Source: Prochlorococcus sp. AG-311-J23 | Lineage (GTDB): Bacteria; Cyanobacteriota; Cyanobacteriia; PCC-6307; Cyanobiaceae | Length of the DNA: 43,454 nt | Direction of reading: 5' to 3' | NCBI GenBank assembly: GCA_003284375.1 | Contig: QBVL01000010.1 | Span: 1-43,454, forward strand | In this document: positions 1-43,454 of the stretch, piece after piece | How the letters are laid out: each line of letters begins with the position of its first letter | Position numbering within the stretch: the first letter of the stretch is position 1 | The notes under the pieces: model-generated | Told to the model about the DNA's origin: nothing | The model's input: only the letters and a program-made list of their open reading frames with translations | Databases searched by the model: none | Translations under genes and position numbers: made by a program

Positions 1-81
1 ATCTATTTGTCCACAGCGCATAAATTTTTTTAAACGATTTAGTAATTCTATTTCACCCAAATCTTTAATAGTAGTTGTCAC
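1..81 (-). CDS. thiL: Thiamine-monophosphate kinase, N-terminal fragment (runs off left edge)
   Basis: Only the first 27 codons are in the window. Reading leftwards from a GTG at 81, the translation begins MTTTIKDLGEIELLNRL, which resembles the start of ThiL (the GE-x-E-L-I/L-x-R-L pattern). ThiL phosphorylates thiamine monophosphate to the pyrophosphate cofactor in the cytoplasm. Its start lies 12 bases after the stop of the cyclophilin gene on the same strand, so the two are probably co-transcribed. The call rests on a short N-terminus and remembered gene order in Prochlorococcus, so it is probable, not certain. Confidence 0.6.
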   Translation of the reverse strand, partial: MTTTIKDLGEIELLNRLKKFMRCGQID

Positions 82-93
82 TTTATTTAAAAT

Positions 94-1170
94 TTAAGCT
101 TTAAGTTTTAGATTTTCCGAACCATTTAATACTGTAATCGAGATAATTTTATCATCTACTCCAAGTTTATTTAATATTTCTGAACCTTCTATTACGTATC
201 CAAAAGCTGCGTTTCTTCCATCAATAAGATTACGTCCAGCTGGATTTAATTCAGCTTCATATAAAAAGAAGAAAAACTGCGATGAACCGTCATTTAAATC
301 TTTATCAGAGTGAGCCCATCCAAGAGTTCCTAAAGTTGCAAATGGTAGTACTGGAGTCTCAGTATAAAGACCAACGTCTTCAAAAGTTTCTCCATAAAGT
401 GTATCTTCCAAGCCAGATGTTCTTATCTCTAATGGAACTCTTCTCAACTCATTATTATCAGGATCTATATATCCATTCGTTTCTCCTTTAGGATCACCAG
501 TTTGAAGAATAAAAAACTCTTCAGCTCTATTTATTGGTAAACCATCGTAGAAACCTTTCATTGAAAGGTCTATAAATGCACCAGCTGTCAAAGGAGCATT
601 GTAACCATCAATAATTGCATTCATATTTCCTTTTGACGTTTTTATTTCTACGTTTGCTCTCCCTAAAAGTCTTGGTAAATTATTATATTCAGTGGGAATT
701 TTATATGGAAATTTTTTTGTGATTAGAAGAGATTCTATATCATCAATTGTTTTTAAACTTTGACGTCTTACGTCAAGAAAAGAGACTTTATCTTTTTCGT
801 TCGCTATTTGTCCTAATTTATCAAGCTCTTCTTTTAAATTAGAAAGCAGATTAGTCGCGTTTTCTTTATTTTCTTCTGGTATTGAATCAAGAATTTGACT
901 TTTTTTGTTGCTGACTAAGAATTGACTTCTTGAAGTGGCTTTGTTGATAGCTGACCATCTACTACCTCGAAGATCTTCGCTGGTATCTTCTAGTTTGTTT
1001 TGTAATTCACGTAATTCTTTTTGGTCAATCGGTAAAGAATTTCTTAATATTGCGTATGGATCTTTCAATCGATTACCATTAGGAAGGCTTGCGAATACAG
1101 GGTCAATCCATGGAGAGCTTAAAGAAAATAGGATTGCTATCAGGGAAAGAATGCAAATCTTTTTCGCCAT
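94..1170 (-). CDS. Cyclophilin-type peptidyl-prolyl cis-trans isomerase, probably thylakoid lumen or periplasm
   Basis: This 358-residue protein begins with a signal peptide (MAKKICILSLIAILFSLSSP, then residues suited to cleavage near residue 27). A helical region covers roughly residues 40-150 and a cyclophilin-like domain roughly 170-350. The latter contains GNMNAIIDGYNAPLTAGAFIDL and FFFFLYEAELNPAGRNLIDGRNAAFGYV, typical of the beta-barrel fold. The helical N-terminal half plus a divergent cyclophilin domain resembles the plant lumenal TLP38/CYP38 type, which helps photosystem II assembly; that role is inferred. Cyclophilins catalyse proline isomerisation, but this subgroup often lacks strong activity. 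It is divergent from efp (64 bases between starts) and sits 12 bases before thiL. Confidence 0.85.
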   Translation of the reverse strand: MAKKICILSLIAILFSLSSPWIDPVFASLPNGNRLKDPYAILRNSLPIDQKELRELQNKLEDTSEDLRGSRWSAINKATSRSQFLVSNKKSQILDSIPEENKENATNLLSNLKEELDKLGQIANEKDKVSFLDVRRQSLKTIDDIESLLITKKFPYKIPTEYNNLPRLLGRANVEIKTSKGNMNAIIDGYNAPLTAGAFIDLSMKGFYDGLPINRAEEFFILQTGDPKGETNGYIDPDNNELRRVPLEIRTSGLEDTLYGETFEDVGLYTETPVLPFATLGTLGWAHSDKDLNDGSSQFFFFLYEAELNPAGRNLIDGRNAAFGYVIEGSEILNKLGVDDKIISITVLNGSENLKLKA

Positions 1171-1233
1171 GTTAATTCTATGTTTTGCATGACTTTGGCA
1201 CAGACTTATGATCGATTGGTATCTTTTGTGTGA

Positions 1234-1797
1234 ATGATTTCAAGTAACGACTTTCGCACTGGCACTACTATCGAGTTAGACGGTGCAGTTTGGCGTGTGA
1301 TTGAATTTCTACATGTCAAGCCTGGCAAGGGTTCTGCGTTCGTTAGGACGAAATTGAAGGCTGTGGTGAGCGGTAGTGTCGTTGAAAAGACTTTTAGAGC
1401 TGGGGAAATGGTTCCACAAGCTCTTTTGGAGAAATCAAAGTTGCAACACACTTATATGGACGGAGATGATTTCGTCTTTATGGATATGACTTCTTATGAA
1501 GAAACGCGTCTAACAGCTAAACAAATCGGTGAAAGTAGGAAATACCTAAAGGAAGGGATGGAGGTTAATGTAGTCTCTTGGAATGAAAAACCTCTTGAAG
1601 TGGAATTGCCCAACTCAGTTGTTTTAGAAATAAAAGAAACTGATCCTGGCGTTAAAGGTGACACTGCTTCTGGAGGCACAAAGCCTGCAATTTTGGAGAC
1701 AGGAGCCCAAGTAATGGTCCCATTATTTATTTCAATTGGTGAGAAAATTCGAGTTGATACTCGAAATGATAGTTATCTAGGCCGAGAAACACAATGA
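1234..1797 (+). CDS. efp: Translation elongation factor P
   Basis: EF-P binds the ribosome between the P and E sites and relieves stalling at consecutive prolines. The 187-residue length is standard. The N-terminal KOW-like domain holds the loop [15 protein letters not shown], with the lysine at the tip that corresponds to the modified residue of E. coli EF-P. Two OB-fold domains follow, and the C-terminus has the family pattern [14 protein letters not shown]. The chosen ATG gives the usual start [10 protein letters not shown]. The stop overlaps the accB start in an ATGA arrangement (1794-1797), indicating translational coupling, an order I recall as common in cyanobacteria. Confidence 0.97.
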
Positions 1798-2288
1798 CTA
1801 TGAATCTTGACCATGAAGAGCTTCATCGCTTGTTGGCAACTTTAGCTGAGAGTGATATTCAAGAGTTTCGACTTGAGGGAGAAGACTTTTGCTTGGAAGT
1901 TAAACGTAATCTTGGGACTTCTTCAGATTTAATAGCTTCTAATAGGAAAATTGCTTCAGAAGATATTGGTTCACCACCTCAATCTAAAATTGAGGCTTCG
2001 CCTGTACCTAGCACCCCCCCTCCTTCGGTGCCAGGATCGCGCTCTGACTTGGTTGAAGTAACTGCTCCAATGGTCGGCACCTTTTATCGCGCGCCAGGCC
2101 CAGAAGAGCCCCCCTTCGTAGAGATTGGATCGAGAATTAATGTGGGGCAAGCTGTTTGTATTCTTGAGGCAATGAAATTAATGAACGAATTAGAATCAGA
2201 GGTAAGTGGCGAAGTTATTGAAATTCTTGTAGAGAATGGAACACCAGTCGAGTTTGGTCAAGTTTTAATGAGATTAAAATCTGTATAA
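1794..2288 (+). CDS. accB: Biotin carboxyl carrier protein of acetyl-CoA carboxylase
   Basis: AccB carries the biotin that shuttles CO2 from biotin carboxylase to the carboxyltransferase, making malonyl-CoA for fatty acid synthesis. The 164-residue protein has an N-terminal helical segment, a Pro/Ser-rich linker at about residues 60-82, and a C-terminal biotinyl domain with EAMKLMNE, in which Lys128 is the biotinylation site. The thumb sequence [10 protein letters not shown] is also present, typical of bacterial AccB. Four-base overlap with efp. It converges on pdxA with about 10 bases between the stops. Confidence 0.97.
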
Positions 2289-2298
2289 ACGTTTTTAC

Positions 2299-3324
2299 TT
2301 ATTGAGAAAGCAGCCAAGCATTATTCATTGCAGCAAGCATACTTTTTTCTCTTGCCTTGAACTTTCCCGCAATATCAAGAGCAGTCCCATGATCGGGTGA
2401 TGTTCTCACAAAAGGCAACCCAAGAGTTGTGTTCACAGCTTCATCAAATGCAATTAGCTTGACAGGTATCAGACCTTGATCGTGATATAAAGCGAGTATT
2501 CCGTCAGGTGCATTATTTTGACTTGAGGCATTATTCCATGCATTTCCTGATGAAACCCAACACGTGTCTGGAGGTATAGGCCCAATAATTGTGATGTTTG
2601 GATTATCTAATTTCCATTCATTTAAAATAGGAATAATTAAATTTTGTTCTTCTGTTCCAATTTTGCCTTCTTCCCCAGCATGTGGATTTAGACCGGCTAT
2701 TTGTATTATTGGCTTGTCTTTGAACTTAAGACAGAAACTCAATAAGGTATCTAATTTATGTCTGATCAATGCTTTTGTTAAAGTATTATTGATTTTATTA
2801 AGTGGTATATGTGTCGTAGCTAATAAAGTATTAAATCTCCATCCATTATTTGGTGAAATAGCAGTAAAAAGCATGGATGTTTTTTTATTAGTTAATTTAC
2901 CTAATAATTCAGTTTGCCCTGCAAATTTGTGACCAGCTTTGTGCCAGGCAATTTTAGAAATAGGTGCTGTTACTAGAGCAGTAGCTTTTCCTTCTAAAAG
3001 TATATTAGTTGCATTCACAAGCCATTTAAAGCTTGATGATCCAGAATATTCGTCAACTTTTCCTGGAGTAACTTTATTGTCTAAAGGGATATCAATAATA
3101 TCAAGTTTGTTCGGATCTGGAATATTATCTATTCCGTGTTTAATTAACTTTGAATAGGTGTCATGAATATTATCTTTGCATCCTACAAGTAAAGGCTTTA
3201 TATTTTTATTTAAGCTCTTAGAGCCAAGAGCTTTTAATGTTATTTCAGTTCCTATTCCTGCAGGATCTCCTAATGAGATAATAAGAGTAGTTTTCTTTTC
3301 TTTTGCAGTTTGAGATTTTCTCAT
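2299..3324 (-). CDS. pdxA: 4-hydroxythreonine-4-phosphate dehydrogenase
   Basis: PdxA oxidises 4-phosphohydroxy-L-threonine in the DXP-independent branch point of pyridoxal phosphate synthesis. At 341 residues it has the family length. Visible motifs are SLGDPAGIGTEI at residues 17-28, TAPISK and HKAGHKFAGQTELL in the middle, NPHAGEEG and ALYHDQGLIPVK near the C-terminus; the histidines of the last motifs contribute to the metal site. The C-terminal HGTALDIAGKFKA pattern is also typical. The preceding Lys-rich 15 residues are a variable extension. Upstream, 3325-3499 is a short AT-rich gap without a recognised gene. Confidence 0.95.
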   Translation of the reverse strand: MRKSQTAKEKKTTLIISLGDPAGIGTEITLKALGSKSLNKNIKPLLVGCKDNIHDTYSKLIKHGIDNIPDPNKLDIIDIPLDNKVTPGKVDEYSGSSSFKWLVNATNILLEGKATALVTAPISKIAWHKAGHKFAGQTELLGKLTNKKTSMLFTAISPNNGWRFNTLLATTHIPLNKINNTLTKALIRHKLDTLLSFCLKFKDKPIIQIAGLNPHAGEEGKIGTEEQNLIIPILNEWKLDNPNITIIGPIPPDTCWVSSGNAWNNASSQNNAPDGILALYHDQGLIPVKLIAFDEAVNTTLGLPFVRTSPDHGTALDIAGKFKAREKSMLAAMNNAWLLSQ

Positions 3325-3499
3325 TTAAGATACTTTTTTTGGAATTTGATTTTTTAGCTAAGTTTTTAGCAATGCCTGTCTCCGAACAGATTGGAATAAG
3401 TTTTGTATTATGTTTGATTTATTTAATTTGACTTTAATTATCCATAAACTCAAATGACTTTTAAAATACATTGATTAATGATAATTTGAAAAATAAAGA

Positions 3500-4399
3500 C
3501 TATAACTTAATTTGTAATTGTGAGAAACAATTTTTTAACCCAGATTTAAAATCAGGATAAATTAGAGAATAGCCAAGTTTTTTACATAATAACTTGTTAT
3601 CAACTTTTCTATTCTCCTGCCAAAAAGATATTGCCATTGGACTCATAGTTTTTTGAGCAATTTCAAAAGGTACTGATGATGGTAGAGATTTCTTGGCTAT
3701 TTTTGCTGCGAAATTAAGCACGTCCAGATTATTTGCTGGTAAGTTATCGGCTACATTCACTATTAATGGGGTCTTCCCTTGAAAATAGAGATTAATTAAG
3801 AAGAAGACAGATCCAGCTATGTCATCGACATGAATTCTTGAAAAAACTTGACCGGGTTTATCGATCATTTTTGTTGTACCTTTTAGCAGGCTTTCAAATG
3901 CAGACCTTCCAGGTCCATAAATTCCTGGCAATCTCAGTATTTGAATGGGAAGCTTTGTGTCTAACCATTGTTTTTCACAAGATAATCTACGAATACTTCT
4001 TTCCTGTCGTGGGTTGGGAGTCGTATTCTCATCGACCCAGTTCCCTCTTGAATCTCCATATACACCAGTAGTTGAAAGATAACCCACCCATTTTATTTTT
4101 TTTGAATTTATTAATTGATTTTTAAGTTTTAAAAGTACAGGATCTTCTCCACTTAACAAAGGAGGTATACAACTCAAGACATGAGTTGCTCCGTCCAAAA
4201 TTTCACTAGACAATTTTTGATCGGTGTTAAATATAAAATCAGCTCCCTTGCTTCTCTCCTTTCTCCTGCTGCATAAAACTTTTGCTCCTAAATATCTTCC
4301 TACGCTTGCGATTCTTTGACCACTAAATCCACCTCCAAATATGATTAATTTTGATTTAGGCGGAAGAGCCTTAGATTGCTTGACAATATCTTGAATCAT
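3500..4399 (-). CDS. NAD(P)-dependent epimerase/dehydratase-like protein (YeeZ-like, atypical SDR)
   Basis: The 299-residue protein opens with a Rossmann fold whose glycine-rich loop is FGGGFSGQRIA at about residues 21-31. STTGVYGDSRGNWVDE at about residues 108-123 matches the YeeZ-type atypical extended SDR group, with Ser/Thr and Tyr of the usual catalytic centre; PGIYGPGRS and SRIHVDDIAG follow, as in sugar-nucleotide epimerases. The substrate is unknown. It is divergent from the small membrane protein gene, with only 8 bases between the longest open frames. Confidence is high for the fold and low for any specific reaction. Confidence 0.85.
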   Translation of the reverse strand: MIQDIVKQSKALPPKSKLIIFGGGFSGQRIASVGRYLGAKVLCSRRKERSKGADFIFNTDQKLSSEILDGATHVLSCIPPLLSGEDPVLLKLKNQLINSKKIKWVGYLSTTGVYGDSRGNWVDENTTPNPRQERSIRRLSCEKQWLDTKLPIQILRLPGIYGPGRSAFESLLKGTTKMIDKPGQVFSRIHVDDIAGSVFFLINLYFQGKTPLIVNVADNLPANNLDVLNFAAKIAKKSLPSSVPFEIAQKTMSPMAISFWQENRKVDNKLLCKKLGYSLIYPDFKSGLKNCFSQLQIKL

Positions 4400-4407
4400 T
4401 AGTACAA

Positions 4408-4656
4408 ATGTATTATGTTAATTATTTAGCAATGATTGCTTCAAGTTTAAAGCCTAGTCTCAATTCCGCTAATGGCGCTAGGAAATTAAGGGGCCATAGA
4501 AGAATACGTGAACAAGACAAGAATCAGATCATTATAAAACCTTTACTTGCCTCAATTTGCTTTCTTTTATGTATCTCCCTTGTCCCTGAAAAACCCTCTA
4601 GCTTGGCTTCGATTTGTGAAAAATATAATTCTTCTGTCGCTTGTCAAGTTTGGTAG
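4408..4656 (+). CDS. Small conserved-looking membrane or exported protein, unknown function
   Basis: Up to 82 residues. A basic N-terminal part (SANGARKLRGHRRIREQDKN) is followed by one hydrophobic segment at about residues 46-61 (LLASICFLLCISLV) and a short tail with two cysteines ending ACQVW. This is consistent with a single-pass membrane protein with a lumenal or periplasmic tail. The start is uncertain: an ATG at 4432 would give 74 residues and leave room for a promoter between it and the divergent epimerase gene. It converges with the HNH gene. I do not recognise a family. Confidence 0.6.
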   Translation: MYYVNYLAMIASSLKPSLNSANGARKLRGHRRIREQDKNQIIIKPLLASICFLLCISLVPEKPSSLASICEKYNSSVACQVW

Positions 4657-4660
4657 ACTT

Positions 4661-5071
4661 TTAAGCTGTTTGCCAAGAAAAATCGTCATTTAATTTCGAT
4701 TTTGAGCTTTTAAGACTCTCATTCTTCTTAGGCTTAGCCCATTTTAGAAGTCTTAAAGCTAAACGTATGTCTCCTTCCGTCCAAGCTCTTATTGCCATAG
4801 AGCGTCTTGGGTCGTAAAAACGTTGCTTTCTATACCACTCAAAAGCATCATTATCTGTTTTGCTTCCATTACATGAGAGGCAGGCAGGCACACAATTTTC
4901 GGTAATGCTTAATCCACCTCGACTTCTAGGTAAAACATGATCAATTGATTCTGAATTTTTCCCGCAATAAATGCAGCTATTACTTGTAAATTCATGTAGC
5001 GATTTTCGCCATCTTCGGTCACGTAGCTTTGGGCAGAGATCTTCTAAGAAAACCGCATCCCTAATGTGCAT
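4661..5071 (-). CDS. HNH endonuclease-domain protein
   Basis: This 136-residue protein contains one HNH domain at about residues 33-85. It has a CIYCG first zinc knuckle, the core SIDHVLPRSRGG with the catalytic histidine, the Asn of ENCVPAC, and a second knuckle CLSCN. The four cysteines would bind a structural zinc, and the His would act with a divalent metal. Small stand-alone HNH proteins of this kind are widespread in cyanobacteria next to housekeeping genes; whether this one acts in repair or elsewhere is not evident. It converges with the small membrane protein gene, with 4 bases between stops. Confidence 0.88.
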   Translation of the reverse strand: MHIRDAVFLEDLCPKLRDRRWRKSLHEFTSNSCIYCGKNSESIDHVLPRSRGGLSITENCVPACLSCNGSKTDNDAFEWYRKQRFYDPRRSMAIRAWTEGDIRLALRLLKWAKPKKNESLKSSKSKLNDDFSWQTA

Positions 5072-5212
5072 ATTTAGAATTTAGCTAGGTGAATTTTGCC
5101 TTGATAGACCGATAAGTCAATGTATCGGAATATGCTTTTTTAAATTTTATAAGATTTTTTTTTGAATTGTCTTGGAATTAGATCCAAAATTTTTATAACT
5201 ATATAAATTAAA

Positions 5213-5635
5213 TTAATAACTATAACGATCTATATATTTTCCTTTAGGAGTTTTCTCTTCACTATCAGTTGAAGAATTCACTTCATTTTCAAATTCTTTA
5301 TTGTTTTTAACTCCAATAGAACTAGATTCACCCGTGTATAGGTCGCCTAAATAATTAATGCAATCTTCATATTTTGTTGGATCTTGAACCACTTCTTCAA
5401 TAATAAATGATGCAGCTTGTTTTGGAGAAGTTTTGAATAAACCTTGTTTCTTATTTTTTATGAATTGATAGGCTGCTTGCCAGCTTGGTTCATGAGTGTT
5501 CCCCCCGTTCCTCATAAAGCAATATATATCTGCTCCATTTGTGACCGCTGCGTTAATTTTTAATCCTAGAGTGTTGCCGCAGACTAAACAAATTATTGAA
5601 ATTGGTAAAAAGTTCAGCTTTATCCCAAATGGCAT
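5213..5635 (-). CDS. Secreted or lumenal hypothetical protein
   Basis: The 140-residue protein starts with an apparent signal peptide (MPFGIKLNFLPISIICLVCG, cleavage likely around residues 28-30). A compact segment follows, with CFMRNGGNTHEPSWQAAYQFIKNKKQ at about 39-64 and DPTKYEDCINYLGDLY at about 85-100. The tail is acidic and Ser/Thr-rich. Two cysteines (about residues 39 and 92) could form a disulfide outside the cytoplasm. It resembles short cyanobacterial conserved hypothetical proteins with no assigned function. No close operon partner: 140 bases separate it from the HNH gene. Confidence 0.75.
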   Translation of the reverse strand: MPFGIKLNFLPISIICLVCGNTLGLKINAAVTNGADIYCFMRNGGNTHEPSWQAAYQFIKNKKQGLFKTSPKQAASFIIEEVVQDPTKYEDCINYLGDLYTGESSSIGVKNNKEFENEVNSSTDSEEKTPKGKYIDRYSY

Positions 5636-5917
5636 GATTTTAAGAAAATTATCAAATATAAATTATCTATTTTTTTTGCTTCTGTCTAGCGTAAGTTAGT
5701 ATTAGTTTTTTATTTTATCTTATAAATTTTACGATATTGACTTTGGGAAAATTGTATATAAAAAATATTGAATTAGATTTCTACTTTTGATTTTGATTTT
5801 TAATGTGACTTTAACATCTATCTTTCTTTTATAGTAATTCAACAATATTTTTGTGTCTACAAAAATAATAATGAATGCAGTTCAAGAGAAAAAAGGCATT
5901 TTTAAAACAGGTTAGCA

Positions 5918-5955
5918 TTCCTTTAAAAATATATCTGAGTATCCTCAGAAAGGAA
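5918..5955 (+). promoter_or_regulatory. Stem-loop that pairs a ribosome-binding site
   Basis: TTCCTTT at 5918-5924 is the exact complement of AAAGGAA at 5949-5955. Inside it CTGAG (5935-5939) pairs with CTCAG (5944-5948) across a TATC loop. The two stems stack without a gap on the 3' side, with a 10-base bulge on the 5' side. AAGGAA lies 10-11 bases before the ATG at 5966, so the fold would mask the Shine-Dalgarno sequence. Pairing is seen directly; a regulatory role is inferred. Confidence 0.4.
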
Positions 5956-5965
5956 ATTCATAATC

Positions 5966-6031
5966 ATGTGCTGGTTTGATTTTGATAATGAGATAAAAAC
6001 TTGTGGAAAGCCATTCAAGCGCTTCATCTAA
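5966..6031 (+). CDS. Possible 21-residue peptide
   Basis: ATG at 5966 opens a 21-codon frame with two cysteines (MCWFDFDNEIKTCGKPF, then KRFI and stop TAA). It is preceded at a suitable distance by AGAAAGGAAA, one of the better Shine-Dalgarno matches in this region, and that sequence sits in a hairpin. No similar protein is known to me. The evidence for translation is only the ribosome-binding site and its structured context, so this remains a candidate. Confidence 0.3.
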   Translation: MCWFDFDNEIKTCGKPFKRFI

Positions 6032-6067
6032 TCAAAACAATAAAGTTATTTATTGATCTTTTAAATA

Positions 6068-7222
6068 TTATTCGTTATTTAGCACTGAAATTGTTTTTGC
6101 AATTCCTTGACCAATCGGGACGTTTAGTTTGCCCATTTTATCAAGAGTGCTTTCTAAAGCTGATATGACACTGATGATATCTCTATCATTAACAAATCCC
6201 AAATGACCAATTCTAAAAATTTTTCCTTTTAAATGATCTTGACCTCCAGCAAGGAGTATGTCGAAGTCATTTTTTATTGCTTTTCTTATACTTTCAGCGT
6301 CGATATTCTCAGGTTTAACAGCTGTTATTGCTGGACTTCCAAAATTTTCTTTTGTAAATAACTTCAAACCCATTGCTTTGATTCCTTCTTGAGTTGCTTT
6401 TTGATGACGAGAATGACGCGCAAATATATTATTTAATCCTTCTTTTTGCATTATTGTTAGTGAAGCTTCTAAAGCAAAGTATAAATTTATTGCAGGCGTA
6501 AAAGGATTACTATTTTGATTAACTGTCTTTAAATATTGTTTTAGATCTAAATAAAATTTTGGTAAATCAGATTGATTATTTGCTTCCCATGCTCTTTTGC
6601 TCATGGCAACAAAGCTAAGGCCAGGTGGAATCATGTAACCTTTTTGAGAGCCAGAAGCTATTACATCTATTCCCCATTCATCCATTGGGATGTTGCATGC
6701 ACCAAGACTGGTTACACAATCTGCAATTGTAATAGCTTGACTATGATTTTTTACTTGATTATTAATTGATTTGAGATCATTAATCACGCCTGTTGAAGTT
6801 TCTGAGTGAGTTAAAATAACTGCTTTAATTTTTTTATTAGTGTCTTCTTCAAGAATCCTCTTGAATTGATTTGGATCAAGAGGGGTTCCCCAATCAGCTT
6901 TGACTACTTTTACGTCTAATCCATATGCTTTTGCTACTTTTACCCATCTTTCACCAAATTTTCCATTATCGCCGCAAATGACTTGATCACCTTTGCTTAA
7001 TGTATTAATTATTCCTGCCTCCATTGCAGCTGTTCCACTTCCTGTAATTGTTAGGACGTCTGCAGTTGTTTGGTGAAGCCATTTGAGTTGTTCAGTTGTT
7101 TTTTGAACAATTTTTTGAAAATCTCCACTTCTATGACCAATGGGGTGTTTGCTCATAGAACTCAAAACATTTGCTGGTACCGGTGTCGGTCCAGGAATCA
7201 TTAGATTGAGTTTGTCTTGCAT
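6068..7222 (-). CDS. Class V aminotransferase, serine-pyruvate / alanine-glyoxylate type
   Basis: PLP enzyme of the small-subunit hydrogenase/alanine-glyoxylate aminotransferase group, expected to act in glyoxylate and serine metabolism (photorespiratory glycolate route in cyanobacteria). The 384-residue length fits. Visible are PGPTPVP at residues 10-16, GHRSGDF at about 29-35, TGSGTAAMEA at 60-69, and ASGSQKGYMIPPGL, where Lys194 would form the Schiff base with PLP. The C-terminal FRIGHLGFV motif is typical. It is divergent from cbiD, with 79 bases between starts. The exact amino donor cannot be read from sequence. Confidence 0.9.
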   Translation of the reverse strand: MQDKLNLMIPGPTPVPANVLSSMSKHPIGHRSGDFQKIVQKTTEQLKWLHQTTADVLTITGSGTAAMEAGIINTLSKGDQVICGDNGKFGERWVKVAKAYGLDVKVVKADWGTPLDPNQFKRILEEDTNKKIKAVILTHSETSTGVINDLKSINNQVKNHSQAITIADCVTSLGACNIPMDEWGIDVIASGSQKGYMIPPGLSFVAMSKRAWEANNQSDLPKFYLDLKQYLKTVNQNSNPFTPAINLYFALEASLTIMQKEGLNNIFARHSRHQKATQEGIKAMGLKLFTKENFGSPAITAVKPENIDAESIRKAIKNDFDILLAGGQDHLKGKIFRIGHLGFVNDRDIISVISALESTLDKMGKLNVPIGQGIAKTISVLNNE

Positions 7223-7301
7223 TTACTTATTTAAATCTAGATTACTATTATTTTAAAAAATTGTTTAGGGAATTTCCTCTATCGTCAGCTCTTCCAATGA
7301 T

Positions 7302-8447
7302 TTGAATCAATTTACTCTGCCCGTTTGGGTGGTTGCGGCTGCAAAGTCAGCAACAAAAACTCTTCTTGGCAATAAATTTTTGGATAATGAGAGAATTGAT
7401 TTACCAAATAAAGAAGAATCGATTAACGTACCTATTTGCTCTTCTGCTTTACTTGATAAGGGTGATAGATCTTTAGCAGTAACTTGCTGTCAGTCTGGAT
7501 TGTCTCTTGACGTAACAAGAGGATTAGAAATCTGGGCTTATGTTCAATTTAGTAAAGCGAGTTCTCTATCTAAAAAGAAAGTTGAAGATGGTTTTCCCAA
7601 TTGGCTTGATTTCCATGCAGGTTATGGACTAGGCAAATATCAAGGATCAGGTCAGCCATGCATATCTCAGTTTGCGCGTGATTTGCTATCTATGAACCTT
7701 TACTCCCTATTGCCTAAAGATAGTGTAATTAAAGTAGAAATCATTTTACCTGAAGGGAAAGACCGTGCATTAAAGACAAGCAATGAAGCCTTTGGAGTTG
7801 TAGATGGATTGTCCCTTATTGGGACACAGGCGGAGGTTCAAATTAGTGCGTCTCCTGATCAGTTGAAAGACTGTAAAGAGATTTTGAAGCATAAATGCTC
7901 TGAAGCAATATTTGATGGATGTTTGACTTTTGTAATTGGTGAAAATGGAATGGATTTAGCAATGAAATATGGACTTCCAGCTAATCAAATTATTAAAACG
8001 GGGAATTGGTTAGGTCCTCTTCTTGTTGCTGCTGCAGAAAATGGAGTCAAGAAACTTTTATTATTTGGGTATCATGGAAAACTTATAAAACTTTCTGGTG
8101 GCGTTTTTCATACACATCATCATCTTGCCGATGGAAGGATCGAAATTCTCACTTCACTTGCAGTCAGAGAGGGAATCTCATTTGATTTGATTGAGTTAAT
8201 AAGTAAATCAACATCGGTGGAAAATGCTTTATTAACCCTTGAAGTTAGTAACCCAGAGGTTGTGTCGTTGATTTGGAGCAGGATGGCCAAAGAAATTGAA
8301 ATTAAAAGCCGAAGCTATGTGAATAGATACTTATCTTCATCGATGGAAATAGGATCTGTTTTATTTGATCGTAAAAGACAAATACGTTGGGCTGGTTTTG
8401 AAGGGTTAAAACAGATTAATTCTTTTGGGTTAATTCTTAAGCGATAG
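7302..8447 (+). CDS. cbiD: Cobalt-precorrin-5B C(1)-methyltransferase
   Basis: CbiD methylates C-1 of the corrin ring in the anaerobic (early cobalt) route to the B12-type cofactor. At 381 residues the length fits. The region with SLDVTRGLEIWAYVQF lies near residues 65-80. GYGLGKYQ, a glycine-rich segment FVIGENGMDLAMKYG, LLFGYHGKLIKLSGGVFHTHHHLADGR and the C-terminal region agree with the family. The start is TTG at 7302; the ATG five bases upstream is in another frame and ends at once. guaA follows after 66 bases on the same strand. Confidence 0.92.
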   Translation: MNQFTLPVWVVAAAKSATKTLLGNKFLDNERIDLPNKEESINVPICSSALLDKGDRSLAVTCCQSGLSLDVTRGLEIWAYVQFSKASSLSKKKVEDGFPNWLDFHAGYGLGKYQGSGQPCISQFARDLLSMNLYSLLPKDSVIKVEIILPEGKDRALKTSNEAFGVVDGLSLIGTQAEVQISASPDQLKDCKEILKHKCSEAIFDGCLTFVIGENGMDLAMKYGLPANQIIKTGNWLGPLLVAAAENGVKKLLLFGYHGKLIKLSGGVFHTHHHLADGRIEILTSLAVREGISFDLIELISKSTSVENALLTLEVSNPEVVSLIWSRMAKEIEIKSRSYVNRYLSSSMEIGSVLFDRKRQIRWAGFEGLKQINSFGLILKR

Positions 8448-8513
8448 GCATATTCCTATTCTCTTAATTAGTCTATTTGATAAGAATGTTTCATAAGGAT
8501 TCATCAGGTTGAT

Positions 8514-10100
8514 ATGGCTTCAATGATTTCAGTTGAAAAACGTAACCCAGCAATCGTAATTCTCGATTTTGGTTCTCAATATTCAGAATTAATTGCCCGA
8601 AGGATTAGAGAGACAGAGGTTTATTCATTAGTTATGAGTTACACAACATCTGCTGAGCAATTACGTTCTCTCAAGCCTAAGGGAATTATTTTAAGCGGAG
8701 GCCCGGGATCTGTTTATGAAGAAGGTGCTCCATATTGTGATCCAGAGATTTTTAATTTAGGTATCCCTGTTCTTGGTGTTTGTTATGGAATGCAGTTAAT
8801 GGTTCATGCGCTAGGAGGATCTGTAAAACCTGCTACTGGGAAAGCTGAATATGGAAAGGCCCCTTTAGATGTTGATGATCCATCAGCGTTATTAACTAAC
8901 GTTATTAGTGGATCAACAATGTGGATGAGTCATGGAGATTCAGTTCAGAAATTACCTAAGGGATTTGTCAGATTAGCTCATACTTCAAATACTTCAGAGG
9001 CAGCTATTGCTTTGCACGATAAGAGCTTTTATGGAGTGCAATTTCATCCCGAAGTTGTTCATTCGACTCATGGAATGGTTTTAATAAGAAATTTTGTATA
9101 TCGTATTTGCTCTTGTGAGCCAGATTGGACAACAAATTTATTTATAGATGAAGCTGTTTCTCAAGTAAAAGAACAGGTAGGCGATAAAAAAGTTTTATTG
9201 GCTCTATCTGGTGGTGTTGATTCATCAACTCTTGCATTTTTATTAAACAAAGCAATAGGACCTCAATTGACGTGCATGTTTATTGATCAAGGTTTTATGA
9301 GAAAAGGTGAGCCAGAATTTTTAATGTCTTTTTTTGATGAAAAGTTCAAAATTAATGTTGAATATATCAATGCCAGAGAAAGATTTATTTCACAATTAAA
9401 AGGAGTAACTGATCCTGAGCAAAAGCGTAAAATTATAGGTAGAGAATTTATTAGGGTTTTTGAAGAAGAGAGTATTCGTTTGGGTCCTTTTGATTACTTG
9501 GCTCAAGGTACGCTTTATCCAGATGTAATTGAAAGTTCTGGAACAAATATTGATCCAAAAACTGGCGAACGAATAGCGGTTAAAATCAAAAGTCATCATA
9601 ATGTAGGAGGCTTGCCAAAAGATTTGCAATTTAAATTGGTAGAGCCATTGAGACGTTTATTTAAAGATGAAGTCAGAAAAGTAGGTAAATCGCTTGGATT
9701 GCCGGATGAGATTGTTCGAAGACATCCATTCCCAGGTCCAGGATTAGCTATAAGAATTTTAGGAGAAGTTAATCATGAGAAACTAAATTGTTTAAGGGAT
9801 GCAGATTTAATCGTTAGAGAGGAGGTGAACAATGCTGGTTTATATAATGATATTTGGCAGGCTTTTGCTGTCTTGTTGCCCGTGTATTCAGTTGGAGTAA
9901 TGGGAGATCAAAGAACTTATGAGTGGCCAATTGTTGTTCGTTGTGTTTCTAGTGAGGATGGAATGACCGCTGATTGGTGTCGCTTACCGTATGAAGTCTT
10001 AGAGAAAATTTCGAACCGGATAGTTAACGAAGTCAAGGGAGTTAATAGAGTAGTTTTGGATATAACAAGTAAACCTCCAGGAACTATTGAGTGGGAATAG
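8514..10100 (+). CDS. guaA: GMP synthase (glutamine-hydrolysing)
   Basis: GuaA converts XMP to GMP using ATP and glutamine-derived ammonia. The 528-residue protein has an N-terminal class I glutamine amidotransferase domain with nucleophile Cys90 in GVCYGMQ and His-x-Glu in [10 protein letters not shown]. The central ATP pyrophosphatase domain has the PP-loop [10 protein letters not shown], and the C-terminal dimerisation domain ends KPPGTIEWE. The gene is intact. Its last 17 bases (10084-10100) are the first of five direct repeats that structure the island to the right, making the guaA 3' end the apparent insertion target. An alternative ATG exists at 8523. Confidence 0.98.
10084..10100 (+). 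repeat. guaA 3'-end direct repeat, copy 1 (native)
   Basis: CTATTGAGTGGGAATAG, the last five codons and stop of guaA. It is followed by a conserved tail (10101-10130, with GGGCAGTAAAACCCAGTCC) that also follows copies 3 and 5. This is the natural position of the sequence; the other four copies lie in non-coding DNA. Confidence 0.9.
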
Positions 10101-10474
10101 TTAAGGGCAGTAAAACCCAGTCCACCACTCAAAATGCTTGTTCCCCGAATGTTCCAAGTAGGAATTCAAGTGCCAAGGTGACAGGGATTTGAAGAGTAAG
10201 TTCCCCGTCTGTTCCCCGTGATAAAATAGGGGGACAAATCCCTGTCCACCACTTAATTTTTTCCACAGGTGCTATTGAGTGGGAATGACTTGTCTACTAA
10301 AAGGTAGATATAGTCTAAAAAATAGGGTTTGTCACAAGTTCGATTTCTGATAATAGGTAATGAAATAACAGGGATTTAACCCCTTGTGTTTGTCACGGGT
10401 TTGTCAAGTGACCTAGTCAGCGTCTTCATGAAGAAATCGTAGAAAGATTAAATCTTTTTATGTTGTGGAAGTTT
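10101..10474. other. Non-coding flank between guaA and the first cassette gene
   Basis: No gene is visible. The stretch carries guaA-tail copy 2, TTCCCCG motifs at about 10141, 10201 and 10213, TTTGTCAC at 10328, and the double motif TTTGTCACGGGTTTGTCA at 10389-10406. A conserved block around 10421-10449 contains the palindrome TCTTCATGAAGA. The same series recurs in the same order at 12277-12607 with one internal deletion. This resembles a recombination-site region with repeated protein-binding arms; that reading is inference. Confidence 0.6.
10272..10286 (+). repeat. guaA 3'-end direct repeat, copy 2
   Basis: CTATTGAGTGGGAAT is identical to the guaA end over 15 bases, then TGA instead of TAG. 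Read in the guaA frame the preceding bases give S-T-G-A-I-E-W-E-stop, like a GuaA C-terminus from a different allele (the native one is P-G-T-I-E-W-E). It lies 188 bases after copy 1 in the same orientation. Confidence 0.85.
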
Positions 10475-10633
10475 TCAATTCTCCTTTTTCGAAACCCAGA
10501 ACTGATACATACCTGCGAAAGTGTTGGGATGTTTTTCTTCAAACTTTGCCCAGTTTTGTAAGTTTGTTTGCTTCTTATCTTCTGGGAAATATTTCTTGTA
10601 GCGAGATTTGCTTGGATGAAACTTAACTTTTGT
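10475..10633 (-). pseudogene. Remnant C-terminus of a TPR-methyltransferase gene
   Basis: Read on the minus strand from just after the stop of the SGNH-type gene, this stretch encodes about 52 codons containing KKYFPEDKKQTNLQNWAKFE and KHPNTFAGMYQFWV. These match, nearly residue for residue, the last 45 residues of the intact TPR-methyltransferase encoded at 12608-15202. No start codon or methyltransferase core is present here. It is therefore a leftover 3' end, probably produced when an SGNH domain replaced the methyltransferase domain upstream. The shared downstream flank supports common ancestry of the two loci. Confidence 0.85.
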
Positions 10634-11999
10634 GTAGATAATTTTCAAATAGAATAGAAAGACATTTAGGGGAAAGGTGAGTTCTATCGCACATATGAAG
10701 GTTGTTATTTTCTCCATCCTTATTTGATGTCAAAGCATAAACATCTAAAAAACAGGAACCCCTAGATAAGACTTCTATTTTTAAAATTGAATTGTATAAT
10801 TTGACCATCTCAATTCTCTTTATATCTAATTCATCAAGTGATTCTTTTCTTCTTGAAGGTGCTGGAATACCAAAGTAATATTTGTTTGAGTAATTTGGAG
10901 TTAGTTTTTCTTCCATATAATCCAGATAACCTTTAATGGTTGTTTCACATACTTCTGAAATATCTTTATTTTTCTTGATTGAGTAAGTAAGTATACCTTC
11001 GTCTTTCCTACAATCTATCTCCCCAAAAGAAATAAATACTTCTTCACTATAGTTATGATTTTTCATCTGTTTAGTTAGAGAATCTTTCCATTTATTATTT
11101 TTGTTATTAGCAAAATGCCACGCTTTCCCGCCTGTTATTAAAACGGGTTGAATAGTTTTCACTTGTGATGATATAGATAGATTTTGATGAGCAAAAGAAA
11201 GACAATGACTTTCTCCAAAATGAGGTATTTCTTTTGATTCAGGGTGTTTATTCTCTTTCTCAAGTAGAGGATAGAGTGAGGTGATAAATCTGGAGAAAGT
11301 TAATGCCTGCTTTTTATTTTTTTCATCTTTAATAGTATTGATTGCTCCTTGAGTTATTAAATCGTTAGTTTTTTTTATGCTTAATTGGGTTTTTGAAAAA
11401 TCCTTTTGCAGTAAATTGCTAATTGTGATCCGTAATGAAGCGAGTAACTTATATCCTTGATTGATGGATTTTGATTCAAGTGTTGATTCAGATAAGTGAA
11501 GTAATTCTTCTAACTTGCCAAGATCTCTCAATATGTTTCCCAGATTGTAATGAGCATCTGCGAAATCAGGTTTGATTTCAATTGCTTTTCTAGTAGATAA
11601 TTCTGCTTCTTGTAAGTTACCAAGATCTCTCAATATGTTTCCCAGATTGTAATGAGCATCTGCGAAATCAGGTTTGATTTCAATTGCTTTGCGGTATAAG
11701 ACTTCTGCGTCTTGTAATTTTCCAAGATTTTTTAATATGATTCCATAATTAGAAAAAACCCTATGATCATTGAAACCTTGATTAATAAAAAGTTGATAAT
11801 ATTTTGCTGCTTCTGGAATATTTCCTTTTAGATGAAACTGCATTGCTTGCTTAATTATTTGTTCTTTAGAAGGTGTAGAAGGACTATTGGTATTAATAGT
11901 AATATTGGTTTTGATTTCACCGAAAGCAAATGGAACTGGGAATGTTTTAATTTCATTCACTTTCTTCTTTCCTTCTCCTTTTTGACTAGAACTATTCAT
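10623..11999 (-). CDS. TPR protein with C-terminal SGNH-hydrolase-like domain
   Basis: The 458-residue protein has three parts. Residues 1-45 are the family leader (KKKV, then FPVPFAFGEIKTNI). TPR units occupy about 45-190, two of them almost identical. A C-terminal domain from about 255 has GESHCLSFAH (GDS-like, candidate nucleophile Ser264), FISFGEIDCR at about 323-332 and CDRTHLSP with Asp438 and His441, the block pattern of SGNH/GDSL hydrolases and acyltransferase-like relatives. The substrate is unknown; an acyl or glycan ester is plausible. There is no signal peptide, so it is likely cytoplasmic or membrane-associated. It is the first cassette after guaA; its stop abuts a methyltransferase remnant, which indicates domain exchange. 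Confidence 0.8.
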   Translation of the reverse strand: MNSSSQKGEGKKKVNEIKTFPVPFAFGEIKTNITINTNSPSTPSKEQIIKQAMQFHLKGNIPEAAKYYQLFINQGFNDHRVFSNYGIILKNLGKLQDAEVLYRKAIEIKPDFADAHYNLGNILRDLGNLQEAELSTRKAIEIKPDFADAHYNLGNILRDLGKLEELLHLSESTLESKSINQGYKLLASLRITISNLLQKDFSKTQLSIKKTNDLITQGAINTIKDEKNKKQALTFSRFITSLYPLLEKENKHPESKEIPHFGESHCLSFAHQNLSISSQVKTIQPVLITGGKAWHFANNKNNKWKDSLTKQMKNHNYSEEVFISFGEIDCRKDEGILTYSIKKNKDISEVCETTIKGYLDYMEEKLTPNYSNKYYFGIPAPSRRKESLDELDIKRIEMVKLYNSILKIEVLSRGSCFLDVYALTSNKDGENNNLHMCDRTHLSPKCLSILFENYLHKS

Positions 12000-12259
12000 C
12001 TTCTATGATCTGTGCTCTCTTTTAGTCTTTCCGATTTTACTGCTATTCTTGTAACTATTAGTTCTTTCCAAAATCATTTACCACTTATAGAGGAAGATTA
12101 ATAAATATTTTCAATCAACTTTCTACGATTATTCAGAAAATCAACTCATAGACTAGAACTAATTCTGTTCATTTCTGAACTTTGTCAGTTTGTCACGGGT
12201 TTGTCACGATCAAATAATCCTTGAGAATCCAGTTATATCTTCATTCTTTTTGGTAGGGA

Positions 12260-12276
12260 CTATCGAGTGGGAATAG
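12260..12276 (+). repeat. guaA 3'-end direct repeat, copy 3
   Basis: CTATCGAGTGGGAATAG, 16 of 17 bases as in guaA. It is preceded by TAGGGA, as is copy 5, and followed by TTTAGGGCAATAAAACGTAGTC, which matches the tail after the native guaA stop. Confidence 0.9.
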
Positions 12277-12387
12277 TTTAGGGCAATAAAACGTAGTCAA
12301 CTACTCAAAGTGCTTGTTCCCCGTATGTTCTCCGTGACAAAATAGGGGGGCAAATCCCTTTCCAACACTCAATTTTTCCCACAGGTT

Positions 12388-12404
12388 CTATTGAGTGGGA
12401 ATAG
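12388..12404 (+). repeat. guaA 3'-end direct repeat, copy 4
   Basis: CTATTGAGTGGGAATAG, identical to the native guaA end over 17 bases. In the guaA frame the preceding bases read P-T-G-S-I-E-W-E-stop. It corresponds in position to copy 2 of the previous unit (CCACAGGT before it in both). Confidence 0.9.
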
Positions 12405-12607
12405 TCAATAGGCACAGAACTCAGTTATAAGTTGAAAGTGGTAGTTTCTAACAAGTTCGCTTCCTGATATTAAGTGACGAAACAAGAAGGATTTAAAGTC
12501 TCGTGTTTGTTACGGGTTTGTTGAGTGACCTTGTTCGCGTCTTCATGAAGAAATCGTAGAAAGATGCTTTTCTCTTCACAATCAAATGTTTCTTGCTTTA
12601 GAAGTTG

Positions 12608-15202
12608 TTAACTCTCCAACCTAGCAACCCAAAACTGATACATACCTGCGAAGGTATTGGGATGTTTTTCTTCAAATCTTGCCCAGTTTTGTAAGTTCGT
12701 TTGCTTCTTATCTTCTGGGAAATATTGCTCATAGAGAGATTTAATTTGTTTTGGAAGTGAGAATCCAAGAAACTTTAATTCATTAGATTTGAGAGCTTCT
12801 TGTAATTGGTTAATGGTGAATCTATGTTCCTGTTCGTGAAAGCAAAGATCACGGCAAGAAGAGAGTGTATAAAAATCAGGACTATTTGTGAGAGATTTCA
12901 ATGCTGGTGTGTCACCCGAAAAGATAGTTTCTCTAAAATCTTTGATGTCTTCATCATTTGGTTTAAGATTTTTAGTGGCAATATACTCTCTTGCTTTCGC
13001 AACATCTTTTCTTGCTAATTCACTATATAAACCCAATCTAAGAAAACCATTATTGTTTAAAACATCTACTAATACTGTCAACCCTTGTAATGGATTATTC
13101 ATATGGTGTAAAACACCTGAACATTCAATCACATCAAATTCTTCTTTGAGTAAACTTACTTCTAATATATCCATCTCAATCAGTTCAACATTATCAATCC
13201 CAAGTTCATTTATTTTCCTTTGAGTATAAGCAAGACTAGATAAACTTAAATCTATAGCAGTTATTTGAGCATTCTTATACCTTTGTGCCTGCAAGATTTG
13301 ATTGCCAGTTCCACACCCAGCAATAAGAACTTTTAATTGATTATTATCTATACTTTGTCTTATATAATTAGGAGTAATTTCAATATTAATTGCTTGAATA
13401 ATAGATGTTTTTTGATTTGTTTGGTGACTGCTATATCTCCATCTAGGGTATGGATTTTCTTCGTATTGAGACTTGACTTTTTTAGAAATATTATCATTAA
13501 TTGACCCTAATTTTTTGATGTTTTTAGATAATCTAATTTCTTTTATAGGTTCTATAATTTGTAACTCAAGCAGCTCTTTGAAACTTTGATTAGAAGAATT
13601 AAAAGATGTTAACGATGGTATTTGATTAAGAAGTTTATATAGTGGAAAATAACAAGATAAAATTGAAATATTTAATTCACTTAATTCATTATCTTGACAC
13701 CTTTGGATAATGCTTTTTAGAGATAATTTTTCTTCTTCTGTTAGTGAGTAAACATATTCATTAAGGAAGCATTGCTCTCCTAATGCAATAATTAATTGCA
13801 ATTCAGAGTAACTTATTTCTTCTTTATTGTTGGTAATTTTACTGCATAAATATTTTCTTACATTGGTTAGCATATTCTCTAATCTAATATCCTGAAAAAT
13901 TATTTTTTTAAGTGCATTAACTATGACTTTGTTATTTACAAGTAAATCTATATTAGAAAAGCTTGAATCTAATTTTTCTAGACTCATGATCATTTCATTA
14001 CTATATAAAAAGTTAAAGGCTCTTGTTAATTCCTTATGGGAAATATCATTCTTTTCTAGCAGAAGATTTATTATATTTTTTAATTTTGATTTATTTAATT
14101 GGGATGGATCTGAATCTTTTAGCAATTTTGCTATTGAGGGATAAATATTAGAAAGTTTTGGATTGATATCAATAGCTTTTAGATAAGTATCAAATGCTTC
14201 TTTTGATTTGCAAAGATTTTTTAATACATTTCCCAGGTTTAAATGTGCCTTTGCGAAATCAGGTTTGATAGTAATTGCTTTGCGGTATGACAATTCTGCT
14301 TGCTCACTTTTACCAAGATCATTAAATATATTTCCCAGGTTTGAATGTGCCTCTGCGTAATCAGGTTTAATTTTAATTGCTTTGCGGTATGACAATTCTG
14401 CGTCTTGTAAGTTACCAAGATCTCTCAATACATTTCCCAGATTGTAATGCTGTTTTGCGTAATCAGGTTTAATTTTAATTGCTTTGCGGTATGACAATTC
14501 TGCTTGTTCACTTTTGCCAAGATCATGCAATACTTTTCCCAGGTTTGAATGTGCTTCTGCGAAGTCAGGTTTAATTTCAATTGCTTTGCGGTATGACAAT
14601 TCTGCGTCTTGTAAGTTACCAAGATCTCTCAATACATTTCCCAGATTGTAATGCGCTTCTGCGTAATCAGGTTTGATTTCAATTGCTTTGCGGTATGACA
14701 ATTCTGCTTGTTTACTTTTACCAAGATCATCCAATATATTTCCCAGGTTGTAATGCGCTTCTGCGAGGTCAGGTTTAATTTGAATTGCTTTGCGGTATGA
14801 CAATTCTGCGTCTTGTAAGTTACCAAGATCATTCAATATATTTCCCAGGTTGTAATGCGCTTCTGCATAATCAGGATTGATTTCAATTGCTTTGCGAGTA
14901 AATAATTCTGCTTCTTGTAATTTGCCAAGATTTTTTAATATATTTCCATAATTAGAAAAAACCCTTTGATCTTTGAATCCTTGATCAATAAAATATAGAT
15001 AATATTTTGCTGCTTCTGCAATATTGCCTTGTGAATGACACTTAAATGCTTGATTGATTATTTGTTCTTTAGAAGGTTTAGAAGGAGCATTAGCCTTAAT
15101 AATAATATTTTCTTTTTTTTCTCCTAAAGCGAAAGGAACTGTAAATATTTTTACTTCAGTGACTTTCTTCTTTTCTCCTCTTTCTTTACTAGACCTATCC
15201 AT
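12608..15202 (-). CDS. TPR protein with C-terminal SAM-dependent methyltransferase domain
   Basis: The 864-residue protein has the family leader at 1-45 (KKKV, FTVPFALGEKKENI). About nine TPR units follow from 47 to 350 (NLGN.L.DLG...AELSYRKAI.IKPD.AEAH), then a helical linker. The class I methyltransferase domain begins near residue 590 with NPYPRW; motif I is VLIAGCGTG at 625-633, followed by AIDLS and VLHHM. The tail NTFAGMYQFWV is shared with the remnant at 10475. It probably methylates a protein or glycan partner recruited by the TPR region; the target is unknown. TPR units 2-7 alternate between two types, showing duplication of a two-unit, 204-base block. It is the second cassette, bounded by guaA-tail copies 3/4 and 5. 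Confidence 0.85.
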   Translation of the reverse strand: MDRSSKERGEKKKVTEVKIFTVPFALGEKKENIIIKANAPSKPSKEQIINQAFKCHSQGNIAEAAKYYLYFIDQGFKDQRVFSNYGNILKNLGKLQEAELFTRKAIEINPDYAEAHYNLGNILNDLGNLQDAELSYRKAIQIKPDLAEAHYNLGNILDDLGKSKQAELSYRKAIEIKPDYAEAHYNLGNVLRDLGNLQDAELSYRKAIEIKPDFAEAHSNLGKVLHDLGKSEQAELSYRKAIKIKPDYAKQHYNLGNVLRDLGNLQDAELSYRKAIKIKPDYAEAHSNLGNIFNDLGKSEQAELSYRKAITIKPDFAKAHLNLGNVLKNLCKSKEAFDTYLKAIDINPKLSNIYPSIAKLLKDSDPSQLNKSKLKNIINLLLEKNDISHKELTRAFNFLYSNEMIMSLEKLDSSFSNIDLLVNNKVIVNALKKIIFQDIRLENMLTNVRKYLCSKITNNKEEISYSELQLIIALGEQCFLNEYVYSLTEEEKLSLKSIIQRCQDNELSELNISILSCYFPLYKLLNQIPSLTSFNSSNQSFKELLELQIIEPIKEIRLSKNIKKLGSINDNISKKVKSQYEENPYPRWRYSSHQTNQKTSIIQAINIEITPNYIRQSIDNNQLKVLIAGCGTGNQILQAQRYKNAQITAIDLSLSSLAYTQRKINELGIDNVELIEMDILEVSLLKEEFDVIECSGVLHHMNNPLQGLTVLVDVLNNNGFLRLGLYSELARKDVAKAREYIATKNLKPNDEDIKDFRETIFSGDTPALKSLTNSPDFYTLSSCRDLCFHEQEHRFTINQLQEALKSNELKFLGFSLPKQIKSLYEQYFPEDKKQTNLQNWARFEEKHPNTFAGMYQFWVARLES
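14245..14860 (-). repeat. Tandem TPR-coding repeats with a 204-base higher-order period
   Basis: The basic period is 102 bases (one 34-residue TPR). Units alternate between a NLQDAE type and a KS(K/E)QAE type, so the true repeating block is 204 bases and occurs three times. Neighbouring blocks are almost identical in DNA, with phrases such as TTGCGGTATGACAATTCTGC recurring at fixed spacing. This points to recent unequal exchange. Confidence 0.85.
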
Positions 15203-15588
15203 CTTCTCTTGTGTCTCTTCAGATTTTACTAATAATTTGAACCCTTACTAATTCTTTATAAAATTATTTACAACTTATTGAGGAAGCTTCATAAATATTT
15301 TCAATGAACTTTCTACGATTATTCAGAAAATAAACTCATATACGAGAAGGGATTCTGTCTATTTCTGAACTTTGTCAGTTTGTCATGGGGTTGTCACGAT
15401 CAAATAATTCTTGAGAATTCAGTTATATTTTCATTCTTTTTGCTAGGGACTATTGAGTGGGAATAGTTTAATTTTAGGGCAGGGAAACCCAGTCAAAAAC
15501 AAAAAATATACTTATCTATCGAATAATTAGGAGAGAAAGCTTTTTCAGTCCTTATTAATTTGAATAGTTGCTTGAGATTATATGCTTT
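15203..15588. other. Junction between cassette 2 and cassette 3, non-coding
   Basis: No gene is visible. 15203-15449 is the upstream region of the methyltransferase gene and aligns with 12000-12259, with TTTGTCATGGGGTTGTCACG at 15379-15398. guaA-tail copy 5 follows, then a shortened tail containing GGGCAGGGAAACCCAGTC. From about 15500 the sequence no longer matches the other units. Confidence 0.65.
15450..15466 (+). repeat. guaA 3'-end direct repeat, copy 5
   Basis: CTATTGAGTGGGAATAG, identical to guaA over 17 bases, preceded by TAGGGA. The following tail keeps GGGCAG..AAACCCAGTC after a short insertion. This is the last copy seen; no further one is found up to 23283. Confidence 0.9.
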
Positions 15589-17292
15589 TCAGTTTTGAGT
15601 TTTTTGTGCTAAATCAAATACTACACATATACGATCTTCATTTCCTTGAAAAGGAATAGTATGGTGGAATAGAGATGAGGGAAAAATACAAATATCTCTA
15701 GTCTCTATTTTTTTAATTGTTGAATCGAAACTTTTGTCTTTCTTGGGATATTCAGGACCTTGGTAGCTAAAAGATATATTGCCTGCGTTATTGTTATTAG
15801 TATTTTTTGGAACATTAAGATAAAAGCTGCCAGTTATCCATCCGTATCTATGATTATGCGGTTTGATGAATCCTCCATTTTTCATACAAAGTATCCATGA
15901 ACGCAGTGTATATACTGTAGGCCAATTTTCGATAAAACCTTGTTGACTATCTTTAAAGTTTGTCTTGTAATGTTTGATCTTAATTTCTATTGCTTTTTTT
16001 AGTGCTTTAATAAATGGAAAGTCTAATAAAAATAAATTACCTGTACTCTGTGAGGCTTTATGAATAAGTGATTGAGGTTTTGTTTTAAGTTCATTGCTTT
16101 TAATATATGAGATAAGTTGGCAAAAATGTTTATCGGAGAATAATTGTTCATCTATTTTTTCCAGAAGTATATAGTTAATTGATTCATTGCAGAAATGTGA
16201 TTCGTTTTTTTGCTCGTAAATAATATTGGCATGTTCAACAATTCCACTCATATCAGCATTACATATTTTCTTATGATAGAGCTCTTTATATTTTTGATTA
16301 AAATCGTCTTTTCTATCAAGACATAATAAACAACTTAAATATAAACTTTGACAATTATAAGATTTATTTTTCTGTAGACATTGTATTGCTAAATCATATT
16401 TTTTATCAAGATAAAGTCGTCTCGCTAATTCTTCAACAGCATATGTCAAGCTGGGTTCTAAGTTAATTGCTTTCCGTAGAGACAATTCTGCGTCATAGTG
16501 ATTACCAAGATTAATTAATATCATTCCTAGGTTGTAATGTGCCTTTGCGAAATTAGGATTGAGTTCAATAGCTTTTCGAGTCGACCATTCTGCTTCCTGT
16601 AATCTGCCAAGATCACTCAATATGTTACCCAGATTCGAATGAGGCTCAGCTTTATTAGGATTGAGTTCAATAGCTTTTCGAGTCGACCATTCTGCTTCTT
16701 TTAAATTACCAAGATCTCTCAATATATTTCCTAGATTTAGATGGGCATCAGTGAAATCAGGATTGATTTCAATAGATTTGCGAATCGATAATTCTGCTTC
16801 TTTTAAATTACCAAGATCCTTCAAGATTCTTCCAAAATTGTAATGAGCATTTGCGAAATTAGGTTTAATTTCAATTGCTTTTAGATAAGAATCAAATGCT
16901 TCTTTTAATTTGCCAAGATCTTTTAGTATGATTCCCAGATTGTAATACGCTTCTGCGTAATCAGGTTTGATTTCAATTGCTTTGCGGTATAACAGTTCTG
17001 CTTCTTTTAAGTTGCCAAGACTTTTTAAAATTATTCCATAATTAGAGAAAACTCTATGATCTTTAAACCCTTTATTGATAAAATACTGATAACATTTTGC
17101 GGCTTCTGAAATGTTTCCTTGTGAATGAAACAATAATGCTTGATTAATTATTTGTTCTTGTGTTGGTTTAGTAGGAGTGTTAGTTGAAATAGAAATATTC
17201 TCTTTTATTTCTCCTAAAGCAAATGGAACTGGAAATGTAGTTACTTCAAAGACTTTCTTTTTTCTTTGATCTTTGTCACCAGAGTATTTCAT
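15589..17292 (-). CDS. TPR protein with C-terminal 2-oxoglutarate/Fe(II) oxygenase-like domain
   Basis: The start at 17292 is chosen because it gives MKYSGDKDQRKKKV, aligning with the N-termini of the two other TPR genes; an open frame continues to 17346 but adds an unrelated 18 residues. The 567-residue product has the leader (FPVPFALGEIKENI) and six to seven TPR units to about residue 270. A middle region without a known match follows. The C-terminal domain has PHNHRYGWITGSFYLNVP (candidate iron ligand around His479/481), FPSSLFHHTIP (His543/544) and a conserved Arg at about 554, matching the putative 2OG-Fe(II) oxygenase family (PF13759 type). It likely hydroxylates an unknown target. It is the third gene of the series, but no guaA tail is seen upstream of it. 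Confidence 0.8.
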   Translation of the reverse strand: MKYSGDKDQRKKKVFEVTTFPVPFALGEIKENISISTNTPTKPTQEQIINQALLFHSQGNISEAAKCYQYFINKGFKDHRVFSNYGIILKSLGNLKEAELLYRKAIEIKPDYAEAYYNLGIILKDLGKLKEAFDSYLKAIEIKPNFANAHYNFGRILKDLGNLKEAELSIRKSIEINPDFTDAHLNLGNILRDLGNLKEAEWSTRKAIELNPNKAEPHSNLGNILSDLGRLQEAEWSTRKAIELNPNFAKAHYNLGMILINLGNHYDAELSLRKAINLEPSLTYAVEELARRLYLDKKYDLAIQCLQKNKSYNCQSLYLSCLLCLDRKDDFNQKYKELYHKKICNADMSGIVEHANIIYEQKNESHFCNESINYILLEKIDEQLFSDKHFCQLISYIKSNELKTKPQSLIHKASQSTGNLFLLDFPFIKALKKAIEIKIKHYKTNFKDSQQGFIENWPTVYTLRSWILCMKNGGFIKPHNHRYGWITGSFYLNVPKNTNNNNAGNISFSYQGPEYPKKDKSFDSTIKKIETRDICIFPSSLFHHTIPFQGNEDRICVVFDLAQKTQN

Positions 17293-18179
17293 CTGTACTT
17301 TTCTATCTTTTGACATCAAGTATTTTACTACTAGGACCCCAATCATTGTTGTTTCATTTTGAGTGCTATAAAGTAGCAGTCTCTTTGAACTATTGCCTGC
17401 GATATATCAAAGTTAATGACGTCTATAAGAAGTTTTTAGTTCACAATCGACTCTTATTAGTTTCACACAAGGTTTTAACAATATCAAATGCTAAAATTTC
17501 TTTTTGATAATAAGGGATATTGACCTTAATATTATCAGAGATTTTATTAAGAGAGAATATTATCGACTACTAGAACTTAGTTATAGTCAAAAAATACACT
17601 TTAATACGACTTGCATGTGAAGAATGAAGTGACAGAGTGAGAGGGGTTTTTACAAACTACTTCCACTTGGCACTGTCTCTACCACTGAGATCACTTTTAC
17701 ACTGAATAATAACCATATGAATAGATTGCTTTTAGGTGAGACATCTAAAGGGATTTTTGTTACTGAACTGACTCTCCACTAACTCCTAATAATTAGAAAT
17801 AAGTTTATTCCAAGTTTCATGGATACTTTGATAATCCAGTCTTTTTGTATTTTTGGATTTGCTTGGGACCCTTTACACTGAAATTTTTGAAGGCTCCTAG
17901 TGATTAGGCTGTATGAGAAGGATGCTCTGGTTCTACATCCAGTTAAATTGACTGATAATTTTTTGCTGTTTCTTTCAAGATCGATCTTTGATAATCATTT
18001 CATGCCCATGATCAACTTAAGAATTTGCGTTAAAGAGGGGGGGGTGAGGTTTTGGCCAACCTTTTTAGTTCAGCACGAATGTATTTAACTGAACATTCAG
18101 ATCTGACTAACTAACCTTTTACTGGAACTTAAGTGCTAGAGCTCCTAATTCATTTCTAACAAATCTCGATTAGGTGAAT
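17293..18179. other. Long non-coding stretch without recognisable gene
   Basis: About 890 bases between the oxygenase gene and the first small acidic protein gene. Open frames here are short and have poor coding character. A segment near 17563-17595 faintly resembles the flank after guaA-tail copy 2 (TAGTTATAGTC followed by A-rich sequence), which could be a decayed unit end, but the match is too weak to claim. A run of eight G lies at about 18037. Confidence 0.4.
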
Positions 18180-18605
18180 ATGATGCAAAACACCTGTTCG
18201 AAGATGTATATTTTTTACTTACGAAGAGGAGTAGTGAAAGAAACGATTGTAATTCTTGGTAAGGAGGTCTATGAGAAACTCCCTGCAAAAGAAAAGAAAG
18301 AGTTTTACCACTTTGAAAGATATAAAAGAATGTATGAAAGAGAAACCGGTAAAGATGGTGATTGGGTAGGAGATGATGCCTTTGATAATTTGGATGACTT
18401 ATGTATGTTTTCTGGTGTAGAGGATGCTGATGATATTGATCTTTTAGATGTATATACCTGCTGTTATAAGGTTTTCGATGACGAAGAAGATAAAGAATAT
18501 TTTGAGGATTTTGCAAAGGGGTTAAAAGGCACTCAACTAAAAATTAAAAAAGCAAATCAGGGTTGGTATAAAAATAATATTTATGACCCCGACTACATTG
18601 GCTAA
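18180..18605 (+). CDS. Small acidic cytoplasmic protein, unknown function
   Basis: About 141 residues from the ATG at 18180 (18183 also possible; TAGGTG just upstream is the likely ribosome-binding site, overlapping a GTG at 18174). The protein has a strand-like start ETIVILGKEVYEKLPAKEKK and a strongly acidic centre with DLCMFSGVEDADDIDLLDVY. No membrane segment or signal peptide is seen. It resembles the product of 20641-21003 at low level (shared VxL...V.EKL..KE...F and FxGVEDxD..D patterns), so the two seem to be old paralogues within this island. No known family recognised. Confidence 0.65.
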   Translation: MMQNTCSKMYIFYLRRGVVKETIVILGKEVYEKLPAKEKKEFYHFERYKRMYERETGKDGDWVGDDAFDNLDDLCMFSGVEDADDIDLLDVYTCCYKVFDDEEDKEYFEDFAKGLKGTQLKIKKANQGWYKNNIYDPDYIG

Positions 18606-18724
18606 TAATCTTATCCCACATATAAAACTCTCGCTCACTGTTGCTTTAGAGGCCTTGAGTCCTTCGCTTTCCTGAAAGTATTTTATTTTAATTGATTATC
18701 TTTAGAGGTATCTGAATTTTTCTT

Positions 18725-18925
18725 ATGGCAAGAACGGAAAATGATCTTGATGTTTACTTTGCAGTAGGTAATGCTAATACCTCAAGGCAGGAAAATGAAA
18801 TTGGAGAAATCATTAAAAAAAGAAATTCATTGGGATGGAAATTAGTTTCTACCAGTACAGCGGTTGTTGATACGAGCAAGCAATTCTCTAACCTCTATCT
18901 TTTTTGGGAAAAAAGCTATGAGTAA
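18725..18925 (+). CDS. Small DUF4177-like protein
   Basis: A 66-residue cytoplasmic protein. The layout is a beta-strand at the start (LDVYFAVGN), a helix (RQENEIGEIIKKRNSLG), then GWKLVSTSTAV and a final strand LYLFWEKS. The G-W-x-L-V-S pattern followed by a strand ending in an aromatic residue is typical of DUF4177-like small proteins, whose role is unknown. The gene stands alone, about 120 bases after the acidic protein gene on the same strand. Confidence 0.6.
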   Translation: MARTENDLDVYFAVGNANTSRQENEIGEIIKKRNSLGWKLVSTSTAVVDTSKQFSNLYLFWEKSYE

Positions 18926-19075
18926 GAAAAAAAGAGAATTTCAATTTTACTTAAGTTATGACTGACTCTTTTACTTTTTAAAAAACTTTCATTGCCTGCA
19001 AGTTTTGTTTTTAAACTCATGCTCTTCTCTATTACTAATCCTGACAACAATATTAGGTATGAGGACTAATAGGCA

Positions 19076-19168
19076 CAAAAAAACCTGCTTTAAAGCAGGT
19101 TCTTTTATGAAATCAGGCGCAAGTGTTTCCATGTTTCCACTGCGGAGGATCTCAACTCCTCACACTTT
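19076..19168 (-). ncRNA. yfr2: Yfr2-family small RNA, copy 1
   Basis: On the minus strand the sequence starts near GTGTGAGGAGTTGAGATCC (a 5' hairpin GGAGTTGAGATCCTCC). It then has two GGAAACA motifs (19138-19132 and 19130-19124) followed by CTTGCGCC. It ends in a perfect stem AACCTGCTTTAAAGCAGGTT (19082-19101) and a run of T. The paired GGAAACA motif after a 5' hairpin is the hallmark of the Yfr2-5 RNAs of marine cyanobacteria, as I recall. The ends are estimated. Its 5' part contains the exact complement of the Yfr1 core motif found in the neighbouring RNA. Confidence 0.8.
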
Positions 19169-19242
19169 TAAGATACTGGAACAAGATTAGTAGTAAACGC
19201 TTCGCAGGTGAGTTTTAAGATTGGCACACGTGTTAAATGTAC

Positions 19243-19312
19243 TAAAAAAGCACCCTATTGGATGCTCTTAAAGCACAGAACTATGTGTGAGGAGTTGTTC
19301 TGCATACCCTTT
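19243..19312 (-). ncRNA. Yfr1-like small RNA
   Basis: The minus strand carries ACTCCTCACAC (19295-19285), the 11-base core conserved in Yfr1. Here it sits in the loop of a hairpin closed by CAGAAC/GTTCTG. It is followed by the terminator hairpin GCATCCAATAGGGTGC and a T run (19265-19245); the stem contains a G-U pair possible only on the minus strand, supporting that direction. Canonical Yfr1 presents the core unpaired between two stems, so this is a variant or paralogue, not the standard locus. In Prochlorococcus, Yfr1 is known to pair with porin mRNAs. Confidence 0.65.
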
Positions 19313-19552
19313 CTAATCTACCCGATACAAAGATGGGTAAAACAGAAATAATCTCTTAAATATTGAACAAATATCTGCTAGGGGTATAAAAAAGTAAGAT
19401 ATTTTCTACTCTGTGGGGATCAGAACTTTTTTCTTAAAATTACTTTTATACGGTTATCGTTTGATAAATTAGGTTAGGCATCCCTTTCTATTAATACGTT
19501 TTCAACTCCACTCTACGAAAAAATATTTTTTATATTCATAAGTTTTGATTCG

Positions 19553-19641
19553 AGTTCAATTTTAAAGCGAGAAACTTGGTTTCTGCTCGAAAAAGCCATC
19601 GCCTTTTGGCTTTCTTGGTTGAACTTTGTATCCCAATCAAG
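19553..19641 (+). promoter_or_regulatory. Structured RNA element with alternative pairings, upstream of the 242-residue gene
   Basis: AGTTCAA (19553-19559) can pair exactly with TTGAACT (19619-19625), closing a three-way junction. The junction contains hairpin CGAGAAAC...GTTT...CTCG (19568-19589) and hairpin AAAGCCA...TGGCTTT (19592-19613). Alternatively CTTGGTTG (19614-19621) can pair with CAATCAAG (19634-19641, one G-U). The two pairings share bases 19619-19621 and exclude each other, as in a riboswitch-like control element. I cannot assign it to a known class. Confidence 0.4.
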
Positions 19642-19649
19642 AATTAATT

Positions 19650-19691
19650 ATGGCGAGGCTTCAAAAAAGACGTGATCATTTAATTAGGTGA
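19650..19691 (+). CDS. Possible 13-residue leader peptide
   Basis: ATG at 19650 opens MARLQKRRDHLIR and stops at TGA (19689-19691), 13 bases before the ATG of the 242-residue gene. It lies directly downstream of the structured RNA element. A short basic leader peptide in such a position could take part in control, but the codon content offers no independent proof of translation. Confidence 0.2.
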   Translation: MARLQKRRDHLIR

Positions 19692-19704
19692 TAGTTAGGG
19701 TCCA

Positions 19705-20433
19705 ATGCCATTTGAAGTTACTTACAACGGGGATATTCAGTACGTTAAGGTTTTCTACTCAACTGAAAAAACAAGAGCTGGAAAATACTATGGCGAGTTT
19801 TATAAAAAAATGGATGCAATAGCTAGTGATTTAAAACGCCTTAAACAGGAACTTGATGAAGATAGTGAAAAGGCAGCAAAGATTGCTAAAGATGCTGCTA
19901 ATAAAGCACTTTCAGAAAGATTTGGCTCACTTCGATACATCATTGATGAGCATATATGGGATGAAGACATTGTTATCAGCAAGATTCTTGATGATAGAAA
20001 AGAAGAGATGTTGGCATTAGCACAGAAGACTTTTAATAATGAAGTTCTTCTTGAAGAGGATGGGGCAGAGGAATACAAAATCCACTTGAGTGAAGGAGGA
20101 GTAGAAGTAGATGGTGAAAGTGTAGAGACATCGATAATGGAGTTTTTTGATTCTGACGTCTACCACGAATCGAATGAGGTAAAACTAGAAAAATTGGAAA
20201 AACTGGATTGGTTTATAATTTGGTCGAGAACCGAGGCAGGAGAATTTAAGGCAGAGGGTGGACTACATGAGGGGAACTATTCATCAAAGGAATTAAATAT
20301 GGAAAATTGTTTGCTTACATACCGAGATTTACCACTTGTTACTCCCTCTAATGGGACCGAAATTTTTAGTAATGAACTTGAAATTCATTTTGCAGATGAA
20401 ACTAGGGCATCCCTTGAGATAAGTGAAAATTAA
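19705..20433 (+). CDS. Hypothetical 242-residue cytoplasmic protein
   Basis: The product has an N-terminal strand region (FEVTYNGDIQYVKVFYSTEKT). An amphipathic, likely coiled-coil helix covers about residues 36-75 (DAIASDLKRLKQELDEDSEK and on), and the rest is acidic. No signal peptide, membrane segment or catalytic motif is seen. The ATG at 19705 is preceded by a structured RNA element and a possible leader peptide, so expression may be regulated at the RNA level. It lies between the two acidic paralogues in the same direction. No family recognised. Confidence 0.65.
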   Translation: MPFEVTYNGDIQYVKVFYSTEKTRAGKYYGEFYKKMDAIASDLKRLKQELDEDSEKAAKIAKDAANKALSERFGSLRYIIDEHIWDEDIVISKILDDRKEEMLALAQKTFNNEVLLEEDGAEEYKIHLSEGGVEVDGESVETSIMEFFDSDVYHESNEVKLEKLEKLDWFIIWSRTEAGEFKAEGGLHEGNYSSKELNMENCLLTYRDLPLVTPSNGTEIFSNELEIHFADETRASLEISEN

Positions 20434-20640
20434 GTGGCATTTTCATTAATTTGATCCTCAACTAATTCCCAACTATTGCAAGTCAGTTCTCTTAGAGTTT
20501 TTTATTACCTAAATCGATCTCTTTTGTGTATTTAATTTGGTTGGAGTTCCTTCAATCCTCCCTTAGAAAAGTTGACAAAAAAATGAAAAGATTAATTGCA
20601 TCAAATAAAGTCTTAGTTGATTGAAAGACAATTAAAGATT

Positions 20641-21003
20641 ATGGATGAAGATTGGTTGAAAGAACTCAATAAAAAAAATCTTTTTCTTGAAGAAGAAGAC
20701 TGTTCTAAATCGGATTTTGCAACCGTCACGCTATCCTCTTCGGTCTTAGATAAATTAAGTAAGGAAGAGCAAGCGAAATTTCAAATTACTGAGTTTAAAC
20801 GAGCGACTAATGAAATTGAACATTGGGCTAGGGTAGAAGAAATATGCGATTTTTTCGGCGTTGAAGACCCAGATTTAGCTGGAGATATATATGTAAGAAA
20901 GTTTAAAAATTTAACTTCAGATGAGGAGATTAAATGGATGGATTTAAGAGAGATTAGTGAAGATATACCCGATGGCTTTGGAGTTAAAGTTGATTGGGGA
21001 TAG
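20641..21003 (+). CDS. Small acidic cytoplasmic protein, paralogue of the 18180 gene
   Basis: 120 residues from the ATG at 20641 (MDEDWLKELNKKNL). An upstream in-frame TTG at 20617 would add eight residues and is less likely. The central part TVTLSSSVLDKLSKEEQAKF and FFGVEDPDLAGD mirrors the layout of the protein at 18180-18605: a strand, a K-E-rich helix, then an acidic GVED segment. It is negatively charged overall and without a membrane segment. The function is unknown. The pairing of two such proteins in one island suggests a shared lineage-specific role. Confidence 0.6.
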   Translation: MDEDWLKELNKKNLFLEEEDCSKSDFATVTLSSSVLDKLSKEEQAKFQITEFKRATNEIEHWARVEEICDFFGVEDPDLAGDIYVRKFKNLTSDEEIKWMDLREISEDIPDGFGVKVDWG

Positions 21004-21207
21004 ATAAAATAACAAATGCAGAGACAATAGATATGTGTGATTTAAAACTTTCTGAAGTTGAGAGAAGCGAATAAATTAGTCACTCAATGTGATTTTTGTC
21101 TGATACTATTTTTACTTATTAAAAACTTTTATATACCTAAAGGCTCGTTTTTCCAAGGTATTTAGAAAACCATTTTGATTTAAAATTAATATTAATTTCT
21201 TTGATAA

Positions 21208-21600
21208 TTAATTAATAAAAGTGCAAACTTGATCGATTACACCCAAGATCAATTTATCTCCATTGGGATCTTTCCACTCCGAATCCTTATTCTCGAACTC
21301 ATTAAATTCGTTTGCACCTACAGCAATATCTCTGAAGGATTTTTCCGAACAGTTGATATCCATCGTGTACAGAATCTCTTGAGTAATATCAGTAGTGCTT
21401 TTAGGAACAAATTTGCTTAAAACTCGAGTAAATCCATCTAGATTTGTCTGAACGCTATGTTGATCCCATAATTGCTCTCCATATTGACTATTAGGGACTG
21501 CAATCCACTCATGAGCTAGAGCATCTATTTTTGACGGATAGAAAATAATTAGGAGTGCTAAATAATTTAGACAAATACTTTTAATGGTTTTTAGGATCAT
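21208..21600 (-). CDS. Secreted protein, resembles surface-adhesin E-type domains
   Basis: A 130-residue protein with an N-terminal signal peptide (hydrophobic LNYLALLIIFYP, cleavage likely near ALA-H at about residues 28-30). The mature part EWIAVPNSQYGEQLWDQHSV, VLSKFVPK, YTMDINCSEKSFRDIAVG and a final VIDQVC has the strand order of short exported proteins of the adhesin-E type (W..V......D..S......V.....). Two cysteines, near residues 84 and 126, may form a disulfide. This family assignment is tentative; secretion is the firmer conclusion. It stands alone on the minus strand. Confidence 0.65.
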   Translation of the reverse strand: MILKTIKSICLNYLALLIIFYPSKIDALAHEWIAVPNSQYGEQLWDQHSVQTNLDGFTRVLSKFVPKSTTDITQEILYTMDINCSEKSFRDIAVGANEFNEFENKDSEWKDPNGDKLILGVIDQVCTFIN

Positions 21601-21928
21601 TGGGCAAGAAACAATATTGTTAATACTGTTGGAGAACAGGCATTAATAAGATATCCAGAAATCAATTGTACGGACAGAGTGCCCTAAGGTAAAAAATTTG
21701 AATGATTTTAAATCATATAACCGAGATATTTTACTTAGAGTCCAACTTACGCAAATTCAGAAAAGAAATGGAGAGCTTACTTTAATTCACTATCGCACAA
21801 AAATTTACAGCAACATTAAGACTAGAACTCAATAAATTAGAGAAAGAAAAACGGGATGAAACTGAGTGCACCCCATATATTTTATAGATTTATTAGTGGA
21901 ATAGCCCTTTTAAGTTGATGATTAAAAA
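21601..21928. other. Non-coding stretch, possible gene debris
   Basis: No complete gene is visible. On the plus strand the fragments NTVGEQALIRYPEINCTDRV (about 21619-21684) and QKRNGELTLIHYRTKIYSN read like protein but are separated by stops and lack start sites. They may be decayed coding sequence. No RNA structure was noticed. Confidence 0.3.
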
Positions 21929-22168
21929 CTACTTACCACCATTGCAGAAGCGAACTGCATCGGATGAGCTCTTCCCTGTAGTTTGAACCTCTTCTACACA
22001 TTCATTGAACAATTTTGATTCTTGTTTAAGAGAACAAAAACTAAGGGCTATTGCCGCAAGAGCAACAGCAGAAATAACACTAGAACCTAGTTGAATAATG
22101 CCATAAGCAAGCATTGCTCTACTTTTGCTTCCACATTTCTTTTTGTCTGTTTTATTTTCGTCAGTCAT
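21929..22168 (-). CDS. Small membrane protein, unknown
   Basis: A 79-residue protein. A charged N-terminus (MTDENKTDKKKCGSKSRAML) is followed by one hydrophobic stretch at about residues 24-48 (GIIQLGSSVISAVALAAIALSFC). The C-terminal tail has three further cysteines or charged residues and ends VRFCNGGK. A single-pass membrane protein with the basic end inside is likely. It has no recognised family. Its ATG is about 120 bases from the second small-RNA cluster, on the same strand. Confidence 0.6.
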   Translation of the reverse strand: MTDENKTDKKKCGSKSRAMLAYGIIQLGSSVISAVALAAIALSFCSLKQESKLFNECVEEVQTTGKSSSDAVRFCNGGK

Positions 22169-22301
22169 GTGAGATAGTTAATTTCCACCAGATTAATTGA
22201 TTTGGTGGTGTAACTATTTCAAAAAATTGTCGTGAATACCGTTCTAATTACTTGCTTTGAATTTTGCTTTTTTTTAATTTAAATAAACACATTAAATAAA
22301 C

Positions 22302-22395
22302 AAAAAAAAACGCCTTGTTCTGAGCAAAGTGGTTTTCTTAGAGATTAAGCGTAAGGGTTTCCTTGTTCCCACTGCGGAGGATCTCAACTCCTCAC
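22302..22395 (-). ncRNA. yfr2: Yfr2-family small RNA, copy 2
   Basis: The minus strand reads TTTGTGAGGAGTTGAGATCC followed by TCCGCAGTGGGAACAAGG, then AAACCCTTACGC. It shares the 5' hairpin (GGAGTTGAGATCCTCC) and motif spacing with copy 1, although the two GGAAACA motifs have changed to GGGAACA and GGAAACC. It ends at an imperfect stem CACTTTG/CAAGGCG followed by nine T. The ends are estimated from the terminator and the 5' hairpin. Confidence 0.7.
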
Positions 22396-22485
22396 AAACA
22401 CACATTTGCGTATCTGATAAAAAACTCAAATATGAGCAGGTTAGTGTATTGATGTTGACATGTGATACTTCTTGAAAGGAGTCAT

Positions 22486-22560
22486 TAAAAAAACACCCTG
22501 CTTGCAAGAAGATGGGTGTTCTTTAAACAGAACAATTGTGTGAAAAGAGTTGTCCTATTA
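22486..22560 (-). ncRNA. Yfr1-like small RNA, degenerate copy
   Basis: Minus strand: hairpin AGGACAA...TTGTTCT, with a G-U pair that fits only this strand, then the terminator AACACCC...GGGTGTT (22520-22514 with 22498-22492) and a T run. The loop has ACTCTTTTCACAC where copy 1 has ACTCCTCACAC, so the Yfr1 core is interrupted. The same layout and position upstream of a Yfr2-like RNA show that it is a duplicate of the 19243-19312 element. Confidence 0.5.
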
Positions 22561-22655
22561 CATTTATTTCTACTTCAATGAAGAGTTTTAGTAACTACCA
22601 AAAACAAAATGACGTAAATCATGAAGGTTAATTATTTTTAGCCTTCAAAATTAAT

Positions 22656-22973
22656 TTAGTCATCTGCATTTTCAAACTGTTTTGCTAATCTAAAACCTTT
22701 TCTCAGAATCAGATATACTCCGTATAAACCAGCAATTAAGGGGAGAACTATCAAAGGGTTTGGATTATAGTTGGAATAATCTTTTACACCATCAACATAT
22801 TCTATTCCTGAGCATTTCAAGTAAAGAAAACTTGTAAAGATAACTCCCCAGCCAATGATTGAGAGAATTCCTCCTTTTTTGTCACCTTCATAAAATCTAT
22901 CTAGACCCCATCCCCAACCAATCGCAAGGATCGCTCCTCTCGTGAGAGCATTTTTTTCTTGCTTACGTAGCAT
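22656..22973 (-). CDS. Small membrane protein with TM2-like domain
   Basis: A 105-residue protein. The first hydrophobic segment contains ILAIGWGWGLDRFYEGDKKGGILSIIGWG (about residues 16-44), with the D-R-F-Y-x-G element between two membrane helices that marks TM2-type domains. A third hydrophobic segment is at about 72-90 (PLIVLPLIAGLYGVYLIL). Such proteins are found widely in bacteria without a settled function. A perfect inverted repeat ATGTTCA-CAA-TGAACAT lies 16 bases upstream of the start (22989-23005). Confidence 0.65.
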   Translation of the reverse strand: MLRKQEKNALTRGAILAIGWGWGLDRFYEGDKKGGILSIIGWGVIFTSFLYLKCSGIEYVDGVKDYSNYNPNPLIVLPLIAGLYGVYLILRKGFRLAKQFENADD

Positions 22974-23282
22974 TGCTTTTATTTGAGCATGTTCACAATG
23001 AACATAACTGAATAATTGTGGTTTTGCATAAACTGATTAAAGAAGATACTTATTCTTGTAAAAATTTGAATATCGTTTGTAAATAAAATTAGTGTGAAAT
23101 CATGTGATTAAGCATCCATGTTAATTAAAAACAGAGAGAATTAGACTGTAATTAATCAGAACAAATTCTATCTGCACCTTTTTAAGTTAGATCAATTTAA
23201 GTCTTCCTAAGTTGAGTATTCTTATTCGGGGGGTGGTCTACTACAAAAAAAAAAGATACTTTAGTTCAATGGCCTTTTACTA
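22974..23282. other. Intergenic stretch at the right edge of the island
   Basis: 309 AT-rich bases between the TM2-like gene and the first conserved core gene. Apart from the inverted repeat at 22989-23005 nothing is recognised: no copy of the guaA tail, no tRNA, no recombinase. The right boundary of the island therefore cannot be fixed from sequence alone. Confidence 0.4.
22989..23005. promoter_or_regulatory. Perfect inverted repeat upstream of the TM2-like gene
   Basis: ATGTTCA and TGAACAT separated by CAA, 16 bases before the TM2-like start codon on the minus strand. The size and position would suit a dimeric repressor site. No regulator is assigned. Confidence 0.3.
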
Positions 23283-23894
23283 TTGACAGTTGCACATCAG
23301 AATGGTTCGCATTTAAGCCGACGGCTTCAGAAAGATAGTATTACTATCTCAGGAAAGGTTATCTATATTAATCCCTTTCTCTATTGGCGACGCTTCGACA
23401 ACAATACTGATAGATGGTTGAGAGAGCCTGGCCAGTTAGGAGAGGAGCAGATCAATCTTAATAGAGCTCGTTTTTATCCTGAACTGGACTGGACTTTTCT
23501 TAAAGATGAAGAGCGGGTTATTAAAGACGCGGCAGTTGAAATGTTTTTAAAAACGCTTGAATTAATAAATACTTTTCACCCTCATCTCACTGCAGGACAA
23601 TTATTAGAAGTAGAGAGAAAAATGGCAGTAACTAAAAAAAAGTCTTTTGAACGTTGGGTAGAAAAATCTTTTAGAAAAAAAATTAATCAAGCTTCAAAAG
23701 AGCGTAATAGGTTTGCTAGAGAACGTTTGATAAGAGGTTGGAAAGAGTGGTTGACTCTTGAAACTACCCATCAAGCTTTTTTGCCATTCGCAGCAATAAT
23801 TGTGATGTCAATCTTTGGTGGTTGGTCCATAGGTATTTCAAATAATAGTTGTACTCCTTACTTTCCATCGTCAGAAACAGGTATTCTTAAGTAG
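23283..23894 (+). CDS. Conserved-looking hypothetical protein with C-terminal membrane segment
   Basis: A 203-residue protein; the start is a TTG at 23283 and remains uncertain. A soluble part holds YINPFLYWRRFDNNTDRW and TFHPHLTAGQLLEVERKMAV, then a basic helix (RERLIRGWKEWL). One hydrophobic segment lies at about residues 169-187 (FLPFAAIIVMSIFGGWSIGI). This suggests a membrane-anchored protein with a cytoplasmic N-terminal part. It lies just before a second hypothetical gene and the PBP2 gene in the same direction, so a link to cell envelope work is possible but unproven. Confidence 0.7.
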   Translation: MTVAHQNGSHLSRRLQKDSITISGKVIYINPFLYWRRFDNNTDRWLREPGQLGEEQINLNRARFYPELDWTFLKDEERVIKDAAVEMFLKTLELINTFHPHLTAGQLLEVERKMAVTKKKSFERWVEKSFRKKINQASKERNRFARERLIRGWKEWLTLETTHQAFLPFAAIIVMSIFGGWSIGISNNSCTPYFPSSETGILK

Positions 23895-23910
23895 AATTTA
23901 TAAAGCCATC

Positions 23911-24285
23911 ATGGCTAAAGATCAACTAAAGGATTTCCATTTATTTGCAATGGAGTCAGCCTTGCCATTTGGTATGGGCATTATTAAAAATGCTAAAACT
24001 GGTGGATTTCAAAAAATAATGGATGTAATTAAATCGAAAGATCCATTTTCAGAATTCCAAGTTGATGGTGAAACCTCGGCAAAGAAAGTGAGAGATAAGA
24101 TTGATCAATTGATTCCTGGCTTAGGTTATCCAGTCGTTTCAGTTGATGTAACTGTTGAAGAGAATTATCCTGATCATGAAAGCAATGATCAAGATTCTTT
24201 AGTTTCAACTTTAAATAGAATTGATTGTGATCTCAATAATTTGAGACGTATGATCAGCAATGACTCACAAAATATAGATAATTAA
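23911..24285 (+). CDS. Hypothetical 124-residue protein
   Basis: A cytoplasmic protein beginning MAKDQLKDFHLFAMESALPFG. It contains GGFQKIMDVIKSKDPFSEFQ and IDQLIPGLGYPVVSVDVTVE, then an acidic C-terminal tail. No membrane segment. The gene sits 16 bases after the preceding one and 22 bases before the PBP2 gene, suggesting a three-gene transcript. I do not recognise a family; composition resembles core genes of this genome and not the island. Confidence 0.7.
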   Translation: MAKDQLKDFHLFAMESALPFGMGIIKNAKTGGFQKIMDVIKSKDPFSEFQVDGETSAKKVRDKIDQLIPGLGYPVVSVDVTVEENYPDHESNDQDSLVSTLNRIDCDLNNLRRMISNDSQNIDN

Positions 24286-24307
24286 TAAATACTTTTAGTT
24301 TTTAGAG

Positions 24308-26137
24308 ATGAAGAAAAAAGAAAAATTACATCTTAGTTCAAAAAAGCATGTAGGTGCTTTAAATCAACCCCTAATTTTCTTTTTGTTTATTTGTTTAATT
24401 TTTTCAGTAACAGGTGTGCGTCTTTTTTGGATACAAATAATTAATGGATCATATTATAAAAAAATTTCAGAAGAAAATAGAGTCAAGCTAATTGCTAATC
24501 CACCAATAAGAGGAAGATTGTTAGATCGTAATGGTGTAGTTCTTGCCGATAATAAACTTTTTTACTCATTATCTATACAACCTAGACTTTTAACTAAAAG
24601 TGAATGGATTAATCTAAGAAATTCTTTATCTGATTTCTTAAATGTTTCTACTGATCAATTAGAGAAAGCATTTAATAGAAGTAATTCTGAGACTCCTTAT
24701 AAAAAAGTACTATTAACTGATTTATCGGTGGAGCAGGTTATTAGGTTTAAAGAACAAGAGAATAACTTGTATGGTGCTCAAATTGATATTGGTTTAATTA
24801 GAAACTATCCTTATAAGTCTTTAGCTGCACATGCTTTGGGTTATACACAGTTGATAACTCAAAAAGAGTTTACTAAGCTTTCAGAAAAAGGATATAAACT
24901 ATCTGATCGAATTGGACGGAAAGGTATAGAAGCTGCTTTTGAATCCGAATTGAGAGGTACATGGGGAGGTGAGATGCTTGAGATTGATTCAATGGGTACG
25001 GTTCAACGCAGTCTAGGTTTAAAGGTGCCAAAAGCCGGTAGTGATATTAAATTAACTCTTGATCTAGAGCTACAACGTACGGCAGAAAAAGTTTTAGCTG
25101 ACAAAATTGGTGGAGGTATAATAGCTATTGATCCACGAACAGGTGCCATTAGAGCAATTGCTAGTCAACCGACTTTCGACCTTAATTTTTTTTCTCAGCC
25201 TTTTACAAATAAGCAATATAACAATCTTTTTGTGTCATCAAATCTTCCTCTTTTGAGCAGAGTATTAAATGCATACGATCCAGGTAGCACTTGGAAGCCT
25301 GTAACTGCAATTGCAGGTATGGAATCTGGTAAATTTCCTGCAAGTAAAAAATTAAATACGATTCCTTGTATTACTTATGGGAGTCATTGCTTCCCAGAAT
25401 ATAATAAAAGAGGTTTTGGTTGGATTGGATATGAAGATGCATTCAGAGTATCAAGTAACACTTTCTTTTACCAAGTTGGGGTTGGGTCTGGTTCGAAGGC
25501 TTTATATGATGCGGCAACTAAACTTGGCTTCGATAATTATACCGGCATAGAAACTTATCTTGAGGAAAATAAAGGCTTAGTTGGTAATAAGAAATGGGCT
25601 GACGAGGGTCGTGGCTGGGGAAAACCGGGAGAAACCCCTTGGATTGTAGAGGATATGGCTAGTGCATCTATTGGTCAATCTGTTGTTTTAGTTACCCCAT
25701 TACAATTAGCACGAGCATATTCAGTTTTTGCAAACGGTGGTTATTTGGTCACTCCTCATTTAGTTGATGCCAATATCAACTGGAGATCAGGGAAATATTT
25801 ACAAAAAGTTGACATTGAAGAAACGACACTTGATACAATCCGACGTGGACTTAGAAAAGTAGTAACTAGTGGTACTGCTATGGGAATAAATTTAGATACC
25901 TCTATTCTTCCTGCAGTCGCAGGTAAAACTGGAACGGCCGAAGATAGTAGTGGAGGTGCAGATCATGCATGGTTTGCTGGTTTCGCACCTTATGACTCTG
26001 GAGAAATAGTTATAGTTGCATTTGCTCAGAATACTTCTGGTGGCGGTTCAGTACATGCTCTACCTATGGCTAAGAAAATGTTACAGTCATGGTATGAGCA
26101 AAAATCTAATAATGAGTTAACTAGAAGTAAAGATTAG
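24308..26137 (+). CDS. mrdA: Penicillin-binding protein 2 (class B, elongation type)
   Basis: Transpeptidase that cross-links peptidoglycan in the periplasm during wall elongation. The 609 residues comprise a cytoplasmic basic N-terminus, one membrane anchor at about 21-42, a dimerisation domain starting with NPPIRGRLLDRNGVVLADN, and the transpeptidase domain. The active-site motifs are intact: S327-T-W-K330, S382-S-N384 and K540-T-G. The FESELRGTWGG region and overall order match PBP2/MrdA better than FtsI. It converges with the FMN reductase gene, with 8 bases between stops. Confidence 0.92.
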   Translation: MKKKEKLHLSSKKHVGALNQPLIFFLFICLIFSVTGVRLFWIQIINGSYYKKISEENRVKLIANPPIRGRLLDRNGVVLADNKLFYSLSIQPRLLTKSEWINLRNSLSDFLNVSTDQLEKAFNRSNSETPYKKVLLTDLSVEQVIRFKEQENNLYGAQIDIGLIRNYPYKSLAAHALGYTQLITQKEFTKLSEKGYKLSDRIGRKGIEAAFESELRGTWGGEMLEIDSMGTVQRSLGLKVPKAGSDIKLTLDLELQRTAEKVLADKIGGGIIAIDPRTGAIRAIASQPTFDLNFFSQPFTNKQYNNLFVSSNLPLLSRVLNAYDPGSTWKPVTAIAGMESGKFPASKKLNTIPCITYGSHCFPEYNKRGFGWIGYEDAFRVSSNTFFYQVGVGSGSKALYDAATKLGFDNYTGIETYLEENKGLVGNKKWADEGRGWGKPGETPWIVEDMASASIGQSVVLVTPLQLARAYSVFANGGYLVTPHLVDANINWRSGKYLQKVDIEETTLDTIRRGLRKVVTSGTAMGINLDTSILPAVAGKTGTAEDSSGGADHAWFAGFAPYDSGEIVIVAFAQNTSGGGSVHALPMAKKMLQSWYEQKSNNELTRSKD

Positions 26138-26145
26138 ATTTTGAA

Positions 26146-26670
26146 TTAATAAGGCTGACTTAGTTGTAGTAGTTGATTTAGAATTGCGTTGATTGATTTA
26201 TCCTCTGCAACTTTTGATTTATTCGTAGCTAATTGACGACCTAAGACTAAAGCCCCAAGGTGGGTTAATTGAATTCGCATCGAAAGTAATAACTCCATAC
26301 ATCCTCCTCCTGAAAAACTTGCAATTGCAATTGGACGTTCGTTGAATAAACGTCGAAAATCTTTTCCTTGCACAGACAGCCAAGCTATTGCATTTGTAAG
26401 AATTGGAGGAATTGAGCCGTTATATTCAGGTGCACAAATGACCCAGTGTGAGTGGCGCTCCATTTGAGTATTGATTGACTTAAGATTTTCTGGTGCTTGA
26501 TCTTTTGAATTATGACGTGGATTAAATATAGGTAAATCATTCTTTGACTCTGTCAAATCAAGTAATTCGCATGAGTAATTTAGTTCTTTGCCTGCGACTA
26601 GAAATCTTTTAGCTAATTTGAGGTTTTCACCATTACTAGCAGCTATAATAAGAAGCTTTTTATTAGACAT
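26146..26670 (-). CDS. NADPH-dependent FMN reductase-like flavoprotein
   Basis: The 174-residue protein has the flavodoxin-like fold of the NAD(P)H:FMN/quinone reductase family. It starts with LLIIAASNGENLKLAKRF (phosphate-binding loop), then ICAPEYNGSIPPILTNAIAWLS, the conserved P-E-Y-N motif at about residues 101-104, and FSGGGCMELL. It may reduce free flavin or quinones. It lies 50 bases downstream of flv1 on the same strand, hinting at a joint role in oxygen or redox stress defence. Confidence 0.85.
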   Translation of the reverse strand: MSNKKLLIIAASNGENLKLAKRFLVAGKELNYSCELLDLTESKNDLPIFNPRHNSKDQAPENLKSINTQMERHSHWVICAPEYNGSIPPILTNAIAWLSVQGKDFRRLFNERPIAIASFSGGGCMELLLSMRIQLTHLGALVLGRQLATNKSKVAEDKSINAILNQLLQLSQPY

Positions 26671-26720
26671 TGTTAATCAACAGGAAAGTGTAAATGGATG
26701 ATGTCATTTTTGTGATGGAT

Positions 26721-28571
26721 CTAGTAGTTCGCTCCGGTTTTCCGATGATGAACTGCTGTTACTCCATCTTTTTTAATGACTTTTCCATGTTTAATCTCAG
26801 CATATATCAGCCAATGATCTCCACACTCCATTCGTTGACTAACTGTACCCTCCAGCCACGCTAAAGCTTCGTTTAATAATGGCTGATTGCTTGGACTTAA
26901 GTTAATCTCAAGATCGGTAAATCTATTATCTCCAGGTTTAAATGATTGGAGAAATTGTTTAAGGAGGCTTTGGTGATTGTTTTGCTCTAAAATGTTTAAA
27001 GCAAAGTTATCTCCTGTATGAAGTAAGTTTTCTACAGCCCTTTCTTTAGCAACTGCAATGGTAATACCAGGAGGAGAAAAGCTTGCTTGACTAACCCAAC
27101 TTGCAACCATAGCTCCGTTAATCAGATTATCTTCATCGCCTTTTTGAGCAGTCAATATACATAGTGATCCAACGACTCTTCCAAGTGCATTAATTGTTGG
27201 ATCACTTTTACTGGTATTTAAACCAACATTAGCTTTTCTTTGTTGACGTAATTTTGCATTAATTAATTGCTTACCAAATTGGATACCTGTTTCTTCAAGT
27301 TTTTTAATCTTTAAAGGATCAGGACTAAATTTAATTTTGATAGGTTCGAATCCAAATTTAAAGCCTCCATCTTTTAATTTTTTTTCAAGTAAATCAAGAG
27401 CTTCTCCACTCCATCCATAGCTTCCAAATACTCCAGCGGGCTTTGCTCTATCTCCCTCAGCTAAAAGCGAGCCAAGTGCTGAAACAATCGGGGTGGGTGC
27501 ATGTCCTCCTAATGTTGGCGATCCAATTAAATATCCATCTGCTTTACGAATTTCAGTGACTAAGCTATCTGATGCGGTGAATTCACAATTAATTATCTTA
27601 ACTTTTACCCCTGTTTTACTAATTCCTCTAGCAATGGCATCAGCAATAGCAGCAGTATTTCCATATGCACTTGCAAATAATAGAGCAACTTTTAAGTTGT
27701 TGTATTTTTGGCTTTCTCCCCAGCTTTGGTAGTTGTTTAATAAACTCCTCCAACTACCGCTGATTGCAGGTCCATGTCCGGGAGCTATCGTATCAATCTC
27801 AAAGTCTTCAAATTTTTCGATAATACTATTGACTTGGGTAGACATTGGCGCCATTAGACAATCGAAGTAATGTCTTCTCTCTTCTTCCTTGCTACTACTG
27901 TTTAATTCAGCCCATTTTTCTTCATAAACATGCGCACCGAATAATTTATCACTCATCAATAAACCAGTTTGCTTTTCAAAAACAATTAGTCCACCAGGCC
28001 AGCGAGCTGTTGGCGCGGGAATGAACGTAACCTCAAAATTATTATTGAGTGTTTGAGTTTCTAATTGTTTTATGATTTGTATATTTGGAAGAACTTCAAC
28101 TGTCTCCAATGCTTCTTTAGGATTTGTATTTTGCGAGGGTTTTCGTAAATTCCAAATCTCTTTGAATAATTTTGCTCCTGGATTAGAACACATAACTGTT
28201 AAATTTTTATATTTCACATTCATTCTTTTCACAAAAGCAACTTTATTGGGATTGATATGACCCATGACTAACTTTATTGCAGACGAATCACTGCTAATTA
28301 ATGTCTCAAACTCGTCTAAAAATTCTTTTTCAAATGTTAAACCAGGAGGATGAATTAAAATATATTCATGTGATTCAGAATGTTCATCTTGAGAAGACTT
28401 AAATAAAAAAGAATTAGTACAACTACCTTTTTCAAGAGAATATTCAACTTCAAATCTTGTTCTTTTTGGGTTTAAGCTTCTTAAGCAAATGAAGTTATCC
28501 TCAATGGGAATCTGAATAGTTTTTTTTATTAAAGTATTTAAACTTGTCGAAGAAATTTTCTCTACTGTCAT
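26721..28571 (-). CDS. flv1: Flavodiiron protein, Flv1-like (iron ligands replaced)
   Basis: A 616-residue, three-domain protein: metallo-beta-lactamase-like (to about 290), flavodoxin (ALLFASAYGNTAAIADAIARG, about 296-440) and flavin reductase (about 460-616). In the iron site, the usual H-x-E-x-D-H is GHINPNK (Asn107, Asn109, Lys110), and the next histidine is Arg190; Asp208 and His266 remain. This is the Flv1 pattern of cyanobacteria, whose partner Flv3 has a complete site. The pair reduces O2 to water with electrons from the photosynthetic chain, protecting photosystem I. The gene starts 2 bases after the flv3 stop. Confidence 0.9.
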   Translation of the reverse strand: MTVEKISSTSLNTLIKKTIQIPIEDNFICLRSLNPKRTRFEVEYSLEKGSCTNSFLFKSSQDEHSESHEYILIHPPGLTFEKEFLDEFETLISSDSSAIKLVMGHINPNKVAFVKRMNVKYKNLTVMCSNPGAKLFKEIWNLRKPSQNTNPKEALETVEVLPNIQIIKQLETQTLNNNFEVTFIPAPTARWPGGLIVFEKQTGLLMSDKLFGAHVYEEKWAELNSSSKEEERRHYFDCLMAPMSTQVNSIIEKFEDFEIDTIAPGHGPAISGSWRSLLNNYQSWGESQKYNNLKVALLFASAYGNTAAIADAIARGISKTGVKVKIINCEFTASDSLVTEIRKADGYLIGSPTLGGHAPTPIVSALGSLLAEGDRAKPAGVFGSYGWSGEALDLLEKKLKDGGFKFGFEPIKIKFSPDPLKIKKLEETGIQFGKQLINAKLRQQRKANVGLNTSKSDPTINALGRVVGSLCILTAQKGDEDNLINGAMVASWVSQASFSPPGITIAVAKERAVENLLHTGDNFALNILEQNNHQSLLKQFLQSFKPGDNRFTDLEINLSPSNQPLLNEALAWLEGTVSQRMECGDHWLIYAEIKHGKVIKKDGVTAVHHRKTGANY

Positions 28572-28573
28572 TG

Positions 28574-30349
28574 TTAATAATTACTACCGACTCTTCTGTG
28601 ATGAACTGCTGTTTTATTTTGAGTATTAGATAAATTACCTTTTTCAACTGATGAATAAATGATCCAATGATCTGTTGTCTCCATTCTTTGAATAACTTTA
28701 CATGAAAGGAACGCTAACGCATCAGATAGAACTGGTCCCCCAGCTGCAAGATCATTCATTAATTCAACTCCTTCAAATCGATTAGCACCTGGTGGAAAAC
28801 GTTTTAAAAAGTGTCTGAAGAGGTGCAAATAGTTATTTTCTTGAAGGATATTCAACACAAAACGATCGTTGACTTGTAATAGTGATTCAATTGCTCTGTC
28901 TTTAGCTACCGCTACGGTTATTCCAGGGGGTTCAAAACTTGCTTGACTAACCCAACTTGCAACCATCGCACCGTCTCGACTGTCAGCACCTTCATTGTCT
29001 TTTGCTGTAACAATGTAAAGTCCACCGCTTAGGCAACCTAGAGCTTTATTTAAGTCTCCATCAAGGCTCTTAGTAGCAGCTAAATTTTTCTTTCTAGTAA
29101 GAATTTGCCCTAAATCTGTACCAGCCTCTTCAAATTGTTGGTAAACACTTTTGTTTGGTTCATCACGAACTCGAAGTGGTTTAAATGCTTCTTTTTGTCC
29201 AAGCTTTCTTAATTGGTTAGTTATGAAGTCAATAGGCTCTTCATTTCCGCCATAGGAGTCATAAGTGGCTACCCATTGCTTTTGTTTTAAGGATGCAAGA
29301 AGTGTTCCAATATTGCTTTGTAATTCTGAATCAGATTTGATAGGCCATGTAGGAACAACGACTGCACTTGCTTCACTAATTAGAGCACTTAACTCTTGAG
29401 TATCTGAAGCAATAAGATCAACTAATTGGACTTGGGCATTTGCCTTGCCTATTCCATGAGCAATTGCTTGACTTAACCGGTCACAAAAACCATATTGACT
29501 GAGATAGCAAACCACAGCATAGTTTTCGCCCGTGCTTCTTTGCTTACTCCATTCTCTGTAATTATTCAGCCATAACTGCGTATTAAAATTAAGGATTGGT
29601 CCATGTCCAATACCAATAGTCTGGATAGTTGGTAATGAATCAATTTTTTTTAATGCCTGAACTACGCTGCGGGCATTTGGACCCATGAGGCAGTCATAAT
29701 AAAATCGAAAATCTTCATTTAATAGGCTTGGATTTTCGTCATATAATTTTTCTGAACAGTAATGTAAACCAAATGCATCACAGGTATATATTACTTGTGT
29801 ACCGTGATCAAAAGAAAAAATAGTGTCTGGCCAGTGTAGATTTGGAGCACTAATAAATTCAATTCTATGCTCAATTCCGCTGATTGAATTAATTTCTAAA
29901 TTGAGTTCTTCACCACTTTTGACAGCTCTTGACTTGAAAGGTTGATGAATTTGGTCTTCTAGGAACTTTATAGCTACTTTAGATGCGACGATCTCAATAT
30001 TTGGGTTTAAATCAATTAAAAATTTTACTAGTCCTGAGTGATCTGGCTCTGTGTGACTGACTATTAAATAATCAATTTCTGTTGGATTGATTTCTTGTCT
30101 AAGTTTTTCAAACCAAATATCCTTAAACTTTAAATGACTTGTATCTATAAGGGCAGTTTTTTTGCCTCTTACTAAAAAGCTATTATATGTTGTTCCATTT
30201 CGAAGGCCAAATTCAATATCAAACCTGCTTCGATCCCAATCCAATGATCTTAAAGTGTGTGTATCTGCAGCAATTTGTTCATATTGCAGTGAAAGCTTAG
30301 GAGTATCACTTTTCTGATTTTCTAAAGCTGCCGATTCAGTAAAAATCAT
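28574..30349 (-). CDS. flv3: Flavodiiron protein, Flv3-like (complete iron site)
   Basis: 591 residues with the same three domains as its neighbour. The diiron ligands are all present: His99, Glu101 and Asp103 in SHTEPDHSG, His172 in NLHWPD, Asp191 in YTCDAFG and His249 in GIGHGP. The flavodoxin domain starts at about 279 with AVVCYLSQYGFCDRLSQAI, and the C-terminal flavin reductase domain has DGAMVASWVSQASFEPPGIT. It forms an operon with flv1 and the FMN reductase gene. It is divergent from alaS with 294 bases between starts. Confidence 0.92.
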   Translation of the reverse strand: MIFTESAALENQKSDTPKLSLQYEQIAADTHTLRSLDWDRSRFDIEFGLRNGTTYNSFLVRGKKTALIDTSHLKFKDIWFEKLRQEINPTEIDYLIVSHTEPDHSGLVKFLIDLNPNIEIVASKVAIKFLEDQIHQPFKSRAVKSGEELNLEINSISGIEHRIEFISAPNLHWPDTIFSFDHGTQVIYTCDAFGLHYCSEKLYDENPSLLNEDFRFYYDCLMGPNARSVVQALKKIDSLPTIQTIGIGHGPILNFNTQLWLNNYREWSKQRSTGENYAVVCYLSQYGFCDRLSQAIAHGIGKANAQVQLVDLIASDTQELSALISEASAVVVPTWPIKSDSELQSNIGTLLASLKQKQWVATYDSYGGNEEPIDFITNQLRKLGQKEAFKPLRVRDEPNKSVYQQFEEAGTDLGQILTRKKNLAATKSLDGDLNKALGCLSGGLYIVTAKDNEGADSRDGAMVASWVSQASFEPPGITVAVAKDRAIESLLQVNDRFVLNILQENNYLHLFRHFLKRFPPGANRFEGVELMNDLAAGGPVLSDALAFLSCKVIQRMETTDHWIIYSSVEKGNLSNTQNKTAVHHRRVGSNY

Positions 30350-30643
30350 GTTCCTAAAGCCATTAATTGAAGAAATCTGTAAAGTCGTAACAAATTAGAT
30401 CGCTAAGTGAAAATACTCAAATCTATAAATGTACTTTAGGATACTGTTGAATGCAAGTGTGATACTGCTTCCCGTAAATAGTATTTCTTTGCAATAGACA
30501 CTGTTCTTAATTGTCTTTTTTGAGTATTTTTCTCTTTCAAAGTCTCACGGGTTTCCATTTTGTTATTGTTTAAGGGTGAGTTGAGCAAATTTGACGTTTT
30601 TTGTGATTGTTTTCAAAAACCTTTTTAGAGATAATTTTTAGGT

Positions 30644-33304
30644 ATGGAAAAAAGTTCTTCCTCTCTAATTAATCCGCCGTCTCTTTCAGGAGATGAAATA
30701 AGAGAGGCGTTTATAAACTTTTTTGTAAAACATAATCATAAGAAACTAGCAAGTGCTTCTTTAATTCCAGATGATCCAACAGTTTTATTGACTATTGCAG
30801 GGATGTTACCTTTTAAGCCTATCTTTTTAGGATTAAAAGAGTCTTCTACTCCGAGAGCAACATCCAGTCAAAAATGTATAAGAACAAATGATATTGAAAA
30901 TGTAGGAAGAACTGCAAGGCATCATACTTTTTTTGAGATGCTTGGTAATTTTTCTTTTGGTGATTATTTTAAAAAAGAGGCAATTCAATGGGCATGGGAA
31001 TTATCTACTGAGGTTTTTCGACTAAATCCACAGAATATAGTCATTAGCGTTTTTAAAGAAGACTTAGAAGCAGAACAAATATGGAAAGAAGTTGTAGGGG
31101 TTGATGCAAATAGAATCATCAGAATGGGTGCTACTGATAATTTTTGGTCATCTGGAGCTACAGGACCTTGTGGTCCATGTTCGGAACTGTATTTTGATTT
31201 TAAGCCCGAATTAGGAAGTGATGAAATAGATCTTGAAGACGATAGCCGATTTATAGAATTTTATAATTTGGTTTTTATGCAATACAACCGCGACCTAAAG
31301 GGCAATCTTGAACCATTGGCGAATTGTCATATTGATACAGGAATGGGATTGGAACGAATGGCTCAAATTTTGCAAAAAAAATCTAATAATTATGAAACGG
31401 ATCTTATTTTTCCTCTCATTAAGGCAGCGGCTTTATTAGCTCAAATTAAGTATGAAACTACAAATAAAAAAAATAAAACATCATTAAAAATTATTGGAGA
31501 TCATTGCAGGGCTGTGACCCATTTAATTTGTGACGGTGTAAGTGCTAGTAATCTAGGGCGAGGCTATATTCTTCGTCGTCTCATACGGCGTATGATTCGA
31601 CATGGTCGACTGGTAGGAATTATTCAGCCGTTTTTACCTCAACTTGCTGAAATTGCTATTGAGTTGATGAATAATGCTTATCCTCAATTACTTGAGAAAA
31701 AGAAAATTATTCTTAATGAGTTAAAAATAGAAGAATCTCGTTTCCTTGAAACGCTTGAACGGGGAGAGAAACTTTTGGCAGAGATAACATCTCATAAATG
31801 TGATCTTATCTCTGGTGCGCAGGCATTTGAGCTTTATGATACTTATGGTTTCCCTTTGGAATTAACAGAAGAGATCGCGAATGAAAAAGGTATTTCTGTT
31901 GATATTAATGGTTTTGAGAACGAGATGGCAAAGCAACGTAAACGTGCAAAAGAGGCTTCTGTCAGTATTGATTTAACTGAAGAAGGTTCAATTGAAAGAG
32001 AAATTTCTTTATTTGATGAAACAAGATTTGAGGGCTATGAAAAATTAGAAACCACTTCAACTGTGATAGGCATTTTTAAAAATAACGAATCAGTAAAACA
32101 AGCTGTTCAAGGTGATTTAGTTAAGATTATAGTTAATAGAACGCCTTTTTATGCTGAGTCGGGTGGCCAAATCGGAGATAAAGGCTTAATAACGTCTCAA
32201 GATCTTGAGGTGTCTATAGAAAATGTTAGAAAAAAGAAGGATATCTTTATTCATTCTGGAATTGTTAGTACTGGAGTTCTAGAGATTAACTCATCTGTTC
32301 AGATGAATGTTACTCCATCTTTTCGTCAACGAACTACATCAAATCACACTGCTACACATCTATTGCAATCAGCTTTAAAGTTATCGATTGACTCAAGTGT
32401 AAGTCAAAGAGGTTCGTTAGTTTCAAATCATCGATTGAGATTTGATTTTAATGCTCCAAAACCTTTGACAATAAATGAACTTGAAGATATGGAAGTACGA
32501 ATAAATCAATGGATTAACGAAGATCATCCAATTCAAATTAAAACAATGCCAATTAAGGAGGCTATGGCTGCTGGTGCGTTGGCAATGTTTGGTGAGAAAT
32601 ACGGTGATGTAGTACGTGTTGTAGATGTTCCAGGCGTTTCTATGGAGTTATGCGGAGGTACCCATGTAACTCGTACGTCACAACTAGGTACATTTAAGAT
32701 TATTAATGAGACAGGTATTGCCTCAGGTATTAGACGAATAGAGGCTATAGCTGGTCCATCAGTTTTAGATTATTTTAATGAACGTGATTTGGTAGTTAAG
32801 GAGTTAAGTAAATCATTCAAGGTTCAATCATATGAAATTGTTGAGAGAGTCTCGTCCCTTCAACTGGAACTGAAAGATAAAACAAAAGAACTTATTAAAG
32901 TAAAGAATGAACTCGCTTTGGCGAAGGCATTGGGTTTAGCGAGTTATGCAAAATCTGTTGGCAAGAGTAAATTATTAATTAGACGTTTAGATGGAGTTGA
33001 CGGATCTGGATTGCAATCTGCGGCTTCAAGTTTGCTAGATAATTTAGGTAAGTACTCTGCTGTCGTTTTTGGAGGTATTCCAAATCAGGATATCGAAAAT
33101 AAATTAGTTTTTGTTGCTGCATTTTCTCCTAATTTAGTCTCAGATGGCTTACATGCAGGCAAATTTATAAGCGGGGTTGCAAAAATGTGTGGTGGTGGTG
33201 GTGGTGGTCGTCCAAATCTTGCCCAAGCAGGTGGTAGTCAACCTCAATCGTTAGATGTAGCTTTAGAAAAAGCAAATGAGGATTTGACTGAACAATTATC
33301 TTAA
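30644..33304 (+). CDS. alaS: Alanyl-tRNA synthetase
   Basis: Attaches alanine to tRNA-Ala and clears mischarged serine. The 886-residue length is standard. The class II catalytic domain covers the first third (motif 2 around RTARHHTFFEMLGNFSFGDY). The editing domain has SNHTATHLLQSAL and CGGTHV, the zinc-binding residues. The C-terminal oligomerisation domain has the glycine-rich CGGGGGGRPNLAQAGG. The gene ends 1 base from the speA stop (convergent). Upstream, 30350-30643 is AT-rich with no recognised gene. Confidence 0.98.
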   Translation: MEKSSSSLINPPSLSGDEIREAFINFFVKHNHKKLASASLIPDDPTVLLTIAGMLPFKPIFLGLKESSTPRATSSQKCIRTNDIENVGRTARHHTFFEMLGNFSFGDYFKKEAIQWAWELSTEVFRLNPQNIVISVFKEDLEAEQIWKEVVGVDANRIIRMGATDNFWSSGATGPCGPCSELYFDFKPELGSDEIDLEDDSRFIEFYNLVFMQYNRDLKGNLEPLANCHIDTGMGLERMAQILQKKSNNYETDLIFPLIKAAALLAQIKYETTNKKNKTSLKIIGDHCRAVTHLICDGVSASNLGRGYILRRLIRRMIRHGRLVGIIQPFLPQLAEIAIELMNNAYPQLLEKKKIILNELKIEESRFLETLERGEKLLAEITSHKCDLISGAQAFELYDTYGFPLELTEEIANEKGISVDINGFENEMAKQRKRAKEASVSIDLTEEGSIEREISLFDETRFEGYEKLETTSTVIGIFKNNESVKQAVQGDLVKIIVNRTPFYAESGGQIGDKGLITSQDLEVSIENVRKKKDIFIHSGIVSTGVLEINSSVQMNVTPSFRQRTTSNHTATHLLQSALKLSIDSSVSQRGSLVSNHRLRFDFNAPKPLTINELEDMEVRINQWINEDHPIQIKTMPIKEAMAAGALAMFGEKYGDVVRVVDVPGVSMELCGGTHVTRTSQLGTFKIINETGIASGIRRIEAIAGPSVLDYFNERDLVVKELSKSFKVQSYEIVERVSSLQLELKDKTKELIKVKNELALAKALGLASYAKSVGKSKLLIRRLDGVDGSGLQSAASSLLDNLGKYSAVVFGGIPNQDIENKLVFVAAFSPNLVSDGLHAGKFISGVAKMCGGGGGGRPNLAQAGGSQPQSLDVALEKANEDLTEQLS

Positions 33305-33305
33305 T

Positions 33306-35249
33306 TCAGCTCTGTAGGTAAGTACTTTGACGGAGGCTTGCTTCTACATGCTCTATTAGTTTTTGTGCATCATGGATTTTTAGATGCCCGCCTTGAATAG
33401 CTAATTCGCTTGATTTTCGTAATCGTTCTAATAATAGTTCTGGATCATGCTCCAAATATTCAAGAACATTTGATTTTGTATTCCCACGAATGACATGCTC
33501 AACTTTATAGTTCCCTTTTTCTGTAAATCTTATATGTACTGCATTAGTACTCCCAAATAAATTATGTAAATTTCCCATTACTTCTTGATAGGCGCCACCC
33601 AAGAAAAGACCAATCAGATATTTTTCGTCTTGATTAAATTCATGAAGAGGTAGCAAGTTTTTAATTTTTCCATTATCAATAAATTGATCAAGTTTTCCGT
33701 CTGAATCACATGTTAAATCTGCAAAGTGACCAAGTTTTTTCGGTTCTTTGCTAAGCCGATGGATTGGCATAATAGGAAAAACTTGATCAATTGCCCAAGT
33801 GTCTGGAGCTGATCTAAATACGGAAAGATTTGCGTAATACGTTACGGCTAAGCTTTCACTTAATTTCTTTAGTTCTTTAGGTAGAAGTATGTTTTTTGGT
33901 AACTGATTAACTATTGTTTTTGCACAGGCCCATGTCAACTGCTCAGCTTTTGCGCGTTCAACTAAATCTATATAACCGAGTCGAAAAGCTGCAAGTGCAT
34001 CTGCTTTAAATTTAAGAGAATCATTCCATGCTTCTTGTAGTTTGGCTAAATCTTCTTTTTTCTTAAGTTCTAGAGAGTTAATATGGACTAATGTTTCACG
34101 TAAATTTCTGACAGAGAGACATTCTTTTTCGTCTTCTTTAGGAATATCAGAAGGTAACGAATTTTTACCTAGAATATTGAAGATTAAAATCGAAAAGTGA
34201 CTAGCAATAGCTCTTCCACTCTCTGTAATTAAAGTGGGCAGTTGTATCTTTTTTGATTCACAACATTCTTTAATTGTTGCTACTACATCATTTGCATAAT
34301 TTTGAAGTGAATAATTAGTTGATGCTATTGAGGCAGTTTGACTACCATCGTAATCAATACCTAAACCGCCTCCAACATCTAAGTATCCCATAGGCGCCCC
34401 AAGATTAATTAATTCGGCATAAATTTGTCCTGCTTCTTGTAAGGCATCTTTTAAAACACCTATATCGTTAATTTGGCTCCCTAGATGAAAGTGTAAAAGC
34501 TTTAATTCATTGAGAAGATTTGCTTTTTTTAACCTTTTGATTGCTTTCAATATTTCTGGAATTGAAAGTCCAAATTTCGACTTGTCACCAATCGAGCTAC
34601 TCCATCTTCCACTGCTTTGACTCGATAGCTTGGCTCGTATTCCTATGAGTGGCGATGCTCCGAGTAACTTACTAGATTTGATTATAAGATCAACATCACT
34701 TGCTTGTTCTACAACTACTATAGGTTGACGTCCAAGCTGACGTGCTAAAATAGCTGTTTCAATATAACGTTGATCTTTATAGCCATTACATATGAGTAAG
34801 GCTTTAGGATTTTCTAGGATTGATAAAGCAATTAGTAACTCTGGTTTGCTTCCAGCCTCTAAGCCAAAATTCCATTTGGAACCGCAAGTGATTAATTCTT
34901 CAACTACGTGACGCTGTTGATTACATTTGATTGGAAATACACCTTGGTATTTTCCTTGATATTGGTAGTCATTAATCGCTTTTTCAAAAGCTTTATGTAA
35001 GTTTTTCAAGCAGTCTTCGAGAATATCGTCAAATCTTATTAACAGAGGAAATCTTAGTTTTCGACTTTCGAGTTCATCTAAGAGTTCCATCAAATCATGA
35101 GATTTGTTTTTGGAACCGTTAGGACAAATACTAATATTCCCTTTTTCATTGATAATGAAATAACCCTTTCCCCATCGATCAATCCCATAGAGGTCTGAGC
35201 TATGTTGGATAGTCCAATAAGGAGATTGATTAGTATTTTTCACAGCCAT
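33306..35249 (-). CDS. speA: Biosynthetic arginine decarboxylase
   Basis: PLP enzyme making agmatine from arginine at the start of polyamine synthesis. The 647-residue length fits the biosynthetic SpeA type. The N-terminal part of the barrel has GVFPIKCNQQ with Lys108 as PLP anchor, then NFGLEAGSKPEL and HFHLGSQI (PLP-binding), and GGGLGIDYDG binds the phosphate. The C-terminal part has FLGGAYQEVMGNLHNLFG, with the active-site region of alanine racemase-fold decarboxylases. It is convergent with alaS and divergent from ndk (142 bases between starts). Confidence 0.96.
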   Translation of the reverse strand: MAVKNTNQSPYWTIQHSSDLYGIDRWGKGYFIINEKGNISICPNGSKNKSHDLMELLDELESRKLRFPLLIRFDDILEDCLKNLHKAFEKAINDYQYQGKYQGVFPIKCNQQRHVVEELITCGSKWNFGLEAGSKPELLIALSILENPKALLICNGYKDQRYIETAILARQLGRQPIVVVEQASDVDLIIKSSKLLGASPLIGIRAKLSSQSSGRWSSSIGDKSKFGLSIPEILKAIKRLKKANLLNELKLLHFHLGSQINDIGVLKDALQEAGQIYAELINLGAPMGYLDVGGGLGIDYDGSQTASIASTNYSLQNYANDVVATIKECCESKKIQLPTLITESGRAIASHFSILIFNILGKNSLPSDIPKEDEKECLSVRNLRETLVHINSLELKKKEDLAKLQEAWNDSLKFKADALAAFRLGYIDLVERAKAEQLTWACAKTIVNQLPKNILLPKELKKLSESLAVTYYANLSVFRSAPDTWAIDQVFPIMPIHRLSKEPKKLGHFADLTCDSDGKLDQFIDNGKIKNLLPLHEFNQDEKYLIGLFLGGAYQEVMGNLHNLFGSTNAVHIRFTEKGNYKVEHVIRGNTKSNVLEYLEHDPELLLERLRKSSELAIQGGHLKIHDAQKLIEHVEASLRQSTYLQS

Positions 35250-35391
35250 TTTTGCGATAACAAAGTTGCCAAGTTTTGATCATTCACGATTAATACAATT
35301 AAATCTAAGAACAGTTTTATTAAGTGTCATGTTTTACTTGCCAAGAGGGCAGATTTAGGAAGACTATGGCTTCATATTATTAAATATCGCA

Positions 35392-35847
35392 ATGACTTTG
35401 GAAAGAACCTTTGTTGCTATCAAGCCAGATGGTGTGCAAAGAGGTTTAATCGCTGAAATACTTGGACGATTTGAAACTAAAGGATTCAAATTAGTTGGCT
35501 TAAAGCAACTAACACCAAGCAAAGAACTTGCTGAAAAACACTATGGTGTTCACAAAGATCGTCCTTTCTTCTCAGGTTTAGTTGATTTCATCACTAGTGG
35601 ACCTGTTGTAGCGATGGTTTGGGAAGGTGATGGTGTTATTGCAAGTGCGAGAAAATTGATTGGAGCAACAAAGCCTCTTGAGGCGGAACCTGGAACTATT
35701 AGAGGTGATTTGGCTGTGAATATTGGTCGTAATGTCATTCATGGTTCTGATGGTTCTGATACGGCAGTTTTTGAAATTAACTTATGGTTCCAAGAAAATG
35801 AGCTTGTTGATTGGAATCCATCAGATCAAGCATGGAGAGTTGAATAA
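35392..35847 (+). CDS. ndk: Nucleoside diphosphate kinase
   Basis: Transfers the gamma phosphate between nucleoside triphosphates and diphosphates. The 151 residues match the family. They start with [20 protein letters not shown]; GNxIHGSD is present as [10 protein letters not shown], with the phosphorylated His117. It converges with thiO, with 35 bases between stops; the thiO end contains a strong hairpin that could serve as terminator. Confidence 0.97.
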
Positions 35848-35879
35848 TTTATTCAACGTCAAAATCTTTTTGTGAGCGG

Positions 35880-35912
35880 TTTTTAAAATCTGTCCCATCT
35901 GAAATGGGACAG
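35880..35912 (-). terminator. Terminator hairpin inside the end of thiO
   Basis: CTGTCCCAT (35890-35898) and ATGGGACAG (35904-35912) form a 9-base stem with a 5-base loop. On the minus strand it is followed by ATTTTAAAAA. It coincides with the last nine codons of thiO. The perfect stem plus T-rich tail fits a factor-independent terminator built into coding sequence; it could also stop read-through from ndk. Confidence 0.55.
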
Positions 35913-36986
35913 TAAACTATCTTCCTCATTACTTAAAGGGGTTGAGCAAATTGATTTTCCAATTAATTCTGAAGTTATCGCTGCCAATAGAACTCCATTG
36001 CGATGATGCCCAGTAGCAAGCCAGAGTCCATTAATTGATGACATTCCCAATAAAGGTCCTTCGTCGGGTGTGCATGGACGAAAACCCCACCATCTCTCCA
36101 TATGAGGTAGTTGATTAAGTTCAGGAATAATGGATTGAATTCCTTTTTGAAGCTCGCTTTGCCCATTTGGAGTGAGCCCTGTCTGGAAGCCTGCTTCAGG
36201 CTCACTAGTTGCCCCTACGATTATTAGACCGTCATCTCTTGGAACTAAGTAAATTCCAGGTCCAAAAACAATTCTTTTAAGAATCTGTTTTGGACCCTGA
36301 ATAGATAACATCTGGCCTTTAACAGGAAAAATAGGTAATGTTTTAAAAATTTGTTTACTCCAGGCTCCGCAGCAGAGAACTGCCTCTTCACTTTTTAAAT
36401 GATTGATATTTCCATTAATGTCTTTAATTTTGACCCCATTAAACTTGTTTAGATCTTTCATTATTTCAACCACTTCAACTCCTTCTTGAAAGTGAACACC
36501 TAATTCAAAGCAAGCTTTTTCAAGTGCTCTCATTAAAAGTCTTCGATTATCGATTTGACCGTCTTGCTTAAACAGTAAACCTAATTTCCATTTTTCCGAG
36601 AGTCCCGGAACTTCTTTTATGAGCTCATTTCTGTTTAGCTTTCTACCAAATTTATATGTTGGATAGGATTCACAGTCTTTGTGGCTTTCAAAGGGAACAA
36701 CAATCCCACAAGTTTTGAGACCACATGACATTTTGCTATTTGTCTCAATGTTTTCTATCCATGTTGGGTGTCTTTGAAGACTACTTTGACCAAGATTTAA
36801 AAGATTACCTTGAAGTCCTTCAGCGTGAGGGGCGAGCATTCCAGCAGCAACAAATCCTGCTGCTTCACGTCTGCTTCTACTTAAGACTTCTACGCGTTTG
36901 CCTCTTTGAGCAAGTTCATGGGCTATTGCAAGACCCATTAATCCTCCTCCGAGGATTAACAATGGTTTTTCTTTTAAGACACCCAT
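35883..36986 (-). CDS. thiO: Glycine oxidase-like FAD-dependent oxidoreductase
   Basis: 367 residues of the DAO family. The N-terminal FAD motif is ILGGGLMGLAIAHELAQRG, followed by E35-type acidic strand end (VEVLSR). GAATxxxAGM appears as AAGFVAAGMLAPHAEG. The C-terminal motif GLWLATGHHRNGVLLA is typical of ThiO. It makes the imine used for the thiazole of thiamine. This links functionally to thiL at the left edge, though the genes are far apart. It is divergent from gatB with 99 bases between starts. The last codons overlap a terminator-like hairpin. Confidence 0.88.
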   Translation of the reverse strand: MGVLKEKPLLILGGGLMGLAIAHELAQRGKRVEVLSRSRREAAGFVAAGMLAPHAEGLQGNLLNLGQSSLQRHPTWIENIETNSKMSCGLKTCGIVVPFESHKDCESYPTYKFGRKLNRNELIKEVPGLSEKWKLGLLFKQDGQIDNRRLLMRALEKACFELGVHFQEGVEVVEIMKDLNKFNGVKIKDINGNINHLKSEEAVLCCGAWSKQIFKTLPIFPVKGQMLSIQGPKQILKRIVFGPGIYLVPRDDGLIIVGATSEPEAGFQTGLTPNGQSELQKGIQSIIPELNQLPHMERWWGFRPCTPDEGPLLGMSSINGLWLATGHHRNGVLLAAITSELIGKSICSTPLSNEEDSLLSHFRWDRF

Positions 36987-37085
36987 TGCTTGGATTTGGA
37001 AAATGTTATTTTCAATGTTTTAGATTACGCTAGCGTCCATGACTGAGCTTTTCTTTCATAGGATTCATATATCTAGGTTAAATCA

Positions 37086-38561
37086 ATGTCAGAATCAAAA
37101 GTTTCTTGGGAAGTTGTAATCGGATTAGAGACGCATGTGCAGTTGGGGACTAAGAGCAAAATATTTACTAGTGCATCAACAACCTTCGGTGACGATCCAA
37201 ATACTCATATCGACCCAGTAGTTTGTGGATTGCCAGGCACTTTGCCAGTCCTAAATAAAAAGGTTCTGGAATATGCAGTAAAAGCAGCGATGGCATTGAA
37301 TCTAAATATTGCCTCTCACAGTAAATTTGATAGAAAGCAATATTTTTATCCAGACTTACCAAAAAATTATCAAATCTCTCAGTTTGATGAACCTATTGCA
37401 GAAGATGGTTGGATAGAAGTAGAAGTAGCTGAAAAAGGTAAAGAAACTTATGTCAAAAAAATAGGCATTGAAAGACTACATATGGAGGAAGATGCAGGGA
37501 AACTGGTGCACGCAGGTAGTGATCAATTATCAGGTTCCACTTATTCTTTGGTTGATTACAATAGAGCAGGAGTAGCACTTGCAGAAATAGTTAGTAAACC
37601 TGATTTAAGAACAGGTAGAGAGGCTGCGGAGTATGCAGCTGAAGTTAGAAGAATCATGCGTTATTTAGGAGTATCTGATGGGAATATGCAGGAAGGTTCC
37701 TTGCGATGTGATGTGAATATTTCAGTCAGACCAACTGTTAATGACCCATTTGGCACAAAAGTAGAAATAAAAAATATGAATTCATTTTCAGCTATTCAGA
37801 AAGCTTGTGAATATGAAATTAAGCGGCAAATTAAAGCTTATGAATCTGGAGAAGAAGTAAAACAAGAAACGAGGTTATGGGATGAAGGTAAACAACTGAC
37901 TAAAAGCATGAGATCCAAAGAAGGCAGTAGCGATTATCGTTATTTTCCCGATCCTGATCTAGGTCCTATTGAAGTAAGTAATGATTTAAAAGAAAAATGG
38001 CGTTCAGAATTACCAGAATTGCCAGCCGCAAAAAGAAATAGATATTCAGCTGATCTTGGTCTTTCTATTTATGATGCGAGAGTTTTGACTGATGAATCTT
38101 CAATGGCGACATATTTTGAAAAAGTTGTTAACGAAGGTGGAGCAGCTAAAACTTCAGCAAATTGGATAACTGGAGATATAGCTGCCTATATTAAGTCTAA
38201 TAGATTAACATTCGATCAATTATCTTTTCAGCCTAAAGAATTAGCAGAAATGTTGAAAATGATTGATACTGGAGAAATAAGTGGCAAAATTGCTAAAGAA
38301 ATTTTACCTGAACTATTAAGTCAAGGTGGTTCTCCAAAGCAATTAGTTCAAGAACGTGGTTTAGGTATGATTGGTGATCCTAAAGTTATTGAAGAAATCA
38401 TTAATCAATTGATCCTTAAGCATCCAAATGAGGTTGAATCTTTTAGGTCTGGGAAGAAGAAATTGTTAGGCTTTTTTGTTGGTCAATTAATGAAGGAAAC
38501 AAAAGGTAAAGCTGATCCAAAACTCGCTAATCAAATATTAAATGAAAAATTACAAGGTTAG
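37086..38561 (+). CDS. gatB: Aspartyl/glutamyl-tRNA(Asn/Gln) amidotransferase subunit B
   Basis: GatB, with GatA and GatC, converts Glu-tRNA-Gln (and Asp-tRNA-Asn) to the amide form. The 491-residue length fits. It starts WEVVIGLETHVQLGTKSKIF and contains CGLPGTLPVLNK, RKQYFYPDLPKNYQISQFD, the HMEEDAGKL zinc/kinase region, and MRSKEGSSDYRYFPDPDLGP. The C-terminal part has the YqeY-like helical domain. The stop overlaps the coaE stop by four bases (convergent). Confidence 0.97.
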   Translation: MSESKVSWEVVIGLETHVQLGTKSKIFTSASTTFGDDPNTHIDPVVCGLPGTLPVLNKKVLEYAVKAAMALNLNIASHSKFDRKQYFYPDLPKNYQISQFDEPIAEDGWIEVEVAEKGKETYVKKIGIERLHMEEDAGKLVHAGSDQLSGSTYSLVDYNRAGVALAEIVSKPDLRTGREAAEYAAEVRRIMRYLGVSDGNMQEGSLRCDVNISVRPTVNDPFGTKVEIKNMNSFSAIQKACEYEIKRQIKAYESGEEVKQETRLWDEGKQLTKSMRSKEGSSDYRYFPDPDLGPIEVSNDLKEKWRSELPELPAAKRNRYSADLGLSIYDARVLTDESSMATYFEKVVNEGGAAKTSANWITGDIAAYIKSNRLTFDQLSFQPKELAEMLKMIDTGEISGKIAKEILPELLSQGGSPKQLVQERGLGMIGDPKVIEEIINQLILKHPNEVESFRSGKKKLLGFFVGQLMKETKGKADPKLANQILNEKLQG

Positions 38562-39202
38562 AAGTTATATAATTTTTTTAACTGCTGTTTCCATGTTTCA
38601 TCATCATTAGAATTATTTATTACGTGATCTGCAAATTTTTTTTTAAAAGAGTTTTCCCATTGCGCATCAATTCTTTGATTTGCTTCTTCAAGGCTGCACT
38701 TGTCTCTTGACTGAAGTCTTTTTAATTGCAATGTTCTAGTGCAATCTACATAACAAATTTCGCTGCATAAATCTGTATAATTTTTCTCAAATAAAAGTGG
38801 AATAATTAAAATCACTACTGATTTTGATTTTAATTTTTCTAACTCTTCTCCAATTCTTTTGTTGACGAATGGATGTATTAGTCCCTCTATCCATTTTTTT
38901 TCATGATCATTTTGAAAAACTATATTGGCTAATGCTTTACGATTAATAATTTGATCATTTTTATTAGAATTTTGAATTATTTTTTTGCCATATCTGAATA
39001 AGACTTTCTTGTATATTTGACTTTCAGCTCTCAATGCTTCATGAGCATATAAGTCAGCGTCTAAAATAGGCCATTGCTTTGCTTGGTAAAGGAAATCTCC
39101 AATAATCGTTTTTCCACTGGCAATACCGCCAGTAATACCTATTCTTCTTTGCTTGCCTTTCCATCTAAGACAAAGTTTATTTGTTTGTTTTTGATCAATC
39201 AT
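38558..39202 (-). CDS. coaE: Dephospho-CoA kinase
   Basis: Last step of coenzyme A synthesis: phosphorylation of the ribose 3'-OH of dephospho-CoA. The 214 residues have the P-loop GITGGIASGKT at about 22-32, LDADLYAHEAL at about 48-58, IIPLLFEKNYTDLC with the family L-F-E pattern, and RIDAQW. The first 16 residues are a lineage extension. It is divergent from argJ, with 15 bases between starts, so the two share a tiny promoter region; it converges with gatB. Confidence 0.94.
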   Translation of the reverse strand: MIDQKQTNKLCLRWKGKQRRIGITGGIASGKTIIGDFLYQAKQWPILDADLYAHEALRAESQIYKKVLFRYGKKIIQNSNKNDQIINRKALANIVFQNDHEKKWIEGLIHPFVNKRIGEELEKLKSKSVVILIIPLLFEKNYTDLCSEICYVDCTRTLQLKRLQSRDKCSLEEANQRIDAQWENSFKKKFADHVINNSNDDETWKQQLKKLYNF

Positions 39203-39217
39203 TAATATTGATAGTAA

Positions 39218-40480
39218 GTGAAAAATGCTCTTCTGAATTTGAGTCTTTTGACATCTTCTGTATGGTCTCCAATCTCTGGCGGTATTACTACCCCTGACGG
39301 TTTTTTAGTATCTGGCATTTCTGCAGGGTTGAAGCCTTCTGGGAAGAAAGATCTTGCTTTGCTATATGCGCCTGAAGGGGCTTGTTGTAGTGGGACATTT
39401 ACTCAATCCGTGACTCGTGCTTATTGCGTGGATCTATGTATTAATCGACTTAAGGCATCTGAGGGAAAAATACGAGCTGTAGTCATCAACTCTGGGCATG
39501 CAAATGCTTGTACAGGTAGTAGAGGCAAAATTGATAGTGAAATTATCACACATGAGCTTGCTCAACGCCTGGGATTGTCTGATGAAGTAGTTTTGATATG
39601 TTCAACGGGTGTTATTGGTGAGCCAATACCTGTTGAAAGGGTTAATAGTCACTTGGATCTCCTTATAAATAGATTAGATAAGGATGCATCTCTGGATGCG
39701 GCGAATGCAATTTTGACAACCGATCTTCAGGTAAAGCAAATTGCATATCAAGCAGATTTAGGGGGAAGACGAATATCTATTGGAGGAATGGCTAAAGGCT
39801 CAGGTATGATTCATCCTTCAATGGCAACAATGTTGAGTTATATTACGTGTGATGTAGGCGTAAACTATACTATATGGTCTGAGATGATAAAGCGAGTTGC
39901 AGAATCATCTTTTAATTCTATTACAGTTGATGGAGATACGAGCACAAATGATACATTTTTAGCTTTTTCTTCTGGGGAAGAATTAGATCCAAGATATTTA
40001 TCAATTCTTGAAGATGGACTCCATTTAACTGCCCAACACTTGGCTAAATCTATTGCACGGGATGGAGAAGGGGCTAATTGTTTGATTGAGATAAAGGTTG
40101 AAGGTGCTTCAAGTGATTTAGATGCTCGTCTAATAGCTCGGACAATTGCGTCATCTTCTTTGGTTAAAACTGCAGTCAATGGTTCCGACCCAAATTGGGG
40201 AAGAATCATTGCGGCACTTGGTCGTGCAGGAACTTCTTTTGATTTTAATGACGTCAAATTATGGATCGGACCTTATGAAATATTTTCTAATGGCACACCT
40301 TTGGACTTTGATAGACAAATTGTGAGCAAGTTTATGAAAGCAAGATTAACAGGCAAATATTTGATCGATGATCTTATTAGAATCAGATTAAGGATAGGGA
40401 AAGGAATAGGCTCTGCAACTGCTTGGGGATGTGATTTATCTGATCAATATGTCCGTATCAATGCCGACTATACGACCTAA
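39218..40480 (+). CDS. argJ: Bifunctional ornithine acetyltransferase / N-acetylglutamate synthase
   Basis: ArgJ moves the acetyl group from N-acetylornithine to glutamate in the cyclic arginine pathway. The precursor is cleaved autocatalytically before the nucleophile Thr204 in GSGMIHPSMATML. The 420 residues also show VINSGHANACTG, TVDGDTSTNDT and VKTAVNGSDPNWGRI. The start is GTG at 39218; nearby in-frame TTG codons would shorten it by about ten residues and fit the usual start closer to SPISGGITTPDGF. The last ten codons (VRINADYTT, stop at 40478) are duplicated at 42405, marking this 3' end as an apparent insertion target. Confidence 0.96.
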   Translation: MKNALLNLSLLTSSVWSPISGGITTPDGFLVSGISAGLKPSGKKDLALLYAPEGACCSGTFTQSVTRAYCVDLCINRLKASEGKIRAVVINSGHANACTGSRGKIDSEIITHELAQRLGLSDEVVLICSTGVIGEPIPVERVNSHLDLLINRLDKDASLDAANAILTTDLQVKQIAYQADLGGRRISIGGMAKGSGMIHPSMATMLSYITCDVGVNYTIWSEMIKRVAESSFNSITVDGDTSTNDTFLAFSSGEELDPRYLSILEDGLHLTAQHLAKSIARDGEGANCLIEIKVEGASSDLDARLIARTIASSSLVKTAVNGSDPNWGRIIAALGRAGTSFDFNDVKLWIGPYEIFSNGTPLDFDRQIVSKFMKARLTGKYLIDDLIRIRLRIGKGIGSATAWGCDLSDQYVRINADYTT

Positions 40481-40535
40481 AGTGTGATCTTAGAGACATA
40501 AGTTATATCAAGCGATTTGGAGGGTATTTAATACG
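40452..40535 (+). repeat. argJ 3'-end direct repeat, copy 1 (native)
   Basis: The last codons of argJ (GTCCGTATCAATGCCGACTA, then TACGACCTAA) and the following about 55 bases (AAAGTGTGAT, TTATATCAAGCGA, TGGAGG) match the copy at 42405-42486 with a few substitutions and small gaps. Read in frame, both end in I-N-A-D-Y-T-T-stop. Confidence 0.85.
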
Positions 40536-40600
40536 CCCCTTTTAAAGTGTGACCTAAGTGTGATGTAGATTTTTCAAAAGTGTGATGTTGTTATCTTATC
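40475..40600 (+). repeat. AAGTGTGAT-type direct repeats, left group
   Basis: Four occurrences in one orientation: at about 40479 (AAAGTGTGAT), 40544 (AAAGTGTGAC), 40554 (AAGTGTGAT) and 40578 (AAAGTGTGAT). The same motif recurs on the other side of the DUF4214 gene. Spacing and uniform orientation suggest binding sites of one protein, for instance arm sites of a recombinase; this is inference. Confidence 0.6.
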
Positions 40601-40601
40601 G

Positions 40602-40636
40602 TCTAGAGGTGAACCATGGTTCATGTCTAGATTTTT
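40602..40636 (+). terminator. Large palindrome with T run downstream of argJ
   Basis: TGAACCATGGTTCA (40610-40623) is a perfect 14-base palindrome flanked on both sides by TCTAGA (40602-40607, 40626-40631) and followed by TTTTT. It could form a terminator hairpin for argJ transcription or be a protein binding site. Which of the two cannot be told from sequence. Confidence 0.45.
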
Positions 40637-40685
40637 AAAATATATTTATGCACTACTATTTGTAAGTCGTTTATGAACTGAATAA

Positions 40686-42065
40686 TCAGTATAAACCAGT
40701 CACTTCACTAAAGAGTAGTTGATTTTCATTTGATTCTGCAAACCCTAAAAGTAATTCGCTTCTATCCTCAATTCCATTATTGAGTTGTCCAACCCAATAG
40801 TTGTATCCGTCTGCATCAGCATTTCGTCCAAGAATATTATTATAAAGGTTGTTCACATATTGTTCATTTGAGACATCTTCTCCATATTTTTCTTTGAATT
40901 CAGAGGATGTTATGAAAGATTCTGCTACCTGTCTTTCAGTATTTTCTCCTGAACTATTTTTTTCAATCCAGTACTCAAGTCCATCAGAATCAGGAAACCG
41001 ATTAAAGGCAGCGTTATAGACACGAAACATTTTTCCTGTGACATCATCTTTTGCTTTGACTTGATCAAAGGTTGCTTCTATTTCAGCAATGGCACTTACA
41101 GCTTTATCTGCAAATTGAAGTTTGGGAATACCAGTGATGTCATCAAAAAAACCTTCTGATGTTTTTATTTCAATTGATCCATCACTTCTTTTAAAGAAAT
41201 CATACTCTTCTAGGGGTTTTTCAAATGTTTTAGAGGTATTAAGTTTGCTTGATTCAACCCATCGATCATCGATATCTGCTACGGGGTCTATCCAATCTGG
41301 ATAATTTTTTGGTTGACGAGTGGCGGCTATATGGGCTTTGTAGTTAAAACCTTTTGGTATTTCTCCATTTGTATTGCCTAACTCTTGGGCTAGTAATGCA
41401 TATTCCAAAGTTCCTTTCTTCGGCATTATTACTGGGGGATTTTCAAGATATACAGGAGCAATACCAATGCCATTGGCATCTGTCTCTTCATATGTAATGG
41501 GTTTGATTTGGTCTGGCGTTAGTTGTAATGCCTCTTCTTCATCTGCTGAAGGAACATAACCAGGGTCAGGTGCATCTTCTCTATCTGCCTTGGGAACCCA
41601 TCGATCATCGATATCTGCTACGGGGTCTATCCAATCTGGATAATTTTTTGGTTGACGAGTGGCGGCTATATGGGCTTTGTAGTTAAAACCTTCTGAAATT
41701 TCCCCATTTGCATTGCCCACTTCTTTAACTAATAATGCATATTCATCCGTACCCTTGACGGGCATTGTTGCTGGGGGATTCTCAAGATATATAGGAGCAA
41801 TTGAATTCCCGTTGGCATCTGTTTCAGGGTCAGAAGTTGAAGTTGAGTCAGAAGTTGATGTTGAGTCAGAAGTTGATGTTGAGTCAGAAGTTGATGTTGA
41901 GTCTGATTGTTGACGAGTCGCAGCGATATGAGCTTCATAGTTAAATCCTTCGTTTGCAGATGCTCCCCCTGTTTCTTCTAAAAGTAATTCATAATCCTTA
42001 CTCCCCTGCTCTGGCATGCTTTCGGGTGGGTTCTCTAAAAGAATTGGGGGATTATTTTGAGGCAT
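40686..42065 (-). CDS. Repeat-rich protein with C-terminal DUF4214 domain, probably secreted
   Basis: The 459 residues hold three copies of an about 50-residue unit (LENPP..MP..G...Y.LL..E.G, GFNY.AHIAATRQ). The last two carry an identical extension PKNYPDWIDPVADIDDRW. A STSTSD six-residue repeat lies at about residues 56-80. From about 310 follows an alpha-helical domain with YNAAFNRFPDSDGLEYWI and LYNNILGRNADADGYNYWVG, matching DUF4214, a domain common in large exported bacterial proteins. No classical signal peptide is visible, so export would need a C-terminal or other signal. It is enclosed by the two argJ-tail copies. Its function is unknown; a cell-surface role is inferred. Confidence 0.75.
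   Translation of the reverse strand: MPQNNPPILLENPPESMPEQGSKDYELLLEETGGASANEGFNYEAHIAATRQQSDSTSTSDSTSTSDSTSTSDSTSTSDPETDANGNSIAPIYLENPPATMPVKGTDEYALLVKEVGNANGEISEGFNYKAHIAATRQPKNYPDWIDPVADIDDRWVPKADREDAPDPGYVPSADEEEALQLTPDQIKPITYEETDANGIGIAPVYLENPPVIMPKKGTLEYALLAQELGNTNGEIPKGFNYKAHIAATRQPKNYPDWIDPVADIDDRWVESSKLNTSKTFEKPLEEYDFFKRSDGSIEIKTSEGFFDDITGIPKLQFADKAVSAIAEIEATFDQVKAKDDVTGKMFRVYNAAFNRFPDSDGLEYWIEKNSSGENTERQVAESFITSSEFKEKYGEDVSNEQYVNNLYNNILGRNADADGYNYWVGQLNNGIEDRSELLLGFAESNENQLLFSEVTGLY
41825..41905 (-). repeat. 18-base tandem repeat coding for STSTSD
   Basis: The unit GAGTCAGAAGTTGATGTT (plus strand) is repeated about four times without gaps, the first copy slightly changed. It encodes six-residue repeats in the DUF4214 protein. 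Copy number is likely to vary between strains. Confidence 0.85.
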
Positions 42066-42404
42066 ATTGTTTGAATACCTTTGATTTTCCTAGTATAAAA
42101 TATTAGAGTATAGAAAAAATAGATTATCTATATATTGTTCACATCTGACTTTTGGTTTGATTGATAGAGGATTGGATTTGAGATTACTAATGATTGCCAA
42201 CTTGTATGAAAAGTGTAAGGAGAGTGTGATGACTTGCTTTATTCGAATCATAGAAAGCTCTTAGACATTTACTTTTTATCGACTCGATTTTTGAGTGTGA
42301 TTTAAATGTAGGGTAAGTGTGATGTGAGTGCGATTTATTTCTGTAGACCTTGATCGAGTGATAGCAAGTGATCTGAAGACTGTTTATTGCTAACCTGGCA
42401 AGAT
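42066..42404. other. Non-coding stretch upstream of the DUF4214 gene
   Basis: No gene visible. It contains AGTGTGAT motifs at about 42226, 42293 and 42313 in the same orientation as those near argJ. An AT-rich part at 42090-42140 could hold the DUF4214 promoter on the minus strand. Confidence 0.5.
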
Positions 42405-42486
42405 GTTTGCATTAATGCCGATTACACGACCTAAAGTGTGATAACTCTAGATCTCAGTTATACCAAGCGAAGTGGAGGTGGACGTA
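42405..42486 (+). repeat. argJ 3'-end direct repeat, copy 2
   Basis: GTTTGCATTAATGCCGATTA followed by CACGACCTAA and AAGTGTGAT reproduces the end of argJ (V-C-I-N-A-D-Y-T-T-stop) in non-coding DNA, 1954 bases after the native stop. Similarity continues downstream (TTATACCAAGCGA, TGGAGG, TATACGC) to about 42486. Upstream of 42405 the match with argJ ends abruptly. Confidence 0.85.
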
Positions 42487-42554
42487 TACGCACATATTGT
42501 GATTGTGATAATTCTGTGAGAATTTTTTTCATTGAGTGTGATAATTAGTCATTT

Positions 42555-43454
42555 TTAAAAAATAGAAGTATTTATTTCGCTCTTTTCCTTGAGTTCTGCA
42601 AGTGCATGAACTTCAAGATCATGTTTATACCAATTTTCAGAAGTCCCTTTGATCAGTCCTATTTCTTGTTTTAACCATTTTTTTAATGTTTTCTCGGTAT
42701 CTAACACTTCTTGTCCAGAATAGGGACCTACTGAATCAATCAGGTTCCATCCAAACAAGGAGTGTTGTTTCATTCTTTGAGACAAGTTGTTGGTAACACC
42801 TATCTGTTGCTCTTCTGATCGTTCAAGTAGATAAAACCAAGCAGGTTTATGTGGTTTGAAACCATACTCAGCACAAGTTGGACATCCACATCCTTGAGAG
42901 GATCTGCTTGATATAACTGCATTCCACTGATGACCTTTTTTGCATTTCCATGCTTTTCTTTGTCCGCTATAGCAGAGTAATTGAGATGGATTCCATCCAT
43001 TTGCTTCTTTTGCAATTTCTGGAAAGAGTGTTTCTAAATCATTAAAACCAGGTAGAACTTTTTTATTGGTGCAATAAGGACAATTGGTTTTTAAACCTGT
43101 TCTATTAGCAGGTGTTGCTTTCCAGTTATGACCTTTTTTACATTTCCATTGATATTGTTTATGACTGCCTGGGATGACTTGTGATGGATCCCAACCATGT
43201 GCTTCTGCCGCTATTGAAGGGAATTTAGTTTTTAAGTCGTTGAACCCTGCAAGCACTTTTTGATTCGTGCAATAAGGACAATTTGTCCCTTCAGGTTTTG
43301 TTCTATTAGCAGGTGTTGCTTTCCAGTTATGACCTTTTTTACATTTCCATTGATATTGTTTATGACTGCCTGGGATGACTTGTGATGGATCCCAACCATG
43401 TGCTTCTGCCGCTATTGAAGGGAATTTAGTTTTTAAGTCGTTGAACCCTGCAAG
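42555..43454 (-). CDS. Zinc-ribbon repeat protein with C-terminal GIY-YIG-like nuclease domain (5' end outside window)
   Basis: The frame is open to the right edge, so the start is missing; an apparent GTG start at 43256 lies inside a repeat and is not the real one. Three visible units of about 67 residues each have WKCKKGH and NCPYCTN knuckles with V-L-x-G-F-N-D-L linkers, matching the treble-clef zinc ribbons (PF14311 type) of cyanobacterial and phage proteins. The last about 90 residues, AWFYLLERSEEQQIGVTNNL then SQRMKQH, resemble a GIY-YIG nuclease core. It may be a homing-type or defence nuclease. It starts right after the argJ-tail copy, in the accessory segment. Confidence 0.75.
   Translation of the reverse strand, partial: LAGFNDLKTKFPSIAAEAHGWDPSQVIPGSHKQYQWKCKKGHNWKATPANRTKPEGTNCPYCTNQKVLAGFNDLKTKFPSIAAEAHGWDPSQVIPGSHKQYQWKCKKGHNWKATPANRTGLKTNCPYCTNKKVLPGFNDLETLFPEIAKEANGWNPSQLLCYSGQRKAWKCKKGHQWNAVISSRSSQGCGCPTCAEYGFKPHKPAWFYLLERSEEQQIGVTNNLSQRMKQHSLFGWNLIDSVGPYSGQEVLDTEKTLKKWLKQEIGLIKGTSENWYKHDLEVHALAELKEKSEINTSIF
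43100..43454 (-). repeat. 201-base tandem repeat in the zinc-ribbon gene
   Basis: 43100-43253 and 43301-43454 appear identical over the 154 bases available (the second copy is cut by the window edge). The period is 201 bases, or 67 codons, one zinc-ribbon unit. The third unit (about 42900-43060) is diverged. Confidence 0.85.

Follow-up and report, generated by a model that had tools for sequence, protein, structure and literature searches.

A Yfr10-like small RNA gene upstream of a Yfr2-family RNA gene in Prochlorococcus sp. AG-311-J23

Two short RNA elements carrying complementary motifs lie side by side in Prochlorococcus sp. AG-311-J23, which raises the question of which RNAs they are and whether their adjacency marks a mobile module or an ordinary part of the Yfr circuit. 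They were found in a 43,454-nucleotide stretch of contig QBVL01000010.1 that was analysed as a whole and is referred to here as the window. A sequence-only reading had regarded the two elements as a Yfr1-like RNA next to a Yfr2-like RNA, possibly a mobile module or sponge in an accessory island. Our analysis indicates that the locus very probably consists of a Yfr10-type sRNA gene immediately upstream of a Yfr2-family sRNA gene, with the Yfr2 RNA probably titrating Yfr10/Yfr1.

The downstream element was delimited on the minus strand at positions 19077 to 19169 by covariance model, fold and a symmetric hairpin. Its match to the Rfam family Cyano-1 (RF01701), which corresponds to Yfr2, spanned 19105 to 19169 and model positions 1-69 of 69 and scored 60.2 bits, the gathering score being 41. 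It is thus a full-length family member with no notable difference, and it carries a terminator hairpin at 19082-19101. Near its 5' end, at 19155-19165, lies the motif GUGUGAGGAGU, the complement of the loop of the upstream RNA.

The upstream element is a predicted Yfr10-like sRNA of approximately 67 nt on the minus strand (19243-19309), whose start was inferred from a conserved TAGA or -10-like box and whose end was inferred from a U-run. In the predicted fold of 19309-19243 (MFE -20.3 kcal/mol, z -3.27), a 15-nt loop sits atop a 7-bp stem, with a U-tailed hairpin of 10 bp after it. The loop (19282-19296, closed by stem arms at 19297-19303 and 19275-19281) contains the motif ACUCCUCACAC at 19285-19295, which is shared with Yfr1. 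The terminator-like hairpin and U-run at the 3' end (19246-19269) are recovered by the fold, and both hairpin and T-run are conserved among homologues. Among 49 distinct homologous sequences, the stem remained paired, both sides having changed at pairs 6 and 8, whereas the constancy of the loop motif in this set follows from how the set was constructed. A simple scan for sigma-70-type promoters found none. An alignment of 15 copies revealed that the region upstream of the RNA holds a conserved AATATTTAAGAGATTATTT-like block (19338-19372, minus strand), present in most copies of one subtype, which is a possible promoter or regulator site.

Yfr10 (RF02362) was the best relevant Rfam family for 19243-19309, although its score of 25.6 bits (E 0.21) falls under the gathering cut-off of 43 bits; the RNA is therefore named Yfr10-like by architecture and context rather than as a member of the Rfam family. 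Yfr10 has been described as presenting its motif in the loop of a stem and, in high-light strains, as being encoded upstream of Yfr2 (PMC6778093). Both features were found here, the former in the fold and in the 49 homologous sequences, and the latter as a position upstream of the Yfr2 homologue on the same strand. The cut-off of RF02362 was reached in only two of 41 genomes of the window's genus versus 13 of 16 in the genus of strain MED4, and the model appears, from these sequence scores, to be tuned to high-light strains. Matches to enterobacterial sRNAs in the Rfam search of the locus were attributed to the generic terminator hairpin and discarded.

The geometry of the pair agreed closely with the sequence-only reading, which had placed both elements on the minus strand about 75 bases apart: 73 bases separate the U-run of the Yfr10-like RNA (19243) from the start of the Yfr2-family RNA (19169). 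The proposed 11-base match was likewise recovered, ACTCCTCACAC in the loop of the Yfr10-like RNA (minus strand 19295-19285) being a perfect complement over 11 nt of GTGTGAGGAGT in the 5' part of the Yfr2-family RNA (minus strand 19165-19155), and the assignment of the downstream RNA to Yfr2 was borne out by the covariance model search. Plain duplex energies calculated without accessibility were dominated by the terminators and were no better than those of shuffled sequence; pairing was therefore judged by differences in co-folding. The predicted binding energy of the two RNAs was -12.3 kcal/mol and changed to -2.6 kcal/mol once the UCCU core was altered, a motif dependence that agrees with published mutants altered at the same four bases.

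To place the pair in a wider context, the 11-mer was counted in 41 genomes of the window's genus. In all, 146 copies were identified, comprising 28 in Yfr1, six that are the antisense of Yfr2 and 112 others. Among the latter, 82 were located on the same strand as a Yfr2, 88-351 nt (median 138) upstream of it, and they were spread over 37 of the 41 genomes. A strict geometry pattern for the pair matched 43 stretches in 257 Gb of prokaryote genomes, all of them from Prochlorococcus, and matched none in viral contigs. In alignment, both RNAs formed conserved blocks amid divergent flanks, with further conserved blocks upstream of each. A 66-aa ORF at 18725-18925 is without a Pfam match and recurs next to Yfr2/Yfr10 RNAs in several Prochlorococcus genomes, adjoining the pair at loci L084, L095 and L042.

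Since the upstream RNA carries the 11-nt motif of Yfr1 and the Yfr1 model (RF01116) found no match in the window's assembly, it could be asked whether a true Yfr1 has been relocated beside Yfr2 as this genome's substitute for Yfr1. This is extremely improbable. In Yfr1 the motif is unpaired between the two stem-loops that make up the RNA (PMC2190773), whereas here it lies in a hairpin loop, and RF01116 gave no match at the locus even at E<=10. On these two grounds the Yfr1 identity was rejected; of the earlier description as a Yfr1-like RNA with its motif in a hairpin loop, the loop placement stands and the likeness to Yfr1 gives way to a Yfr10-like anatomy. Moreover, Yfr1 was present in 29 of the 41 genomes, mostly in addition to such pairs. 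The guaB-yfr1-trxA order occurs in a relative (L056), while the window locus has other neighbours in place of guaB and trxA. As the assembly is 77% complete and no guaB resembling that of Yfr1 loci was found in it, the lack of a guaB-yfr1-trxA locus probably reflects a gap in the assembly, and the absence of Yfr1 means little. The related expectation that Yfr1 and Yfr2 are normally encoded apart holds for Yfr1 itself, with its guaB-trxA locus, but not for the adjacent Yfr10-like RNA, given that Yfr10, Yfr12 and Yfr18 are known beside Yfr2, Yfr4 and Yfr5 (PMC2518516, PMC6778093). That the two elements form one structured bipartite transcript instead of two sRNAs is also highly improbable: a joint Yfr10-Yfr2 precursor of 270 nt is known in MED4, but so is a separate mature Yfr10 of 78 nt (PMC2518516), and in the window a terminator-like hairpin with a U-run lies between the two RNAs, each of which has its own conserved upstream block.

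Horizontal acquisition of the pair, as a mobile module or as a sponge carried by an island and titrating the core Yfr1/Yfr2 circuit, would fit the neighbourhood of variable genes, including TPR genes and uncharacterised small ORFs, the several similar copies of the pair per genome, and the location of the MED4 Yfr2 and Yfr10 genes within genomic island 1 (PMC2518516). It is nevertheless very unlikely. The same 66-aa ORF accompanies the pair in other genomes, the neighbours of a second pair in the window are conserved in many loci, the strict search retrieved Prochlorococcus only, and Pfam searches of the neighbouring ORFs gave a single sub-threshold transposase-like match (20617-21003, E 0.004). 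A mobile element was accordingly rejected on the basis of the conserved neighbours and the lack of matches in viral contigs. The mobile RNA module suggested earlier thus found no backing in a pair that occurs in 37 of the 41 genomes and for which one strict pattern gave no match in the viral collection. The search for the pair elsewhere, with 82 such pairs in the genus, revealed a widespread arrangement. The sponge idea survives in part, as complementary RNAs could titrate each other and Yfr2 binds Yfr1 and Yfr10 (PMC6778093), whereas a foreign sponge is unsupported. A hypervariable-region setting of the window pair is plausible, and such a setting is known for island 1 of MED4, but it does not set the pair apart from the core circuit.

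Two sRNAs in the arrangement of Yfr10 and Yfr2 therefore remain our preferred reading, for which anatomy, conservation, recurrence and predicted pairing were established here, and expression, binding and target effects are inferred from the work on MED4. By analogy, the function of the Yfr10-like RNA is likely as in MED4, namely to act on mRNAs via its loop and to be titrated by Yfr2. The exposed Yfr1-type motif would probably regulate a set of mRNAs through the loop. The Yfr2 RNA, complementary in its 5' part, would probably bind the motif of Yfr10/Yfr1 and thereby remove these RNAs from their targets, and when bound it may itself be protected from RNase E, as reported for Yfr2 (PMC6778093). 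The two units may be transcribed separately, in keeping with the terminator-like hairpin between them and the conserved sequence upstream of each; alternatively, there may be partial read-through, as in the 270-nt precursor of MED4.

The genome of the window contains three loci with the exact motif upstream of a Yfr2-like RNA (on contigs C10, C15 and C18) and a fourth pair with a decayed motif. The latter lies in the window itself and comprises, on the minus strand, a Yfr10-like RNA (22485-22560) with the loop ACUCUUUUCACAC instead of ACUCCUCACAC and a Yfr2-family RNA with a U-tailed hairpin (22300-22401, 39.7 bits). Its predicted binding is weaker. Many genomes of the genus have an intact copy at the position orthologous to that of this Yfr10-like RNA, and the pair was interpreted as a decayed orthologue because its flanking genes are the same as those of the intact pairs. 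Conversely, the pair on C15 (locus L003 of genome G000, 1501-1700) has an intact Yfr10-like loop, and its Yfr2 partner (35.1 bits) is without the GUGUGAGGAG motif. With one pair lacking the Yfr10 motif and another lacking the Yfr2 motif, cis partners need not remain matched. It is conceivable, though unlikely, that the pairs of this Prochlorococcus genus constitute a turnover system in which a pair is duplicated as a unit and the motif of one partner is subsequently lost; gaining and losing half-pairs would thus allow each lineage to adjust its dosage of Yfr1-type and Yfr2-type RNAs. Other repeats were observed in the window: several TPR-repeat genes in the region 10200-17350 have long repeats in common, and some of these genes also encode methyltransferase or 2OG-Fe(II) oxygenase domains, while an open frame at the end of the window (42918-43454) contains an internal repeat of 83% over approximately 340 bases.

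The side-by-side arrangement itself has been known since 2008, when Yfr10, Yfr12 and Yfr18 were reported to adjoin Yfr2, Yfr4 and Yfr5 in MED4 (PMC2518516), and binding was tested in 2019, when Yfr2 was found to bind Yfr1 and Yfr10 and to block their action on ppa mRNA (PMC6778093). As a positive control, the Yfr10 model matched positions 346661-346738 in a sister-genus genome (G187), exactly the published coordinates of MED4 Yfr10, followed by a Cyano-1 match at 346826 in the same layout as the window pair. The arrangement is common across these bacteria and the window case is an ordinary one, leaving the known picture of the Yfr circuit unchanged. What it adds to the Yfr10-Yfr2 adjacency published for MED4 and further high-light strains is a second Prochlorococcus genus, in which the adjacency is multi-copy and nearly universal and most of the homologues are missed by the Rfam Yfr10 model. 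The window's lineage may belong to a low-light clade, with NATL2A as a likely laboratory relative. Compared with Yfr1 (RF01116), the upstream RNA shares ACUCCUCACAC but differs from an RNA whose motif is single-stranded between two stem-loops and whose gene is mostly at the guaB-trxA locus. The MED4 pairs Yfr10-Yfr2, Yfr12-Yfr4 and Yfr18-Yfr5 (Steglich 2008; Lambrecht 2019) resemble the window pair in order, strand, placement of the motif in the loop of a stem, the terminator-like hairpin after the motif RNA, the complement near the 5' end of the Yfr2-type RNA, and the presence of several pairs per genome, one of them with a decayed motif. They differ in belonging, by the taxonomy used, to another Prochlorococcus genus, and the Yfr10 part of the window pair scores low with the Rfam model. 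Furthermore, pairing in MED4 requires a bulge and a mismatch, whereas the window pair forms an exact 11-nt complement.
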